Shown piece after piece: positions 1-64,000 of a stretch of 64,000 bases of DNA. How positions within the stretch are numbered: the first letter of the stretch is position 1; the number at the start of each line of letters is the position of its first letter. This DNA comes from Armatimonadota bacterium (GTDB lineage Bacteria; Armatimonadota; Fimbriimonadia; Fimbriimonadales; ATM1), in contig QEUM01000015.1 of the NCBI GenBank assembly GCA_003577165.1, positions 1 through 64,000 on the forward strand, given 5' to 3'. Below the pieces are notes generated by a model that was given only the letters and a program-made list of their open reading frames with translations, searched no databases and had not been told where the DNA came from. The translations under genes were made by a program, and so were the position numbers.

Positions 1-1
1 A

Positions 2-166
2 CTCGTGGACGATCCAGTGTCGGGAGTGCGCCTGAAGGCCATCGAGTGGTTCGAGCGCATGTTTCCCAACGCCGGCGCCCCGAAAGTACGTTACGGCCGA
101 GAAGGTGCCTGGGAGAACGAGTCCGAAGTCCGCGCCTTCTGGCGCTCGTTCCGAGGCGACGGATGA
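2..166 (+). CDS. C-terminal fragment of an unidentified protein
   Basis: An open frame enters from the left edge and stops at TGA 164-166, giving 54 residues. The residues look like real protein (a mixed acidic, aromatic and basic tail ending FRGDG), but I recognise no motif and cannot assign a family. The remaining 143 bases up to the next stop codon on the minus strand hold no gene I can support. The gene is truncated by the window edge. Confidence 0.5.
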   Translation, partial: LVDDPVSGVRLKAIEWFERMFPNAGAPKVRYGREGAWENESEVRAFWRSFRGDG

Positions 167-309
167 CGGTGTGACGTTCCGAGCCGGATGCGAGCCTGGC
201 GTTTGAACATCGAAGTCGAGGCGGGCCGCATCATGGGGATTGGCTTGGAAGCGCAGTGAGGGGCGGCGCATGCGCCGCCCCTCACAGTTTGCGGTGCCCT
301 TCGCGGGGC

Positions 310-1752
310 TCAGGCGTGGACGGGCTCTTTGCCCGATCCGGTTTCGACTTCGAGGCCCTGCGCCTCGTACTCTTCGAAGCCACCGACGAAGTTTAGCGGG
401 GGGGGATTGCCCAGTTTCACCCACAGGCTCGCGCCGATGGAGGACCGGCCTCCGGCGTAACACTGGAATACGACCGGCTTGTCTTTCGGAATCGAGTCCG
501 CGCGATCCGCCAGATAGCCGAGCGGCACGTGGATCGAGCCTGGAATGTGTCCCTCTTCATACTCTGAAGCGCCGCGCACGTCCACGATCGTGACTTCGCC
601 TGCGTCGAGCCTCTCTTTCGCCTCGCGCGCCTGCATCTGGCCGATGGTCGCGAGGTCCCGCGACTTCTGGTGTTCATCGACAACCTCGTGGCCGAACCAC
701 GCGCCGACTTGGTCGATGCCGATCGTCGCGAGCGCCTTCACCGCCTCAAGGACTTCCGTTTCATTCTCGCTGATCAGATAGATAGGCGCGTCGTACGGCG
801 CGAACCAACCGGCCCACGTTGTGAACGACTTTTCGAACGGCACGTTGATGGTTCCGGGAATGAGTCCGGCGGCGGCCTCGCCCGCCGGGCGCATGTCGAA
901 TATCGTCGCGCCGGCGTCGAGCAAGCGCATCAACTCGTCCGTCTGCTTTCGGGGGGGGATTGAGATCGCGCCGAGAATCGGCGGCCCTTCTTTGTTGATT
1001 CGCTTCATGTGCGCGAAATACTTCGGGGGCTCCGGCTGACCTGCGAGCACTTCCTCGACGAAATCCTGCTCTCCGGCCGTCTGGAACGCCCATCCGCTCC
1101 TCTTCTCGTATCCGAGCGACGTGACCGGAACGCCGCCGAGGCTTTTGCCGCACGCGGAGCCTGCGCCATGCCCCGGCCAGAGGATGAGGTGGTCCGGATA
1201 CTCGACGAATTTGCGGAGGGAATTGTAGAGGACGCGCGCTCCCTTCTCCATCGTGCCTTTGATGTTTGCCGCTCTCTCCAACAGGTCGGGCCTTCCGACG
1301 TCGCCGACGAAGATGAAGTCTCCTGTGAATGCGCCAAGCGGCTCTTCGCTCGCGGATTCGTCATACAGCACGAACGAGATGTGCTCGGGGGTGTGGCCGG
1401 GCGTGTGGCGAACGACGAGTCTCACGGCGCCGGTTCGAATCTCGTCGCCGTCCTTTACGAGTCGCACGTTGGGATCGTTCGCGTAACCGTATTTCCAGTC
1501 CGCGTCGCCCTCGTCGCTCAGGTAGATCGTGGCTCCGGTTGTCGCACCCAACTCTCGGCTTCCAGAGACGTAGTCGGCATGGATGTGGGTCTCCGTCACT
1601 CCCGTGATCCTGAGCCCTTCCGCGGCTGCGGCTTCGAGGTACGGCTCCACGATTCGAGACGGGTCGATGACGATCGCCTCGCCCGATCCGGGGCAGCCGA
1701 CCATGAAACTGGCCTGCGCGAGCCTTTCGTCGTAAAACCTCTTGACAATCAT
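310..1752 (-). CDS. MBL-fold hydrolase with two rhodanese domains (persulfide dioxygenase / CstB-like)
   Basis: The 480-residue protein has an N-terminal metallo-beta-lactamase domain (about residues 1-250) with the metal motif T-H56-I-H58-A-D60, then H120, D145 and H195. This is the pattern of ETHE1/YcbL-type glutathione or persulfide enzymes. A first rhodanese-like domain (about 270-360) has no active-site Cys. A second (about 375-470) carries the loop C431-Y-A-G-G-R-S, so only this one should transfer sulfane sulfur. Families with this order oxidise low-molecular-weight or protein persulfides and make thiosulfate, so a role in cytoplasmic sulfide detoxification is likely. It starts at ATG with a GAGGA-like ribosome site and stands alone on its strand. 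Two octamer C tracts in the coding strand (398-405 and 951-958 on the plus strand) encode Pro runs. Confidence 0.88.
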   Translation of the reverse strand: MIVKRFYDERLAQASFMVGCPGSGEAIVIDPSRIVEPYLEAAAAEGLRITGVTETHIHADYVSGSRELGATTGATIYLSDEGDADWKYGYANDPNVRLVKDGDEIRTGAVRLVVRHTPGHTPEHISFVLYDESASEEPLGAFTGDFIFVGDVGRPDLLERAANIKGTMEKGARVLYNSLRKFVEYPDHLILWPGHGAGSACGKSLGGVPVTSLGYEKRSGWAFQTAGEQDFVEEVLAGQPEPPKYFAHMKRINKEGPPILGAISIPPRKQTDELMRLLDAGATIFDMRPAGEAAAGLIPGTINVPFEKSFTTWAGWFAPYDAPIYLISENETEVLEAVKALATIGIDQVGAWFGHEVVDEHQKSRDLATIGQMQAREAKERLDAGEVTIVDVRGASEYEEGHIPGSIHVPLGYLADRADSIPKDKPVVFQCYAGGRSSIGASLWVKLGNPPPLNFVGGFEEYEAQGLEVETGSGKEPVHA

Positions 1753-1911
1753 TGGTGGGTCCTCTGTCTGGTTACATTCTGAAGGATTCGCGGAGACGGT
1801 CGCTGGATTCGTTCAGGGACCGGCTGGGCGGTCGGATCGCTGAGGTGAGTGTGGGCCGGATTCAGTTCCCTGCCCGCGCCTTCGCGTAGCAGACGGGCGC
1901 GAAGGGGACGG

Positions 1912-2419
1912 GGCCTTCGCTGTTGGCTTGCGGCCCTTCGGGCCTTGTTCGGCTTCCCCCTCCTCATGCACGAGCCATCGCGAGGAGGGGGTGACTGCTT
2001 CGTATGCGTCGGAGTTCTTATCGCGCCCCTACAGGGCTCGACGATTCATTGGTCGTCATATCCAGGCCTGCGGCCTTCGCTGTTGGCTTGCGGCCCTTCG
2101 GGCCTTGCGCGGCTTCCCCCTCCTCATGCACGAGCCATCGCGAGGAGGGGGTGACTGCTTCGTATGCGGCGGAGTTCTTATCGCGCCCCTACAGGGCTCG
2201 ACGGTTCATTGGTCGTCATATCCAGGCCTGCGGCCTTCGCTGTTGGCTTGCGGCCCTTCGGGCCTTGCGCGGCTTCCCCCTCCTCATGCACAAGCCATCG
2301 CGAGGAGGGGGGTGAAAATCGATCTCGACAACGCCACCGCTCGCGGGCCGGTTATGGTGGCAGTGGGCGCTCCACCCCCCTTCCCCCCTCCTCATGCACG
2401 AGCCATCACGAGGAGGGGG
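1912..2419. repeat. 160-bp tandem repeat, 2.6 copies, with G-rich hairpins
   Basis: Units begin near 1912, 2072 and 2232 (the last is partial), exactly 160 bp apart and almost identical. Each unit holds the mini-palindrome GCCCTTCGGGC and a strong inverted repeat CCCCCTCCTC / GAGGAGGGGG with a 16-nt loop (1956-1965/1982-1991, 2116-2125/2142-2151, 2276-2285/2302-2311). A fourth hairpin copy without the rest of the unit lies at 2383-2419. The whole 1753-2532 interval between two genes has no supported gene; open frames across it are an effect of the repeat. Confidence 0.85.
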
Positions 2420-2532
2420 TAGGGGAGTGGGGTGTGGGATTTGGTCGGCATGGCTCTCAGGCTAAGCGGTCACCTGCCGACAATCCTAACAGGGCCTTTG
2501 CTTCGACTCGGCCCCGCATGACGAGGTTGCGC

Positions 2533-3438
2533 ATGATTCGGAGTCCTTTCGGCAGCGGTCGCATCCCGGCGGCTTCGGTCGCTCTGGGACTCCTGGCGGT
2601 CGCGTGCGCCGTCGGGGCGGTCGGCGTTCTCACCAGCCAGCCTCCTCGCCTGAGGATCGGGGTCACGGGTTCGCTAGAGTCCGCCCTGGTGTCCTACGCG
2701 GATGCCTCCGGCGCCTTTCGCCGCCACGACCTCGACGTGACGATCGTTCAGTTCGCCACGGTCCCTGAAGCCATCTCGGCCTTCAAGGCGGAAGCCGTGG
2801 ACGGAATCGTCGTCGCGAACGCGGCCCTCGCACAGAACGACCTCGCCGTCGGCGAAGTGCTCGTACCCCTCTCGACTTCCACCGGTTCCGACGTAGTGCT
2901 CTCCCGCAGCGCCGTCATGTCCCGGGACGACGTGCGCGGCGCGCGGTTTCTCGTCGACATCGAGCCGCGATCGACGTGGATGCTGCGGATGTTCTTGCGG
3001 CGATGGGGAGTTGACCGGCAAGAGGTGACGATCGTCAGTTCTCCTCGACCCTATTTGCTCGCATCCCTTGAGAGTGGGCCGTTCGACTTCGTCATCACTT
3101 CCGCGCCGACGAGCCTCGTGATTCGATCTCAAACCGGGTTGCGCCCTGTGTTCAACAGTCTGCAGGCGCGAAGCCCTGTGCAGATGTACATTCTCGCCAA
3201 TCGCGAACTCGTCCGTTCGCACCCACAGATGCGCGTCGGCTTTCGCGCCGCTCTCGCAGACTGCATGCGCGAATATGCGCGGACTCCTCAGCCACTGACG
3301 CGATACCTCGCCTCGTACTGCGGAATCCCGTTGGAACTCGCCGCGAAGTGCATCGGCGAACAGATCGAGCCGCTGCCGAGTGATGCGGACGCCGCGGAGA
3401 TTACACCACGGCGTTCACGCCCATCACAAAGGATGTAA
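2533..3438 (+). CDS. Periplasmic substrate-binding protein, SsuA/THI5 (NMT1)-like
   Basis: The 301-residue protein starts with a short basic stretch and a hydrophobic segment (about residues 12-34), a signal peptide or anchor. It continues with the beta-alpha pattern of type-II periplasmic binding proteins for nitrate, sulfonate or thiamine precursors, including LRIGVTGS, DGIVVANAAL and a hinge-type FDFVITSAP. The start at ATG 2533 is chosen because GAGG sits 7 nt upstream; ATG 2518 is the alternative. It ends 12 bp before a hybrid histidine kinase and has no ABC permease or ATPase beside it. It therefore probably serves as the ligand-binding partner of that kinase rather than as an importer subunit. 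The ligand is unknown. Confidence 0.75.
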   Translation: MIRSPFGSGRIPAASVALGLLAVACAVGAVGVLTSQPPRLRIGVTGSLESALVSYADASGAFRRHDLDVTIVQFATVPEAISAFKAEAVDGIVVANAALAQNDLAVGEVLVPLSTSTGSDVVLSRSAVMSRDDVRGARFLVDIEPRSTWMLRMFLRRWGVDRQEVTIVSSPRPYLLASLESGPFDFVITSAPTSLVIRSQTGLRPVFNSLQARSPVQMYILANRELVRSHPQMRVGFRAALADCMREYARTPQPLTRYLASYCGIPLELAAKCIGEQIEPLPSDADAAEITPRRSRPSQRM

Positions 3439-3450
3439 TCGGTACTGCCC

Positions 3451-6400
3451 ATGCCGTGGACCCAGTCGCTTCGAGCGAAACTCTTAGTTCCGACGATCGG
3501 AATGGCCATCGTCGGCGCGGTGTTCGTCGCATGGCTCGCGAATCGAAACCTCGCGAAGCGGCTCTACGAGGAGTCTCACGCGAAGGCGGTCACGCTCGCG
3601 GAACTGCTGACCGCGTCGGCCTCTACGGAGGCCAGCCCGGCACGCTTGGGCCATCTCGTCAAGTCGTTCGGCGGTCAGAGATACGTCAAGACCGTCGCGC
3701 TGATCGAGGGCAATCCGCCGCGAGTCGTCGCGTCATCCAACAGCGCGCGCGTCGGCAAACTGTTCGAGCACGCGGACGCGCTGCAAGGGTCGGAACCGAT
3801 CTGGCTCCTTTCCGAAGACGGCAACCAACTCGATTACATCAGTATCTCGCCTTTGGTGGTGGACGATTTCGGCTCTAAGGACTTCAAGGCCGCTCACATC
3901 AGTTTGGACCTCCACTACATCGGGAGCATGCTTCGAACGGAGGCCATCGTCTACTTCCTTGAAATGCTGGGCATCATCCTAGCGAGCCTTCTTCTTGCCC
4001 TGCGGTTGATCAACATCCACGTTGTTCGTCCCATCGGGGCGTTGTCGCAGGCGATGGCGCTGCAGGCAGACGGCGACACAAGTGCGAGGGCCGACGCGTC
4101 CAGCAAGGACGAGATCGGCGCGCTCGCCGAGCATTTCAACCGGATGATTGACATCCAGGCTCACGACGAGCGGCGCATGCTCTCGCTCGTTCGCTCGCTT
4201 CCGGGTGTCGTGTTCCGAAAGGACGCGGAGACGGGCAACGTGGTCCTCGCGGGTCTTGGCGGAAACCTGCAAGGGCAGGCGATTCTCGATGAGGTGCGTC
4301 AAGTTCTCGAAGGCTCCACGTCTCCGTCCGACCTGATCGCGCGCGACTCGGAGAGCCGCGTCTATGAGATCGAGCATCGCGTCGAACTCGAGGGCGGTGA
4401 GTCGCGGTGGTGGTTGGAGCGGGGAACCGCGGTTGAAGACTCGGACGGGATCGTTCGGTGGGTGGACGGCGTAATGCTGGACATCTCCAAGAGAAAGAGG
4501 ATGGAGTCGGCGCTGGCCGCATCCGAAGAGAGGCTGCGGAAATTTCACGAATGCGCTCCCGTGGGAATCGCGCTCATTGACAGTCACGGCGTAATTCGAG
4601 ACATGAACCGTCGGTGCACCGATACGCTTGGTGGCGCGAGCGTCGGCAGTTGGTTCCCTCAGTATCTGGAGGATGACTGCAGGGCGAAGTTCCTGAGAGA
4701 GATAGACGTGCTGGAAGCGACCGACTCTTTCGGGCCGCGCACGACGACGATACGAAGCGATTGCGGCGGGACGCATCAATGCCGAGTGACCGGATTTGCG
4801 ACGAACGACGCGGGGGAGCAGGTCGTGTGGCTGATGCTCGAAGACATCACGGAGGCGGAGCGGCTTGCGGAGGTGAACCGCGCGCTGCTCGACGCGATTC
4901 CCGACATCGTGATGTGGATTTCGCCCGAGGCGCGAATACGCGACTTCCGAGCCACCCGCGACGCGGAACTGTATGCAGGAGGGTCGTTCGAGGCGGAGCC
5001 TCATGTGTCGGAGGTTCTTCCGAGCGCGGTCGCGCATGGATTGTTGGGCGCGATCGGCCGAGCGAATTCGAGCGGGGAAACGCAGTCTTTCGAATATCAA
5101 CTCACGGATCGAACCGGGTCGCAGCGCTACTATGAAGGTCGCGTAGCGATCATGGCTGCCAACGGCTACTTGGCGCTCATTCGGGACATCACGGATCGCA
5201 AAGACACAGAGAAGCGTCTTCAGCAGGTCAACCAGGCGTTGCTTGCCAGCCTGGAGTCCCAGCAGCGGCTCACCAAGGACCTCGAAAGTGCGCTTCAGGA
5301 CACGAAGGCTGCCGCACTCGCAAAGCAGCAGTTCCTCCACACGATGAGTCACGAACTGCGGACGCCGCTCAACGGAATCCTGGGCGGCGCAGAGATTCTC
5401 AGCCGGTCTGAATTGGACGTCGAGCAGAGGACCACACTGGAGACCATCACCGGGTCTGCGAGCGCTCTCAAGTCCATCGCGGAGGCGGCGCTCGATTACA
5501 CGGACGGTTCCGTGGGCGAGGCACGGCCTGCAATGGAGGAATTCGACATCGAGGACATCGTGGACGAAGTCCTCGTGGACGCTGCCGCGCTATTGGCCGG
5601 GAAGAACGTCGAGTGCGCTGCGCTTGTCGATCAGAAGTTCCCGCAGAGAGTCTACGGTGAAGTCAGTTCGTTGAAGAAGTTGCTCGGGCATCTGATGTCC
5701 AGCGTGGCGCGCAGCGCGAATGACGGCGACATTTTGCTGCGAGTCGAATGCGAGAGCAGCGAAACCAATCAGATGATGATGGTTGCGCGAATCGAGCATC
5801 AGCAAACCGACCACCCGGTGCGACTTGTCGGCCACGCGGGCTCGATGAGTTTGGAGCACGCTCTATGCGAAAGGCTCGCCGTCGCTCTTTGCGGCGAACT
5901 GCGCGCCGCGGAGTCGGCTCATTCGGTCGTGAAGATCCCGCTTCGCGTGAAGGAGTCGGCAGAATCGGCTCACCCGGATGGAACTCCATTGGCCGGACAT
6001 CGCGCGCTCCTCCTCGAAGATCGTCCGATCACTCGCAGCGTCCTGTGGAACGCGCTTGTGGATGCCGGATGCATCGTCGTCGAGCCGAACCCCGACGTTG
6101 GCAGCGCTTCCGCTGCGGCGCTCGTGGACCTCGTGGATGTCGTCGTCGGTTCGCACTCAGCGATTCGAGAGATTGCACGGAGCAAGCCGGACGCAGGTGT
6201 TCCACTGGTTTACATCGAGCCTGCCTCGCAAGTGTGGTCGGAGATTGGGTTCGAGGCCGCTCATGTGATGAAAATCTCCAGACCCGTGAGGAGGCGAGAG
6301 GCGCTGCGCGTTGTGGCGTCAGCGGTCGAGCGCACGGAGTCGGCGAGATCGCCGCACGTACCTGGATTTCGCGTGCTGGTCGCGGACGACAATCCAACGA

Positions 6401-6744
6401 ACCGTCGGGTTCTCGGCAAGATGCTGGAGCGGCTTGGCATGCGCCCCGTGTTCGCCGAAACTGGGATCGAGGCCGTGGAGTTGGCGGAGTCTCAGGCGTT
6501 TGATGCGATCCTCATGGACTGCCAGATGCCTGGGATGGACGGATTCGAGGCGACGCGTCGGATTCGGCTCCACGAGTCGTCGCGCGGAAGGCGAACTCCG
6601 ATCATCGCCGTTACGGCGAACGTGCTCCAGGGAGACCGCGAGAAGTGCTTGGAGAGCGGTATGGACGAATGTCTCGCGAAGCCGGTTCGCTTGGAAACCC
6701 TGAAGTTGACTCTTGCGCACTGGGTCACCCCCCGGGCGGCTTAG
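3451..6744 (+). CDS. Membrane hybrid histidine kinase with degenerate ATPase domain and C-terminal receiver
   Basis: This is a 1097-residue sensor. TM1 is about 10-28, followed by a periplasmic stretch, TM2 about 165-190, and HAMP about 190-243. Three PAS-like segments follow (about 250-350, 362-475 and 475-590), then a HisKA H-box MSH634ELRTPLNG. The next 200 residues sit where the HATPase domain belongs, but I cannot find the N-box Asn or the DxGxG and GTGLGL glycine boxes. A receiver-like domain without an acceptor Asp follows (about 847-955). A complete receiver ends the protein, with D979/D980, phospho-acceptor D1023 (ILMDCQMPGMDG) and K1077. It could be phosphorylated in trans or act as a phosphatase or phosphorelay scaffold. 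It lies directly behind a binding-protein gene, which suggests a LuxPQ- or TorTS-like pair. No DNA-binding output is present. Confidence 0.88.
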   Translation: MPWTQSLRAKLLVPTIGMAIVGAVFVAWLANRNLAKRLYEESHAKAVTLAELLTASASTEASPARLGHLVKSFGGQRYVKTVALIEGNPPRVVASSNSARVGKLFEHADALQGSEPIWLLSEDGNQLDYISISPLVVDDFGSKDFKAAHISLDLHYIGSMLRTEAIVYFLEMLGIILASLLLALRLINIHVVRPIGALSQAMALQADGDTSARADASSKDEIGALAEHFNRMIDIQAHDERRMLSLVRSLPGVVFRKDAETGNVVLAGLGGNLQGQAILDEVRQVLEGSTSPSDLIARDSESRVYEIEHRVELEGGESRWWLERGTAVEDSDGIVRWVDGVMLDISKRKRMESALAASEERLRKFHECAPVGIALIDSHGVIRDMNRRCTDTLGGASVGSWFPQYLEDDCRAKFLREIDVLEATDSFGPRTTTIRSDCGGTHQCRVTGFATNDAGEQVVWLMLEDITEAERLAEVNRALLDAIPDIVMWISPEARIRDFRATRDAELYAGGSFEAEPHVSEVLPSAVAHGLLGAIGRANSSGETQSFEYQLTDRTGSQRYYEGRVAIMAANGYLALIRDITDRKDTEKRLQQVNQALLASLESQQRLTKDLESALQDTKAAALAKQQFLHTMSHELRTPLNGILGGAEILSRSELDVEQRTTLETITGSASALKSIAEAALDYTDGSVGEARPAMEEFDIEDIVDEVLVDAAALLAGKNVECAALVDQKFPQRVYGEVSSLKKLLGHLMSSVARSANDGDILLRVECESSETNQMMMVARIEHQQTDHPVRLVGHAGSMSLEHALCERLAVALCGELRAAESAHSVVKIPLRVKESAESAHPDGTPLAGHRALLLEDRPITRSVLWNALVDAGCIVVEPNPDVGSASAAALVDLVDVVVGSHSAIREIARSKPDAGVPLVYIEPASQVWSEIGFEAAHVMKISRPVRRREALRVVASAVERTESARSPHVPGFRVLVADDNPTNRRVLGKMLERLGMRPVFAETGIEAVELAESQAFDAILMDCQMPGMDGFEATRRIRLHESSRGRRTPIIAVTANVLQGDREKCLESGMDECLAKPVRLETLKLTLAHWVTPRAA

Positions 6745-6783
6745 AGAAGCAGGGAAACTCCGTCCTGCGGCGAATCTGCTCCC

Positions 6784-7911
6784 ATGCAGATTTCCGAATC
6801 CTCTCTGCAGGCCCTCGACTCCAAGTACGGCGACTATCTGGAGGGCGCGTCCGTGGACGAATTCGTCCGCGATTTTCACATCAACTTTGCGGCCGGCCAC
6901 TGGTGCGCGGGTGAGTTCTTCGATCGCTTCTGCCCGGTGGGCTACAACAGCGACTCGAACTTCGACAACTCCATCCCGGCGCAAATCCGACGCGTGAGCG
7001 AGGCAGGGATACGTGGCATCGAGTTTCACGAGAGCGTTTTCATCGACTCCCATCGTCAGCGGGATGCTGCGAAGGTTGAGGAGATTCGTGCGGCGCTGTC
7101 TCAGTACGGAGTCGTGCCCACTAACATGAATATGAACACTTGGACGGATCCCAAGTGGAAGTTCGGCGGCATTACACATCCGGACTCCGGCGTTCGGCGC
7201 GACGCGCTTGCGCTCTGTCTCCAGGGTGTGGACATCGCAAAAGAGATTGGATGCGTGAGCGCAAACATCTGGCCTGGAAGTGACGGCTGGGACTATCACT
7301 TCGAGGTGAATTACGGCGAGCGATTGTCGTGGTACATCGATGGATGTACGGCGATCGCCGCGCACTGCGACACGCACGGCCTGAAATTCGGCACCGAACC
7401 CAAGCAGAAGGAGCCGAGAGAGGGCAACATGATCGTCAACACCGTGGCGAAGGCGGCTTTGGTGGCGCAGGAGGTGAACAAGAACCTCGGCAAGACGGTG
7501 ATGGGCGTCGTAATCGATTACGGGCATGAGCAGATGGTCGGAAACACTCCCGCGGATTCCCTCTACATGCTTCAGCGCGTCCGAGTGCCGATCGCAAACT
7601 TCCACATCAACGGAGCGAAATACAACAGCAACGACGAAGACCGCATTGCAGGAACAGACGACGTTTGGCGACTGGTGGACTTCTGCTACGCGGCAATCGA
7701 CACGGGCTACTCCGGATGGTTCGGAGAGGATCAGTTCACGTATCGGACGGAGCAGGTGTTGAGCATGAGGCTGAGCATGGAGTTTTTCGCGAACTGCATG
7801 AAGAAAGCGCTCAAAATCTACGCGCGGAGAGAAGAGCTGAAAGCCGCTCAAGCCACGGGTGACGCAGTGAAGACGATCAACATCGTCAAGAAGATCATCT
7901 ACAACGGATAG
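6784..7911 (+). CDS. Xylose-isomerase-like TIM-barrel sugar isomerase/epimerase
   Basis: The 375-residue cytoplasmic protein shows the AP-endonuclease-2/xylose isomerase TIM-barrel pattern. It has GIRGIEFHE early, acidic and His metal-type residues in GTEPKQKE, VVIDYGHE and FHINGAKYN, and a final GEDQFTYR. The family converts aldoses, ketoses or inositols using a divalent metal. The substrate cannot be read from sequence; it is distinct from classical XylA in length and motif spacing. The start at ATG 6784 follows the kinase stop by 39 bp without a strong ribosome site. Another gene begins 5 bp after its stop, so the two are probably co-transcribed. Confidence 0.75.
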   Translation: MQISESSLQALDSKYGDYLEGASVDEFVRDFHINFAAGHWCAGEFFDRFCPVGYNSDSNFDNSIPAQIRRVSEAGIRGIEFHESVFIDSHRQRDAAKVEEIRAALSQYGVVPTNMNMNTWTDPKWKFGGITHPDSGVRRDALALCLQGVDIAKEIGCVSANIWPGSDGWDYHFEVNYGERLSWYIDGCTAIAAHCDTHGLKFGTEPKQKEPREGNMIVNTVAKAALVAQEVNKNLGKTVMGVVIDYGHEQMVGNTPADSLYMLQRVRVPIANFHINGAKYNSNDEDRIAGTDDVWRLVDFCYAAIDTGYSGWFGEDQFTYRTEQVLSMRLSMEFFANCMKKALKIYARREELKAAQATGDAVKTINIVKKIIYNG

Positions 7912-7916
7912 TTCAT

Positions 7917-8609
7917 ATGTTCCTACATGTCGTCGTTGCTCCGCTTCTTTTGCTGGCTTCTCAGCAGTCGAGTCTGTCCGAAGATCCGATGCTCGGACTA
8001 ACGCGCGAGACGATTCTCGAAATGGGGTTCGATTGGTGGTTCGACTACTACTGCGAAGAGGTCGGAGCCAGCGAGATGTCGATGGACATTGCGACCGTGA
8101 CCTACGCGAAGTGCCTCGATTCCCGTAATGCTACAAAGTTGAAGGCTCTGCCTCGTGCTCGCGCGAAGTGGATTGAGGACGTCGAGTCCGCCTTTCGAGA
8201 ATACAGGCTCGGCGCGGTGTACTCGGAGATGGCGCTCGCGGGTGGCGGAACCATGTACTCGCACGCCGCCGCACGCGGACGGTACGACGATGAGATCCTC
8301 TCCGAGAACCTCGTCGCACTCAGCCGGTCGAAGCGGAGGAAGCCGTCTGAGGTGGAGCAGAAAGAAATCGCAAGATTGACGGCGTCCGTGCGGGCTTACC
8401 TGTCCTCGCTGAGGGCGGACGCGAAGCGGAAGCAGCCGAAAGATTCGTGGGTGCGCGCAGATTTACTCGAAGAGGAGTCCGCCAAGGCGAAGGCTGGGTT
8501 CGATCGCCTCTGCAGGCTGCTCGAGGTGGCGGGGCCGGACGATGCGTTGTTCACGCTCCGCGCGGCAGACTCTTGGGTTGCGTTCGGCCGGGGGGAGGGA
8601 ACCCGGTAG
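7917..8609 (+). CDS. Secreted protein of unknown function
   Basis: The 230-residue product begins with a hydrophobic signal peptide (about residues 1-18) and is otherwise mostly helical and highly charged (many Arg, Glu, Lys). It includes a WWFDYYCEE segment near residue 40 and two long amphipathic helices in the second half. I recognise no family. The start at ATG 7917 lies 5 bp after the sugar-isomerase stop, which suggests translational coupling, and its end is 10 bp before the nadC start. Confidence 0.6.
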   Translation: MFLHVVVAPLLLLASQQSSLSEDPMLGLTRETILEMGFDWWFDYYCEEVGASEMSMDIATVTYAKCLDSRNATKLKALPRARAKWIEDVESAFREYRLGAVYSEMALAGGGTMYSHAAARGRYDDEILSENLVALSRSKRRKPSEVEQKEIARLTASVRAYLSSLRADAKRKQPKDSWVRADLLEEESAKAKAGFDRLCRLLEVAGPDDALFTLRAADSWVAFGRGEGTR

Positions 8610-8619
8610 ACTGCCCGCC

Positions 8620-9474
8620 GTGGAACCCTTCCTCGGCGACGAGCCCCTCCACTGGACTGAACTCTGCGATGCGGCTCTTGCGGAGGACGTCGGCCACGGC
8701 GACGTAACACGGTTCGCCGTTCCCGAAACATCGGTCTCCGAATATTACATTGAGGCGCAGGCTGAGGGCATCGTCTGCGGATTGGGGTTCGCGTTCGATC
8801 TCCTCGTACCTCTTGTCGACTCAGACGGAGAAGAGCGCTGCGATTACACTTGCATAGACGGAGACAAAGTGTCGCCGGGCAAAGTTGTGATGCAGGGGAG
8901 GCTTGCGACACGGGAGTTGCTTCAAAATGAGCGAACTGCGCTGAACTTTCTGATGCATCTTTCCGGTATCGCAACCCTCACGAGGAAATTCGTTGATGCG
9001 GTCAAGGGAACCAAAGTTAAGATTCTTGACACGCGCAAGACCATTCCCGGATTGAGGGCGATCGAGAAATACGCGGTTCGTTGCGGCGGGGGCCACAATC
9101 ATCGCTTCAACCTCTCCGACGGCGTTCTCATCAAAGACAACCACATCAGGGCGGCGGGTGGCGTGCGGGAGGCGATCGTCGCAGTACGCAAGAACGCTCC
9201 GCACGGAATGAGGATCGAGATCGAGTGCACGACGGTCGCGCAGGTGGATCGCGCCCTGAGCGCCGGGGCTGAGATCATTCTTCTCGACAATATGCCGATC
9301 GGCGAGGTGAAGGACGCTGTGAGCATTTGCAAGGGTCGCGCGCTGCTGGAGGTGAGCGGCGGCGTGAATCTCGACAACGTTCGCGAAATCGCGAAGACCG
9401 GTGTTGATTACATCAGCGTCGGAATGTTGACGCACTCCGCGCCCGCCCTCCCGTTCCATCTCGAACTGTCGTGA
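8620..9474 (+). CDS. nadC: Nicotinate-nucleotide pyrophosphorylase (carboxylating)
   Basis: NadC converts quinolinate and PRPP to nicotinate mononucleotide, CO2 and PPi in de novo NAD synthesis. The 284-residue length fits the family. Diagnostic segments are ALAEDVGHGDVT near the start, the QNERTALNFLMHLSGIAT helix, ILDTRKTIPGLR with its catalytic Lys/Arg, and the CGGGHNHRFNLSDGVLIKDNH loop. Further on are LLDNM and SGGVN, which bind the phosphoribosyl part. GTG 8620 is chosen as start because it gives the usual family N-terminus; in-frame ATG 8542 would lie inside the preceding gene. The stop overlaps the birA start by 4 bp (GTGA). nadA and nadB are not in the window. Confidence 0.93.
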   Translation: MEPFLGDEPLHWTELCDAALAEDVGHGDVTRFAVPETSVSEYYIEAQAEGIVCGLGFAFDLLVPLVDSDGEERCDYTCIDGDKVSPGKVVMQGRLATRELLQNERTALNFLMHLSGIATLTRKFVDAVKGTKVKILDTRKTIPGLRAIEKYAVRCGGGHNHRFNLSDGVLIKDNHIRAAGGVREAIVAVRKNAPHGMRIEIECTTVAQVDRALSAGAEIILLDNMPIGEVKDAVSICKGRALLEVSGGVNLDNVREIAKTGVDYISVGMLTHSAPALPFHLELS

Positions 9475-10199
9475 AGTCGCCGATCGATGGACGGACGCTC
9501 GAATACTTCGATTCGGTCGAGTCAACTCAAGATTACGTCGTGTCGGCGGTCCTGGAAGGTCGAACCGACTTGGGGGGGGCGCTGGCTGGGCACCAAACTC
9601 GAGGACGTGGCCGCCACGGCAGGAAGTGGTTCAGTCCACCCGGTTCGTCGCTTAGCCTCTCGGTCGCCTTCTGGGATTACGCCGATTGGGAGAGGCCTGA
9701 ACTTCTCGGCTGCGCCGTCGCGCTGGCGGCCGCGGAGGCGTTCGACTGTGGGGTTCAGTGGCCGAACGACGTCGTCATTGCTGGGCGAAAAGTCGGAGGG
9801 GTGATCGTCGAACTGCCCCAAGACTCAGCGGGACGCAGGATTCCTGTCGTCGGCGTTGGAATCAACCTCGGCGTCGAGGCGTTTCCTCCGGATGTCGACG
9901 GAGATCCGACTTCACTGCAGTCGGAGGGCCATGATGTGCCGACCGCTGACGCGGCAGCGCGCGCGATCTTGGACGCTCTCAGGAGTGTTCCTGAACCCAC
10001 CGAGTGGGCCTCGCTCCGCGAGCGTTGGGGGGGGCGAGACGAGACTGTGGGCAAGGCTTACAAACTGCCGGGCGGCAAGCCTGGCATAGCGCGCGGCATT
10101 TCCGAGTCCGGGTGGCTCATCGTTGAGAGCGACGGCGACGTGGTCATCGTTCCGTCGGCCGACGCGTGGTTCGGCGACCCTCGAAGATCGAGGTCTTAG
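9471..10199 (+). CDS. birA: Biotin--[acetyl-CoA-carboxylase] ligase
   Basis: The 242-residue protein is the catalytic-only type, without the N-terminal helix-turn-helix of E. coli BirA. It should biotinylate the carrier protein of acetyl-CoA carboxylase but not repress transcription. Motifs are DSVESTQDYV, the biotinyl-AMP loop GRGRHGRKWFSPPGSSL, WPNDVVIAGRKVGGVIVE and VGVGINL. Start GTG 9471 overlaps the nadC stop (GTGA), a coupled pair of coenzyme genes. Two G octamers (9572-9579, 10027-10034) lie in the coding region without breaking the frame. The gene converges with and overlaps the next minus-strand gene by 4 bp. Confidence 0.93.
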   Translation: MKSPIDGRTLEYFDSVESTQDYVVSAVLEGRTDLGGALAGHQTRGRGRHGRKWFSPPGSSLSLSVAFWDYADWERPELLGCAVALAAAEAFDCGVQWPNDVVIAGRKVGGVIVELPQDSAGRRIPVVGVGINLGVEAFPPDVDGDPTSLQSEGHDVPTADAAARAILDALRSVPEPTEWASLRERWGGRDETVGKAYKLPGGKPGIARGISESGWLIVESDGDVVIVPSADAWFGDPRRSRS

Positions 10200-10948
10200 G
10201 TCAGGGGAACCAACTCCCACGAACGGGTGCCGTCTGCCCACTCGAAAATGCCGGCAAACCTCCCGTGCGATCCCGTGTGGACGATCCAGACGTCGCCGAC
10301 TTTCTCCGGCTGTTGGAGAACGTCGTGCGAGTGGCCTCCGAATATAACGTCGATTTCCGGACAGGCCGCTGCTACGTCACGGTCTTTCGAGAGCCCTAAG
10401 TGCGACAGACAGACCACCAACTTCGCTTTCGGACTCAATTCCGTCAAGGCCGACCGCGCAGCCGAAATCGGGTCGGTGTTGAGAAACGAACTCATGTGCC
10501 GAGCGGCCATTCGCTTCGTCACCATCGGCACCATGAGGCCGATCACGGCGATCGAGCCTTGAAGGCGCAGCCCGCCGGGGAGGGGGGAAGTGGGCGACGG
10601 CCACCACTCCGATTTGTCGCGAGCCGGGATCAGCGGCTTTCCTCGCCTATTGTTCCACTCGAGGTTCGCGCATACGACAGGATGACTGCAGCCCTTCAGT
10701 TTCTTTCGCATCGCCGCGGACGAGATGTGAAACTCGCGATTGCCCAGGACGCTTGCTGAGCATACGAGTTCCTTCATCGCTCTCCAGTAAGGGTCTTCCT
10801 GGAGCGGGATGCCGATGTTGCCGACGGCCAAGCCGTCCCCGCAATCAAAGTAAAGATCGCATTCGGCTCGGAGCGATTTCAGACGCTCCAATGCAGCGGC
10901 TGTCAGTCGGCCGTGAAAGTCACTCGTGTGAAGAATGCGAGTCCGCAA
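10196..10948 (-). CDS. Calcineurin-like metallophosphoesterase (5'-nucleotidase/UshA N-domain type)
   Basis: The 250-residue protein has the five metallophosphoesterase blocks: HTSDFHG (D-x-H), DCGDG, GNREFH, LSHLG and GGHSHD. It resembles the catalytic domain of 5'-nucleotidase or cyclic-nucleotide phosphodiesterases and lacks both a signal peptide and the C-terminal substrate domain. It is therefore probably a cytoplasmic phosphomonoesterase or diesterase of unknown substrate. The usual GNH block reads GNR, so the His that normally follows the metal-binding Asn is Arg; this may change catalysis. It starts at TTG (10946-10948 on the minus strand) with no strong ribosome site and sits downstream of rpoN with a 20-bp gap. 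Confidence 0.8.
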   Translation of the reverse strand: MRTRILHTSDFHGRLTAAALERLKSLRAECDLYFDCGDGLAVGNIGIPLQEDPYWRAMKELVCSASVLGNREFHISSAAMRKKLKGCSHPVVCANLEWNNRRGKPLIPARDKSEWWPSPTSPLPGGLRLQGSIAVIGLMVPMVTKRMAARHMSSFLNTDPISAARSALTELSPKAKLVVCLSHLGLSKDRDVAAACPEIDVIFGGHSHDVLQQPEKVGDVWIVHTGSHGRFAGIFEWADGTRSWELVPLT

Positions 10949-10968
10949 GCGTGCTTCGGATGATACAC

Positions 10969-12357
10969 CTAAGCGGTTCGCCGGCGATGGCTGGAGAGCA
11001 GGCGAATCTGCTCTCGATATTTGTTCACGGTTCTTCGCGCAACTTCGAGGCCTTGTGCCTTGAGCCTTTCTGCGATCTCTCGGTCGCTTAGGGGCTTGTT
11101 CGGGTTTTCCGTTTGCAGGATCTCTTCGATCATCTTCTGAACCCTGAGCGCAGGCTTGAAGAAGACCTCGAATGGGATGGTCTCACCGTTCGCGAGTTGC
11201 ACGAACTTGTTCATCGTCGCGCGACTTACCGTGCTTTCGTGGAGACCGACATCGCGGGCCAACTGCACTCGCGTCATCGGCTTGAGGAATCGGTAGGAGC
11301 CGGTCGCAATGAACCCATACTGCACCTCGAGCAGCCGCTGAGCGAGTTTCCTCAGCGTCAGGCGTCGTTGATGAATTCCCTTGATGAAGTGCATCGCCCG
11401 TCCCACGTACTCTTTGAGGTGTCTGCGCTCGTCCTCGGGCACCGCATGAGGGTGCGACTTGGACTTTCTGTACTGCTCGCGGTACCACGGGTTCACGATG
11501 AACTCTGCCGGATCGCAGCCGCGAATCTCGATGGTGATTCCCGCTTCCGACTGCACGAATCTTACGTCGGGCTCCACGCTTGGCGCTGAGGACGACGTGT
11601 GCGCTCCGCGCTCGCTTAGAAATGCTTCGCCGGGGTAGGGAGAGAGTTCCGCGATCTTCGCGAAAGCGCTTTCGACGGTGGAAACGGAAAGTTTGTATCG
11701 GCGCGCGATCGGGTGCGGATTCCTTTGGATGAGGTGCTCCCAATGGTCTCGAACGATGCGGAGCGCCAGCATCTCCATCGGATCGGGAGACTCTCGGAGT
11801 TGAATGTCGAGACATTCGCGAAGGTCATGCGCTCCCACGCCGGGGGGGTTGCACGTCTGCAGCAACTTGACCAATTCTCGAATCCTATCCAGGTCCGCGC
11901 CCGCGGTGTGCGCGATCTCCTCGACAGGCATATCGAGGTAGCCCGTCTCGCCCACGCAATCCACCACGTGTCCGACGATGTCGCGGTCCTCGTCAGGAGC
12001 GAGGGCGAGCATCTGTGCCAGCAGATAGTCGTGGAGCGAAGCGGGAGCCGGAACGAAGTCGACCCACTCGACCGCTCCGTCCGAAGTTGGCGCGCTTTCC
12101 GGTGGAGCCTCCAGGTCTTCGTACTGGGGGCGCTCTTTGAGTTGCGCGATCTTCTTGAGCAATTGGGGGTCTGTGGTTGGCTCGTCGTCAATCTCCAGCC
12201 TTTCGAGAGCCGGATTGTCGTTCAGTTCCTGCTCGATGGCCTGTTCGAGTTCGTGTCGCTGGAGTTGAAGGATGTAACTGGCGACGACTAGTTTCGGGTC
12301 GACTTTTAGACCCGTCTTCTGCTCGACGCGCTGCTGAGCCCTGTTGGAGAGTGCCAA
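10969..12357 (-). CDS. rpoN: RNA polymerase sigma-54 factor
   Basis: The 462-residue sigma factor directs RNA polymerase to -24/-12 promoters and needs an AAA+ activator. Region I is recognisable as LQLQRHELEQAIEQELNDNPALE near the N-terminus. An acidic linker follows, then the core-binding region (about 100-290). The helix-turn-helix segment TRVQLARDVGLHESTVSRA lies at about 365-383, and the RpoN box ARRTVNKYRE is near residue 445. The start is TTG with GAGGGA 6 nt upstream. It begins a downstream part of the long minus-strand gene run. No sigma-54 activator is seen in the window. Confidence 0.94.
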   Translation of the reverse strand: MALSNRAQQRVEQKTGLKVDPKLVVASYILQLQRHELEQAIEQELNDNPALERLEIDDEPTTDPQLLKKIAQLKERPQYEDLEAPPESAPTSDGAVEWVDFVPAPASLHDYLLAQMLALAPDEDRDIVGHVVDCVGETGYLDMPVEEIAHTAGADLDRIRELVKLLQTCNPPGVGAHDLRECLDIQLRESPDPMEMLALRIVRDHWEHLIQRNPHPIARRYKLSVSTVESAFAKIAELSPYPGEAFLSERGAHTSSSAPSVEPDVRFVQSEAGITIEIRGCDPAEFIVNPWYREQYRKSKSHPHAVPEDERRHLKEYVGRAMHFIKGIHQRRLTLRKLAQRLLEVQYGFIATGSYRFLKPMTRVQLARDVGLHESTVSRATMNKFVQLANGETIPFEVFFKPALRVQKMIEEILQTENPNKPLSDREIAERLKAQGLEVARRTVNKYREQIRLLSSHRRRTA

Positions 12358-12402
12358 GAGAGATCCCTCTACTGGGATATTCCGTCGCCGAGCCCCGCTT
12401 CC

Positions 12403-13572
12403 TTACTGGACTAATGCCGGGTCTGAGAGTAACGACGAGCCGCGGTCCGCCGTGAGGCCAAGCCATTCCGCGACAGTCGCGCCCACGTTCCAGAGGCCGT
12501 CCCGGTCGGGAATGAGGCCCGCGACGGGCAACCCGAGGCTCCAGGCGGCGAACGGTACGTACTCGCGAGAATGGTCCGTGCTCGGAGTCGTCGGGTCGTT
12601 GCCGTGATCCGCCGTTAGGATTAGCAGGTCGTCCTCGCGGAGCCTCGGAAGTACAGAGCCGAGCGTGAGATCGAACGCTTCGAGGGCGTTTCCGAATCCC
12701 CTCGGATCGTTTCTGTGGCCATAGAGCATGTCGAAGTCCTCGAAGTTGCAAAAGATGAACCTCGCGTCAGACAGCAGCGCTTCGTGCAGCAGCGCTTCAT
12801 GCTCGGCATTGGATTGGGTTCGTCGCACGGGGCGAAACCCGCGCTCCGCGAAAACTTCGGGGACGACGCCGATTCCAAACACCTCCCCGACGGATTCCGC
12901 TATCTCGTCCACGAGGCAACGAGGGGGGGCGATCGGGAAATCCTTTCTTCTATTCGTGCGAACGAAACCTTCCGAAGGGTTTCCGAGGAACGGCCGTGCG
13001 ATCACGCGCCCGACGTTGTGGGGCGGCACGAGCATCTCTCGCGCGATTCTGCACATCTCGTACAACTGATCTACAGGAATGACGTCCTCATGACAAGCGA
13101 GTTGAAAGACGCTGTCCGCGCTCGTGTAAAGGATGGGACAGCCCGTCGAAAGGTGCGTTTCTCCCAAGCGATTGATGATCTCGGTGCCGCTGGCGGCCTC
13201 ATTTCCAATGGTTTGTCGCCCAATCCGTTCTTCGAACTCTTTGACGAGCGGGATGGGAAAGCCCTTCGGGTACGTGGGGAACGGCTTTTCCAGATGGATG
13301 CCCATCATCTCCCAGTGACCGGTCACCGTGTCCTTGCCGATGCTCACTTCCCGCAATCGTCCGCACACGCCTTCGATCGGCCCTGCATCGATTCCGGCTG
13401 CGGCAAAGTAGCCCATTCGTGCGAGGAGCGGCGCCTGAAGCCCCCCACAAAGGTTCCAAACGTTGCGGAGCGTGTGACCCTCGTTCTCACCGGAATCACC
13501 GAAATCCGCCGCGTCGGGCGCGGCGCCTGCGCCACATCCATCGAGAACGATGAGGATCGCTCGTCTTCTCAA
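12403..13572 (-). CDS. deoB: Phosphopentomutase
   Basis: DeoB interconverts ribose 1-phosphate and ribose 5-phosphate (and the deoxy forms), feeding nucleoside carbon into central metabolism. The 389-residue protein matches the alkaline-phosphatase superfamily enzyme: N-terminal ILIVLDGCGAGAAPDA with the metal Asp, KDTVTGHWEMMGI with the phospho-acceptor Thr, TSADSVFQ, FCNFEDFDMLYGHRND and LTADHGNDPTTPSTDHSREYVP. The start TTG overlaps the hutI stop by 4 bp (TTGA), so the two are translationally coupled. The gene lies upstream of rpoN in the same direction. Confidence 0.94.
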   Translation of the reverse strand: MRRRAILIVLDGCGAGAAPDAADFGDSGENEGHTLRNVWNLCGGLQAPLLARMGYFAAAGIDAGPIEGVCGRLREVSIGKDTVTGHWEMMGIHLEKPFPTYPKGFPIPLVKEFEERIGRQTIGNEAASGTEIINRLGETHLSTGCPILYTSADSVFQLACHEDVIPVDQLYEMCRIAREMLVPPHNVGRVIARPFLGNPSEGFVRTNRRKDFPIAPPRCLVDEIAESVGEVFGIGVVPEVFAERGFRPVRRTQSNAEHEALLHEALLSDARFIFCNFEDFDMLYGHRNDPRGFGNALEAFDLTLGSVLPRLREDDLLILTADHGNDPTTPSTDHSREYVPFAAWSLGLPVAGLIPDRDGLWNVGATVAEWLGLTADRGSSLLSDPALVQ

Positions 13573-14810
13573 GCGGCGCGGCCTCCGATGAACACTTGCG
13601 TCGGTCGAATGAACGTGTACTGCCAGACCATTTCGCCGAGCGTTCGCGCGGGCCAGAGACAGAGGTCGGCGGGAGCCCCCGGAGCAAGCGTGCCAACGCC
13701 TTCCGGTATCGCATCGGGAAGAGCCGCTGCGGCGTTCACCGTGGCTGCGACGAGCGCCTCTTCCGGCGTCAGTTTCATTTTACTGACGGCCAACCCGAGG
13801 ACGAACGGCATGGAAGGAATCATGCTCGAGCCGGGATTGAAGTCTGTGCCGAGAGCGACGGCGCATCCCGTGTCGATCATCGCCCGAGCGTCGGCGTACG
13901 GTTTTCCAAGATAGTGCGCAGTCCCGGGCATCACGACGGCCACCGTCGAGCTCTCTGCGAGAGTGCGGAACTGATGCGCGCCGCTCGCGAGGAGGTGGTC
14001 ACAACTCGCCGCTCCGAGGCGGCAGCCTAATTCGACTCCACCGAGCACGTTGAATTCGTCTGCATGCACCTTCGGCGTGAGGCCGAGTTCGATCCCGGCG
14101 CGCAAAATGAGTTCAGTCGTCTCAACATCGAATGCGCCGACTTCACAGAAGACGTCGTTGAAAGACGGGCCTGCTGGATGGCCGGCGGCCATCGGGAGGA
14201 GTTCACTTCGGATCAGTTCGACGAAGTCTTCTTGCGGCCTATCGGGTGGGTAGGCATGCGCCGCCATGAATGTGACGGCGATGCGCAGATTCGTCTTCGA
14301 CTTCGCGGCGGCGATCGCGTCGAGTTCGTTCCTGCATCCCTCTGGTGAGAGACCGTAGCTTGCTTTGATCTCGCAGGTGGTCGTGCCGAGCGAGCGTATC
14401 AGTTCGATTCGTGAAAGCAGGGAGTCGGTCAAGTCTTCGACAGAGGCTTCGCGCGTCGCCCGCATGGTGGAGAGGATTCCTCCGCCTTCTGCCGCGATCT
14501 GTTCGTAGGAGATTCCTGACGACCTCCGAACGAAGTCCTCGCTCCTATCTCCGGCCCACACGAGATGGGTGTGGCAATCCACCAGGCCCGGCGTTACGAC
14601 ACTCTTGCTCGCATCGACGACCAACTCGCTGCTATGTTCGCGCAGGATTTCGTGGGCCGGGCCGATTGAAGCAACGTGCCCGTCGTTCACCACAATTCCG
14701 GCGTCGCGGATCACACCTGTGTCGCCGTGGTCACGGCCGCGCCGCGGACCCGACCGCCCCTGCAGCGTGTGCAGTTCGCGAATTGGAGCGATGATCAGGT
14801 CCACCTTCAT
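13569..14810 (-). CDS. hutI: Imidazolonepropionase
   Basis: HutI hydrolyses 4-imidazolone-5-propanoate to N-formimidoyl-L-glutamate in histidine breakdown. The 413-residue amidohydrolase shows GLVDCHTHLVWAGDR (metal HxH), the LSTMRATR substrate loop, EIKASYGLSPE, KVHADEF (metal His) and ALGTDFNPGSS with the catalytic Asp. The start is ATG. The other hut genes are not adjacent. Instead it sits between an ABC exporter operon and deoB, with which it is coupled by a 4-bp overlap, so this run gathers catabolic genes. Confidence 0.93.
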   Translation of the reverse strand: MKVDLIIAPIRELHTLQGRSGPRRGRDHGDTGVIRDAGIVVNDGHVASIGPAHEILREHSSELVVDASKSVVTPGLVDCHTHLVWAGDRSEDFVRRSSGISYEQIAAEGGGILSTMRATREASVEDLTDSLLSRIELIRSLGTTTCEIKASYGLSPEGCRNELDAIAAAKSKTNLRIAVTFMAAHAYPPDRPQEDFVELIRSELLPMAAGHPAGPSFNDVFCEVGAFDVETTELILRAGIELGLTPKVHADEFNVLGGVELGCRLGAASCDHLLASGAHQFRTLAESSTVAVVMPGTAHYLGKPYADARAMIDTGCAVALGTDFNPGSSMIPSMPFVLGLAVSKMKLTPEEALVAATVNAAAALPDAIPEGVGTLAPGAPADLCLWPARTLGEMVWQYTFIRPTQVFIGGRAA

Positions 14811-14831
14811 CCGTCCGATTCTGGCATTCGT

Positions 14832-16502
14832 TCAATCCGCTGGGTTGAAGGACGCGTAAAGGGGGGCCGCCAAAGTGACGAGCACGAAGGTGATTCCAAC
14901 ATTGACGATAACGCCAGGAATCACGGAAACCAGAAGCGGGACGCCGAGTGCCGTCATCAGCGCAAAGACGAGGAGTGCGGGAAGAAGGGCGAATGCGGAG
15001 GCGAGGAATTGCAGGATTCCCCGAAGGGCGCGCTGTGCCGGATCGTCGTAGTGTGGAAACGCGAGAATCACGACCCATTGCGCAGCGACGACGCACAGAG
15101 CGACTGAGGGAAGGGCGAGGATGCTCGCTAGCCCGATGTCGGGCCTGGAGGTCGCGAAGAGAAGAAGTGAGACCCCCCCAGCGAGCGCCATGACGGCCAA
15201 GGGAATCCACTTTCCCATCACTTCCATGAGGCAAATGGTCCAGGACGTAAAGGGAAGGGGCTTTTGCACATCCACTCGGCGAAGCGTTTCGAGAAAGTCG
15301 CTTTGCGAAATACTGATGGCAAGCGAAACGAACATCAGAAGTTGCATCGGCAACACGAAGATGGCGCCTCGTCCCTCCTGTTTGGTGTCGATGAGAGCAA
15401 GAGCGCTCATCGCGATGAGGATCAAAGTGAAAAGTAGGAGCAGTGAAAAGGATGAGCGAAGATGGAGAATCGCGTCTTTCCAAACGAGGGCCCACTTTCC
15501 GCGTAGTGAAAGCCCGCCGAGAACGGGGATGTTTCGGGCCTTGAGTCGTCCCGACTGCGCCTTTAGTACGGCGACCTTTCCGTAATCGCCAGCGCGCGAC
15601 GCCTGCCGATACTCACCTGCTGCCAACTGGCGCGTGGCCATGTCGTAAAGATGGTGAGCCTGTTTTGAGGCGATCCACATGCAGAGAATCGATCCGCCCG
15701 CAAGGAACGCGAGGCCGAGGTATGCAGGCCAAACGTGCGCGTAGATGGGGCCGATCGCGAGGTCCGTTGCTGCGGCCGCTGGATACGCGAGGGTGCGTAC
15801 GATAGGGTGCGACGCGAGTTCGACAAGGGCCGTGCCCGGTTTCTCAGAGAGCGCAGCGAGCGCGATCGCTGCGCCGAGAGCGAGGATCAGGGCGATTACA
15901 AATCCCATCACGAGCCGGCGAACGCGCCGAGCAAGGTCGGTATCGCGGTTGATGTAGAGCGCAACGGCGTAACTGAATGCGACGCCGAACAGGGATACGA
16001 GAAGAAAGGCGAGGAAGATGAGTTTGCTCACCCACCGCGCTGCGTCCGGATTCGGGATGTTCTTGAATAGAAACTCGATGCCTCGCGAAGCTCCGGGCCC
16101 AGCAAATAGAAGCATGAGCAGGGGAATGAGCAACGTGATCAGGTAGTCGATGACAAACCTATGAAGCAGCACTTTCCACGGGGCGATGGGTGTGGGGAAT
16201 AAGACGTCCGAGTCCGCGCCGCGAAAGATCCCAGGCACTCGAAACATCGAGAACCCGCGCATTACGAAGACCATCAGGTACACGGGGAACAGGAGAGAGA
16301 AGACGACGGCCTCCCGAGGCATGTCGAGTTGAACTCCCCCCGGAATCGCGGGCCCAGGCTGACGGTCGGACAGACGTCCGGTGACGATAAGGAACCACCA
16401 CCCAACGAGCAAGAGAAACCCGATGAGCCGGGAGGGGGAGTGCATGGCCCTTCGTACGCTGTTGACGAGGAACTTGCCTGTCAGGAAGAGAAGCGGTCTC
16501 AT
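14832..16502 (-). CDS. ABC exporter membrane subunit (putative ABC_export family)
   Basis: The 556-residue integral membrane protein has about a dozen hydrophobic segments in two blocks separated by a charged cytoplasmic stretch. That stretch carries YRQASRAGDYGKVAVLKAQ and a KARNIPVLGGLSLRGKWALVWKDA segment. This layout is typical of large bacterial permeases that pair with a single ATPase. The gene begins 4 bp downstream of the ATPase gene stop, so the two form one exporter. The substrate is unknown; no accessory periplasmic protein is nearby. Confidence 0.8.
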   Translation of the reverse strand: MRPLLFLTGKFLVNSVRRAMHSPSRLIGFLLLVGWWFLIVTGRLSDRQPGPAIPGGVQLDMPREAVVFSLLFPVYLMVFVMRGFSMFRVPGIFRGADSDVLFPTPIAPWKVLLHRFVIDYLITLLIPLLMLLFAGPGASRGIEFLFKNIPNPDAARWVSKLIFLAFLLVSLFGVAFSYAVALYINRDTDLARRVRRLVMGFVIALILALGAAIALAALSEKPGTALVELASHPIVRTLAYPAAAATDLAIGPIYAHVWPAYLGLAFLAGGSILCMWIASKQAHHLYDMATRQLAAGEYRQASRAGDYGKVAVLKAQSGRLKARNIPVLGGLSLRGKWALVWKDAILHLRSSFSLLLLFTLILIAMSALALIDTKQEGRGAIFVLPMQLLMFVSLAISISQSDFLETLRRVDVQKPLPFTSWTICLMEVMGKWIPLAVMALAGGVSLLLFATSRPDIGLASILALPSVALCVVAAQWVVILAFPHYDDPAQRALRGILQFLASAFALLPALLVFALMTALGVPLLVSVIPGVIVNVGITFVLVTLAAPLYASFNPAD

Positions 16503-16506
16503 GCGG

Positions 16507-17256
16507 TTAGCCCTGCGTCGTCGGCGGGCGATCGGCGGACTCTTCCGTCAGCCGGAGGAAGACTTCCTCAAGGGTTGCGCCCTCCATGCTGGAGCGCGTG
16601 CGCAGTTCGTCGAGAGTGCCTTCCTCAACGACTCGGCCGCGGGCGAGAATGATGACTCGATCGCAGAACCTCTCTGCTGTGTCGAGCAAGTGAGTGCTGA
16701 TGAGGATCGAGCACCCCTCCTGTTTCGCGCGAACGAGTTCCTGTTTGAATTCGTGTGCGCCGCGAGGATCGATTCCGATGAGGGGCTCGTCGAGAAGCAG
16801 CACGTTGGCGTCGTGAATGAAGGCGCAGGCCACCGCAAGTTTCTGCTTCATTCCCTTGCTGAGCGTCGCGACGAAGGCGTCTGCCTTCTCCTGAAGATCG
16901 TACTTTGCGAGGAGCGAATCTCCCAGAGCTTTGAAGCGTTCCTCGCGGTCATAGCACATGGCAACAAATCGCAGGTGCTCGCGGACAGTCAGGAGTTCGT
17001 AGAGGCTCGGAACTTCAGGGACGAAGGCGAGTCCCTGCTTCGCTGCGGCTTGATTGAGCGCGAGGTCGTGGCCGTTGATGAGGATGCGACCGGCCGTGGG
17101 TTGGAGGATTCCCGCGACGCACCTCATTACCGACGTCTTGCCGGCCCCATTCGGTCCCAGTAGCCCGACGATCTCACCGGGCTCGACTCCGAATGAGACT
17201 CCGTCGACGGCGACGAAGGAGCCGTACCTCTTGACAAGTTCCTCAACGCGCAACAT
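16507..17256 (-). CDS. ABC transporter ATP-binding protein
   Basis: The 249-residue ATPase has Walker A GPNGAGKTS (about residues 34-42), a Q-loop region, and Walker B VLLLDEPLIGIDP preceded by a degenerate signature region (LSKGMKQKL rather than LSGGQ). An H-loop lies in STHLLDTAERFCD. It is similar to CcmA/YhaQ-type ATPases of drug, lipid or Na+ exporters. It energises the 556-residue permease encoded 4 bp downstream. The start is ATG; a PLP-enzyme gene ends 35 bp upstream, so the operon may continue through. Confidence 0.9.
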   Translation of the reverse strand: MLRVEELVKRYGSFVAVDGVSFGVEPGEIVGLLGPNGAGKTSVMRCVAGILQPTAGRILINGHDLALNQAAAKQGLAFVPEVPSLYELLTVREHLRFVAMCYDREERFKALGDSLLAKYDLQEKADAFVATLSKGMKQKLAVACAFIHDANVLLLDEPLIGIDPRGAHEFKQELVRAKQEGCSILISTHLLDTAERFCDRVIILARGRVVEEGTLDELRTRSSMEGATLEEVFLRLTEESADRPPTTQG

Positions 17257-17291
17257 GACTCAACGAATACCAGTTTCCCGACTTGCGGGTT

Positions 17292-18443
17292 TCATACCGA
17301 GGCGAAAGCGGCATCCAGATCCGCGATGAGGTCTTGAACGCTCTCGAGTCCGATGGACATCCGCACGTACCACTTGCCGGCCTTCTCCGGCACAGAGACG
17401 GGAATCGCAAGGCTCTCGTGCCCCCCCCAAGAGACGCCGATCTGGAACAAACGGAGTGATTCGCAGAAGCGGTAGACGCTCTGCTTCTCTTGAAATGCTG
17501 GCCGAAACGTGATGAGGCCGGACGCGCCGCGCATTTGGGCTCTGATTCGATCCTGGTGTGGATGCGTCGGAAGCCCGGGATAATAAACTTTCGAAACTGC
17601 ATCGTGTCGGACCAAGTGCTCGGCGATCGCGCGCGCGGATTCCGCATGCCTCTCCATCCGAAGCGCCAAGGTTCTCAGTGAGCGGATCATCAGCCAGGCC
17701 GCGAAAGGATCGAGAATTCCGCCCAACAGTAGGCCCTCCATTTCGATGAGGGGCTTCATCCTCTCTCGGCTGCCGATGGCCGCACCGCAAACGATGTCGC
17801 TGTGGCCGCCGAGGTACTTCGTCGCGCTGTGCACGACCAGGTCGACGCCGAGCGACAGTGGACGCTGATAGTAGGGCGAGCAGTTACTGTTGTCGGCGAT
17901 GGTCACAATGCCGCGTTCGCGGGCCATTTGCACAATGGCGGGGATGTCCTGGATGTCGAAGAAGAATGATCCAGGAGATTCGATGTAGATGACAGTCGTC
18001 TCGTCCCGCAGCGCATCGCGTATCTCGTCCGTGTCCCGTCCGTCGACGTAAGTCGTCGTGACTCCGAAGCGTGGAAGCATATGCTGCATGAGGTACTTCG
18101 TCGGGCCGTAGGCCGCGTTCGTGCAGACGATGTGCGAGCCGGCCTTGCAGGCGCTCATCACGGCCGCTGAAATTGCAGCCATTCCGCTTCCGAACAGCCT
18201 GCACTTCTCTCCCCCCTCCAGCGCCGCGATCTTCTTTTCCGCGATGTCGGTCGTCGGGTTCGAGACACGAGTGTAATCCCATGTCATTTCATCGGACAGG
18301 CGGTTTTCAAACGCTTCGCCCGTTTCGTATGTGAAAAGGGAAGTCTGAAAAATGGGCGGGACTACGGCTCCTTCGAAGCGATAATCTTCCGCAGTGTGTT
18401 GGCAGACCGTTTCAAAGCCCCAGTTCGGGTCATGTGTGCTCAA
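17292..18443 (-). CDS. Cys/Met-metabolism PLP-dependent enzyme (cystathionine gamma-synthase / methionine gamma-lyase type)
   Basis: This is a 383-residue fold-type I aminotransferase-like enzyme of the trans-sulfuration family. It has YTRVSNPTTDIAEKKIAALEGGE, the SGMAAISAA phosphate loop, the AAYGPT segment with PLP-stacking Tyr, DNSN and the Schiff-base Lys in SATKYLGGHSD. Family members act on cystathionine, O-acyl-homoserine or methionine; sequence alone does not fix which. Start TTG 18443 is chosen because GGAGG lies 7 nt upstream and it overlaps the esterase stop (TTGA). A longer reading from 18497 would overlap that gene by 58 bp. The neighbouring NIL protein also hints at methionine or sulfur metabolism. 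Confidence 0.88.
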   Translation of the reverse strand: MSTHDPNWGFETVCQHTAEDYRFEGAVVPPIFQTSLFTYETGEAFENRLSDEMTWDYTRVSNPTTDIAEKKIAALEGGEKCRLFGSGMAAISAAVMSACKAGSHIVCTNAAYGPTKYLMQHMLPRFGVTTTYVDGRDTDEIRDALRDETTVIYIESPGSFFFDIQDIPAIVQMARERGIVTIADNSNCSPYYQRPLSLGVDLVVHSATKYLGGHSDIVCGAAIGSRERMKPLIEMEGLLLGGILDPFAAWLMIRSLRTLALRMERHAESARAIAEHLVRHDAVSKVYYPGLPTHPHQDRIRAQMRGASGLITFRPAFQEKQSVYRFCESLRLFQIGVSWGGHESLAIPVSVPEKAGKWYVRMSIGLESVQDLIADLDAAFASV

Positions 18444-19345
18444 GTCGTCGCCTCCAGCATAAATTTCCGGTTTGCTTCGATCATCCCTGTGTCCCAATCA
18501 TGCCCGCCAGGATATTCGAGCAGTTTCTTTGAGCCAGGGATCGCGTCGTAGACGGCCCGAACGTGCTCTGGCCGACTCGCTGGATCTCTCGCTCCGTAAG
18601 ACACGAGCGCAGGCTTGTGCAGCCGCGTCGCGTGGTTGACCGTGTCGTAATACGAAACTGTGTAAAGCACGCGCTCGATTCCGAGTGGAATTCGATGGGC
18701 GAAGTCCGCCAACTCCTTTAGGGGGTAGCGATGGATCGGCTGATGAAGTGTCCGCCGCATCCCCGCAAGAAAGGGCATGTCCGCGACGACGGCCTTCACT
18801 GCGCTGCTGGTTGCTCCAGTCCAGATCGCCATGCCGCCGCCCTGACTCATCCCGGCGACAGACAGACGAGAGGCGTCCGCTTCGACCTGCGCGCGGAGGA
18901 CCCTCACCGCGATCAGGGCGTTTTGAAGCATCTCTCGAAAAACCCAAGTTTCGGGATCCTCGACGCCTTCTGCGAAATAGCCTCGGAGCGGCGAGTAGTC
19001 CTCCTGATGGAACGCATCGTTTCCATGGAAGTTGAAACTCATGCTCACCATGTCTTCGCGCGTGGAGTACTCGTTTGGGAGATGAGACTCTTTTCCGTAC
19101 GCGGGCAACCAGAGGAATGAGGGCACCATCCGGTTCAGACGCTCCGGGATTGCGATCCAGCCGTGGAGAGTCGAACCGCCGATGGACCGAAAGTCAATGG
19201 TCTCGACGACGAATCCAGGCAGATCGAAGACGTTGTGGCGGCTTCGGTGGTAGTCGAGAGGCGACTTGTCCGCCTCTTCACGAGCCGTCTCCCAAAACTC
19301 GTCGAAGTCCTCGGGCACGTACGGCTGGAGGTCTTCCGGCGTCAC
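18440..19345 (-). CDS. Acetyl-xylan esterase / cephalosporin-C deacetylase family hydrolase
   Basis: This alpha/beta hydrolase of about 300 residues has the AXE1-family order: PYVPEDFDEFW at the N-terminus, LHGWIAIP, WLPAYG (oxyanion region), a nucleophile elbow G-M-S-Q-G-G-G, a PALVSYGARDP acid segment and the C-terminal GGHDW His. The family removes acetyl groups from xylo-oligosaccharides and other esters, usually in the cytoplasm. The start is uncertain. GTG 19345 is given. CTG 19360 would give the usual LIFDP N-terminus with a 4-bp CTGA overlap with the upstream gene. TTG 19414 would overlap that gene by 58 bp. Confidence 0.85.
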   Translation of the reverse strand: MTPEDLQPYVPEDFDEFWETAREEADKSPLDYHRSRHNVFDLPGFVVETIDFRSIGGSTLHGWIAIPERLNRMVPSFLWLPAYGKESHLPNEYSTREDMVSMSFNFHGNDAFHQEDYSPLRGYFAEGVEDPETWVFREMLQNALIAVRVLRAQVEADASRLSVAGMSQGGGMAIWTGATSSAVKAVVADMPFLAGMRRTLHQPIHRYPLKELADFAHRIPLGIERVLYTVSYYDTVNHATRLHKPALVSYGARDPASRPEHVRAVYDAIPGSKKLLEYPGGHDWDTGMIEANRKFMLEATT

Positions 19346-19356
19346 AGGATCGAAGA

Positions 19357-19596
19357 TCAGGCCCCGAGAGATCGTTGGAGTGGCTCCACGTGCAATCCGG
19401 TGGTGTGGAGCCAAGCGGTGGCTCGCTGCACTTCCTCAAGCGGCCCTTCCAACGCGATCAGCATCCACCCTTGGTCTTCATCTACGACGGCCTTTCGTAT
19501 CGTGACCTTCACGTTGAAATCGCGGCTCAGCCTCCAAATCCACGGCTCGCCGGCCTGCTCCTTAGTCGCTGCAAGTTTGATGTCTACTCGCTCCAT
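19357..19596 (-). CDS. Free-standing NIL-domain protein
   Basis: The 79-residue protein starts at ATG 19594-19596 (GGAG about 7-10 nt upstream). It matches the ferredoxin-like NIL domain found at the C-terminus of the methionine importer ATPase MetN and in some ferredoxins, with FNVKVTIRKAVVDEDQGWMLIALEG and a final alpha helix EEVQRATAWL. In MetN the domain binds methionine and inhibits transport. A stand-alone copy may sense methionine or be a small regulatory subunit. It lies directly upstream of the esterase and the trans-sulfuration enzyme in a tightly overlapping run. Confidence 0.75.
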   Translation of the reverse strand: MERVDIKLAATKEQAGEPWIWRLSRDFNVKVTIRKAVVDEDQGWMLIALEGPLEEVQRATAWLHTTGLHVEPLQRSLGA

Positions 19597-19694
19597 CCTA
19601 TCTCCGAAGGCAATCGCGTGGGTAACACAGTCATGAGACTCCCTCGCGATCGGACGGATTCTACCAGTCGGCCGTACGCTGCCCACGCCGGCCG

Positions 19695-20468
19695 TCAATC
19701 GGCGATCACGCAGCGAAACCAGTTGACGAATCGGTAGCCGCCATCGGAGTCTTTGTGGGGCCTCGCCGCGCTCAGCAAGGCTTCCCTCAGTTTCTCTTCA
19801 CCGACCGTACGGGCCGCGGCCACCATCATCCCCGCGGCTCGCAAGCCTCGCCAGAACTGATCGTCGTCGCCGAAGTGAAAGAGGCAATCCACCTCCTTCT
19901 CGTCCAAAACGTTGAATCCGGCCCGATTTATGACGTCGAGCAGGTTGGCCCTCTCCGAGAGCGAAGGCTCCGGCGATCGGGGGGGTGGGGGCATGATCTC
20001 CTGCACCGCTTTGAATATCGGGGCGAACTCGCACTTCTCCGGCTCGCACCACATTCCGATTCCGAAGCGACCACCGGGTCGGAGCACGCGCTTCGCCTCT
20101 TTGGCCGCGGCAACTCGGTCTTCGGCGAACTGAATCGAATTGCATGCGATGACCGCGTCGAAGGTGTCGTTCTCAAACGGCAGGTTTTCGATGTCGCCGA
20201 CGTGGAACTCGCCGCGCGGCAGTTTTCCTTTCGCGATCTCGATGAGCGTTTCAGCGGCGTCGATGCCGGTTACTTTCGCTCCCTTCTGCGCCGCTTTGGT
20301 CGCGAGCCCGCCTGCGCCGCAGCCCATGTCGAGAAGTGTGACGCCGTCGGAGACGCCAACTCCCGCGATCAGCGCGTCCCAAAGGGCCGAGGTCGTCGGT
20401 TCGGCGAATGTCGCCCAATCTTCGGGATGCGTCCCCCAGAGGGCGCCTTGAACTTGCGATGATCCCAT
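19695..20468 (-). CDS. Class I SAM-dependent methyltransferase
   Basis: The 257-residue Rossmann-fold methyltransferase has motif I LLDMGCGAGGLA, an acidic ribose-binding residue in VTGIDAAE, motif II DIENLPFENDTFDAVIACNSIQF and motif III RVLRPGGRFGI. It resembles UbiE/ArsM-like small-molecule methyltransferases. The substrate is not predictable. The start is ATG. It precedes the NIL-domain gene by 98 bp on the same strand. Confidence 0.88.
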   Translation of the reverse strand: MGSSQVQGALWGTHPEDWATFAEPTTSALWDALIAGVGVSDGVTLLDMGCGAGGLATKAAQKGAKVTGIDAAETLIEIAKGKLPRGEFHVGDIENLPFENDTFDAVIACNSIQFAEDRVAAAKEAKRVLRPGGRFGIGMWCEPEKCEFAPIFKAVQEIMPPPPRSPEPSLSERANLLDVINRAGFNVLDEKEVDCLFHFGDDDQFWRGLRAAGMMVAAARTVGEEKLREALLSAARPHKDSDGGYRFVNWFRCVIAD

Positions 20469-20499
20469 CTTCTCTTCCTTACCTTCTTGCGAACTTGTG

Positions 20500-21096
20500 C
20501 TACTCGCGAACGACTTTGAATCGCTTCGTCAAGCGAACCGAAGTCTCGATGGCGGAGTCCCAAAGGTCCTTCGCCCCCGGATCGAATCGGAGTTCCCTCC
20601 GTAATCCAGTCATGGACTCGGAGAGGATACGCTCTCGATTGAAGTCGTACGCGATGGTGCAGTCATATGTCCCCGGCCGCAGCGGGATCGGTTTTGCTTT
20701 CGCATAGGCGGCCTTGTCCCTCGACTTCGCGCCCCCAAAGTCTAACTCTCCCTCATACGTCACCCAGTAGAGGTCAACTGAGCCGAGTGGGGGGAGCACC
20801 AGGAAACGACCCTTGGTTACGTAGTCCGAAACGACAACCTGAACGCGCGGCTCCGACCGAGGACCAACGGGGACCAGTTCCTCACGACCACGCATCAGCC
20901 GGTCGTAAGCGGACGCCGCAGGTGCGCCGTCCCAAATCGGCTTGGCGATCACACAGGGCCGCGTGCCGCGATTCGTTACGGTCAGAGTGGCCGTGATCGG
21001 CTTGCCGGGCTTGACCTCGGTGCCCGTCAACCTTAGATCAAAGTGGAGCCCAGCCTGGGGCGGGAGGAGCGAGGCGGCGAGTAGTGCCAACACCAT
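20500..21096 (-). CDS. Secreted Ig-fold-like protein of unknown function
   Basis: The 198-residue product opens with a short signal peptide (MVLALLAASLLPPQA). The rest looks beta-rich, with a CARDB/DUF-like Ig segment LTGTEVKPGKPITATLTVTNRGTRPCV and a final beta-hairpin region LRPGTYDCTIAYDF. No catalytic motif is visible. It is the first minus-strand gene of the run that extends to 10196 and is divergent from the bS21 gene. Its function is unknown. Confidence 0.6.
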   Translation of the reverse strand: MVLALLAASLLPPQAGLHFDLRLTGTEVKPGKPITATLTVTNRGTRPCVIAKPIWDGAPAASAYDRLMRGREELVPVGPRSEPRVQVVVSDYVTKGRFLVLPPLGSVDLYWVTYEGELDFGGAKSRDKAAYAKAKPIPLRPGTYDCTIAYDFNRERILSESMTGLRRELRFDPGAKDLWDSAIETSVRLTKRFKVVRE

Positions 21097-21180
21097 GTCT
21101 GTCGTCGGTCGGCGCGCGCACGCGCCAACCGCCTCTTAAGGACCCCAATTCTACCGATCTGGGCTGGGGGCCTGAGCCGC

Positions 21181-21240
21181 CCCAGGAGGGGCTTTGGAGA
21201 CGTCTAATCTCCTGGGCCGGCCAAGCCGATAAGGTATAGT
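21181..21240 (+). promoter_or_regulatory. Inverted repeat and possible -10 element before bS21
   Basis: An 8-bp inverted repeat (CCCAGGAG 21181-21188 and CTCCTGGG 21209-21216) is followed by TATAGT at 21235-21240, 30 bp before the bS21 start codon. The hexamer could be the -10 box of the ribosomal-protein promoter, but I see no good -35. The hairpin could be an operator or an upstream terminator-like structure. Confidence 0.3.
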
Positions 21241-21270
21241 CACCCGCGCCAATCCCTGGAGGAAGGTCAG

Positions 21271-21438
21271 TTGATCGAAGTTGTAGTGCAGCCGAACGAA
21301 AGCATCGACGGTGCTCTGAAGCGATTCAATACGAAGCTTCAGCAGAGCGGCATTTTGCGGACTCTGAAAGAGCATATGCACTATGAGAAGCCGAGCGACA
21401 AGCGGCGGCGGATGAAGCGGCGGGGACGCCGGAAGTAG
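21271..21438 (+). CDS. rpsU: 30S ribosomal protein bS21
   Basis: This is a 55-codon frame with start TTG 21271, GGAGG at 21258-21262 (8-nt spacing) and stop TAG 21436. The product begins (M)IEVVVQPNESIDGALKRFN and ends in the Arg/Lys-rich tail KRRRMKRRGRRK, the classic bS21 pattern. The middle segment is LQQSGILRTLKEHMHYEKPS. bS21 sits on the small subunit near the anti-Shine-Dalgarno region. The gene is short and has a TTG start, so automatic callers may miss it. It precedes the pgpH-ybeY cluster, as rpsU does in many genomes. Confidence 0.92.
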   Translation: MIEVVVQPNESIDGALKRFNTKLQQSGILRTLKEHMHYEKPSDKRRRMKRRGRRK

Positions 21439-21505
21439 CCCCCTGGGCCCGGCGCGGCCCCGAAACGCGCCAGGCTTGTCTCTCCGCCCAGCCGAGAGAC
21501 GAACC

Positions 21506-23050
21506 ATGACCACCCGCGCAAGCACACTTCGCAATCTCGTCAAGGCGGCCCACTGGCTCCACACCCCTCCCGCCCTTCTGGTTTCGGGCGCGCGTTACGT
21601 CTTCGGATCGGTCGTTCTGTCCCTCGCCTTGCTCGTTCGGCAACTGCCGCCGTTCGTCTGGCAAAAGGCCGTCGGACTGACCATCGGCGTGCTCTTCGGC
21701 ATGGTCGCCACGCGACTCGCGCTTTCCCACTTTCCCTTGAGGGGCATCTCCTACAGGATCGCGTCGAGGATCCTCTACACGACGATCCTCCTCGCTGTGG
21801 TCGGCGTCCAGGTCGCCGCCTCTGCGATAGGCGGGACGGAGGGGACGCGGTCCGAGTTGGCGCCCCTAATCGTCGCCCCACTCGTGGGCCTCGGCCTCCT
21901 CGTCGGCGGCCTGATGGGTCCGGCGGTCGCGACCCTCGGAGTCTCCGTATCGGCGATGAGCCTTGGGCTTGCGGGCTCCGTCAGCCCGGAACTGCTCGCC
22001 ACTTCGTGGGTTGTCGCCCTGGTCGGCGCGTTCAGCGTGAACCCTCTGCGGCAGAGAAACGACCTCTTCCGTGCCACGTACTTCACGACCGCGGCATTCG
22101 GCGTCGCTGCGTTCGCGTTCGCGATGTCCGACGGGATGTCTTTCCAATCGGCCGGACTCGCTGCAGGATGGGCCATCTTCGGCGGCGTTGGGGCGTGCGC
22201 GCTCTTTTGGCTTGCTATCGCCATCTTCGAGCGCGCGTTCGGGGTTGTGTCGGATTGGTGCCTGCTTGAGCTCTGCAGTCCGGATCATCCGCTCATCCGC
22301 GATCTGATGATTAACGCTCCCGGCACTTACGCTCATAGCGTAATGGTCGGAAACCTTGCGGAGCAGGCTGCCACTGCGATCGGCGCGAACGGTTTGCTCT
22401 GTCGAGCGATGGCGTACTACCACGACATCGGAAAAGCGAAACGGCCGGAGTTCTTCATCGAGAACGCGCGGGGCACCAACCCGCACGACTCGATTCAACC
22501 CTCGCTGAGCGCGAGGATCATCGCAGCGCACGTTCGCGACGGCTTGGAGATGGCCGACGCCCACCGGCTGCCGCCAGCGATCCGCGACGGCATCGCCGAG
22601 CACCACGGCACGTCGCTGATTACGTATTTCTATCACCGCATGACGAAGGACGCGGATGCACACGACCCCATCCTCGAACAGCAGTTCCGATATCCCGGGC
22701 CGAAACCGAGGAGAAAGGAGACGGCCGTGCTCATGTTGGCCGACCGGGTCGAAGCGGCTTCGCGATCCTTGTCGGATCTGTCGCCGGGGAGACTCCGGGC
22801 ATTCGTTTGGGAGATCGTGCAGGATGTCCGCGACGACGGTCAGTTGGACGACTCCGAACTCAACTTCCGAGACTTGCAGACGATCGTCGGTTCTTTCGTC
22901 TCCTCGCTTCGAGCGCTGCGTCATGAACGAGTCGAGTACCCTTCACAATCCTTAGACTTCGATGGCACGACACAGGATATCAGCCGTCAACGCGACGGGG
23001 CATCGCGTCCCGATGCGGACCATTCAGGAAGCGCTGACGAAGATGCTTGA
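21506..23050 (+). CDS. PgpH-like membrane HD-domain phosphohydrolase
   Basis: The 514-residue protein has an N-terminal block of about six or seven membrane segments (residues about 30-250) and a cytoplasmic HD domain (about 270-470). The HD domain has TYAHSVMVGNLAE, the YYHDIGK HD pair, NPHDSIQPSLSARIIAAHV and AEHHGT. PgpH enzymes of this type hydrolyse cyclic di-AMP. Compared with Listeria PgpH it lacks the large extracellular 7TMR-HDED domain. The start at ATG 21506 gives a clean N-terminus. Its 3' end overlaps ybeY by 89 bp, a long overlap. The order pgpH-ybeY-dgkA-corC is a widely conserved cluster. Confidence 0.87.
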   Translation: MTTRASTLRNLVKAAHWLHTPPALLVSGARYVFGSVVLSLALLVRQLPPFVWQKAVGLTIGVLFGMVATRLALSHFPLRGISYRIASRILYTTILLAVVGVQVAASAIGGTEGTRSELAPLIVAPLVGLGLLVGGLMGPAVATLGVSVSAMSLGLAGSVSPELLATSWVVALVGAFSVNPLRQRNDLFRATYFTTAAFGVAAFAFAMSDGMSFQSAGLAAGWAIFGGVGACALFWLAIAIFERAFGVVSDWCLLELCSPDHPLIRDLMINAPGTYAHSVMVGNLAEQAATAIGANGLLCRAMAYYHDIGKAKRPEFFIENARGTNPHDSIQPSLSARIIAAHVRDGLEMADAHRLPPAIRDGIAEHHGTSLITYFYHRMTKDADAHDPILEQQFRYPGPKPRRKETAVLMLADRVEAASRSLSDLSPGRLRAFVWEIVQDVRDDGQLDDSELNFRDLQTIVGSFVSSLRALRHERVEYPSQSLDFDGTTQDISRQRDGASRPDADHSGSADEDA

Positions 23051-23432
23051 AGCGGAATCACAGCCCCCCTCCGAAATCTCTATACTCCTCACCGATCGAG
23101 AGGGCATTCGCGCACTGAATCGCCAGTATCGCGGTGTAGATGCGGCGACGGATGTGCTTTCATTCCCCGTCGCGCTTCATCCTGACGGATCTCCCACGCG
23201 AGCGATTGGAGACATCGCCATCTGCCTTGAGATCGCGACTCAGCAGGCAGAAGCGCACGAAACGGACGTCGAAACCGAAATCGCCTGCCTCGCGGTTCAC
23301 GGAGGACTTCACCTGCTGGGTTATGACGACTCGTCCGACGCGGGCCGAGATGACATGAACCGAAGAATGCTCGACGTAATTCGCTCAGTCGGTTTGTCGC
23401 CGAAAGATGACTGGGCCTCGGAGCCTCACTAA
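22962..23432 (+). CDS. ybeY: Endoribonuclease YbeY (rRNA maturation factor)
   Basis: YbeY is a metal-dependent RNase needed for 16S rRNA 3'-end processing and ribosome quality control. The 156-residue protein shows LNRQYRGVDAATDVLSFPV with the conserved Arg and the metal site H-G-G-L-H-L-L-G-Y-D-D. In the usual motif (HxxLHLxGYDH) the third ligand is His; here it is Asp, read directly from codon GAC. Asp can coordinate zinc, so activity is not excluded. Start ATG 22962 lies inside the 3' end of the upstream gene. Confidence 0.92.
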   Translation: MARHRISAVNATGHRVPMRTIQEALTKMLEAESQPPSEISILLTDREGIRALNRQYRGVDAATDVLSFPVALHPDGSPTRAIGDIAICLEIATQQAEAHETDVETEIACLAVHGGLHLLGYDDSSDAGRDDMNRRMLDVIRSVGLSPKDDWASEPH

Positions 23433-23435
23433 GCC

Positions 23436-24134
23436 ATGGCACGAAACGTCCTGAAGCCGTTTGCGGTTGCGATGGGTGGCGTGGTTCACGCCTTCAAAAC
23501 GCAGCGGCACATGAGGTTCCACCTCTACGCTGTCATCGTGAGCATTCTCATCGGCCTTCTCATCAACCTCAGCGTTCGAGAGATGGTCGTGCTCCTCTTC
23601 ATGATCAGTTTGGTCGTCGTCGCAGAGATGTTCAACTCGGCGATTGAAGCCGTGGTCGACCTGGTTCAGCCTACGTATCACCCCTTAGCGAAGTTCGCCA
23701 AGGATATGGCGGCGGGGGCAGTGCTCATCACGACGATGACAGCGCTGGTCGTCGGCCTGATGCTGTTCCTCGGCGACGGCCGTTGGGAGGAGATATCGCT
23801 AATCATCGCGGCACAAGACCCCCAGATTCGTCTTGCGCCCCGGCTCCTGCTGGGCTTCTTCGTGCTTTTCGCACTCGTCGTCATCGGCAAGGGCCTGGGG
23901 AGGAAGGGCCAGGTTTTCAAGGGCGGGCTCGTGAGCGGCCACGCCGCGTTTGGGTTTTTTCTTGCAGGAGTCGTGATCTTCGTTTCGAAGAATTTAGCGG
24001 TTTCGCTCATGGCAATTTTTCTCGCGGCGATGGTCGCCCAGGCGAGGTGGGAAGCACGCATCCACTCCGTCTTCGAACTGTCCCTGGGAGCGACGCTCGG
24101 CGGCCTCCTCGCCGTCGTGCTCTTTGCAATTTAG
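23436..24134 (+). CDS. Fused DgkA-type lipid kinase and PAP2-type phosphatase
   Basis: The 232-residue membrane protein has an N-terminal DgkA/undecaprenol-kinase domain (about residues 5-110). It shows the family signature EMFNSAIEAVVDL and LAKFAKDMAAGAVLI around three membrane helices. The C-terminal half (about 120-232) resembles a compact PAP2 phosphatase: GKGLGRKGQ, SGHAAFGFF and R-x-x-x-x-x-H in ARWEARIHSVFEL. Such a protein could both phosphorylate undecaprenol or diacylglycerol and remove phosphate from a lipid carrier. It follows ybeY by 3 bp, as dgkA does in Firmicutes, where the two halves are normally separate or fused only in some species. Confidence 0.85.
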   Translation: MARNVLKPFAVAMGGVVHAFKTQRHMRFHLYAVIVSILIGLLINLSVREMVVLLFMISLVVVAEMFNSAIEAVVDLVQPTYHPLAKFAKDMAAGAVLITTMTALVVGLMLFLGDGRWEEISLIIAAQDPQIRLAPRLLLGFFVLFALVVIGKGLGRKGQVFKGGLVSGHAAFGFFLAGVVIFVSKNLAVSLMAIFLAAMVAQARWEARIHSVFELSLGATLGGLLAVVLFAI

Positions 24135-24140
24135 GTGAGT

Positions 24141-25583
24141 ATGAGAGAGACATCGGAAGACGATCCCGACCCGCACGAGCCTAAGCGACCCTTCCACGGA
24201 GCCCTCGGACTTGCGTCCTTCGCAATCCTCGGCCTCGCGTTTGGACAGATTCACGGAGCAACCGTCGCCCAAAGCGACCTGCTCATCCCTGCGGCGACGA
24301 TCCCTGCGGTCCTGCTGGTTGTCCTGTTGATGCTTGTCAACGCGGGGTTCCAGGCGGCCGAATCTGCGCTCACGTCCCTTCGGCGCGCCCGCCTCACGGA
24401 ACTCGCCGAGGCGGGACATCCGAGTTATCAGCGTCTGTCGCACCTGTATGCCGAGTTACCGTCGTTCTACGCGACCTGCCAGGCGGGGATTCAGTTGGCG
24501 CGCATCGGAATGGTCGTGGGGGCCGTGCTCGCCGCGCCGCAGATCGCTTCGCCATTCAGCGACTCCGGGCCTCTCGCGTTTTGGATCACGCTTTTGGCGG
24601 TGCTCGCCGTCGTCGCCTGTGTGAATCTCGCGCTTATCGAACTCCCGTTCCGAGGATTGGCGCGGAAATCGCCCGAAAAGTGGGCTCGCAGGTTCTACGG
24701 CTTCCTTCGCGGCGCGCGCGTCGTGCTCTCGCCATTCGTCGGCCTCGTGAAGATCGTCGGAAACACGCTCTCCAAGAAACTCGGTCTCGGACCTCTATTC
24801 GCCCCCCCGGTGTTCACAGAGGACGAACTTCGCGAAGTGCTTGAGTCTGCCGGGGAAGCAAGCGATCTCATCGAGGACGAGAAGGAGATGATCCACTCGA
24901 TCATCGAATTCACCGACACGGTCGCGCGAGAAGTCATGACTCCTCGAACCGACATTCACGCCGCTGAAGTCACGGACGACTTGCGGACGATCGCGAAGAT
25001 CATTGAGGAATCGGGCCACACGCGCATCCCGGTCTACGAAGAAAATATTGACAAGATCGTCGGCGTGGTGCACGCCAAAGACGTCCTTCGGGCGCTGCTG
25101 CAGCGGCCGGAGGCCACGGTCACATCCATCATGCGACCGCCTTACTTCATTCCGGAAACGAAGGAATTGCACGAACTTCTGTCCGAGTTTCGGAAGGGGA
25201 GAATCCAACTGGCCATCGTTCAGGACGAGTTCGGCGGAACGGAAGGCATAGTCACGATTGAAGACATCGTCGAAGAGATTGTCGGCGACATTGTGGACGA
25301 GTACGATGTCGAAGAGCCGGAAGTCATGAAAGTGGACAACCACACGTGGCTCGTGTCCGGACGCGCGCACCTCGAGGATGTCAACGACGAAATCGGTTCG
25401 TATTTCGAGAGTGAAGAGTTCGACACAATCGGTGGATTCGTCTTCGGCCTGTTCGGAAGGCAGCCCGACGTCGGCGAAGTCATCTCATACAACGGATGGG
25501 ACCTCAAGGTAGCCAGCACGGACGGCCGCAGAGTGGTTCGCGTCGAAGCGAAGCGAAAGAAGGAGACGGGGATTGACGCCTAA
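24141..25583 (+). CDS. CNNM/CorC-type membrane transporter with CBS pair
   Basis: The 480-residue protein has an N-terminal DUF21/CNNM membrane domain (three to four helices, about residues 20-190, with FQAAESALTSLRRARL). Next is a tandem CBS domain pair (about 235-360, beginning VMTPRTDIHA and containing RIPVYEENIDKIVGVVHAKDVL). The CorC/HlyC transporter-associated domain (about 375-470) ends the protein. The family affects Mg2+ or Co2+ efflux and resistance; CBS domains commonly bind adenine nucleotides. GTG 24135 is a possible alternative start. Its 3' end overlaps rtcA by 11 bp, extending the operon. Confidence 0.9.
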   Translation: MRETSEDDPDPHEPKRPFHGALGLASFAILGLAFGQIHGATVAQSDLLIPAATIPAVLLVVLLMLVNAGFQAAESALTSLRRARLTELAEAGHPSYQRLSHLYAELPSFYATCQAGIQLARIGMVVGAVLAAPQIASPFSDSGPLAFWITLLAVLAVVACVNLALIELPFRGLARKSPEKWARRFYGFLRGARVVLSPFVGLVKIVGNTLSKKLGLGPLFAPPVFTEDELREVLESAGEASDLIEDEKEMIHSIIEFTDTVAREVMTPRTDIHAAEVTDDLRTIAKIIEESGHTRIPVYEENIDKIVGVVHAKDVLRALLQRPEATVTSIMRPPYFIPETKELHELLSEFRKGRIQLAIVQDEFGGTEGIVTIEDIVEEIVGDIVDEYDVEEPEVMKVDNHTWLVSGRAHLEDVNDEIGSYFESEEFDTIGGFVFGLFGRQPDVGEVISYNGWDLKVASTDGRRVVRVEAKRKKETGIDA

Positions 25584-26625
25584 CCCCGTCCTTGTCGAAC
25601 TCGATGGTTCGCATGGGGAGGGGGGGGGATCCATCGTCCGCACTGCGCTCGCGATGAGCGCGCTTACCGGACAACCCGTACGCATCTTCAACGTGCGAAG
25701 CGGGCTTCCTAAGCCTGGAGTAGGTCCAGTGGACATCGCTCTCGCTCAGGCGCTGGGTTCGGCCACCGGCGCACTGATCGAAGGCTCGCTCGGCGACTCG
25801 GACCTGTCTTTCAGGCCCCGCACGGCTCTTTCGCCCGTTCGAGATCGGATTGATCTCAACCGCATCGCCAAGGGGGCGTCCCCCGGATCGGCGACCCTCG
25901 TGCTGCAGTCACTCTTGGCCCCGCTCGCGCGAGCAGGCGGAGTCAGCCGGGTGTCCGTCAGGGGGGGGACTCACATCCCGCTGTCACCAACCTACGACTA
26001 CTTTCGCCTCGTGACCATCCCGTGCATGGAGAGCGTTGGAATCGGCTGCGTCACGACGATCGACACCGCCTCGTACGGGAGGGGGGCTGGCGAGATCGCC
26101 GCGGAGATCGAGCCGAGTGGAGTCGAACCTGCGTCGCTTTCGGATCGCGGTCGGCTGCTTTCGCTCAGGGCGACAGTCGTGACGAGCGAGTTGCCGGAAG
26201 CTGTTGGCATGAGGGGCGTGCGGAGGTTAGAGAATTGGTTCCGGCGAGACGGACTCGAATGCGCCGTCGAATTTTTGAAGGTGCGCGCTCCTTCGCCGGG
26301 AGCCGCCGTTACGATCGGGTCGGAGTTTGAGCGCGGGTTCGGTGGTGGCCAGGCGCTCGGCGAGCGGGGTCGGTCCATGGAACAGGTGGTGGACGAGGCC
26401 TACTCGCAGTTCATCGATTGGCTGAATTCCGACACCGGCGTCGATCCTTTTGTGGCCGACCAACTCGTCGTTCCTTGCGCTCTGGCGCAGGGCACTTCAG
26501 CTTTCACGACGAGCCGGATCACCCCGACGCTCGTTTCCACGATTTGGGTTGTCAAGCAGTTTATGCCGGCCCGCATCGTCGTTACGGGTCGCGAAGAGCA
26601 CGCCGGCAGCGTCTCCGTAGGCTAG
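25573..26625 (+). CDS. rtcA: RNA 3'-terminal phosphate cyclase-like protein lacking the catalytic His
   Basis: The 350-residue protein matches RtcA throughout: ELDGSHGEGGGSIVRTALAMSALTGQPV, KPGVGP, GSATLVLQSLL, SVRGGT and FVADQLVVPCALAQG. RtcA converts RNA 3'-phosphates to 2',3'-cyclic phosphates through an adenylated His near the C-terminus (H309 in E. coli, sequence CHLLTNIAVVERF). The aligned segment here is TLVSTIWVVKQF, so the His position is Thr. The protein may therefore be non-adenylating, like eukaryotic Rcl1, or use another residue. Start TTG 25573 has AGGAG upstream and overlaps the corC-like gene by 11 bp. A nine-G tract at 25620-25628 encodes part of GEGGG. rtcB and rtcR are absent here. 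Confidence 0.9.
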   Translation: MTPNPVLVELDGSHGEGGGSIVRTALAMSALTGQPVRIFNVRSGLPKPGVGPVDIALAQALGSATGALIEGSLGDSDLSFRPRTALSPVRDRIDLNRIAKGASPGSATLVLQSLLAPLARAGGVSRVSVRGGTHIPLSPTYDYFRLVTIPCMESVGIGCVTTIDTASYGRGAGEIAAEIEPSGVEPASLSDRGRLLSLRATVVTSELPEAVGMRGVRRLENWFRRDGLECAVEFLKVRAPSPGAAVTIGSEFERGFGGGQALGERGRSMEQVVDEAYSQFIDWLNSDTGVDPFVADQLVVPCALAQGTSAFTTSRITPTLVSTIWVVKQFMPARIVVTGREEHAGSVSVG

Positions 26626-26801
26626 AGCCACGGTTCGCCGGCCTTCCCGGGGGGTGCGGCGTCGAGGCGGGGGCCTCAGCGTGCGGGGGCGGGACACCCG
26701 CGGCGCAACGGGTCACGTCCGTGGGCGAGGATCCTCGGAAGCTCTCCGAGCGCGCCGACTCAGTGCGCTTCGCGAGAGGCCGATTCCGCCAAATCGAGGG
26801 G

Positions 26802-26807
26802 TATACT
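26802..26807 (+). promoter_or_regulatory. Probable -10 element of tRNA-Ile
   Basis: TATACT lies 20 bp upstream of the tRNA 5' end, the right place for a -10 hexamer. The -35 region (about 26779-26784) is weak. The interval from the rtcA stop to the tRNA (26626-26827) shows nothing else. Confidence 0.4.
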
Positions 26808-26827
26808 CCCGCCTCTCTGCTTGTCTT

Positions 26828-26904
26828 GGGCTCATAGCTCAGTTGGTTAGAGCGCGCCCCTGATAAGGGCGAGGTCGGTAGTTCGAATCTACCTGGGCCC
26901 ACCA
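26828..26904 (+). tRNA. tRNA-Ile (anticodon GAT)
   Basis: A full cloverleaf of 77 nt including encoded CCA. The acceptor GGGCTCA pairs with TGGGCCC, and the D arm is GCTC...GAGC. The anticodon loop CTGATAA inside CGCCC/GGGCG gives GAT, and the T arm is GGTAG-TTCGAAT-CTACC. It decodes AUC and AUU. It stands alone, outside an rRNA operon, unlike many bacterial tRNA-Ile(GAT) genes. Confidence 0.96.
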
Positions 26905-27270
26905 ATACCCCCCCCGCTTGCTCTGCCGCGGGACTTCGGCCGAGGCTTCAGACCCCCTTGCAGACAAGCGTACGGGGTCGCTCGATGGCTCCCCGTGGCT
27001 CAGGCTCACATCGCAGGCGCCGGGAGTTCTTCGCCCGCTGCTGTCGCGAAGGCCGCAAGAGGCCTGCGAGTCCCTCTCACTTTTAGGAGTCATCCTCCGG
27101 CCCATGGACGGGAATCTCAATCTCTGATTACCGTAGGTACATGTCGTGCACTGGCAACAGGCCCAGCGGGCCGGCGATTCTCCAGCGAAGGACGCAGCCC
27201 TGGATTGCGATCGGCATCGACCGGAGCCTCATGGTCTGGTTAATGATAGGTGCATGTCGTGCCCTGGCAA

Positions 27271-27495
27271 CGGGCCCAACGGGCCGGTGATTCACCAGCG
27301 AAGGGCGTAGCCCTGGTTTGCGATCGGCACGCGCATCCGCGGCCTGAAGGGCCGCGATACATTCCGCTTTGACGCGCGAAATCCGTGGGATTGAATCGCG
27401 CCCTTTCAGGGCTGCGGGGACGGAACGTCGATCGCCTCCCAGGCCTTCGGCCTTCGCTATTGAATTCCTGGCCCTTCGGGCCTGATTCTGTTGCG
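27271..27495 (+). repeat. Short RAYT-associated element, copy 1
   Basis: This is a module of about 225 bp made of short palindromes with three-to-five-base loops: GGCCC-TTC-GGGCC, GCGGCC-TGAAG-GGCCGC, GCCCT-TTC-AGGGC and AGGCC-TTC-GGCCT. Near its middle lies CTTTGACGCGCGAAATCC followed by GTGGGATTGA. That matches the last codons and stop of the nearby transposase gene (F-D-x-R-...-W-D-stop), so it looks like an internally deleted transposase element. A partial left-end copy lies at about 27160-27214, and 26905-27159 shows nothing I can assign. Confidence 0.8.
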
Positions 27496-27530
27496 GTCTA
27501 TCGTGTTGAGGGCGATTAGTCATCCACGCG

Positions 27531-28144
27531 GCGCAGCCCTGGTTTGCGATCGGCACGCGCATCCGCGGCCTGAAGGGCCGCGATACAATGCGCAACCATG
27601 CCGCAATCGCTTGCCGCCGTGCTCATCCATGCGGTCTTCAGCACGAAGGACCGCAGACCCTGGCTCACACCTGACATTCGGCAGGAGCTGCACCCCTACC
27701 TCGTCGGAGTTTTGGCGAACATCGGATGCCCCTCGATCCAGACCGGCGGAACTGCAGATCACGTCCACACGTTGTTCCGTTTGTCCCGCACTGCGTCCGT
27801 GGCTCAGGTGATAGAGAAGGTCAAAACGAGTACGTCCAAGTGGGTGAAGACGAAGGGCGCGCGGGACTTTGCTTGGCAGTCCGGATATGGCGCGTTTTCG
27901 GTCGGGTCCGGCGAGGCGGATCGGATCGTCGCCTACATTCGGAACCAGGAGGAGCATCATCGCAAGGTCACTTTCCAGGACGAGCTTCGCGGCTTGTTGC
28001 GCGAGGCCGGGATGGACTTTGACGAGCGGTATTTGTGGGATTGAATCGCGCCCTTTCAGGGCTGCGCGGACGATCTGTCCATCGCCTTCCAGGCCTTCGG
28101 CCTTCGCTATTGAATTCCTCGCCCTTCGGGCCTGATTCTGTTGC
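27531..28144 (+). mobile_element. IS200/IS605-like (RAYT) element with intact transposase
   Basis: This unit has the left part of the repeat module (GCGGCC-TGAAG-GGCCGC palindrome ending GCGATACA) and then the transposase frame 27598-28044. The right part follows (GTGGGATTGAATCGC, then the GCCCT-TTC-AGGGC, AGGCC-TTC-GGCCT and GCCC-TTC-GGGC hairpins). The transposase stop codon lies inside the right-hand repeat. Flanking subterminal hairpins without terminal inverted repeats or target duplication are what single-stranded Y1 (HUH) transposons and REP-associated transposases use. No TnpB is present. Confidence 0.78.
27598..28044 (+). CDS. Y1 (HUH) transposase, IS200/REP-associated type
   Basis: The 148-residue protein is a Transposase_17/Y1 enzyme. 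It has HAVFSTKDRRPWL at the N-terminus, the metal-binding HUH motif in TADH-V-HTLF (about residues 43-49) and WQSGYGAFSVG. The C-terminal helix VAYIRNQEEHH supplies the nucleophile Tyr. Such enzymes nick and rejoin single-stranded DNA hairpins. The frame is complete, with ATG start and TGA stop, so it may be active. It is surrounded by four or more related palindromic modules. A stand-alone gene of this length with dispersed palindromes is typical of RAYTs. Confidence 0.9.
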   Translation: MPQSLAAVLIHAVFSTKDRRPWLTPDIRQELHPYLVGVLANIGCPSIQTGGTADHVHTLFRLSRTASVAQVIEKVKTSTSKWVKTKGARDFAWQSGYGAFSVGSGEADRIVAYIRNQEEHHRKVTFQDELRGLLREAGMDFDERYLWD

Positions 28145-28230
28145 ACTCTATCGTGTCGACGGCGATCAGTCATCCGTGCCGAACACTCGCATCGGGGATT
28201 TAGAACTCCCGTCCAGGCTTATCGGATGCC

Positions 28231-28455
28231 CGGCCCAACGGGCCGGCGATTCACCAGCGAAGGGCGTAGCCCTGGTTTGCGATCGGCACGCGCATTCCGC
28301 GGCCTGAAGGGCCGCGATACATTCCGCTTTGACGCGCGAAATCCGTGGGATTGAATCGCGCCCTTTCAGGGCTGCGGGGACGATCTGTCCATCGCCTCCC
28401 AGGCCTTCGGCCTTCGCTATTGAATTCCTGGCCCTTCGGGCCTGATTCTGTTGCG
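28231..28455 (+). repeat. Short RAYT-associated element, copy 2
   Basis: Nearly identical to copy 1 (27271-27495). It has the same palindromes, the same remnant of the transposase 3' end (CTTTGACGCGCGAAATCC, then GTGGGATTGA) and the same right end GATTCTGTTGC. It lies about 90 bp downstream of the intact element. Confidence 0.8.
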
Positions 28456-28677
28456 GCCCAACGGGCCGGCGATTCACCAGCGAAGGGCGCAGCCCTGGAT
28501 TGCGATCGGCACGCGCATCCGCGGCCTGAAGGGCCGCGATACACTCCGCTTTGACGCGCGAGATCCGTGGGATTGAGTCGCGCCCTTTCAGGGCTGCGGG
28601 GACGATCTGTCCATCGCCTCCCAGGCCTTCGGCCTTCGCTATTGAATTCCTGGCCCTTCGGGCCTGATTCTGTTGCA
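28456..28677 (+). repeat. Short RAYT-associated element, copy 3
   Basis: Directly abuts copy 2 head to tail. It has the same order of palindromes and the same remnant of the transposase end, with minor changes (CGAGATCC for CGAAATCC). The tandem arrangement suggests duplication by recombination or serial insertion. Confidence 0.8.
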
Positions 28678-29143
28678 TCGTGTTGAGGGCGATTAGTCAT
28701 CCGTGCCGAACACTCGCATCGCGGATTCAGAAGTCCTGTCCAGGCTTATCGGATGCCCGGCCCAACGGGCCTGATCAACTTCGACATTTCTCGTGTCGAC
28801 GGCGATCAGTCATCCGTGCCGAACACTCGCATCGGGGATTCAGAACTCCTGTCCAGGCTTATCGGATGCCCGGCCCAACGGGCCTGATTCTGTTGCGGTC
28901 TATCGTGTTGAGGGCGATCAGTCATCCGTGCCGAACACTCGCATCGGGGATTCAGAAGTCCTGTCCAGGCTTATCGGATGCCCGGCCCAACGGGCCGGTG
29001 CGTGACCAGCGAAGGGCGTAGCCCTGGATCGCTCCGTCCCTTTGCGAGACCAGGCTGGCACTCGACCCGAAGCAGGAACCCTTGGGGATGAGGCGAAGAG
29101 GGAATCCCGTTGACGATGTCATCGCTCTCACGAAACACCATCG

Positions 29144-31501
29144 ATGCTTTCCCTTCATCTTCCGTTCTTAGTGGCTGTGTTCGCCGGCGTGGACGCCGTG
29201 GATAAGCCGATTCCCGCGACGGCCGTGCCGTTCACGGATGTCACGGTCCGAGACGGATTCTGGGCGCCGAGGATCGAGACGAATCGCAAGGCCACCGTCG
29301 AGCATTCGCTCGCAATGCTCGAAAGGGCCGGCAACTATCGCAACCTAACGCTCGCGATAGACGGGAAGCATGAGGGCTACGAAGGGCTGCTCTTCACCGA
29401 CTCCGATCTTTACAAGGTGATCGAGGGGATCGCGTACACGCTAGCGACGCGCCGGGACCCGAACGTGGAGGCACGCGTGGACGAGATCATTGACGCGATC
29501 GCCGGGGCGCAACGGCCGAACGGCTACATCAACACCTATTATCAGGTCAACGCGCCGGACAAGGTGTTCACCAACCTCCGGGACATGCACGAACTTTACT
29601 GCGGAGGACATCTGATCGAAGCAGGAGTGGCGTACTACGAAGCAACTGGTAAGAGAAAACTCCTCGACGTAGCGATCAGGTTCGCCGACCTCCTGTACCA
29701 GACTTTTGGGCCGAACAAGCGCGAGGGATATTGCGGCCACCCGGAAATCGAGTTGGCCCTCTTTCGACTGTGGAGGGCAACCGGAAACGACCGCTACCGC
29801 GACCTCTCAAAGCATTTTCTCGATACGCGGGGCTCGAAGTTCTTCGCGCGTGAGCATGGTGTCTCAGCGGACGCCTATGACGGAACGTACTGGCTCGACG
29901 ACTGCCCACTGCGCGAGCATCGTGAGATCAAAGGCCATGCGGTTCGCGCCGCATATCTTTTGTCCGGCGCCGCAGACTTGGCCGCGACGGCCGACGACGA
30001 ACCTTTGCAACAGATGCTGTTGCGCGTGTGGCGCAATACTGTCGAGCGTCGCATCTTCATCACAGGTGGAATCGGCCCGTCTGCGCACAACGAAGGCTTC
30101 ACCGTAGATTACGATCTGCCCAACGAGACCGCGTATCAAGAAACGTGTGCTTCCATCGCGCTCGTCCTCTGGGCCCATCGGATGAACTTGCTCTTTGGAG
30201 ATGCCAAGTACGTCGACGCAATGGAGCAGGCTCTGTACAACGGCGTTCTTTCGGGCGTTTCGCTGGACGGGAAGTCGTTCTTCTACGTGAACCCCCTCGC
30301 GAGCAGCGGCTCGCATCGCCGATCCGACTGGTTCCAGTGCGCGTGCTGCCCGCCGAACGTTTTGAGAACGCTTGCGTCGGTCGGCGGCTACGCATACAGC
30401 ACCGGGCCGGACCGCCTCAACGTGAACCTGTACATAGGAGGAAGCGCGAAGGCGAAAGTGGGCAGCGAGGAGATCCGATTCGACGTTAAGACGGACTACC
30501 CGTGGAACGGCGAAGTGCAACTGAAAGTGGAACCCAAAGTCGCATCCCGATTCAAACTGAATCTCAGGATTCCGAGTTGGTGCGAACGCTGGACCGTGTC
30601 CGTCAACGGAGTCATTGAGAAACCGCCCCTCCGGTTGGGTTATGCGGAGATCGAGCGCGAGTGGAAAGCCGGCGACACCGTTTCGCTCCATCTGCAATTC
30701 GAACCGGAACGCGTAGTCGCCCATCCAGCGGTCCAGTCGAACCGAGGCCTCGCTGCGATCCGTTGCGGGCCGATCGTGTATTGCGTCGAAGGCAACGACA
30801 ACGACTTCGATCTCAAGAGCCTCGTGCTGCCTCCGCAATCCGCGCTCAAGCAGAACTACCGAGCGGATCTGCTGGGCGGAGTCGCTGTTGTCGAGGGCGA
30901 AGGATGGCTGTATCCCACGAAGAACTGGCTGACGAATCTGTATCTGCCTCTCGGCGAGCCGCGCCGAGTCATGGTGAGAGCAATCCCGTATGCGGCATGG
31001 GCGAATCGCGAACCGAGCCCGATGGCGGTTTGGCTTCCGCTCGCCAGGCTGAGCGAGAGAGTGCAGGGGCTCGAAGCCGACGCTAAAGTGACGGTCTCGT
31101 TCGCGAACTCGAACTCCTTCCCCAGGGGTGTCAACGACGGCGCGGAGCCGACCTCCTCGGCAGACTCTCGGAGCGCGATCTGCCACTTCTGGCCGCACAA
31201 AGGAACGGAAGAGTGGATTCAGTACGACTGGAGCGATCCACGAAGGCTGCTTGGGGTTGCGGTCTACTGGTTCGATGACACCGGTACGGGAGAGTGCCGC
31301 GTGCCTGAATCCTGGACCGTGGAGTATCTGGAAAGCGGGACCTGGAGGGAAGTCGAGGGCGCTCGCTTCGACATCCGGAAGGACGGCTGGTGCGAAACCA
31401 ACTTCCGTCCGGTCGAGACGACGTCGCTTCGCCTCAAGGTGAAGATGAAATCCGAATGGGCGGCCGGCGTGCTCGAGTGGCGGGTTCTGCCGGAGCGGTA
31501 A
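29144..31501 (+). CDS. Secreted glycoside hydrolase family 127 (beta-L-arabinofuranosidase, DUF1680)
   Basis: The 785-residue protein starts with a signal peptide (about 1-18). A DUF1680 (alpha/alpha)6-barrel follows from VTVRDGFWAPRIETN to about residue 430, then beta domains. The zinc-thiolate site of GH127 is present: YQE333-T-C335 and C-A-C401-C402-P-P-N, equivalent to E338, C340, C417 and C418 of HypBA1, where C417 is the nucleophile. A C-terminal F5/8-like beta segment (about 680-785) is extra. The enzyme likely releases L-arabinofuranose from plant glycans in the periplasm or outside. It starts a plus-strand group with a dipeptidase 40 bp later. Confidence 0.9.
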   Translation: MLSLHLPFLVAVFAGVDAVDKPIPATAVPFTDVTVRDGFWAPRIETNRKATVEHSLAMLERAGNYRNLTLAIDGKHEGYEGLLFTDSDLYKVIEGIAYTLATRRDPNVEARVDEIIDAIAGAQRPNGYINTYYQVNAPDKVFTNLRDMHELYCGGHLIEAGVAYYEATGKRKLLDVAIRFADLLYQTFGPNKREGYCGHPEIELALFRLWRATGNDRYRDLSKHFLDTRGSKFFAREHGVSADAYDGTYWLDDCPLREHREIKGHAVRAAYLLSGAADLAATADDEPLQQMLLRVWRNTVERRIFITGGIGPSAHNEGFTVDYDLPNETAYQETCASIALVLWAHRMNLLFGDAKYVDAMEQALYNGVLSGVSLDGKSFFYVNPLASSGSHRRSDWFQCACCPPNVLRTLASVGGYAYSTGPDRLNVNLYIGGSAKAKVGSEEIRFDVKTDYPWNGEVQLKVEPKVASRFKLNLRIPSWCERWTVSVNGVIEKPPLRLGYAEIEREWKAGDTVSLHLQFEPERVVAHPAVQSNRGLAAIRCGPIVYCVEGNDNDFDLKSLVLPPQSALKQNYRADLLGGVAVVEGEGWLYPTKNWLTNLYLPLGEPRRVMVRAIPYAAWANREPSPMAVWLPLARLSERVQGLEADAKVTVSFANSNSFPRGVNDGAEPTSSADSRSAICHFWPHKGTEEWIQYDWSDPRRLLGVAVYWFDDTGTGECRVPESWTVEYLESGTWREVEGARFDIRKDGWCETNFRPVETTSLRLKVKMKSEWAAGVLEWRVLPER

Positions 31502-31540
31502 GACCCGCCGAAGCGTGCAGACGTGTAGAATTCGGGTTCC

Positions 31541-32785
31541 ATGCTCTTAGTCGTCCTCTCTGCCGCGATTGCCCTCGGGTCTCCGGGCGTTGACCTCAGT
31601 CAAGACTTCGTCGCTCGCGCGAAGACTCTGCACAAACAGGTTCCCCTCATCGACGGTCATAACGACTTTCCGTGGGCCATGAGAATGAAGGCTCAATACG
31701 AATTCGCGAAGTGGGATCCGACGGTTTTGCACAAGGACGGACAGACGGACATCCCGCGACTCCGTGACGGCGGTCTCGGCGGGCAGTTCTGGTCCGTGTA
31801 CGTCCCGGTCAGCCTGACGGGCGCGGAAGCGATCAAGGCGACGATGGAGCAGATTGACTTCGTGCACAAGCTGTGCGCGACCTATCCGACCGACTTCGGC
31901 GTTGCGCTGACGGCGGACGACGTAGTGAGACTCCATCGAGAGGGGCGAATCGCTTCAATGATAGGGATGGAGGGCGGACATTCGATCGACAACTCGCTGG
32001 GCGTGCTGCGCATGTTCTATCAGATGGGCGCGCGGTACATGACGATTACCCACTCCAGGAACACGCCATGGGCGGATTCAGCGACTGACACGCCTGTGAA
32101 CAACGGGCTGAACGCCTTCGGCGAGCAAGTCATTCGAGAGATGAACCGCATCGGAATGCTGGTGGATTTGTCTCACGTCTCGCCGGACACGATGAAAGAT
32201 GCTCTCGCAGTGGCCGAGGCGCCCGTCATCTTCTCGCATTCGAGCGCGCGCGCGATCTGCGATCACCCTCGCAACGTGCCGGACGACGTGCTGCGAATGC
32301 TTCCGAAGAACGGCGGTGTGGTGATGGTCGTGTTCTTGCCGAGTTATGTGTCTCAGGCCATTGTGGATCACAATAGGAAGCGTCAGGCCGAGGAAGCGCG
32401 ACTTCGCAAAATCAAAGACAACGCCGCATACGTGCGGTCTGGCCTGAGCCAGTGGGACAAGACCCATCCTGCGCCCAAGGCGACGCTCAAGCAGGTCGCC
32501 GATCACATCGATCACATCCGCAAGGTCGCCGGCATCGATCACATCGGCATCGGCAGTGACTTCGACGGAGGCGGAGGCTGTGAAGGACTCGAAGACGTAT
32601 CGAAGTATCCCATGTTGACGGCCGAACTGCTTCGCCGAGGATACACAGACGAAGAGGTGGCTAAGATTCTCGGTCTCAACGTTCTTCGCGCGATGCGTAG
32701 AGCGGAGGAAGTTGCGCGCCGACTGCAAGCGAATCGAGGCAAGGGTTTTGCAGTGACTTCGCCGATCAAGCAGACGACGAATTGA
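31541..32785 (+). CDS. Membrane dipeptidase (peptidase M19)
   Basis: The 414-residue zinc dipeptidase has a short N-terminal signal (about 1-17) and the M19 blocks [11 protein letters not shown] (metal H-x-D), [10 protein letters not shown] with the bridging Glu, [33 protein letters not shown] and [13 protein letters not shown] with the catalytic Asp. It hydrolyses dipeptides, including ones with D-residues, probably in the periplasm. The TGA stop overlaps the start of the next gene (TTGA), so the two are coupled. Confidence 0.93.
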
Positions 32786-33690
32786 ACGTCTGTGTCACCG
32801 GCGCATTCAGTTACACCGGGCGTTTCGTCTCGACTCGTTTGCTCGACGCTGGACACTCCGTTCGCACGCTGACATCCAAACGCCCGCCGACCGAAGGGCC
32901 GCTCCGCGACATCCCATCGCATCCTCAAACGTTTAGTGAAGAGGACAGGCTAACTCGATTCCTCGATGGAACCGATGTTCTCATCAACACTTACTGGATC
33001 CGATTCGAGCGAGGGGAGAACACGTTCGCAAGGGCGGTCGAAAACTCGAGGTCCCTGTTCACGGCCGCGCAGCGCGCTGGGGTGAGGCGCATCGTTCATG
33101 TGAGCATCGCGAATCCGGGGGCGGCGCCTGAACTCCCCTATTACGCTGGAAAGCAGAAGGTCGAGGAGATGCTTGGGAATTGCGGCGTCGAATTTGCGAT
33201 TGCAAGGCCCACCGTCCTGTTTGGCCATGGCGACGTGCTCATCAACAACATCGCGTGGCTTGTGCGGAGATTCCCGTTTTTCCTTTTGCCAGGACGCGAG
33301 CCGATGCGAATTCAACCGGTCCAATGCGACGATTATGCCGATCTACTCATCCGCCTCATTTCGGCTCCGAGCGGAACGGTTTGCGACGCAGTCGGACCGG
33401 AAAGGTTCACTTTCCGGGAACTCGTTCAATGCATCGCTTCAGCCGTGGGCAGGAAGGTCCGTCCACTGGCCGTTCCGGCGCGATTCGCCTGGATGGTAAC
33501 TACCTTTGCCGGTTGGTACCTGAGAGACGTCGTTTTGACTTGGGAAGAGGTGTTGGGCCTCCATAAGGACCTTCTCGTCTCTTCGAGTCCGCCTACCTGC
33601 GAAACGCGGCTTACAGAGTGGCTCGGAGCCCATGCCTCGGAGGTGGGTGCCACCTATTCGAACGAACTCACGCGCCACTTTCGCCCATAG
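32782..33690 (+). CDS. NAD(P)-binding epimerase / NmrA-like SDR protein
   Basis: The 302-residue protein is an atypical short-chain dehydrogenase. It has the N-terminal dinucleotide fold [30 protein letters not shown] and ends of strands [11 protein letters not shown] and [23 protein letters not shown] motif corresponds to the Y-x-x-x-K pair. Related proteins include complex I NDUFA9-like and NmrA-like sensors as well as epimerases, so the reaction is open. Start TTG 32782 overlaps the dipeptidase stop by 4 bp. Confidence 0.8.
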
Positions 33691-33717
33691 ATAGGCTGGG
33701 TATACTCGCCGCTTCCG

Positions 33718-35001
33718 ATGCCAACACTCGTCATCATTGGCGCGCTTTGGGGAGACGAGGCCAAGGGGAAACTCGTAGACGTTTTGGCATCCGATGCCGA
33801 CTACGTCGTTCGCTACAGCGGAGGCAACAACGCCGGTCACACGGTTCAGGCTGCAGGCCACACTTTCAAGTTTCACCTCATACCGTCGGGCGTGCTGCAC
33901 AAGAATGTTACAGCCGTCTTGGGAGCCGGAATGGTCGTGTGTCCGAAGGCTTTCTTGGATGAGCTGGAGACGACGAAGCAGAAGTCTCCGGAACTCGGTC
34001 GAATACTCATCAGTTCTGCCGCGCACGTCGTGTTTCCTTACCATCGCACGCTCGATGCGTTGGAGGAAGAGAACCGAGGCGAGGGGAAGATCGGCACGAC
34101 GAGTCGCGGCATCGGGCCCGCATATCAGGATAAAGTGGCGCGCGTCGGAATTCGCATGTGCGAGTTCGTCGATCCGGAGAGGTTTCGCGCACGGCTTTGC
34201 GAGGTCGTCGAATACAAGAATCGAGTCCTCGACATGCACGGGAAGCCGGGCATCAGCATCGAGCCGATCATCGAGGAGTATTCGGCCTATGCGGACAAAC
34301 TGAGACCCTTCGTGTGCGATGCCGACTTCGAGGTGAATCGCGCAATTCACGCGGGCAAGCGGGTGATCTTCGAGGGCGCACAGGGGGCAATGCTCGATCT
34401 GGATCTGGGCACGTATCCGTTTGTGACGAGCAGCCACCCCACTGCGGGGGGGGCCTGTCTCGTGGGTCTGCCTCCGAAGAAAGTGGACAACGTGCTGGGC
34501 GTCTGCGTTGCCTACACCACGCGCGTCGGTTCCGGACCGTTCCCGACCGAACTCTCAGGCGAGTTCGCAGACCGGCTGCGGATCGCGGGGAACGAGTTCG
34601 GCACAAGCACGGGGCGGCCCCGCCGAGTCGGTTGGCTTGATCTGGTGGCTTTGCGCCACTCGTGCCTCATGAACGGATTCACAAGTCTCGCCGTCACGCG
34701 CGTGGACGTGCTGAGCGGTTTCGGATCCATCAAGGCATGCGTCGGTTACAAGATCGGTGACGAGGTTACGACGGAGTTTCCAGCCGACACCGCGCTGCTC
34801 AGCCGAGCCGAGCCTCAATTCGAAACGCTTGAGGGCTGGGACGGTGATCTCAGCGCCTGCAAGTCCACGAACGAGTTACCGAGCGGAGCGCGCGGGTTGA
34901 TCGAGTTTATCGAGCGATACACTGGTGTGCCGGTTTCCTTGGTTTCAGTCGGCCCGAACCGTGAAGAGACAATCGTTCGAGATCGAGGTCTACTAATCTA
35001 A
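33718..35001 (+). CDS. purA: Adenylosuccinate synthetase
   Basis: PurA joins IMP and aspartate with GTP to make adenylosuccinate in AMP synthesis. The 427-residue protein has the full signature: GALWGDEAKGKLVD with catalytic Asp, NNAGHT with catalytic His, GIGPAYQDK, FEGAQGAMLDLDLGTYPFVTSS, and GRPRRVGWLDLVALR. The Walker-like loop reads GDEAKGK instead of the usual GDEGKGK. The start is ATG with TATACT about 20 bp upstream. It converges on the next gene with a 4-bp overlap. Confidence 0.95.
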   Translation: MPTLVIIGALWGDEAKGKLVDVLASDADYVVRYSGGNNAGHTVQAAGHTFKFHLIPSGVLHKNVTAVLGAGMVVCPKAFLDELETTKQKSPELGRILISSAAHVVFPYHRTLDALEEENRGEGKIGTTSRGIGPAYQDKVARVGIRMCEFVDPERFRARLCEVVEYKNRVLDMHGKPGISIEPIIEEYSAYADKLRPFVCDADFEVNRAIHAGKRVIFEGAQGAMLDLDLGTYPFVTSSHPTAGGACLVGLPPKKVDNVLGVCVAYTTRVGSGPFPTELSGEFADRLRIAGNEFGTSTGRPRRVGWLDLVALRHSCLMNGFTSLAVTRVDVLSGFGSIKACVGYKIGDEVTTEFPADTALLSRAEPQFETLEGWDGDLSACKSTNELPSGARGLIEFIERYTGVPVSLVSVGPNREETIVRDRGLLI

Positions 35002-36104
35002 TCTCCGGACTTCCTTCCGGCGATCGTTTTGGCGACGTCGCGCTCAGCGGAAGGAAGGAGCACAAGCGGATCCGGGATTCTCCCCTTCGATCGCTTATAA
35101 CTCTCGTAGGCGTTCTGCGACCAAAGCACTTGAGTCCCCCCCGGCTTCGGCCATGTCCAAGGGCCCTCGGACGGGTCTATGCCCTGATGCCAGCACGCGA
35201 TCGTGACGCCGTGCATGGCCATGATTTCGGACAACTTCTCCATTCGCTCCTTGCGGCGTCCTCTGTCCACTTCGATGGACACCCCGACTTCGCAGACAAA
35301 CTCCCGCTTTGCGCCGGGCAAGCCGGTCCAACGGATGTCGCCCCCCCTCCAATCGTACAAAAAGTTTGAGTAGCGGAGCAGCCGCCTCGATGTGCCGACG
35401 GCCCGCTGGATGCGATCCAAAAATGCCTCCGCTGCGCCGAGCGGTCGAAACGAAAGACGGAATCCGGCAGCCTCGAGCGCACGCTCATACGCACGCTCGT
35501 GCGCAAGCCACTCATGTCCGTCTGTTCCCGCAAACCAAACGTCCGGGTTAACCGCTTCGAGCAGCGCGTTGGGAAGTCTCTCGGCCTCGCTTCTGGCAAA
35601 CGACTCGAGGTAGGACACGATGCGCTCGTCACGCGAGAGGATGCCGGCCTTCGCAAGGCCGATTCTCGCGATCGCCTTCTCCCCCTTCGCCCAGTCCAGG
35701 AACTGCCTCCATTGATCCGGGGAGACTGTCGATTCGATTCCTTCGTTGTTGTTGACAAGGCATCGGATGGGAGTAATCCCGTTCGCCGAGAGGTCTTTGC
35801 AGACTGCAACTTCGTGTGAGGGATCGAACCACTTCGTGTCCGGATCGCCCCCGCGACCCATGTTCGGCCAATTCGAGCGAACGTATTTCATGTTCATCGC
35901 CTTCAGCGTTCGGATCTGAGCCGCTCGCACGCGCGCATCCTTGTCGAAACACCAGTCGGCGACGTTCATTCCAAACTCACGGCGCGGCTCCGTTCGCGAC
36001 CGGATGGCTTCGACGGACAGGAAGCCGACGAAACTGGGCAGGGAAGCCAGAGCTACTGCGAGGGCGACGGTTGCCATTCGTTCGTATCCGACCAATATCC
36101 TCAT
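34998..36104 (-). CDS. Secreted TIM-barrel-like protein, possible glycosidase
   Basis: The 368-residue product starts at ATG 36104 with a signal peptide or anchor (TVALAVALASLPSFVGFL). A longer reading would run into the pepA stop. Alternating strand-helix blocks suit a TIM-barrel glycoside-hydrolase-like fold: MKYVRSNWPNMGRG, ITPIRCLVNNNE, HEWLAHERAYERALEAAG, REFVCEVGVSIE and TIACWHQGIDPSEGPW. No catalytic Glu pair can be assigned with certainty; GTDGHEW and CEVGV are candidates. The family is not recognised. Confidence 0.6.
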   Translation of the reverse strand: MRILVGYERMATVALAVALASLPSFVGFLSVEAIRSRTEPRREFGMNVADWCFDKDARVRAAQIRTLKAMNMKYVRSNWPNMGRGGDPDTKWFDPSHEVAVCKDLSANGITPIRCLVNNNEGIESTVSPDQWRQFLDWAKGEKAIARIGLAKAGILSRDERIVSYLESFARSEAERLPNALLEAVNPDVWFAGTDGHEWLAHERAYERALEAAGFRLSFRPLGAAEAFLDRIQRAVGTSRRLLRYSNFLYDWRGGDIRWTGLPGAKREFVCEVGVSIEVDRGRRKERMEKLSEIMAMHGVTIACWHQGIDPSEGPWTWPKPGGTQVLWSQNAYESYKRSKGRIPDPLVLLPSAERDVAKTIAGRKSGD

Positions 36105-36138
36105 ACGCGCCGAGAACGGTGACGCTTCGGCAAAAAGA

Positions 36139-37623
36139 TCACTTCGTTCCCCGCGACCGCCTTCGGAGCATTTCCGCAAGCAGGCGGACACCGAAGCCTG
36201 TTGGGCCGGGGACGTACGGCCCTTTGTCAACGGTCGTTTTGTGTACGCCGGCGATGTCGATGTGCGCCCAGGGGATTCCGGTCTTCACGAAGTAACTCAA
36301 GAACGCGGTGCCCTGGATCGGATGCGCATGCCGATTCGGATTCGAGTTGATCAGATCTGCAACCGGCGACCGCATCATGTCCCTGTATTCGGAATGCATC
36401 GGCAGGCGCCAAATTCGCTCGCCCGTGGCCTGGGACGCCTCCTCCAGGTCTTTGCGCAGGGAATCGTCTTCGCACCAATATCCCGCGTAGGTCGAGCCGA
36501 GCGCGGTCACGACGCCCCCGGTCAAGGTCGCGAGGTCTATGATGCACGCGGGGTTCTCCGCATCGCATGCCCAACAGAGGGCATCTGCGAGGACCAACCT
36601 TCCTTCGGCGTCCGTGTTTGTGACCTCTACCGTGACTCCGTTGCGAAAAGTGAGCACATCGTCGGGACGAAATGAGTCCGATGACACAGAGTTCTCCGCC
36701 GCGGCTAGCAGAGCAACAACGGGAAAGGGTGGTTGGATCAATTCAGCGACTGCCCGCATGGCTCCGAGGACGGCGCAGCCTCCGTCCTTGTCTCCCTTCA
36801 TGCCGACCATTCCGTTGTTGACCTTCAGCGAGAGGCCTCCTGTGTCATAGGTGACGGTTTTTCCTATCAAGACGACAGGCTTCTGTGGCTTCTTCTGCGC
36901 CTTCGGTGCGGGGGGGCGATATTCGACGCGAATCAAGCAGGGAGGATTCGCAGACGCTCGTCCGACATTCGCAAGTCCGACAAGCGACTCCGCCGCTAAC
37001 TCTTCACCCGAAATGACCCTGCAGGTCATGTTCGTTTCCTCGCAGAGCTGTTTGGCCTGTTCAGCCATCCACATCGGTGTCGCGATGTTCGGTGGGGTTT
37101 GACCGAGGGAGCGCGCGAGGTTCGCCGACGATGCCATCGTGAGGCCGAACTCGAGACCGTCCAAGAACTTCTCGTTCGAAGAGGTGAGAGTGAGGTCGTA
37201 AGGCGCGCGGCCGGTCGTGGCGGACCCTTTGTAGAGTTTGGGGTCCCAACTGAGCAGGCCGAGCGACTCGCCTGCGGCGCGGCCCGATTCGGATGGATCC
37301 AATCCGTCCGGGGGGGTGAGGGCGATCGCGCCCGCAGCCAACGTGCGCAGTCGCCTGCCGACCGCTGCGACGGCGGTGCGAAACGTCGCCGGCGAGAAGG
37401 CCTTGCGTTCCCCGAGGCCGACGACAATGAGGCGTCCGATCGGGAGCACCTTTTCCGCGATGGCGCCCACTTCTTCGGTGAACTCGGGGCGATTCAACAT
37501 CTCGGCGAGCGCCCGAGGCGAGAACGGCTTCGGCGGCCGCGACGCGACGCGGCGGTCCGCGAAGGCGAACACGATCGCAGTCTTCGGGCGAGCGCGCCGG
37601 TTAACCCTGACCGATTTGAACAC
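36139..37623 (-). CDS. pepA: Leucyl aminopeptidase (M17)
   Basis: The 494-residue cytosolic aminopeptidase has an N-terminal macro-like domain and the C-terminal M17 catalytic domain. Catalytic blocks are VLIGKTVTYDTGGLSLK, GMKGDKDGG (metal Asp and Lys), the hallmark N-T-D-A-E-G-R-L loop and DLATLTGG. In many M17 enzymes the first block reads GKGITFDSGG; here it is GKTVTYDTGG. It removes N-terminal residues from peptides and can also bind DNA in E. coli. The start codon is GTG. It is divergent from xthA, with 47 bp between them. Confidence 0.92.
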   Translation of the reverse strand: MFKSVRVNRRARPKTAIVFAFADRRVASRPPKPFSPRALAEMLNRPEFTEEVGAIAEKVLPIGRLIVVGLGERKAFSPATFRTAVAAVGRRLRTLAAGAIALTPPDGLDPSESGRAAGESLGLLSWDPKLYKGSATTGRAPYDLTLTSSNEKFLDGLEFGLTMASSANLARSLGQTPPNIATPMWMAEQAKQLCEETNMTCRVISGEELAAESLVGLANVGRASANPPCLIRVEYRPPAPKAQKKPQKPVVLIGKTVTYDTGGLSLKVNNGMVGMKGDKDGGCAVLGAMRAVAELIQPPFPVVALLAAAENSVSSDSFRPDDVLTFRNGVTVEVTNTDAEGRLVLADALCWACDAENPACIIDLATLTGGVVTALGSTYAGYWCEDDSLRKDLEEASQATGERIWRLPMHSEYRDMMRSPVADLINSNPNRHAHPIQGTAFLSYFVKTGIPWAHIDIAGVHKTTVDKGPYVPGPTGFGVRLLAEMLRRRSRGTK

Positions 37624-37670
37624 GGAGTCGCGTTTTACCTGTATGCTCGCCGGGTAATCGGTGAGATCGT

Positions 37671-38447
37671 ATGAGAATCGCGACTTACAACGTGAATTCC
37701 GTTCGGATGCGGCTGCCCATTCTGGAAAGATGGCTTGCTGAGGCGTCGCCCGATCTGGTTGCGATTCAGGAGACGAAGGTCGAGGACAAGGACTTCCCCC
37801 GCGAGCCGTTTGAAGCGATGGGATATCGGGTTGAGGTGCATGGTCAGAAGGCGCGCCACGGCGTCGCGATGCTCAGCAAGCTGCCGATCACCATTGCGGC
37901 TCGCGGATTCGGCGACGGCGATCAGGAGGACGACCGCAGGTTGATGGTCGCCGACGTGGAGGGCATACGATTCGTCAACAGTTACGTTCCGAACGGAACG
38001 CAGGTGGGAACGGACAAGTTCGTCTACAAACTTTGGTGGATGAAGAGACTTCGCAAGTTCTTGGACGAGACGTGCGACAAGGGCCATCCCCTCGTGTGGC
38101 TCGGTGATGTCAACGTCGCACCCACCGCGGACGACCTCCACGATGCAAAGAGGAACTACGGAAAGGTCGGACATCACCCGGATGAGTTCGCGGCGCTCGC
38201 CGATGTCACCGGGTGGGGGCTCACCGACGTGTACCGACGGTTTCATGAAGGGCCGGGGCATTACACGTTTTGGGATTATCGACTTCCAAAGGCAGTCGAG
38301 CGAGGATTGGGTTGGCGCATCGATCACATCTACGCGAACGACGCGATCTTGAACCGATTTACCGCGGCTCGTGTGGACGTTTGGCCACGGCTCGAAGAGA
38401 AGCCGTCCGATCACGCGCCGGTGGTCGCCGACCTCGACTGGCCGTAG
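37671..38447 (+). CDS. xthA: Exodeoxyribonuclease III
   Basis: The 258-residue enzyme of the EEP nuclease family repairs abasic sites and trims DNA 3' ends. Motifs are IATYNVNSVRMRLP, LVAIQETKVED with catalytic Glu, NSYVPNGTQVGTDKF with the active Tyr/Asn, WLGDVNVAPTADD, and GWRIDHIYAND ending in SDHAPVVADL with the catalytic His. The length is as expected. Start ATG 37671. Confidence 0.95.
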   Translation: MRIATYNVNSVRMRLPILERWLAEASPDLVAIQETKVEDKDFPREPFEAMGYRVEVHGQKARHGVAMLSKLPITIAARGFGDGDQEDDRRLMVADVEGIRFVNSYVPNGTQVGTDKFVYKLWWMKRLRKFLDETCDKGHPLVWLGDVNVAPTADDLHDAKRNYGKVGHHPDEFAALADVTGWGLTDVYRRFHEGPGHYTFWDYRLPKAVERGLGWRIDHIYANDAILNRFTAARVDVWPRLEEKPSDHAPVVADLDWP

Positions 38448-38472
38448 GCTGTCGTTTTCGCGGGGATCGCCG

Positions 38473-38862
38473 TTACTGCGACATCGCCCAACGCGTTCCG
38501 ACGAAGCCGATCCAGCACGAGGCGATGCACAGAGCGTTGGTTCCCACGAAGTACACGGCTGCCCGCCCGAATGCGCCGTAATTCAGCAGCGAGGTGAGTT
38601 CGTACGAGAACGCGGAGAACGTCGTGAACCCTCCCAGCAATCCAGTCACCACCAGCAGCCGGGCGAAGCTCGGGGACTCCGAATGAGCGAGCATCGCCAT
38701 GACGATGCCGATCGCGAGGGATCCCGAGACGTTTACCAGGCCCGTGCCCCAGGGGATCTGGTGTCCGAGCCGGTCCTGAATCCACCCACCGAGCCAGTAC
38801 CTTAGGTTCGCACCCACGAAAGCCCCGATGCCGATTAAAAACGTCTTGCTGATCGCCGTCAT
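38473..38862 (-). CDS. crcB: Fluoride ion channel CrcB/Fluc
   Basis: The 129-residue protein has four membrane helices and the Fluc signatures GANLRYWLGGW, TGLVNVSGSLAIG (Asn of the pore) and GLLGGFTTFSAFSYE, the central Na+ and Phe-box region. It forms dual-topology dimers that export fluoride. One copy is encoded. I looked for a fluoride riboswitch upstream (38863-38976) and found no convincing crcB motif. Confidence 0.93.
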   Translation of the reverse strand: MTAISKTFLIGIGAFVGANLRYWLGGWIQDRLGHQIPWGTGLVNVSGSLAIGIVMAMLAHSESPSFARLLVVTGLLGGFTTFSAFSYELTSLLNYGAFGRAAVYFVGTNALCIASCWIGFVGTRWAMSQ

Positions 38863-38976
38863 AGTGAGGAGCGTTTCTGTGCGGTGTACTTAACCGGATT
38901 CTTGTCCGGGAGGGGCAGGAATCCGCTTGTGAATCCATGTATTATGGCGGCGAGTGATTCAAACGGAGCATCGGGC

Positions 38977-40134
38977 ATGACCGTCGGCGTGCCCAAGGAA
39001 ACGGCCCCGGCCGAACGCCGGGTAGCCCTGACTCCTGAAGGCGCAAAGGCCCTCGCGAGTCAGGGCTTTTCGGTGCTGATCGAGTCGGGTGCGGGTGAGG
39101 GATCCCTGTATTCCGACCGCGAGTACGAGGAGGCTGGGGCGAAGATCTGCCCCGGTCCCGGCGAGCTGTACTCGCAGGCGGACATCATCCTGAAGGTGGT
39201 GGGACCCGAAGACGGGCACCCTGACAGCGACGTCCAGCGTCTGCGCGAGGGCTCCGGCCTGATCGCGCTGATGTTTCCGCATGCGAATGTGGACACGGCC
39301 GGTGCGTTGGCGAAACGGAACATCACCTCGTTCGCCATGGACCTGATGCCGCGCATCACGCGCGCTCAGACCATGGACGCGATCAGTTCGATGAGCACCA
39401 TCGCAGGCTATCGCGCGGCACTGTTGGCCGCGAGTGCGCTGCCGAAATTCTTCCCAATGCTGATGACTGCGGCCGGCACCCTGGCGCCCGCCCGCGTCCT
39501 CGTGATAGGAGCGGGAGTTGCGGGTCTTCAGGCGATCGCGACCTGTCGCAAGCTGGGGGCCATCGTCGAAGCGTTCGACGTGCGCCCGGCGGTGAAGGAG
39601 CAAGTGCAAAGCCTCGGCGCGAAGTTCGTCGACTTGGGGCTGAGCGGCGAGGAAGCGGAGGACGCCGGAGGATACGCGAAAGAGGTCAGCGGAACGACGC
39701 ACTCTAAGGAACTCGAGATCATCGCGTCGCGGCTGCCGAAGTGCGACGTCGTCATCACGACCGCGCTCATCCCCGGCAAGCACGCGCCGGTTCTGATCAC
39801 GAAGGAGATGGTGAAACTGATGGCACGCGGTTCGGTGATCGTCGACCTCGCTGCCGTGAACGGCGGCAACTGCGAGGCGACGAAGCCGGGCGAGACGACT
39901 CAGTTCGAAGGCGTGAAGATCATCGCGCCGCTCGATCTTCCTTCGGAGATGGCCGTGCACGCCAGCAAGATGTATTCGAAGAACATCACCGAGTTGCTGC
40001 TGCACCTGGTGAAGGACGGCAAACTCGCGCTCGACATGGACGACGAGATCACGCACGGAACTCTCGTCACTCATGATGGACGCATCATGCACGAGCCGAC
40101 GCGACTCAAGTACGAAAGGACGAAGCAATCATGA
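38977..40134 (+). CDS. pntAA: NAD(P) transhydrogenase subunit alpha, part 1
   Basis: The 385-residue soluble domain I binds NAD(H) and has alanine-dehydrogenase-like blocks: VGVPKETAPAERRVALTPEG, DLMPRITRAQTMDAISSMSTIAGY, the Rossmann loop VLVIGAGVAGLQAIATCRKLGA and DLAAVNGGNCE. Start ATG 38977 has GGAG 9 nt upstream and gives the usual length; ATG 38944 is in frame but has no ribosome site. It is the first gene of pntAA-pntAB-pntB, joined by an ATGA overlap. The complex uses the proton gradient to drive hydride transfer from NADH to NADP+. Confidence 0.95.
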   Translation: MTVGVPKETAPAERRVALTPEGAKALASQGFSVLIESGAGEGSLYSDREYEEAGAKICPGPGELYSQADIILKVVGPEDGHPDSDVQRLREGSGLIALMFPHANVDTAGALAKRNITSFAMDLMPRITRAQTMDAISSMSTIAGYRAALLAASALPKFFPMLMTAAGTLAPARVLVIGAGVAGLQAIATCRKLGAIVEAFDVRPAVKEQVQSLGAKFVDLGLSGEEAEDAGGYAKEVSGTTHSKELEIIASRLPKCDVVITTALIPGKHAPVLITKEMVKLMARGSVIVDLAAVNGGNCEATKPGETTQFEGVKIIAPLDLPSEMAVHASKMYSKNITELLLHLVKDGKLALDMDDEITHGTLVTHDGRIMHEPTRLKYERTKQS

Positions 40135-40433
40135 CGCTCATCGCGGTCATCACGATTTTTATTCTCGCCGTGTTCGTGGGGTTGGAGGTCATCACCAAGG
40201 TGCCTCCGACGCTTCACACGCCGCTGATGTCGGCGACGAACGCCATTCACGGCGTCATCCTCGTCGGCGCGCTCATCGTGCTCGCGCACGCCGATGACGT
40301 GGCTTCCGTCACACTCGGAATTGTGGCGGTGATCTTCGGGACGCTGAACGTCGTCGGCGGATTCGTCGTTACGGATCGCATGCTCGAAATGTTTAAGAAG
40401 AGGCCTGCGAAGAAGGAGGCCTCCCGTGATTGA
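40131..40433 (+). CDS. pntAB: NAD(P) transhydrogenase subunit alpha, part 2
   Basis: The 100-residue membrane subunit supplies part of the proton channel (domain II). It has three helices, with FVGLEVITKVPPTLHTPLMSATNAIHGVIL, the conserved HTPLMS-NAI-G segment, and a last GTLNVVGGFVVTDRML. Start ATG 40131 overlaps the pntAA stop (ATGA). Its end overlaps pntB by 8 bp. The split alpha subunit is the Rhodospirillum-type arrangement. Confidence 0.95.
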   Translation: MTLIAVITIFILAVFVGLEVITKVPPTLHTPLMSATNAIHGVILVGALIVLAHADDVASVTLGIVAVIFGTLNVVGGFVVTDRMLEMFKKRPAKKEASRD

Positions 40434-41826
40434 CGGCTGGCAGGTTGACGCCGGGTATCTGACCGGCGCCGTTCTTTTTATCGTCGCGCTCAAGATGCTG
40501 AACTCGCCGGTCACGGCGAGGCGAGGCAACCTGGTCGCTGCGCTCGGGATGCTCATCGCGCTCATCACGACACTGCTGAGTCTGCGCGAAGTTCAGCAAA
40601 TGAACATGGCGTACATCGGAGCGGCGGTTGCCGTGGGCGGCGTCATCGGCCTCGTGTCCGCGCGCAAAGTGCAGATGACCGCCATGCCGCAGATGGTCGC
40701 CCTTTTCAACGGCGTCGGCGGCGGCGCTGTGGCGCTGGTCGCGTTCATCGAGTACAAGATCGCCTTCGACTCCGGCTTCAAGATGGATTCTGTGCCGCTG
40801 GTCACTGCGATCATCAGCGCGATCATCGGCTCCATTTCGTTTTCCGGCAGCATGATCGCTTTCGGAAAACTGCAAGAGTTGCTGCCCGGTAAGCCGATCA
40901 CCTACACGGGCGACAAGGTCGTCAACTTCCTGCTGCTCGCGGGCGTGCTCGCGATGGCCGTGATGGGAATCGTCGGCCAGCCGTCCGTCGCGTTGATTTC
41001 GGGTCTGCTCGGCGCAAGCCTCGCGGTCGGGATTCTGATGGTTCTTCCAATCGGCGGCGCAGACATGCCTGTCGTGATCTCGCTGCTCAACTCGTTCACC
41101 GGGCTGGCCGCGGGCCTTGCCGGATTCGTGCTTTCGAACACGGCTTTGCTCATCGGCGGCGCGCTCGTCGGTGCGAGCGGTCTGATTTTGACGCTCCTCA
41201 TGTGCACGGCCATGAACCGTTCGCTTGAGAACGTTTTGTTCGGCGCGTTCGGCACGGGTGGGGGCGAGACCGCCTCTGGCACGACAGTCGGCGGCCACAT
41301 GAAGAGTTACTCGGTGGACGACGCTGCGATCATCTTTTCGAGCGTGCAGAACGTGGTCATCGTTCCCGGCTACGGCATGGCGGTCGCGCAGGCGCAGCAC
41401 GTGGTCAAGGAACTCACCGACAAACTGACGAAGATGGGCGTGGACGTGAAGTTCGCGATTCACCCGGTTGCCGGACGGATGCCGGGGCACATGAACGTGC
41501 TGCTCGCCGAGGCGGACATCCCATACGACATGCTGTACGATTTGGACGAAATCAATTCGGCGTTTCCGGAGACGGACGTGTCGCTCATCATTGGCGCGAA
41601 CGACGTGGTCAATCCGTCGGCGAGGCACGACAAGTCGTCTCCGATTTACGGCATGCCGATTCTGGACGTGGACAAGTCGAGAACGGTCATCGTCATCAAG
41701 CGCGGTCGAGGGGTCGGTTTCGCCGGCATCGAGAACGAATTGTTCACGATGGACAACACGATCATGGTCTTCGGCGACGCGAAGCAGGTCGTGACGAAAC
41801 TGGTCGGCGCGCTCGACAACTTTTAG
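40426..41826 (+). CDS. pntB: NAD(P) transhydrogenase subunit beta
   Basis: The 466-residue subunit has an N-terminal membrane half with about nine helices (to about residue 260). It ends in the NADP(H)-binding domain III, with VIVPGYGMAVAQAQH, HPVAGRMPGHMNVLLAEA, GANDVVNPSAR and VIKRGRGVGFAGIENELF. Start GTG 40426 has GGAGG 7-8 nt upstream and overlaps pntAB. With pntAA and pntAB it makes the full proton-translocating enzyme. Confidence 0.95.
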   Translation: MIDGWQVDAGYLTGAVLFIVALKMLNSPVTARRGNLVAALGMLIALITTLLSLREVQQMNMAYIGAAVAVGGVIGLVSARKVQMTAMPQMVALFNGVGGGAVALVAFIEYKIAFDSGFKMDSVPLVTAIISAIIGSISFSGSMIAFGKLQELLPGKPITYTGDKVVNFLLLAGVLAMAVMGIVGQPSVALISGLLGASLAVGILMVLPIGGADMPVVISLLNSFTGLAAGLAGFVLSNTALLIGGALVGASGLILTLLMCTAMNRSLENVLFGAFGTGGGETASGTTVGGHMKSYSVDDAAIIFSSVQNVVIVPGYGMAVAQAQHVVKELTDKLTKMGVDVKFAIHPVAGRMPGHMNVLLAEADIPYDMLYDLDEINSAFPETDVSLIIGANDVVNPSARHDKSSPIYGMPILDVDKSRTVIVIKRGRGVGFAGIENELFTMDNTIMVFGDAKQVVTKLVGALDNF

Positions 41827-41870
41827 GGACTTCGGCCGCGGCCTGCAGAGATCTTCGGGGAGAGGTCTGG

Positions 41871-41942
41871 AGCGGGCGACGGGGGTCGAACCCGCGACCC
41901 TCTGCTTGGGAAGCAGATGCTCTGCCACTGAGCTACACCCGC
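41871..41942 (-). tRNA. tRNA-Gly (anticodon CCC)
   Basis: On the minus strand a 72-nt cloverleaf is clear. The acceptor GCGGGTG pairs with CGCCCGC (one G-U), and the D stem is GCT/AGC. The anticodon stem TCTGC/GCAGA encloses loop TTCCCAA, giving CCC. The T arm is GCGGG-TTCGACC-CCCGT. CCA is not encoded, in contrast to the tRNA-Ile gene in this window. It decodes GGG. It ends 44 bp beyond the pntB stop on the opposite strand. Confidence 0.95.
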
Positions 41943-42241
41943 TCGGACGAGGACATTGTACACGAGTCGATGGTGTGGCTTTGCCGTCCCCGGGGGAGGC
42001 TTGGCTTCGGGCGCCAGGCGGGGGTTGCACGGGTGCACGGTGCACGCTCCGCGTGTGGGAAAGCGTGCAGGTTCGGGGTGCAGCCGGCTGTCTGCTCGGT
42101 GAGTGTTCCGGGCGGCCATACGGCGTGGCGGAGGCAGGATTTGGTGCACACCCTTAAGGACAGGGAGGCGGGGGAAGTCAACCGGGTTCACTGTGGAGCG
42201 GTCGATGGGATGCGTCGGGCGTGCAGGTTCGGCAGGCTTCG

Positions 42242-42643
42242 CACGGGCGCGCTTCGCTTACCCGTGGGACCCGGGGGGATGGCACGGGCGCGCTTCGCTT
42301 ACCCGTGGCACCCGGTTTCGTGGTTGTAAGAACTTCACGGGCGCGCTTCGCTTACCCGTGGCACACGGGGGGATGGCACGGGCGCGCTTCGCTTACCCGT
42401 GGCACCCGGTTTCGTGGTTGTAAGAACTTCACGGGCGCGCTTCGCTTACCCGTGGCACCCGGTTTCGTGGTTGTAAGAACTTCACGGGCGCGCTTCGCTT
42501 ACCCGTGGCACCCGATTTCGTAAACAAGTTGGAGGCCGCGGCAATGTCATGAAGGCTTTGCACGACCGTGCTTCGCTTGGCCGTGGCACCCGGTTTCGTG
42601 GTTGTAAGAACTTCACGGGCGCGCTTCGCTTACCCGTGGCACT
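42242..42643. repeat. Hairpin repeat cluster A (eight CACGGG...CCCGTG units)
   Basis: Eight copies begin near 42242, 42283, 42336, 42377, 42430, 42483, 42561 (degenerate) and 42614. Each core is an inverted repeat CACGGG / CCCGTG around the 13-nt interior CGCGCTTCGCTTA, followed by GGCACCCGG. Spacing is mostly 53 bp, with the linker TTTCGTGGTTGTAAGAACTT, or 41 bp with a G-rich linker. Linkers are identical, so it is not a CRISPR array. The flanking 41943-42241 stretch has no gene I can support. Confidence 0.85.
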
Positions 42644-42725
42644 CAGAAACTCGGTTCCCTGAGATCGGGACCGCTGGTTGTTCTCGATTGGGGTCACAGC
42701 ATCCGATCTCAGGGGAATCAGGCGT

Positions 42726-43721
42726 TTAGGAATCGGTTCGGGGCACCAGTCGCCTTTGGAAGATCAGCGACGCGGCCACGGTGACAGCGAGGATCGTTGC
42801 GATGATCGCAAGCGACAGTCCCACCGAGAACTTGGGCCATTCCGGCACCACGAACTTCTCACCGTAGCCGTACAGCATCTTTGCGCCTACGAAGACGAGG
42901 ATCGCCGCGAGGCCGTAACTCAGTAGGTGCAGCCTCTCCATGAGGCCTGACAGGGCAAAGAACAGGGATCGGAGTCCGAGGATCGCAAAGACGTTGGAAG
43001 TGAACACGAGGAACGGGTCTGAGGTGATCGCGAAGATGGCGGGAATCGAGTCCACGGCGAACACGAGGTCGGTCATCTCGATCACCAGAAGCACGATGAG
43101 CAGAGGCGTCGCCCAAAGTCTGCCGTCGATGCGAGTGAAGAACTTCTGAGCGACGTAAGTTTGCGTTACTGGGATGAAGCGTCGAAACAGGCGGACAACT
43201 GGATTGCGCTCGGGCTCCAGTTTCCTCTCCCGGATGAGCACCATCTTGACGCCGGTGAAGATCAGGAACGCGCCGAAGAGGAGCATCATCCATGTGAATC
43301 GTTCCAGGAGCGCGGCGCCAATAGCAATGAAGATCGCGCGAAAGATGAGCGCGCCGATGATTCCCCAGAAAAGAATCCTGTGGCGGAACGCCTCGGGAAG
43401 CGCGAAGTAGCGGAAGACGACGAGGAAGACGAAGATGTTGTCCACGCTGAGCGAGTACTCGACCAGATAACCGGCGAGGAACGCCATTCCGGCCTCATCG
43501 CTCGAGATCGAACTGCCCGGTTGAATTCGTTCCCAGAATAGGAAAATGCCCGCGTTGAACGCGAGAGCGAGACTAATCCAAACGCCCGTCCAGATGAGCG
43601 CCTCCTTCATCGAGACCTTGTGAGCGGTGCGGTGAAAGACGCCGAGGTCAAGGCCGAGGAAGACGAGAATTAGGCCGCAGAAGGCGAGCCAAAAGACGAG
43701 GGGGACGCCCGCGATTTCCAT
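42726..43721 (-). CDS. TerC/Alx-family integral membrane protein
   Basis: The 331-residue protein has about nine membrane helices and the TerC signatures FLAGYLVEYSLSVDNIFVFLVVFRYFALP and IEMTDLVFAVDSIPAIFAITSDPFLVFTSNVFAILGLRSLFFAL. Acidic residues inside helices (E, D, D) are the likely metal path. The family includes Alx and MeeF-type manganese exporters and tellurium-resistance TerC. I found no yybP-ykoY riboswitch motif upstream. It is the last gene of a three-gene minus-strand group with two small proteins 6 bp upstream. Confidence 0.92.
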   Translation of the reverse strand: MEIAGVPLVFWLAFCGLILVFLGLDLGVFHRTAHKVSMKEALIWTGVWISLALAFNAGIFLFWERIQPGSSISSDEAGMAFLAGYLVEYSLSVDNIFVFLVVFRYFALPEAFRHRILFWGIIGALIFRAIFIAIGAALLERFTWMMLLFGAFLIFTGVKMVLIRERKLEPERNPVVRLFRRFIPVTQTYVAQKFFTRIDGRLWATPLLIVLLVIEMTDLVFAVDSIPAIFAITSDPFLVFTSNVFAILGLRSLFFALSGLMERLHLLSYGLAAILVFVGAKMLYGYGEKFVVPEWPKFSVGLSLAIIATILAVTVAASLIFQRRLVPRTDS

Positions 43722-43727
43722 CGACCG

Positions 43728-44015
43728 TTAATCGAAGTCGAGAAGATCCGCGAGGAATCCGCCGCGTCGCTTGCGGTGGCCTCGTTCGTGCGAGTCTCTG
43801 TCGAAGTCGTCGTCCTCGTCGTGTCGCCGCCCACCCCGTTCGCGTCGATCGAAGTCGCCTGCTGAATCAAGCGCGCGGGGGCGCGCTCGTTCCAGCGCCT
43901 TGTCCAGTTCGCCTCGGTCAAGCCACACGCCCCTGCATCCGGGGCAGTAGTCCACCTCCACTCCGTCCCGGTCGAGCGGTACGAGGACCTGGTCCATGCA
44001 CTTAGGGCAGATCAT
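43728..44015 (-). CDS. Small zf-TFIIB-type zinc-ribbon protein
   Basis: The 95-residue protein starts at ATG 44013-44015 behind a GGAGGGAGCGGAAG stretch. It carries one zinc ribbon, C-P-K-C ... Y-C-P-G-C-R-G-V-W-L-D-R-G-E-L (residues about 3-38), typical of the zf-TFIIB family. A long charged Asp/Arg-rich tail and a terminal FLADLLDFD follow. The function is unknown; such proteins may bind nucleic acid or act as chaperone-like adaptors. It overlaps the upstream amphi-Trp gene by 14 bp and precedes the terC-like gene by 6 bp. Confidence 0.8.
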   Translation of the reverse strand: MICPKCMDQVLVPLDRDGVEVDYCPGCRGVWLDRGELDKALERARPRALDSAGDFDRRERGGRRHDEDDDFDRDSHERGHRKRRGGFLADLLDFD

Positions 44016-44262
44016 CTTCCGCTCCCTCCGTCGCGAGATCCCACTTGATCTGAAACTCGAGTTCTTCTTCGTCGCCCGATCTTTCTCGCTCGACGCTGAA
44101 TGAAGCGGAAGGAGGAACGGCGATGCGTTCTCCTCCGACCTCGTACTCGAAGGCGCCGCCAGCTTCGACGGCGTCGGCGAGGCTGCGCAGCGCGCGAACG
44201 AATTGGTCTCGGTCGAGGGCGAATTCGACGTCAAGGCAGGTTTGATCTTGCGTGTGCTCCAT
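44002..44262 (-). CDS. Amphi-Trp domain protein
   Basis: The 86-residue protein fits the small amphi-Trp family. It has an N-terminal helix RDQFVRALRSLADAVEAGG, a short beta segment EYEVGGERIAVPP, and the C-terminal EEELEFQIKWDL with the conserved Trp. The function is unknown; members are often next to sulfur- or metal-related genes. Start ATG 44260-44262 follows an AGGAGAA ribosome site. It overlaps the zinc-ribbon gene, implying co-translation. Confidence 0.75.
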   Translation of the reverse strand: MEHTQDQTCLDVEFALDRDQFVRALRSLADAVEAGGAFEYEVGGERIAVPPSASFSVERERSGDEEELEFQIKWDLATEGAEDDLP

Positions 44263-44292
44263 TTCTTCTCCTGGACCTGCCGCCAGGCAAAG

Positions 44293-44322
44293 AAAAAACC
44301 TTCACTCGCCTAGCGGTGAAGG
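44293..44322 (-). terminator. Rho-independent terminator (minus strand)
   Basis: Read on the minus strand, the 7-bp stem CCTTCAC/GTGAAGG with a 10-nt loop is followed at once by a run of six T. It would end transcripts coming from the 44809-46854 gene through the repeat cluster, just before the amphi-Trp gene. Confidence 0.75.
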
Positions 44323-44544
44323 TCTCGCGCTGAGTTCCGAGCCGGCCCTTTCGGGCGGATTGACGGCGCCGGATCCGCAATTAGCGTGCGCTACTCCCCT
44401 TCTGGGTCTGGGGATTATTACGTCCGGTGGGAGCGGTTTGTTGCAGGGGAGTTCAGCAATCTTCGCACCGGGTGGCTTCGTTGGCCGTGGCTTTATCGTG
44501 CAGGTGGAAGGGTGTCCTGTGATGTGCGGGTTGCAGGGGCCGTG

Positions 44545-44735
44545 CACGGGCGCGCTTCGCTTGCCCGTGGCACCCGGTTTCGTGGTTATTAGGATTGCAC
44601 GGGCGCGCTTCGCTTACCCGTGGCACCCGGTTTCGTGGTTATTTGGATTGCACGGGCGCGCTTCGCTTACCCGTGGCACCCGATTTCGTGGTTACAAGGA
44701 TCTGCACGGGCGGGCTTCGCTTATCGGTGGCACCC
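44545..44735. repeat. Hairpin repeat cluster B (four CACGGG units)
   Basis: Four copies of the cluster A unit begin near 44545, 44598, 44651 and 44705 at 53-54-bp spacing. The linker is TTTCGTGGTTATTAGGATTG or close to it. The last copy is degenerate (CACGGGCGGGCTTCGCTTATCGGTG). No gene is supported between 44323 and 44808. Confidence 0.85.
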
Positions 44736-44808
44736 CTCCCCGAGGTCGCAACCTGGGGTGGTGCTCGACGGAGTCACATGGTCAAGTCTCAGGGGATCGG
44801 CGCGGGGG

Positions 44809-46854
44809 TTACCTCGCGGCGGCTTTGGGCATGCCGTAGCGACACTGCATCGAATCCCACACGAGCACGGCGCTCTTTCCGCCATATGCCAAGCGTGAAG
44901 GCTCGTCCTCGATTTCCATCTGATTCCCGATGATCCCGAAGTCGCTGTCGTAAGCGGCCTGGAACAGGGTCTGTCCCTGCATCCAATCTCCCAATTTGAT
45001 GGGAGTCTTCGGGTTGATCGTGCCGCGTTCGTTGAAGGAGAAGACACCGACGATGGCAACGTAGAGGTTGATCTTCTTGATGTAAGAGTCCGCGACGCCG
45101 CCGACACCGAAAGTGTTCTGCGTTCCCATGTTCTCTTCGAGCCAGCACTTCGGCTCGCCTTCGCCGCTCCATGCGCGAACGATCTTTCCGTTGCTGTCGG
45201 TCTCCTTGCCGGAGGCGTTCCAGGTGCAGGTTGAGCCCGTCGTCGTGTAGACGTTCCAAATCATTTGATCAACGGGGGGGACACCGGGGTCTTCACGGTA
45301 CGACCAGGGGTCGCCGATCATGTTGACTTGAAAGTCGGCGTTGAACGCGAGGCTCTCTTCGCCCGCGATGGTGATGCCGATCTTTCCAGTCCACTTGCTG
45401 AGCCAGCGGGAGTTGCTTGGGCGGCCCTTGTGAAACGCTTTCACCTCGCCGGACGCTCCGAGGTTGTCGTCGGCCAATATGACGACGATCTTCTCCGGCT
45501 CCCACGTTTCGATCACCTGGGCGACGCCCGCGATCTCGACCTTTCTGTTTTGCTCGCCGGGATCCTTGCCGAAGGTGCCGATGAGCTCGATGCGGCGTTG
45601 GTACGCGAGCGGATGAATGAACTTAATCGAAGGCGTGAGGATGCCGAAGTTGTCGCGATTCGGGCGGAATATCGGGCTGGGAGAGCGCTGCTTGCCTTTG
45701 TGCGTGAAGAGGGTTGGCCAGAGCTGCTTCCTCTCCTTGAAGTCGTCGAACAGTTTCACCCAATCGAACGGGCGCTGCGGATAGCCGGACTCCGCAGGCG
45801 GGATGGTGTCGTCGTTCGTTCCCGTGAGTCGGTCGTATAGCAGTTTGATCCACTTGTGGCAGTCGGTATGTCCGAGGTCGCTCATTCCGCAGTAGACGGA
45901 GCAGTTGACCGGGTCCTCTGCCATGACATCGGAGATGCGCGTCGTGGTGCACCCGTAGATGAGGACGAAACTGTTCTTGCTGAACATCCAAAAAGTGCGA
46001 ATGAACTTTCGTGTAATCGTGAACCAGCGCTTGTTGATCTCTTTGTTGTTCGCATCGAGGTCATAGAGGGCCTCGCAAGTACCGAGGAAGCCGCTGCTCA
46101 TGAGACCTCCCGTGAGGCCCGGGATCGCGAGTTCTTCCATGTCGCTCTCCAACTTGGCCGACCACTCTTCACCTGACACGAGGATGTAGTCCTCCACGAA
46201 CTTTTTCTCGGCGGCATCCCAAACCAGCGAGTTGCCCCCGTGGCATTGCATGTAGTACACGCCGAGGCCCTTCAACCCCATGAGGGTCGCGATGGACGCG
46301 TCCGTGCCGGCAGCGACTTTGTATCCCTTGTTGGTGAGAATCCTTCGCACTTCGGGGCAACTGTCTCCGAAGCATTTGCCAAGCGCGTTCGCGATTCGCG
46401 CGTCGAGGCTCTCGGGAAGGTCGTTGGGTTCGAATTGCTGGGGGGCTTGGACAGCGCGGTACGGGGGGGCGAACTCGAGCGGTCGAATGATCCGCTCGGC
46501 CGAAGCGCGAGTACGGAAAGAGTCGAGGAATGCGTCGAGGCTTTGCTCCTTATCCGGAACGGCCGCGACGTTGCCGAGGATCATGTAGGGAACGTCGTCT
46601 TTGAAGACACACGCCACGTTGCCGTCCTCGGTGACATCGGCGAACTTGATCTCTGGGAGGGTCCTCGCGAATGTCACGGTCTGTGCGCGTCGCTGCGCGA
46701 GAGGAAGAGAAGCGAGCGCGAGATACTTGTCGCGAATGGCGTCCATGGCTTTGCCCCGGACCGTAGGGGTGAGGAGCTGCGCGATGGCAGCGCACATCCC
46801 GAGGAGGAGCAAAGCGAGGGCCGATGCCGTTCGGAGGACGCCGTGTCGAGTCAT
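44809..46854 (-). CDS. Large secreted protein with clan-CD-peptidase-like blocks
   Basis: The 681-residue protein starts at ATG 46854 with a signal peptide (residues about 6-26); ATG 46947 would put it behind 31 polar residues. No family is recognised with certainty. Two hydrophobic-strand blocks fit the clan CD (caspase/gingipain/legumain) layout: GVYYMQCH205-GG and SFVLIYGC302-TTT, with the His-Gly then Cys order and about 97 residues between. The C-terminal part (about 400-640) is beta-rich and includes an Ig-like IVVILADDNLGASGEVKAF. It could be a secreted peptidase or an inactive relative. It is divergent from the putative selenoprotein gene, with a 139-bp shared promoter region. Confidence 0.65.
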   Translation of the reverse strand: MTRHGVLRTASALALLLLGMCAAIAQLLTPTVRGKAMDAIRDKYLALASLPLAQRRAQTVTFARTLPEIKFADVTEDGNVACVFKDDVPYMILGNVAAVPDKEQSLDAFLDSFRTRASAERIIRPLEFAPPYRAVQAPQQFEPNDLPESLDARIANALGKCFGDSCPEVRRILTNKGYKVAAGTDASIATLMGLKGLGVYYMQCHGGNSLVWDAAEKKFVEDYILVSGEEWSAKLESDMEELAIPGLTGGLMSSGFLGTCEALYDLDANNKEINKRWFTITRKFIRTFWMFSKNSFVLIYGCTTTRISDVMAEDPVNCSVYCGMSDLGHTDCHKWIKLLYDRLTGTNDDTIPPAESGYPQRPFDWVKLFDDFKERKQLWPTLFTHKGKQRSPSPIFRPNRDNFGILTPSIKFIHPLAYQRRIELIGTFGKDPGEQNRKVEIAGVAQVIETWEPEKIVVILADDNLGASGEVKAFHKGRPSNSRWLSKWTGKIGITIAGEESLAFNADFQVNMIGDPWSYREDPGVPPVDQMIWNVYTTTGSTCTWNASGKETDSNGKIVRAWSGEGEPKCWLEENMGTQNTFGVGGVADSYIKKINLYVAIVGVFSFNERGTINPKTPIKLGDWMQGQTLFQAAYDSDFGIIGNQMEIEDEPSRLAYGGKSAVLVWDSMQCRYGMPKAAAR

Positions 46855-46993
46855 GGTCAAAGGTTCGAGGCTCGGGTGGGGCGTTCCTTCCGTCGGCTCC
46901 AACTCTGCGCCTGAGCGCGGCGCAGCCGACCGCCTACTGCGGGACATAATCGGTGAGGTTCGCCGAAGACGGTCGAATGATGGAGGTCGAGAT

Positions 46994-48037
46994 ATGTTTG
47001 GACGTGCTCTAACAGTCGGTGCAGCAGCCCTGTTGATGGCGGCTGGCGCGCTGCCACAGGTTAAGAGTTACGATGTGTCAGGCGTCATTGTGAATTTGTC
47101 GGGCAAGCCTTCGCCGAAGGCGGAGATCGCACGCTACTTCTTGTTAAGTGATGGCAAGTACACGCCGTACGAGCCGATCACGGCAGACGCGAGCGGGAAG
47201 TTCAGCGGAAAGATTCAGCCCTATCAACTTCCGATGACGTACATCGTGCTCGACGCGGAGCGGAATCTCGGAGCGTGCGTTGACTTCACGGAGGAGTCTG
47301 TCAAGAAGCCGATGCGCATCGTGCTGACCCCTTTGGCGGAAGTACGTTATGGTGTGGAGATCGAGAACGGTTTCAAGCCGTCCGGGATGAACATGTCCAT
47401 CGCGTGCCCCGACACAGGAACCTTGGTGCTGCTCACGTACGACCGGGGGGCGATTCGAATTCCAGCTGGCAAGTACTCGCTCAACTTTTTCAGCATGGAA
47501 TTGAAGATGCATCAGAAGCCGTTTGCCGTTCGGTCGGGGGAGACGGTTGATTTAGGCACTCAGAGGCTCGAACTTACGCCCATCAGCAAGAACATCGGAA
47601 AGCCCGCGTTGCCGATCGACTTTGCCGAAGCGAGAGGCGTGAGTCCGGAGTTCAAACTTTCGGACCTGAAGGGCAAGTGGGTTCTCATCGAGTTCTGGGG
47701 ATACTGGTGAGGGCCTTGCACGCGCGGCAGTTTGCCGCATCTGATTGAGTTCTACAACAAGCATGCCGACTTGCGAAGCAAGTTCGAGATCCTTGCAATT
47801 CATGAAAGTCAGAGTCTGAGGACATTTGCCGAACTAGATGAGAAGAACAAGAAGACGGAAGAGGAAGTGTGGAAGACGAAACTGCCATTTCCGGTTCTCA
47901 TCGACAAAGAAGGGCGAACGGTGGAACGTTACGGCATCTTCGCCTTTCCGACGCTGGTGTTGATCGATCCGGAGGGCAACATCGTGCAGGGCGGAAGCCT
48001 GGAACTCCTCAAGGAGAAGTTGGGGATCAAGGGCTAG
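46994..48037 (+). CDS. TlpA/ResA-like thioredoxin selenoprotein with in-frame TGA (Sec239)
   Basis: The frame runs from ATG 46994 (GGAGG 7 nt upstream) to TAG 48035 with one in-frame TGA at 47708-47710, 348 codons in all. The N-terminus is a signal peptide (1-22), then a carboxypeptidase-regulatory-like beta domain (about 28-190). The TlpA thioredoxin fold spans about 200-347. It reads WVLIEFWGYW-[TGA]-GPC-TRGSLPHLIEFYNKH, then PVLIDKEGRTVERYGIFAFP319-T with the cis-Pro. The TGA therefore takes the first Cys of the W-C-G-P-C redox motif, giving U239-G-P-C242. A hairpin fitting a bacterial SECIS follows. Reading as a broken gene is the alternative. Sec machinery is not in the window. The protein probably acts as a periplasmic thiol-disulfide or selenol reductase. 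Confidence 0.82.
47708..47740 (+). promoter_or_regulatory. Candidate bacterial SECIS element at the in-frame TGA
   Basis: Downstream of TGA 47708-47710 the arms GCGGCA (47724-47729) and TGCCGC (47733-47738) form a perfect 6-bp stem with the three-base loop GTT (47730-47732). The loop begins 19 nt after the TGA, within the 16-37 nt window known for bacterial SECIS. A G in the first two loop positions, as required for SelB binding, is present. Confidence 0.75.
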
Positions 48038-48066
48038 GGCGACGCGCTTAGTTCGCGAACTTCGGG

Positions 48067-48101
48067 TCGGAGGCGACACCACTGCCTCCGAGCCGTTTTT
48101 T
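48067..48101 (+). terminator. Rho-independent terminator after the selenoprotein gene
   Basis: An 8-bp stem TCGGAGGC/GCCTCCGA with a 9-nt loop is followed by GCCG and six T (48096-48101). It ends plus-strand transcription 30 bp after the stop codon and separates this gene from the convergent flavoprotein gene. Confidence 0.8.
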
Positions 48102-48114
48102 GCAGTTGGGTCTG

Positions 48115-49836
48115 TTAGACTCCGAAGGTTCGCGCGATGTCTCGGTTCGTGTGGAAGGAGGCTGACTCGACCGGAGTTTCGTACACGATGAACATGTCCT
48201 TCTTGTTCTTTTCGCACGTTACCCAGCCGTCGTCGATCATGGACTCAAGGGTCGCGAGAGCGTAGTCCATCGTCATCTCGAAGTTCGGATACTTCGGATC
48301 CTCGTAGTACCGTCGTTCGAGCCACTCGAGTGCGGGCACGATGCGGGATTCCGCTTGGAGCATTTCGATGACCATTCCGAACATCCCGTATTTGGGCAGG
48401 ATGGACTCTCCGCGACGGTAGCAAGGTGTGTTGAACACGCGGCCTTCGGAGAAGATCGGGAAGGTGTCTTCGACTGCGCCTTCAAGGTTCAACTTGAAGA
48501 CGTTGTATTCGGCGACCTTCCACGTCGCACGCGTTTGGCTAATGCGGGCAAGTTGGATCTTGACCGCTTGAATCGCGAACCCGCCGAGCATTGGGATGAC
48601 TGGATCGTCGTTGGTGAAGCCACCGGTCGCCATCCATCCGAAGGCAGCGTTCGAACTCATGTCGTGGCCGGATTGCTTTGCGATGTCCCGGCAGTAATCT
48701 ACGAGGTCCGTGAATGCGCCGTTGCTGCTGTACCAAAAGTCGGCGAATTTGATGTGTTGGCCGATTTGTCGTCGCTGCTTCTCCGTGTAAAAAGACTTGA
48801 GCCACTGTCCGTCGTGCGTGCCGCGCATTTCGGCGATGATGGAGTAGGCGACCTGGCGTGCGCCGAACATCGCGAGAGTTAGGCCTGCGGAGAGAATAGG
48901 GTCCGCGAAGCCGCAACTGTCCCCGGCGAGATACCAGTTCTCGCCGGCGAGCCGGTCTGCGATGTAGGACCAGTCGTTGGTTGTTCGGATCTCGCCTTCC
49001 GGCTTCGCGTTGCGAATCAGTTCCGAAATGAGCGGGTCTTGCTTGACGGCCTTCGCGTACAGTTCTTCAGGACGCTGGCCCGACTTTCTGTAATATTCGA
49101 GCGGGCAGACGAGACCGAGACTGGTTTTCGTGGGTGCGATGGGAATGAACCAAAGCCAACCCCAGTCAATGGACATGACGAGGATGCGCGTGCCGCCTAC
49201 TCCGACCTTGATCGCCCAGTCGGCGTTGTCCCAGTAATCCCAAATTGCGATGTTGCGGAGCGCGGTCGGGTATTGGGCCTCGACTCCCATTGCTTTTCTG
49301 AGAATGCTGGAGACTCCCGAGGCGTCGACGTAACACTTCGCAGTAATCTTTTCGCCGGACTCGAGGACGAGGGCGTCGACGCGGTCGCCGGTGGACTCGA
49401 TTTTCAGCACCTTCGTTTCCTCTCGGACATCGCAGCCGAGTTCGGCTGCGTGATCGAGGAGGATTTCATCGAAGATGGGACGGTACACCTGCCATGCGGT
49501 GTGGACACGCTGGCCATCGAACTTTCCAGGGCGATCGGTTTCATGGAAGTGTTGGATCGGGATGAACTCGAAGTCCCACAGGTCCTTCTTCTTGCCCCAG
49601 CGGTACGTTGCGCCGATCTTCAGCGGAAAGTCGGCCGCTTCGATCTTGTCCCATGCGCCCATCTCATGAATGACTTGCGGGACGATCGGCAGCAGACTTT
49701 CGCCAATGTGGTCGCGCGGGAACTTCTCGCGCTCCAGGATCACCACGCTCATCTCGGGAGCGTATTTCTTAAGAAGGGCGCCGCAACAACTGCCTGCAGG
49801 CCCACCGCCGATGATAGCGACGTCGAACGATTCCAT
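48115..49836 (-). CDS. Flavin-dependent halogenase-like FAD oxidoreductase
   Basis: The 573-residue protein begins with the FAD Rossmann motif DVAIIGGGPAGSCCGALL and the KFPRDHIGESLLP segment typical of halogenases and geranylgeranyl reductases. The halogenase signature WxWxIP is present as W-L-W-F-I-P (in SIDWGWLWFIPIAPT). The second FAD motif is AGDSCGFADPILSAGLTLAM. The last 200 residues (from about 370) are not typical of tryptophan halogenases. Substrate and true activity (halogenation, hydroxylation or reduction) are unknown. No natural-product cluster is seen. It converges with the selenoprotein gene. Confidence 0.82.
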   Translation of the reverse strand: MESFDVAIIGGGPAGSCCGALLKKYAPEMSVVILEREKFPRDHIGESLLPIVPQVIHEMGAWDKIEAADFPLKIGATYRWGKKKDLWDFEFIPIQHFHETDRPGKFDGQRVHTAWQVYRPIFDEILLDHAAELGCDVREETKVLKIESTGDRVDALVLESGEKITAKCYVDASGVSSILRKAMGVEAQYPTALRNIAIWDYWDNADWAIKVGVGGTRILVMSIDWGWLWFIPIAPTKTSLGLVCPLEYYRKSGQRPEELYAKAVKQDPLISELIRNAKPEGEIRTTNDWSYIADRLAGENWYLAGDSCGFADPILSAGLTLAMFGARQVAYSIIAEMRGTHDGQWLKSFYTEKQRRQIGQHIKFADFWYSSNGAFTDLVDYCRDIAKQSGHDMSSNAAFGWMATGGFTNDDPVIPMLGGFAIQAVKIQLARISQTRATWKVAEYNVFKLNLEGAVEDTFPIFSEGRVFNTPCYRRGESILPKYGMFGMVIEMLQAESRIVPALEWLERRYYEDPKYPNFEMTMDYALATLESMIDDGWVTCEKNKKDMFIVYETPVESASFHTNRDIARTFGV

Positions 49837-49950
49837 GAGTTCACCCTGACGCGTCTCGGCCCCAAGGGGCTCTTGCGACGCGTTGCCCGTATCTCACGAT
49901 CGGCTATTAATACTCTAGGCGGGTTGGGGAGTCCTTCACGCGTATGGGCC

Positions 49951-52239
49951 TCACCGGCCCCACGGGCTGCCAGCCGGGCGGCAGAAGACGCCCATGGCGC
50001 CTGACTCGGTGGTGAGGTCGAGGTCGAGCATCATCTCGCCCACGCCTGGCAGGTCCACCCAGACGTGCTCTTTCAGGAAGCACCGACGCAACGGGCCCGC
50101 GGTGTCGAGTGGCACGTCGCCCACGTGCACGATGCCGCGCGCATCCGGGCTCAGAAGCGTGAGGGGAACGGTGGCTCGGTTCGCGCCGGTGAGCAGAAGC
50201 GCGGCGTAGCCTTCGAGAACGATGGACTCGTCGGCTCCTCCGGGCCTGAACGCGGGCGGTTCGCTGCCTACTCGTTCGAGGTCTCGCATCTCTTCGAGTA
50301 GGCCCAAGTCGTACACGCTGATGTAGTTCTCGAAAGTGTTGGTGACGTAGGCGTAGTAGGAGACCTTGCGCGAGTCCTTCATGTACTTTTTGCCGAACGC
50401 AACTCCATGCGAGCCGAGGCCCGCGGGGAAGTTGTAGATGCCCGTCGGCTGGCCGTTCTCGTCGAGAGGCAAGATCGTGACGTTGAAGGATGCTTTGTTG
50501 CAGATGACGAGATAGCGCCCGTGCTCTGTCGCATCGGGGGGGGTGACGATGCACTGAATGGGCATCCGGACCCAGCGCACCGGGTCTGCAGTCTCATCGC
50601 GGAGCTCGAAGTTGCCCATGGCGTTTCGGAACGCTTCCGGCGCGGCGACGCGGGTGAGAGTGTTGTTGTTCGCGTTGGCGAAGAAGATGCTGATGTCGGA
50701 CGTGATGGCGTTGTTGCTGAATACCGTCCACGTGCGGCTGTTGACGTTGCCGGTATTCATCACGGAGACGGCGAGCGGCGCCCGGCCGCCGGTCGGCGTC
50801 TGAGCGACTTCGCATCCAGTGCCCTGTCTTCCTTGTCGATCCGACCACGTGTCGCTTGCGGAGTACATGGAGATGGAGTTGCCGAGGGTGTTCGCGGTGA
50901 ACAAGTGATCTCCGTCGTCGGCGAACCAGATTCCGTGAGGCGAGATGCCGGGCCGGCCCTTCTGGCCTTGCGACTGAGAGATCGGCGGGAGCGCGGGCGC
51001 GCCTGCGCGCAGGTCGAGCAGGGGCCGCACCTCCTGCACTTTGTTGCTTCCCATGAGGGTCACGAAGAAGCGGTCTGCCTTCGTGTTCGCGTCGGGGCGG
51101 CGTGGCGCGGTGATGACGTGTGCGGGCGCGGCTCCAATCGGGAAGGATCCGAGGATCGTCTTTGCGTTTGCATCCACTACGGTCACGCCGACGTCATGCC
51201 AACTTGCGAATAGGGCGACCTCGCGGTGTGTGCCGTTCGTGTCGATCGCTCGACCGTACCATCCGTTGTGCGGGTTGTTTCCGACGTTCGGTATGAGCAC
51301 TCGCGACCAGTCGCTTGCGCGAATCACGTTCACGGCGCCATCCTGACCGGATGGATTTTGGTAGGTTTGCAGTCCCACCCAGACCTCGCCCATCCCAGGA
51401 GAAGCCGGAGGCGGGATGGGCGTTTTCGAGGCCCAGGTGAGTGGCAATGGATCAGTTCCCGGAGTGACGATCTCGACCTGCATGTAAGGGTGGAGCTTGC
51501 AGAAGTACTTAAATGCCCCGTTTAGAAGGTCTTGAATCTCCAGGTAGTAGTAGCCGACATCTTGGCCGGGGATGTTCAGAGCGTTGCCGATGAAGCCTGT
51601 GTCAACTCCTTCGACTGTGTTGGAAACCGTGTGCCAGGTCTTGCCGACATTGACGACTTTGATGTATTCGCCCGGTGACAGAACTACGCGTCGCGGGTCG
51701 CTGAACGGATCTCGATTGTCGGTTCCGTCGTCTATGAACCACGGCGATTCGTCGCGGATTTCGAGCCGAATCTCTCTTCCTGCGGGTTTGTCGGGTGGGG
51801 GGACTCCGTTTGTGGGGTCGCTTTCGCCGAGCGGCGCGGCGTAGATCATCCAGAGGAGGAGGGCGTCGAGTTCGGCGTCTGAGATTTCGTTCAGGCCGAA
51901 TGCAGGCATCGCGTTCGTGAACCCCGTGCCGGGCCTCCACTTGCCGTTGCGGACCGCGAACTTGTAATTCTCTTCGAGACTGTAGTTGCGAGACCCGAAA
52001 CCCCGCGCAATGCGAGGCGCGATTCGAGAGGGCATCGTCCAACTGGGGTGGCCTCCGAGACCGTTTGCGCCGTGGCAGGTCGCGCAGGAGGCGGCGAAGA
52101 TCTTCGCGGGGGGCCTCAGCGAATCGGACGCGCCGGCTGAAGAGCCGTCCGCGCGATTCCGCAGGAGCGCTGGAGAGATGGCGAGGGCGAGGATTCCTCC
52201 GGCGAGGAGTGATGTGGCGCGAAAGCGTTTGGAGAGCAT
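49951..52239 (-). CDS. Secreted cytochrome c - cupredoxin - beta-propeller protein
   Basis: The 762-residue protein starts at ATG 52239 (GGAGG 6 nt upstream) with a signal peptide. A small cytochrome c domain follows (about 30-130), with C-A-T-C-H heme binding and MPAFGLNEISDAELDALLLW providing the Met ligand. Next is a cupredoxin-like domain (about 140-260) with a type-1 copper set: H in KTWHTVSN and C-K-L-H-P-Y-M. The rest (about 280-760) forms repeated WD/YVTN-like propeller blades. It likely carries electrons in the periplasm, perhaps as a copper oxidoreductase or sensor. It is divergent from an Fe-S membrane protein across a perfect palindrome. Confidence 0.83.
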   Translation of the reverse strand: MLSKRFRATSLLAGGILALAISPALLRNRADGSSAGASDSLRPPAKIFAASCATCHGANGLGGHPSWTMPSRIAPRIARGFGSRNYSLEENYKFAVRNGKWRPGTGFTNAMPAFGLNEISDAELDALLLWMIYAAPLGESDPTNGVPPPDKPAGREIRLEIRDESPWFIDDGTDNRDPFSDPRRVVLSPGEYIKVVNVGKTWHTVSNTVEGVDTGFIGNALNIPGQDVGYYYLEIQDLLNGAFKYFCKLHPYMQVEIVTPGTDPLPLTWASKTPIPPPASPGMGEVWVGLQTYQNPSGQDGAVNVIRASDWSRVLIPNVGNNPHNGWYGRAIDTNGTHREVALFASWHDVGVTVVDANAKTILGSFPIGAAPAHVITAPRRPDANTKADRFFVTLMGSNKVQEVRPLLDLRAGAPALPPISQSQGQKGRPGISPHGIWFADDGDHLFTANTLGNSISMYSASDTWSDRQGRQGTGCEVAQTPTGGRAPLAVSVMNTGNVNSRTWTVFSNNAITSDISIFFANANNNTLTRVAAPEAFRNAMGNFELRDETADPVRWVRMPIQCIVTPPDATEHGRYLVICNKASFNVTILPLDENGQPTGIYNFPAGLGSHGVAFGKKYMKDSRKVSYYAYVTNTFENYISVYDLGLLEEMRDLERVGSEPPAFRPGGADESIVLEGYAALLLTGANRATVPLTLLSPDARGIVHVGDVPLDTAGPLRRCFLKEHVWVDLPGVGEMMLDLDLTTESGAMGVFCRPAGSPWGR

Positions 52240-52284
52240 GACCGACCTCCGTCGCCCCGATTGTCCTTGAGGATAACCGGTATC

Positions 52285-52306
52285 GCGTATGACCACGGTC
52301 ATACGC
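52285..52306. promoter_or_regulatory. Perfect 22-bp palindrome, probable operator
   Basis: The arms GCGTATGACC (52285-52294) and GGTCATACGC (52297-52306) are separated by AC. It lies in the 131-bp space between the divergent starts at 52239 and 52371, so a dimeric regulator bound here could control both genes. The half-site TGACC...GGTCA does not match FNR (TTGAT) and I cannot name the factor. Confidence 0.7.
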
Positions 52307-52370
52307 TCCGTACGGGGTTTCTTCATAGACTGTATCGGTTAGCGCGACTTAGGAATCGCGGCCCGAAGTG

Positions 52371-54365
52371 ATGAAGGCTGTTTCAGCTGGAAAGAGCGCG
52401 CCGGGGAGGCCCCGGACGAAGCCTCGCAATTATGCAAAGTGGCGCGCATTCACACTTCTCGGCGTGTATCTGTTCATCGCGGCCCACATCGTGCACTGGA
52501 AACTCGCAGGGCGGACGCTCGCCCCACTTGAACTGCACGAGGTGATGTACACGACGGAGGTGGGAATCCTCACCGCCGGTTTCATACTGATGGCCGCGGC
52601 GGTGTTGAGCGTTGCGATCTTCGGCCGCTTCTTCTGTTCCTGGGGATGTCACCTCATCGCGCTGCAAGATTCCTGTTACTGGCTTCTGAAGAAAGTGGGG
52701 ATTACACCGAAGCCCGTGCGCTCCCGGGCGTTGGTCCTCCTTGCTCCGTTGGTGTTCGGATACATGTTCCTGTGGCCGCACGTGGTTCGTATTTACGAAG
52801 GGCGACCGGCCCCGCAACTGCGGATCGCAGGAGATGAAGAGGGCTGGGCGTCGTTTGTGACGGAGGATTTCTGGCGCAACTTGCCGGGGCCGTGGATTGC
52901 GATCGCAACTTTCGTCATCTGCGGATTCCTCATCGTGTACCTTCTCGGGTCAAGGTCGTTTTGCGGATATGCATGCCCCTACGGGTTCGCGTTCGGGTTG
53001 ATGGATCGCGTCGCTCCTGGAAGGATTCGTTTGAAGCGATCTTTCGATCGCAAGGACTGTTTGAAGTGCGGAATCTGCACCGCATCCTGTCAGTCGCACA
53101 TTCGGGTGCATGAAGAGATCGCCGAGCACGGGATGGTTGTGGATTCGAGGTGCCTTAAGGACATGGACTGCGTCGCGATCTGTCCGAGCGAGGGTCTTCA
53201 CGTTGGGTTCGGGCCGCCCTCGCTCGCGAAGTCGTTCGCTCCGAAGTCCAAGAGGCTGGCATCGGATTACAGTTGGCCTGAGGAGTTGCTCCTCGTCGTC
53301 TCGACGTTCTTCGGCATTGCGGTGTTCCGAGGACTTTACGACGAGGTTCCGTTCCTGATGTCGGTGGGCATCGGGGCATGCCTGGCGTTTTTCGCGATCA
53401 CGACGCTGAGGCTGTTCACGCGACGAGACGTTCGATTCCAGCGATCTCAATTGAAGCGGGGGGGGAGGCTGACGGTTCCTGGAGCCGCGTTCGGCGGGAC
53501 GATGGTGATGTTCTTTGGGTTCGTCGGTCATTCTGCCGCCGTCAGAACTCATTCTTTCCTCGGCGACAGGCAGTTCGAGTCCGTTCGCGCGTCATTGTCG
53601 CGCGGCGAGGAAGCGAAGGCGAGTGACTTGCAAGGCGCGATCAGCGAGTTTCTATGGGTGGAGAGGATTGGCTTGTATCACTCTCCCGATTTGGACAGGC
53701 GCTTGGGCTCGCTGTATGAGTTGGCTGGGAAGAAGGAAGAGGCGATCGCTCGATACCGGTCTGTGCTTGCCGCCGCGCCGCGAGACGACGAGGCGAGGTC
53801 GCGCCTCGCGAACTTGCTTCTCGATTGTGGAAACAAGGCCGAGGGTGAGCGGCTCCTGCGCGAGCTTTGCGAAGGCAAGTCGCCCGCGAAGCAGAGGGGC
53901 CGCGCGTGGTTGAGGTTGGGCGAGTTTCAATTGAGGGACGGCCGGCCTGCCGAAGCGGCCGAGTCCCTGTCCGCGGCCTCGCTCCTTCTCGATCGGGACC
54001 CCGAGGCAATGACGCTGCTTGGGGATGCCCTCTTCGCGGACGCCGCGTATGGCAGGGCGCTGGATGCGTACCGGGCGGCTTGTGCGAAGCCCGGATCCAG
54101 CTTCCGATGCTGGATCGGCCTCGGCCGATGCCTGCTCGCCCTCGATCAGCCTGACGCGGCTGTGGACGCATTTCGCATGGCGACCCAAGTGAAGTCCGAC
54201 GAGGCGGATTGCCACTACTATCTCGGAGTCGCCCTGGAGGCGAGGGGAAGCCGCGCGGCGGCTTACCTTTCCTACACGAAGGCGCTCGAGATCGACCCCG
54301 GGCATGGCGAGGCCAGGAAGGCGCTGGACGACTGGAAGCGGCGCTGGGGCGGAGGCGGAGGCTAA
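52371..54365 (+). CDS. NapH/NosR/CcoG-like 4Fe-4S membrane protein with C-terminal TPR domain
   Basis: The 664-residue protein has a first membrane block (about 20-200) with FCSWGCHLIALQDSCYW and FCGYACPYGFAFG, the paired C-x-x-C-P clusters of NapH/NosR/CcoG-type proteins. Two 4Fe-4S ferredoxin clusters follow: CLKCGICTASCQ and CLKDMDCVAICP (about 225-275). A second membrane block is about 300-390. A TPR tail (about 420-660) carries repeats such as LYELAGKKEEAIARYRSVL and YYLGVALEARGSRAAAYLSYTKALEIDP. NapH-type proteins move electrons from quinol to periplasmic or copper enzymes. The divergent cytochrome-cupredoxin protein is a plausible partner. GTG 52368 is an alternative start. Confidence 0.87.
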   Translation: MKAVSAGKSAPGRPRTKPRNYAKWRAFTLLGVYLFIAAHIVHWKLAGRTLAPLELHEVMYTTEVGILTAGFILMAAAVLSVAIFGRFFCSWGCHLIALQDSCYWLLKKVGITPKPVRSRALVLLAPLVFGYMFLWPHVVRIYEGRPAPQLRIAGDEEGWASFVTEDFWRNLPGPWIAIATFVICGFLIVYLLGSRSFCGYACPYGFAFGLMDRVAPGRIRLKRSFDRKDCLKCGICTASCQSHIRVHEEIAEHGMVVDSRCLKDMDCVAICPSEGLHVGFGPPSLAKSFAPKSKRLASDYSWPEELLLVVSTFFGIAVFRGLYDEVPFLMSVGIGACLAFFAITTLRLFTRRDVRFQRSQLKRGGRLTVPGAAFGGTMVMFFGFVGHSAAVRTHSFLGDRQFESVRASLSRGEEAKASDLQGAISEFLWVERIGLYHSPDLDRRLGSLYELAGKKEEAIARYRSVLAAAPRDDEARSRLANLLLDCGNKAEGERLLRELCEGKSPAKQRGRAWLRLGEFQLRDGRPAEAAESLSAASLLLDRDPEAMTLLGDALFADAAYGRALDAYRAACAKPGSSFRCWIGLGRCLLALDQPDAAVDAFRMATQVKSDEADCHYYLGVALEARGSRAAAYLSYTKALEIDPGHGEARKALDDWKRRWGGGGG

Positions 54366-54424
54366 TTCACTTCCGGGAATCCAACCGCAATTCCCTGCCG
54401 TATGATGTGCCAGGAGGGCAATCA

Positions 54425-55219
54425 ATGCGGTTCTTGATGGTGTTCATTACGGTGGCGGCCGCCTGCGCGGTAGTCGGACAGGACTGGGCGAAGGCTCGGC
54501 TCGACGCTTCGCCACGGCACATGGAGTGGGTTTCGGTGAAGAGCGGAGCGCGCGAGGTGAAGTGCTTCGTCGCCTATCCCGAAAAGAAGGAGAAGACCGC
54601 CGCCATCATCTTGATTCACGAGATCATGGGCATGACAGAGTGGGTGATGTCGGTGGCGGACCAGATCGCCGAGGCGGGATACATAGCGATCGCCCCGGAC
54701 TTCTTAAGCGGCATGGGGCCGAACGGCGGTCGAACGACCGACTTCGCCGATGTCGGAAAGGTGCGCGAGGCGATCAGCGGGCTTCCCGCGCAGCAGGTGA
54801 TCTCGGACCTCAACGCCGCATGTGATTACGCGTTGACGTTGCCGAGTTGCAACGGAAAGATCGCGGTGGGCGGATTCTGCTGGGGGGGGACACAGACCTT
54901 TCGCTTCGCCACAGAACGAAAGGACCTGAAAGCGGCATTCGTGTTCTATGGAACAGGACCGACGGATGCGTCCGCGATTGCAAAGATCGCCTGTCCGGTT
55001 TACGGATTCTATGGCGGGAACGACAACCGAGTGAACGCGACGATTCCCGACAGCGAGAAGTTGATGAAGGAAGCGGGCAAGACGTATCAGCCCGTGATCT
55101 ATGAGGGAGCCGGCCACGGCTTTATGCGGGCGGGCGAACAGCTGGGCGGAAGCGCTGAGAACGTGAAAGCGAGAGAAGAGGCCTGGACGCGCTGGAAATC
55201 GATCCTCGAAAAACTGTAA
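54425..55219 (+). CDS. Secreted dienelactone-hydrolase-family protein
   Basis: The 264-residue alpha/beta hydrolase starts at ATG 54425 behind AGGAGG. It carries a signal peptide (about 1-18). Catalytic elements are the LIHEIMGM Glu, the nucleophile elbow G-G-F-C-W-G-G-T with Cys, the acid in GFYGGNDNRV and the C-terminal GAGHGFM His. The family hydrolyses dienelactone and related esters; periplasmic location is unusual for classical dlhA. A G octamer lies in the nucleophile loop codons. It follows the Fe-S protein by 59 bp. Confidence 0.87.
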   Translation: MRFLMVFITVAAACAVVGQDWAKARLDASPRHMEWVSVKSGAREVKCFVAYPEKKEKTAAIILIHEIMGMTEWVMSVADQIAEAGYIAIAPDFLSGMGPNGGRTTDFADVGKVREAISGLPAQQVISDLNAACDYALTLPSCNGKIAVGGFCWGGTQTFRFATERKDLKAAFVFYGTGPTDASAIAKIACPVYGFYGGNDNRVNATIPDSEKLMKEAGKTYQPVIYEGAGHGFMRAGEQLGGSAENVKAREEAWTRWKSILEKL

Positions 55220-55261
55220 TCGCAGGCGAAGAGTCCGATTAGGGGATAATCCCTCACTGGG

Positions 55262-56542
55262 ATGGCAGGGCAGGTTGGCACGCGTTTGTTTCATTGGGCG
55301 CGCATCGCGTCCCTGCTTTCGCTGCTGACGCTCGCGATCGGAGTTCTGATCGGCCTCGCAGCGAAGAGCTCGCCCGGCTCGTTTGCTTCAGATTTCGTGA
55401 ATGCCGTCGCGCCCATCGGCAAGGCATGGGCGATTGCGATGCAGGTTTGCGCGATCCCGTTGACCGTCGCGCTGCTGCTATCCGCGATCGTATGCCGGGA
55501 CCGGGCGTCAGACTTGGGCCGAATTGGAGCCAGGACGATTCTCGTGTTCATCCTGTTTCTCATCTTCGGTGCGCTGCTTTCCCTCTCGATCACCGCTTGG
55601 GTGACGTCGAGTTACCCCCCCGAAAGCGCTATTGCATCCGCCGGCGCGGAGTCGCTTCCTGAGGGCGTGGTTTCCTCCGGGGGGGCGACGAGCGTCGCCG
55701 GATTCTTCGCGGCGGCGTTCAGGGGCGACATGCTCTCGATCGTCGTGCTCACGCTGCTTGTGGGTCTCGCGATTCGGCTCGGGCCGCGGCAGGTGTCGGT
55801 TTGGACAGGGCCTGTGTTCGAGCAGGCGGCACGTTTCGTGATGGCTGTGACCTTGGTCGGGATCATCCTCATGCCGATGGGCGTTCTTGGCATCGCATCG
55901 AAGTTCGCGGTCGAGCATGGGGCGGGATTCGTCGGCAACGCTCTCTACTTCGTCGCGCTCGTCAGCGCGGTGCACGTCATCTATATCGCTTTGCTCTATC
56001 CTTTGACGGCTTCTCTCGGCCGTGTGAGCATGTTGTACTTTGCTCGTGCCGCGGCCCCCGCGCAGGCCGCAGCGGCGTCGACGCGATCCTCTCTCGCCTG
56101 TCTGCCGATCACCATGCAGTGCGCGCGCGAAACGCTGAGGCTGCCGGAGGGGGTCGTTTCGTTCGTGCTTCCTCTGGCGGTTTCGGTGTTCAAAGCGAAT
56201 CGCACGCTCTCAAGCCCGACAAAACTCGTGTTCCTCGCGGCGGTGTACGGGGTTCATTTGGAGCCGGTCGCCGTCGTCACGTTCATCGTGGCCGTGATGC
56301 TGCTCAGCATCGCATCGCCGGGGCTTCCGAGCATGGGGAGAATGACCACGTTCGGCGCTTATGTTGCTGCAGGTTTGCCGCCGGAGGGCGTTCTCATGAT
56401 GGAGCCTCTCGATCCTGTGCCCGACGTGTTCAAGACTGCGGCAAACGTCACCGCAAACCTCAGTTCGACGGCGATCGTCGCGCGCATGAGCGGGGAAGTC
56501 GTGGAGGCCGACTCCGGCGAGCCCGTCAGGCTTCCGGCGTGA
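55262..56542 (+). CDS. Dicarboxylate/amino acid:cation symporter (DAACS) 1
   Basis: The 426-residue transporter has eight or so membrane helices and family features in the second half: hairpin Ser-rich segment PAQAAAASTRSSLACLPITM, SFVLPLAVSVFKANRTLSSPTKLVFLAAVYG and LLSIASPGLPSMGRMTTFGAYVAAGLPPEGVLMMEPLDPVPDVFKTAANVTANLSSTAIVA. Glutamate or C4-dicarboxylate uptake with Na+ or H+ is expected. The loop after helix 3 is shorter than in DctA. It converges with the ligase gene on the other strand (17-bp overlap). Confidence 0.88.
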   Translation: MAGQVGTRLFHWARIASLLSLLTLAIGVLIGLAAKSSPGSFASDFVNAVAPIGKAWAIAMQVCAIPLTVALLLSAIVCRDRASDLGRIGARTILVFILFLIFGALLSLSITAWVTSSYPPESAIASAGAESLPEGVVSSGGATSVAGFFAAAFRGDMLSIVVLTLLVGLAIRLGPRQVSVWTGPVFEQAARFVMAVTLVGIILMPMGVLGIASKFAVEHGAGFVGNALYFVALVSAVHVIYIALLYPLTASLGRVSMLYFARAAAPAQAAAASTRSSLACLPITMQCARETLRLPEGVVSFVLPLAVSVFKANRTLSSPTKLVFLAAVYGVHLEPVAVVTFIVAVMLLSIASPGLPSMGRMTTFGAYVAAGLPPEGVLMMEPLDPVPDVFKTAANVTANLSSTAIVARMSGEVVEADSGEPVRLPA

Positions 56543-57887
56543 AGTCGATCACGAACCTTGTGCGCTTCCCGCTGGGAAGGGGGGGGAGTGACGCGACTCG
56601 CGTGACCGTGAGGGTGACAGGCTCCTCCACAAGGTCCGAGAGCCCGCGCCTCGCTTCCTCGAAGTCCTTTTGGGTTCCGCGCGACCCCTCTTCCACGACA
56701 AGTTCGAACACGTTGTAGTCCTTCTGCCGAAGGAGAAACGGGCCGAAGCCCTCGACATCTTGCAGCGCCTTCGAAACGTGACGCGCAAGTCGCTTTCTGC
56801 CGTCACGCAGGACGACGCGAGAAACCTCACGTCCTTCGAGCCTCTCGATCGTCGTCATAGTTCGTCCGCATGGACAGCGGCCCCCGAGCGTCGCCAGATC
56901 GCCGAGCTTGTAACGAATCATCGGCGTGGCGAGATTGTGCAGCGAGGTCAAGACGACGTGGCCGGTCTCACCCGGGTTTCCCGGCTTTCCGTGATCGTCC
57001 AGGATTTCGACGATGACGTTGTAATCGTGGACGTGGTAGTTCCTCGTGTCCGGACACTCCACTGCGATTCGCCCGATTTCGCGAGTTCCATAGGTGTCGA
57101 AAATGCGGCAGCCGAAGTGGCTGGCGAGCCGCTCTCGCACGGGCTCGTATAGAGTTTCGCCGATGGTCATGGCGATTTCGAACATCGGTCCGTCGAGAGC
57201 CGACGAGAGCGACTCGAGCATCGTCGGCGTTGCGCTAATGTATTCGGGCCTCACCTCTCGGAGAGTGTCCGCGACCACCGTCTCTTTCGATCCGACGCGG
57301 AACACGTAGCCCCTCCCGAACGGGAGCAGTCTGCCGAGCAGGGGTTCCTCCCATGAATTCGTGACGACGCAGTTCAGCCTGGAGTCGTATCCGCGCACGT
57401 TTGGTCCGACGTCGAACCGGATCGAAGCGCAGGAGCGCCTGGGATCGAGGCCCATCCAATCGTATTCGAGCAGTTTGCAGGCCGATCGCCAGACCTCCGT
57501 TCGCGTCGAGCGCAGAACGGTCACCTTTTTTCCGGTCGTGCCCGAGGTCTCGACCATCTCCACCGGCGCGGAGTCTGGCGCGGACTTCTCCGCCGTGCGG
57601 TCTTCGAGCGGCGCCTGCGATGCGAGGTCGCGAGTCAGGATGGGAACCGCGCGAAAGTCCTCCCAGCTGCGAATCTCTTCCACGTCGCGATAGAGGTCGC
57701 GGTAGAGCGGAACGTTGTCCTTCGCGTGTCGAACCAAAACCGATGCCAATTGAAGTTGTTTTTGGCTCCGCTCCTCAAGCGGCGCGCGCTGAGATAGGTG
57801 GAGCGTTGCGTACGCTCGTCGCAGAGAGTCGAGCGCCGGATGACGGACTCCCAAGTCGAATTTGGAGAGGATGTCGTCGCGCGGCAT
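56526..57887 (-). CDS. PaaK-like AMP-forming ligase (phenylacetate-CoA ligase / coenzyme F390 synthetase family)
   Basis: The 453-residue protein starts at ATG 57887, after the stop of the second symporter gene. It has the adenylate-forming P-loop ETSGTTGKKVTVL, IGETLYEPVRERL, DTYGTREIGRIAVE (motif with adenine-stacking Tyr and Glu) and PMIRYKLGDLA with the ribose-binding Asp. It also has a CPCGRTM metal-binding tail as in F390 synthetases. It activates an aryl or small carboxylic acid as the adenylate, then CoA or another acceptor. The ligand is unknown. It follows the symporter gene by 20 bp, suggesting uptake and activation of the same acid. Confidence 0.85.
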   Translation of the reverse strand: MPRDDILSKFDLGVRHPALDSLRRAYATLHLSQRAPLEERSQKQLQLASVLVRHAKDNVPLYRDLYRDVEEIRSWEDFRAVPILTRDLASQAPLEDRTAEKSAPDSAPVEMVETSGTTGKKVTVLRSTRTEVWRSACKLLEYDWMGLDPRRSCASIRFDVGPNVRGYDSRLNCVVTNSWEEPLLGRLLPFGRGYVFRVGSKETVVADTLREVRPEYISATPTMLESLSSALDGPMFEIAMTIGETLYEPVRERLASHFGCRIFDTYGTREIGRIAVECPDTRNYHVHDYNVIVEILDDHGKPGNPGETGHVVLTSLHNLATPMIRYKLGDLATLGGRCPCGRTMTTIERLEGREVSRVVLRDGRKRLARHVSKALQDVEGFGPFLLRQKDYNVFELVVEEGSRGTQKDFEEARRGLSDLVEEPVTLTVTRVASLPPLPSGKRTRFVIDFTPEA

Positions 57888-57907
57888 GAGTCGAGGTCGA
57901 TGCCGAG

Positions 57908-59218
57908 TTACGCTCTCGCTGCCGCTTTGGCAGCGCTCCTTCGCTCCATTTCGGTCACGCACGCCGCGATCGTCACGTCGCCCGTGACGTTGAGCACGGT
58001 TCGGCTCATGTCGAGAACCCGGTCCACTCCGAGCACCAGCCCGATCGCTTCGGGGGGGACGTTGAACTTCATCAGAATGATCGCGATCATCGGCCATGCG
58101 CCGCCGGGGACGCCCGCTGTGCCGATGCCGGCGACGATCGCGAGGCCCATCACACCCAATTGCTGCTCGAAGGACAACTGAACTCCGAACACCTGCGCGA
58201 GGAACAGCACCGTGATGCCTTCGAAGAGCGCGGTCCCGTTCTGATTCGCGGTCGCTCCGACGGTCAGGACGAACGAGGAAATGTCCTTCGGAAGTTTCGC
58301 GTCCTCCTGAGCTACGCGGAGCGCCGTCGGGAGCGTCGCATTGCTCGAACTCGTCGCGAACGCGGTCATCATGATCTCGCGGATTTGGGAGAAGAACTTC
58401 CACGGATTTCTTCGTGCGACGAGGCGCAACACCGCGGCATAGATGACGAACTGGTGGAAGGCGAGGCCGGCGAGAACGATGAACACGTATTTGCCGAGTT
58501 CGACGATCGCTTCGATCCCGAGCTTTGTGATCGCAAAGAACATGAGCGCGGCAACGGCCACCGGCGCTACGCGCATCGCGAAGTCTATGATCTTAAGAGT
58601 GATCGCGAACAGCGCCTCCAGGAATGCGCGAAACGGCGCAGACTGCTCCTTTGGGACCGCTGTCATCGCCAGGCCGAACATCAATGCGAAGAACATCAGG
58701 GGCAGCAGCCCCCCCTCGAGCGCGCGGGTCGCATCTTGAACCGGGTTTTGTGACACGACTTCAAGAAGTGAGTCGGCTACGCTTTTCGCTTCCTTCGTCG
58801 CCTCGATCTTTTTCGCCGCGTCCTCTTGTTGACCGATCGAAGCCATCAGGTCCGCGCGCCTTTCCGCGCTGATCCCGCGCCCCGGTTCGAATGAGTTGAA
58901 GAGAAGGAGGCCGACGGCGACGGCGAGGCTGGAGAGCACGATCGTCATCGCGAGCGAGCGGAGGCCGATGCGCCCGACGCGCCGCGCGTCGCCGATCTCC
59001 GCAACCCCGAGCACAAGGGCTGCGAATAGCAAAGGCACGACGACCATGAAGATGAGCCTGAGGAACACTTGGCCGACCGGCCGCGCGATGTTGTCGGCGA
59101 AGAACTTGAGCTGATCGTTGTCGGTGCCGACGGTCGCCGTGGCGATGATGCCGGCGACGGCGCCCACCAACAGGCCGATGAAGATCTGCGTGTGGAGAGG
59201 AAAGCGCCCTTTGCCCAT
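57908..59218 (-). CDS. Dicarboxylate/amino acid:cation symporter (DAACS) 2
   Basis: The 436-residue transporter shows the same family as the one at 55262. It has an N-terminal block HTQIFIGLLVGAVAGI and a FATSSSNATLPTALRVA hairpin. The core is FVLTVGATANQNGTALFEGI, AGIGTAGVPGGAWPMI and GLVLGVDRVLDMSRTVLNVTGDVTIAACVTE with the conserved Asp and NxxxD helix 8. It is closer to GltP/DctA than the first copy, with all the Na+ or substrate residues I can check. It is followed by a ligase gene 20 bp downstream. Confidence 0.9.
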   Translation of the reverse strand: MGKGRFPLHTQIFIGLLVGAVAGIIATATVGTDNDQLKFFADNIARPVGQVFLRLIFMVVVPLLFAALVLGVAEIGDARRVGRIGLRSLAMTIVLSSLAVAVGLLLFNSFEPGRGISAERRADLMASIGQQEDAAKKIEATKEAKSVADSLLEVVSQNPVQDATRALEGGLLPLMFFALMFGLAMTAVPKEQSAPFRAFLEALFAITLKIIDFAMRVAPVAVAALMFFAITKLGIEAIVELGKYVFIVLAGLAFHQFVIYAAVLRLVARRNPWKFFSQIREIMMTAFATSSSNATLPTALRVAQEDAKLPKDISSFVLTVGATANQNGTALFEGITVLFLAQVFGVQLSFEQQLGVMGLAIVAGIGTAGVPGGAWPMIAIILMKFNVPPEAIGLVLGVDRVLDMSRTVLNVTGDVTIAACVTEMERRSAAKAAARA

Positions 59219-59257
59219 AGAGTCCGCGTATGGTTCGACGCGGAACGTTCGACTCCT

Positions 59258-60880
59258 CTACTTCCTAGCCGTCAGGCTGTCGAGCGCCCGGAGAATCTCC
59301 TCCACGGAGATGTCGTCGATGCAATCCGCGCCTCGGCCCTCGCGAATCGCGCAAGCGCCCCAGGGCCCTGTGGGTACGCCGAAGCCTTTGCGGCACGTGA
59401 TCCCGTGCGTTTCGGCACACCTCGCTTGCCACTTGCGCCAGATGGCTGTCCAGGGCGCAGCATCACCGCATCCGCCGATGAGCGTTCCGGGGTCGTGAGT
59501 CGCACAAAGCCAGACGGTGGGAATCCCGAGTGCGTTGGCCATGAACGAGGGTCCGGAATCGAAGCCGATCCATCCCGAGAGGCCTTTCACGTAATGGGCG
59601 AGGTGATCCACCGTCGGCGTCTCCGCGGTGAGGAAGCAATCCTCCAGCCCTTCGGGTGGGGGGCCATCGTATCCCATCGGAAAGACGAGCGCCTTTCGGC
59701 CGCTTTCACGGATCGCTCGCACGAGTTCGGGCCACTTGGAATAGTATTTGCTCAAAGCGCCCCCCCGGACCTGTATACCGATGGTCCCCCCCGGTACCTG
59801 CGGCAGATCGAGCGGCCGCGGGCGGAAAACCATTCTCCTCGGGCCTCGATAGGCCGAGAGACCGAGGATCGCGTAAGCGAAGTGGGACGATCCGACCGGC
59901 ATCGCCATGAGGTTCCAGTGAAGCGCTTCGCTTGGAAGTTCCTCGGGCCGCGAGTATCGAACGACTTCGGACACAGCCGGGCACCGTTCGAGGACTTCTG
60001 CGGCGCCCCCCCGCGCGTAAGCGCGGATTCGAACCCGGGGAAAGGCCGCGTTGAATACGGCAAGGCCGGAGGTCACCATCAATGCGTCTCCGAGCCCAGC
60101 GCGCGGGTGCATGGCGAATGAGTAACTGTCCATCAGAGGCGGCAGGGCGTATCCGTCTCCAGTCAGGATCCTTTGAAACACTCGGTCGCGAATGCGATAC
60201 AGTTCGGAGGGCGCCTCGTTCACATAGCGGAGCACATTCTCCGAATTCACTTCGATCGGCTTCGCCTTCGGGTCGGAGGGGGGGAGAATGCGAGGCCGGA
60301 TCGGTCTTCCGTTGAAATCCATCGGCGCGCCGAGGGCGAGGCTGGTCCGTTGCCAGTCTTCTGGTTCGTCCACCGAGGGCGACGGTTCCGACGCGATCGG
60401 CGCAGTTGGGACGACGGTGACCTTGATCCCGAGGAGCGCAAGGCGCGCCTGGAGATCGAGCGCGAATCCGTGCCGCCGGAAAGCCTCGTTCCAACCGCGA
60501 CTGCCGTCGAGGACCTCCCGAGACAGTGCGAATACGCGCTCGTCTATCCACCGCGTCGTGATCCAAGGAAACACCCCCCCCGTTGGACGTTGATCGGGAT
60601 TGCTGGAGTCCGCGAAGACGGGGACGGCGAAGGGGTAGGAGGCGAGTTGTCGCACGACCTCCGCCGCGCCTTGCAGGCTCGCGCCCTCCTGCCAGAACAC
60701 GACGTGCGACCCGGAGGCGTTTCGCGCTGCGCGGAGGGCGGTTCCCGGAATCGTGCTGTCTTGCGACTCCGCCTCAGCCGGCGTGACGACGATCCAGTCT
60801 TGTGTGGGGTCGTCGGGCAGCGTCGGAGGTGCGCCGGACCAGGAGAGATAGACGACAGTCGTTCGCCGCTGCATTTCCAT
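59258..60880 (-). CDS. Glycosyltransferase family 9 (heptosyltransferase)-like protein
   Basis: The 540-residue protein has a C-terminal GT9-like half (about 250-480): MHPRAGLGDALMVTSGLAVFNAAFP, GGTIGIQVRGG and the nucleotide-site GWIGFDSGPSFMANALGIPTVWL. A Cys-rich segment lies near the end (CGDAAP, CRKGFGVPTGPWGACAIREGRGADC). The N-terminal 200 residues resemble a GT2-type accessory part but have no clear metal motif. It probably transfers a sugar to a surface glycan. Neighbours give no clue. A C octamer lies at 60574-60581 on the plus strand. Confidence 0.72.
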   Translation of the reverse strand: MEMQRRTTVVYLSWSGAPPTLPDDPTQDWIVVTPAEAESQDSTIPGTALRAARNASGSHVVFWQEGASLQGAAEVVRQLASYPFAVPVFADSSNPDQRPTGGVFPWITTRWIDERVFALSREVLDGSRGWNEAFRRHGFALDLQARLALLGIKVTVVPTAPIASEPSPSVDEPEDWQRTSLALGAPMDFNGRPIRPRILPPSDPKAKPIEVNSENVLRYVNEAPSELYRIRDRVFQRILTGDGYALPPLMDSYSFAMHPRAGLGDALMVTSGLAVFNAAFPRVRIRAYARGGAAEVLERCPAVSEVVRYSRPEELPSEALHWNLMAMPVGSSHFAYAILGLSAYRGPRRMVFRPRPLDLPQVPGGTIGIQVRGGALSKYYSKWPELVRAIRESGRKALVFPMGYDGPPPEGLEDCFLTAETPTVDHLAHYVKGLSGWIGFDSGPSFMANALGIPTVWLCATHDPGTLIGGCGDAAPWTAIWRKWQARCAETHGITCRKGFGVPTGPWGACAIREGRGADCIDDISVEEILRALDSLTARK

Positions 60881-61087
60881 CCGCGTCGAGTCACGACCTA
60901 GGCGGGCGAGGTCGGCCGATGCGTCGGGAGCGTACCTGCTCCGGCCGTGGTGGCACGCCCACTCCTTCCGGCGAACAATTCTTCGGTCCCTCGGCGTCTA
61001 ACGAAATGGAGCGTCGCCCGCGCGGGTCGGGCGCCGCCGAGGCCGAGTTTCGGCAGCGATGGCGGGCGCGCTTTTTGGAGGAGGCAA

Positions 61088-61819
61088 GTGAGCCGCATCA
61101 AGGTCGCTGCAGGTGTGCTCGTCGTCTGCGTCGGTTTGGCCGGGCTTTGGTTTTGGTCCCGGTCGCGTCCCCGCACTATCGCAGACGACGCTGTCGTCCT
61201 GCTCGAGGCGCTTCTGGAGGGGGACGCCAAAACGCTGTGGGACGGCAGCGTTGAAAAGAAGCGAGGCGACTCCGGCTTGACGGGGGAGGAGTTCGAATTC
61301 CTCTATCGCGAACTGATTCGGCCGAGGCTGGAGCGATGGAAGCCCTATGGGTCTATTGTGAAGCCCGAGTATGTGAACCCCGACGGCTCACAGGGCGCGA
61401 TGATCGGGATCCGATCTGCGAACGGCCTGGAGCGAGCCCTCTCGATCTCCGTTCGCGACGATGGAACCGGTCGGGGCCGAACACGAGTGGTCTCGCTATT
61501 GAATCGCGTGTGGGTCTTAGAATACGAGGCGAGCGGTGGGAATTTGCGGCCCAACGGCTATCGGCTCGCGGCGGAGTATTTCGGCTTGAAGAAAGACATG
61601 CCCTACTTGGTGGGCGTGGGGATGGCCGGCAAGACGCCGGTCGGCGAGCGAGAGAAGGTGATGCCGCTCAAGGAGTGGTACGAGACGGCGAAGAAGGAGG
61701 CGGAGTTTTTCGCGTCTCGTCTGCTGCAGACGTCTCAGCCGCGGCCCGCGCGTCCGCCGGCGGGGGGTGAGTCGCCGAAGCCGTCTGGCGAGAGGAGCGA
61801 GGCCGAGCGTGGTTGGTGA
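61088..61819 (+). CDS. Membrane-anchored protein of unknown function
   Basis: The start is GTG 61088, which has GGAGGAGG about 5 nt upstream; an in-frame upstream ATG would add an Arg-rich, low-complexity stretch. The 243-residue protein has one N-terminal membrane helix (about 6-23), an alpha-beta domain and a Pro/Arg-rich tail. The domain resembles an NTF2-like/DUF fold: LLEALLEGDAKTLWDGS and LYRELIRPRLERWKPYG. Function is not known. It is immediately before a PEP-CTERM gene. Confidence 0.65.
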   Translation: MSRIKVAAGVLVVCVGLAGLWFWSRSRPRTIADDAVVLLEALLEGDAKTLWDGSVEKKRGDSGLTGEEFEFLYRELIRPRLERWKPYGSIVKPEYVNPDGSQGAMIGIRSANGLERALSISVRDDGTGRGRTRVVSLLNRVWVLEYEASGGNLRPNGYRLAAEYFGLKKDMPYLVGVGMAGKTPVGEREKVMPLKEWYETAKKEAEFFASRLLQTSQPRPARPPAGGESPKPSGERSEAERGW

Positions 61820-61844
61820 GCCCTTCGGTGGAAGGTTGAGCGCG

Positions 61845-62570
61845 GTGGTTGTGGTGCGCGGGTTGGCGAATTTGAGAGCGGGGTTGGCGCTGGTGGCGGC
61901 TCTGTTCGGCCAGTCTGTGGATGCGGTTGGATGGAACGTGGATTTCGATAATCGCGGTGCGCCACCAGAAGTCGGGGGTGGACTTCCCTCGAACTCTTTC
62001 GGCGCGGCAGCTGGTCAAGCAGGGCGATGGAACAGTGTTCCCGCGACTGCCGGAGGAATCTGGCCGCTCGTGGACGTCTTCGGGAACGCGACCGGGGTTC
62101 GGTATCACGGCGACGGGATGTCGGGCGGAGGCGGGGGATACAACGATCCGTACAACTTTGGCGACTACAGGCTCCTGATGAACGACTACAACCAGGTGTT
62201 TACGCATAACTGGTTCTATTTGACCGGGTTGCCAAGCGGCCGATATCGCGTATGGACTTACGCCGCGACACCGTGGCGAGAAGTTGCACCGGTTCGCATA
62301 TCCGTCAGTGGAGCGGAGCCCGGTCAGAATCCACAGACGGTTACTGGCCCGCTTACACCAAACGAGTTCGAGTACCTGATTACGCACAGCATCCACGACG
62401 TTTCTGTCACAGACGGCACGCTGAGGTGGGATTTGGTCAACGACCCCTTCATTCCCGGAGTAATCGTGAACGGCTTCCAAGTTGTGCCTGTGCCAGAGCC
62501 CGGAGGACTGATCACGATGGGAGGAGCGCTCGCTGCGCTCGTGGTTTGGCGGCGGCGGATTCGCCCGTGA
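61845..62570 (+). CDS. PEP-CTERM sorting-signal protein 1
   Basis: The 241-residue exported protein ends in VPVPEPGGLITMGGALAALVVWRRRIRP, i.e. PEP motif, one membrane helix and an Arg cluster. This is recognised by exosortase for anchoring or release of surface proteins. A beta-sandwich-like body with WNVDFDNRGAP and GDYRLLMNDYNQV precedes it. The start GTG 61845 has GGAAGG about 9 nt upstream and is followed by a signal-like hydrophobic stretch. No exosortase is in the window. Confidence 0.75.
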   Translation: MVVVRGLANLRAGLALVAALFGQSVDAVGWNVDFDNRGAPPEVGGGLPSNSFGAAAGQAGRWNSVPATAGGIWPLVDVFGNATGVRYHGDGMSGGGGGYNDPYNFGDYRLLMNDYNQVFTHNWFYLTGLPSGRYRVWTYAATPWREVAPVRISVSGAEPGQNPQTVTGPLTPNEFEYLITHSIHDVSVTDGTLRWDLVNDPFIPGVIVNGFQVVPVPEPGGLITMGGALAALVVWRRRIRP

Positions 62571-62639
62571 CGAGCGTTGGAACGGCCCCCATCGAACTTG
62601 GGTTTGCGCGCTTCCGGATGAGCGCTTCTTGGCGGGCTG

Positions 62640-62846
62640 GTGATGACACCCTCCACGGCGAGTCGCGGAGGGATAGAGTCGCCGTGGGTGCGAGAGTTAG
62701 GCTTCGGTTGCCAGCCTCGGCTGATATTTCTTGCATGTGTTCTGTTCTTTGGGATCGCGGTCTTATCTGAAGATCGGTTTGTGATCATTCGAGTGTGCTT
62801 GTGGGCGGCCAACGCAATCGCCGCACCTTTGGCCTGGTTGTATTGA
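62640..62846 (+). CDS. Possible small membrane protein (uncertain)
   Basis: A 68-codon frame encodes two hydrophobic segments (RLIFLACVLFFGIAVL and VIIRVCLWAANAIAAPLAW) after a polar start. No ribosome site or family support is seen, and it lies in the otherwise empty 62571-62887 stretch. It may be spurious. Confidence 0.25.
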   Translation: MMTPSTASRGGIESPWVRELGFGCQPRLIFLACVLFFGIAVLSEDRFVIIRVCLWAANAIAAPLAWLY

Positions 62847-62887
62847 CGCAAGCCTTCGTGACGAAGGGTGACGGTTCGGGGGGGAGG

Positions 62888-63085
62888 ACACGGGCGCGCT
62901 TCGCTTACCCGTGGCACCCGGGGGGGAGGGCACGGGCGCGCTTCGCTTACCCGTGGCACCCGGGGGGGGATGGCACGGGCGCGCTTCGCTTACCCGTAGC
63001 ACCCGGGGGGGAGGGCACGAGCGAGCTTCGCTTACCCGTGGCACCCGGGGGGGGAGTGCACGGGCGCGCTATGGTTACCCGGACC
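62888..63085. repeat. Hairpin repeat cluster C (five CACGGG units)
   Basis: Copies begin near 62888, 62931, 62973, 63016 and 63059 at 42-43-bp spacing, with G-rich linkers (CACCCGGGGGGGAGGG type) instead of the 53-bp linkers of clusters A and B. The last copy is degenerate and runs into the 3' end of the neighbouring PEP-CTERM gene (stop at 63075), whose final codons it may supply. Confidence 0.85.
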
Positions 63086-63695
63086 ACCGGGCGTCTCGAA
63101 TCTTCCTTCGCCCCGCGTAGAATAGGCCGAAGCCGATGGCCAAGAGGCTCGCCGGCTCAGGCACTGTCGTGAAACTCGCCGAGTATCGCTGGACAACTTC
63201 GACCCCGCCTTCCGCTTGGAGTTCGCCACTGAACAGCAGCTCGTAGTCGTCAGGGTCGATTACGCCATTGAAGTATCCCGAGCGCTGGTTCGAGAAGTCG
63301 AAGATCGTCCTGCTTCCGTCCTGTGTTCTAAGGAGGGCAACCGGATTGGTGAAGTCATATCTCGTAGTCGAGAACGAGAGCTGCGTGGGTTCGGCGAGCG
63401 TGAATTTGGTCGAGCGTCTAAAGGCCCCCCAGGCAGAGGCGACCCTAATCCTATTCTCTCCGGTCAATGTTGCTGCCGTAAGCGTATAGAACGACCTCAC
63501 CCATACATAGAGGTTGCCGGACTGGTCGCGTATCTCCAGTTGGGCGTTCGGATCATTGGCACCTTCGGTGAAGCGATAATCGCCCTGCCAATTGCCCTCC
63601 AGCAAATGGTGCGAGGAGAAGTTCAGGAGTTGGGCTGAACTCGGCGAACAAAGGAGGCCAATGCCCGCACATGCGGCAACAATGCGCAACTTCAT
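63075..63695 (-). CDS. PEP-CTERM sorting-signal protein 2
   Basis: The 206-residue exported protein has a signal peptide (KLRIVAACAGIGLLCSPSSA), a beta-rich body (GNLYVWVRSFYTL, ATRTIFDFSNQ-like strands) and the terminal V-P-E-P-A-S-L-L-A-I-GFGLFYAGRRK sorting signal. It is probably secreted or cell-surface via exosortase. It lies in the same region as a second PEP-CTERM gene (61845-62570) on the opposite strand. Confidence 0.8.
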   Translation of the reverse strand: MKLRIVAACAGIGLLCSPSSAQLLNFSSHHLLEGNWQGDYRFTEGANDPNAQLEIRDQSGNLYVWVRSFYTLTAATLTGENRIRVASAWGAFRRSTKFTLAEPTQLSFSTTRYDFTNPVALLRTQDGSRTIFDFSNQRSGYFNGVIDPDDYELLFSGELQAEGGVEVVQRYSASFTTVPEPASLLAIGFGLFYAGRRKIRDARWSG

Positions 63696-63969
63696 AGGCT
63701 GCTGTTAAATAACAAACGGCCGTTGGGAGCGTCAACCGCAAAAATACCGGTATTGGGCGCATGTCGCGGCTGCCTGATAGCCGGTTTCGGTGGCCCTGCC
63801 GAGGGAGGAAAGCATGGCTGGGCGTTTCGCTTACCCGCGGCGCCCGGCGCGAGGGTATGGGGCCACTCGAGAACAGGGAGAGACCAGGAGCACTGCAACC
63901 CCGGGACGAATAGGGCGGTGTATCCTCTCGAGGAGCGGCTTCGGAAATCAGAAAGTAAGGGGGCGTCCC
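63696..63969. other. Intergenic stretch with one degenerate hairpin repeat
   Basis: No gene is supported here. A diverged copy of the CACGGG-type repeat (GGGCGTTTCGCTTACCCGCGG) lies near 63818-63838. The stretch directly before 63970 ends in AAGGGGGCG, a possible ribosome site for the following gene. Confidence 0.5.
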
Positions 63970-64000
63970 ATGAAGCGGACATTTCACGGCGGGCAGTTCT
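63970..64000 (+). CDS. rpmH: Probable start of ribosomal protein bL34 (truncated by window)
   Basis: ATG 63970 begins MKRTFHGGQF..., and the first five residues MKRTF are the usual start of bL34 (MKRTF/Y). A purine-rich AAGGGGGCG lies 4-13 nt upstream. Only ten codons are visible, so the call rests on the N-terminus alone. If right, rnpA and yidC would be expected just outside the right edge, and dnaA possibly nearby. Confidence 0.5.
   Translation, partial: MKRTFHGGQF

Follow-up and report, generated by a model that had tools for sequence, protein, structure and literature searches.

A TlpA/ResA-type redoxin gene of an Armatimonadota bacterium very probably encodes selenocysteine in its catalytic motif

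A gene for a TlpA-like protein in an Armatimonadota bacterium carries an in-frame TGA at the position of its first redox residue, which raises the question of whether this codon ends translation or is read as selenocysteine (Sec). The gene lies on the forward strand at positions 46994..48037 of the 64,000-nucleotide stretch of contig QEUM01000015.1 that was analysed as a whole (hereafter, the window). A ribosome binding site read from the sequence, GGAGGT (46982..46987, same strand), is situated 6 nt upstream of the ATG at 46994, and the gene is complete to a TAG at 48035-48037, giving a product of 347 residues including Sec239; full-length homologs that also bear the TGA span this same frame. 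The TGA (47708..47710) is codon 239, the sole in-frame TGA of 46994-48037, and its context is EFWGYW-U-GPC. It encodes residue 1 of the U-G-P-C motif and aligns with Cys in one set of homologs and with TGA in two others (G093 and G105). The resolving residue of the motif, Cys242, is encoded by the TGC at 47717..47719, as assigned from the sequence and the homolog alignment. The original prediction had placed the TGA at codon 239 within W-[TGA]-G-P-C, and all of its coordinates were confirmed on the sequence.

Coding continues without interruption for the 108 codons from the TGA to the TAG at 48035, as had also been proposed, with both the frame and the native codon usage kept. GC3 is 0.72 on the 5′ side of the TGA and 0.69 on the 3′ side, and the codon log-odds in this frame are +0.29 before the TGA and +0.36 after it, with negative values for the other two forward frames. 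The gene seems to be solitary: the frames regarded as its neighbours (44809-46947 and 48115-49836) lie on the opposite strand. A protein with a cytochrome c domain is encoded at 49951-52326. The frame at 44809-46947 (reverse strand), which is divergent from the selenoprotein gene, comprises 712 residues and has no Pfam match.

The predicted protein opens with a probable export signal peptide (residues 1-21; 46994..47056), judged by eye from one Arg followed by a hydrophobic stretch; these residues are disordered in the structure model (pLDDT under 50), and the protein is probably exported. Two N-terminal beta-sandwich domains follow (residues 22-195; 47057..47578; mean pLDDT 91.6). An added beta domain had been predicted correctly, and the model and domain matches define two of them. 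The first is similar to transthyretin-like/CarboxypepD_reg structures, with a best Z of 10.7 (9hfj) and values of 9.2-9.4 for 5aq0 and 3e8v, and the Pfam family CarboxypepD_reg is matched in 4 of 8 family members. The second is similar to Ig/CnaB-like structures at Z of about 8-9 (best 8.7), close to values at which a match may reflect no more than a shared arrangement. Residues 196-347 (47579..48034) form a TlpA/ResA-type redoxin domain with a thioredoxin fold, as assigned from Pfam (AhpC-TSA, 4.7e-16) and from structure matches, and a phmmer comparison with ResA gives an E value of 1.2e-14. Among the matches listed, the closest to residues about 200-345 are ResA/Etrx2-type structures (Z 13-15). 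The domain contains a redox pair spaced by two residues, together with Pro319 (47948..47950) in the segment FAFPTLV, located by sequence and alignment, which we take to be the cis-Pro of the thioredoxin fold. No solved structure of the whole architecture was found among the matches listed in the fold search.

Reading UGA as Sec calls for a dedicated apparatus, and the original prediction hinged on its presence. The host genome of the window (2.75 Mb in 23 contigs, 97% complete) encodes the complete bacterial kit. SelA (contig C22, 182797-184104; 491 bits), SelD (C18, 275940-276878; 355 bits) and a tRNA-Sec with a UCA anticodon (C17, 31693-31783) all score over the curated cut-offs, and SelB (C1, 96692-98527; 376 bits) is likewise over its cut-off. 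A search for selA, selB, selC and selD thus detects every component, and the case of a genome without Sec machinery does not apply. SelD (L056) is itself a selenoprotein: its gene has an in-frame TGA, in the context MVDCAG-U-ASKL, and after this TGA an 8-bp hairpin whose GGU loop is 32 nt downstream.

Homologs were sought with a profile built from four full-length sequences, which was searched in 113 genomes of the class. The full architecture occurs in 7 of the 113, and in three of these seven (the window genome, G093 and G105) a TGA occupies the catalytic position. G093 and G105 belong to genus g44 of family f4, a different family of the order, and their proteins are 40-44% identical to the window protein over the full length. 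The site reads EFWGFW-U-GPCTRGSLPKL in these two and EFWGYW-U-GPCTRGSLPHL in the window protein, with WUGPCTRGSLP identical in all three. The remaining full-architecture genomes of the class (G017, G023, G035 and G061) carry Cys forms, as do G121 and G135, which come from two families further away in the phylum. The alignment of homologs that had been suggested as a check therefore places Cys at the position of codon 239 in these proteins and TGA in two of the nearest full-length relatives. Because three full-length homologs have a TGA where the catalytic Cys is expected and the Sec machinery is complete, the coincidence is well beyond chance, and the UGA at codon 239 is very probably read as selenocysteine in the catalytic motif.

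Downstream of the motif, the sequence can form a putative bacterial SECIS hairpin, GCGGCA-GUU-UGCCGC (47724..47738, forward strand), with 6 bp, a 3-nt GUU loop and a free energy of -8.7 kcal/mol. It begins 13 nt 3′ of the TGA with its loop at a spacing of 19 nt, and is present exactly as first described, including the size, distance and loop G held to be typical of bacterial SECIS elements. The published bacterial model specifies a loop of 3-9 nt with G in the first two positions, a stem of 4-16 bp, a spacing of 16-37 nt and an MFE of -7.5 or lower; the hairpin satisfies the loop, stem, spacing and MFE terms alike. Both Sec homologs have a counterpart in the corresponding position, CGGCA-GTC-TGCCG, with 5 bp and the same distance from the TGA as in the window gene; at -5.3 kcal/mol it misses the -7.5 cut-off but agrees with the other three terms. 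We rejected the hairpin as stand-alone proof of Sec. The same model is passed by 213 of 6860 random in-frame positions of the window (3.1%), and 2.4% of synonymous recodings match the pairing score of the hairpin, so that by itself it is modest to weak evidence. The overall stability of the 71-nt stretch around it is not unusual (z = +1.15), and an Rfam search at the hairpin gave no match in a library that possibly has no fitting model for bacterial SECIS elements.

Codon conservation next to the TGA is also consistent with a signal in the RNA. Among residues identical in all three Sec forms, the codons are identical in 6 of 9 cases right after the TGA and in 26 of 101 elsewhere (Fisher p = 0.017), as would be expected for an RNA-level constraint, although the codons involved are few (9). 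The Sec forms also have one additional residue after U-G-P-C (TRGSLP, where the sister Cys clade has xx-xxP). The idea that this insertion makes room for the SECIS was rejected because the Cys forms G135 (CPPCVQKSLP) and G121 (CIPCVTGGIP) and a paralog in G093 share the spacing.

Several other explanations of the TGA were weighed against this evidence. A single base separates TGA from both TGC and TGT, and the assembly consists of 23 contigs; a sequencing or assembly error could in principle disguise an ordinary Cys-form TlpA-like protein. Such an error is highly improbable: in two separate assemblies the full-length homologs carry TGA at this codon as well, the genome encodes all of the Sec machinery, with a SelD gene that likewise contains an in-frame TGA, and a SECIS-type hairpin is at the expected place. 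Alternatively, the TGA could be a real stop in a pseudogene or truncated gene, from which only the 238-residue part with the beta domains is made. Standard gene calling does stop at the TGA (ORF 46601..47710), and a hairpin may arise by chance. We give this scenario very little credence, as the 108 codons after the TGA retain native usage and frame with no further stop or frameshift, a full conserved redoxin fold is encoded 3′ of the TGA, and two other genomes keep the same codon. A third route to a full-length protein would be readthrough of UGA with another amino acid, either by near-cognate suppression (for example with Trp) or as programmed readthrough. It seems most unlikely in a genome in which tRNA-Sec, SelA, SelB and SelD are all present, and with the TGA falling where homologs have Cys.

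We favour, with a probability of roughly 0.87, a true selenoprotein that is exported and consists of two beta domains and a Sec-Gly-Pro-Cys TlpA/ResA-type domain, which would attack disulfides and be re-reduced by DsbD. The original prediction of a real selenoprotein is thus supported by the complete Sec machinery and by the conservation of the TGA in two full-length homologs. The gene is hidden from standard annotation, which would truncate its product. The known mechanism of Sec insertion is unchanged by the finding.

The architecture also suggests a model for the function of the selenoprotein. UGA codon 239 would be decoded by SelB with Sec-tRNA(Sec), guided by the downstream hairpin, a step for which the computational support is strong; the full-length 347-residue product would then be made and exported. 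Judging from the fold and the motif, the Sec239 selenolate may attack a disulfide or a similar oxidised sulfur group of an extracytoplasmic substrate, and Cys242 may resolve the mixed selenenyl-sulfide. The enzyme would be re-reduced, most likely by a DsbD-type membrane electron carrier. A DsbD is encoded in the genome, with N-terminal, transmembrane and thioredoxin parts, and from its presence it is a plausible electron source. The beta domains probably serve in surface anchoring or substrate positioning, and may bind substrate. The most likely identity of the protein is that of an exported thiol-disulfide oxidoreductase, and we infer that it acts in the direction of a reductase, not an oxidase or isomerase.

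A different activity for the same selenoprotein would be that of a peroxidase or peroxiredoxin-like enzyme that directs its selenol at peroxides and does not work as a disulfide reductase. In keeping with such a role, the top Pfam score is to AhpC-TSA, and peroxiredoxins appear further down the fold list at Z of about 12-13. The active site of peroxiredoxins is PxxxTxxC or PxxxTxxU. Neither form is found at the site here, which reads EFWGYWUGPC, and this absence lowers the likelihood of a peroxidase role. The UGPC motif is instead as in CxxC oxidoreductases, and the closest structures among the matches listed are oxidoreductases of the ResA/Etrx2 type. On balance a peroxidase is unlikely.

The protein was compared with four groups of known systems. 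UxxC selenoproteins of the Thiol-disulfide isomerase-like (cd02966) kind and of the Redoxin family (PF08534) are catalogued in a 2026 review (PMC13188914, Table 1). Like the window protein, these entries have a thioredoxin-fold TlpA/redoxin domain with Sec first in UxxC, and they were predicted from Cys/Sec pairs. The table gives domain and motif only and does not mention two N-terminal beta domains, so the comparison is one of descriptions and the window protein may equal an entry. NCBIfam NF041054, a ResA-like selenoprotein with the motif WAxxUGC, shares with the window protein the ResA-like domain and an active-site Sec; the motif of the window protein is WxxWUGPC, its additional domains precede the redoxin domain, and it scores 33 bits against the NF041054 cut-off of 300. 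No NCBIfam model scores above its cut-off on the window protein. The ResA/Etrx/TlpA oxidoreductases (for example 4nmu, 1st9, 2yp6 and 1jfu) have the same fold as residues about 200-345, but contain Cys-x-x-Cys and are without the two beta domains. The Cys-form homologs (G017, G023, G035, G061, G121 and G135), in contrast, match the window protein over its whole length, beta domains included, and differ in that UGPC is replaced by CGPC, CAPC, CKPC, CQPC, CIPC or CPPC. Open-licence papers yielded nothing on UGPC selenoproteins, on this architecture or on selenoproteins of Armatimonadota.

The claim of a new or rarely described TlpA-type selenoprotein thus stands only in part. Because UxxC proteins of the cd02966 and redoxin kinds are already in PMC13188914, the principle is known, and any novelty would lie in the subfamily and its architecture. 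We consider the chances about even that these proteins constitute an undescribed subfamily of UGPC oxidoreductases that are exported and carry two N-terminal domains of the transthyretin/Ig-like type, as one of several Sec-using TlpA-like lines in a Sec-rich order with repeated Sec/Cys exchange. Searches of viral contigs returned no matches to the gene, those of plasmids returned redoxin-domain matches only, none with 80% coverage, and a search of genome contigs returned redoxin-domain relatives and no full-length homolog.

In a tree of the redoxin domain, the window gene, G093, G105 and the G093 paralog form one clade (100/97), which is sister to a Cys clade (joint group 99/93). Overall, this tree requires several Sec/Cys changes, at least four judging by well-supported branches; the full-length tree is compatible with one Sec origin or more than one for the three Sec forms. 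The G093 paralog adjoins the Sec form (L197, 3391-4539) and has SGMS for UGPC, and therefore lacks both redox residues, with the remainder of the fold kept.

The distribution of SelA was compared with these forms. SelA occurs in 60 of the 113 genomes of the class and in 3/3 Sec-form genomes; it is absent from three of the four Cys-form genomes of the sister clade (G017, G023 and G061) and present in the fourth (G035). With Cys and Sec forms in related genomes that lack or possess SelA, the family offers a natural test of the benefit of selenium in extracytoplasmic disulfide chemistry. Other TlpA-like proteins have a TGA at the same position in the genomes G002, G004, G005, G006, G007, G019, G037, G045, G060, G047 and G051, all of which encode SelA except G007, a 73% complete genome. 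The finding thereby points to a lineage with many TlpA-like redox proteins that use selenocysteine. In the other TlpA-like Sec lines of the order (L088-L098, L040 and L045), the TGA is at the first redox Cys, in motifs such as WUGPC, WUSSC and HUGAC. In part of these lines a hairpin agrees, or almost agrees, with the SECIS model; L088, L089, L090, L094, L096 and L098 have no hairpin that fits the model, and their SECIS may be arranged differently. Three of the lines, L097 (G019), L040 (G051) and L045 (G047), contain a tandem pair of TlpA-like genes in which a Cys form (WCPYC) lies beside a TGA form (WUSSC).
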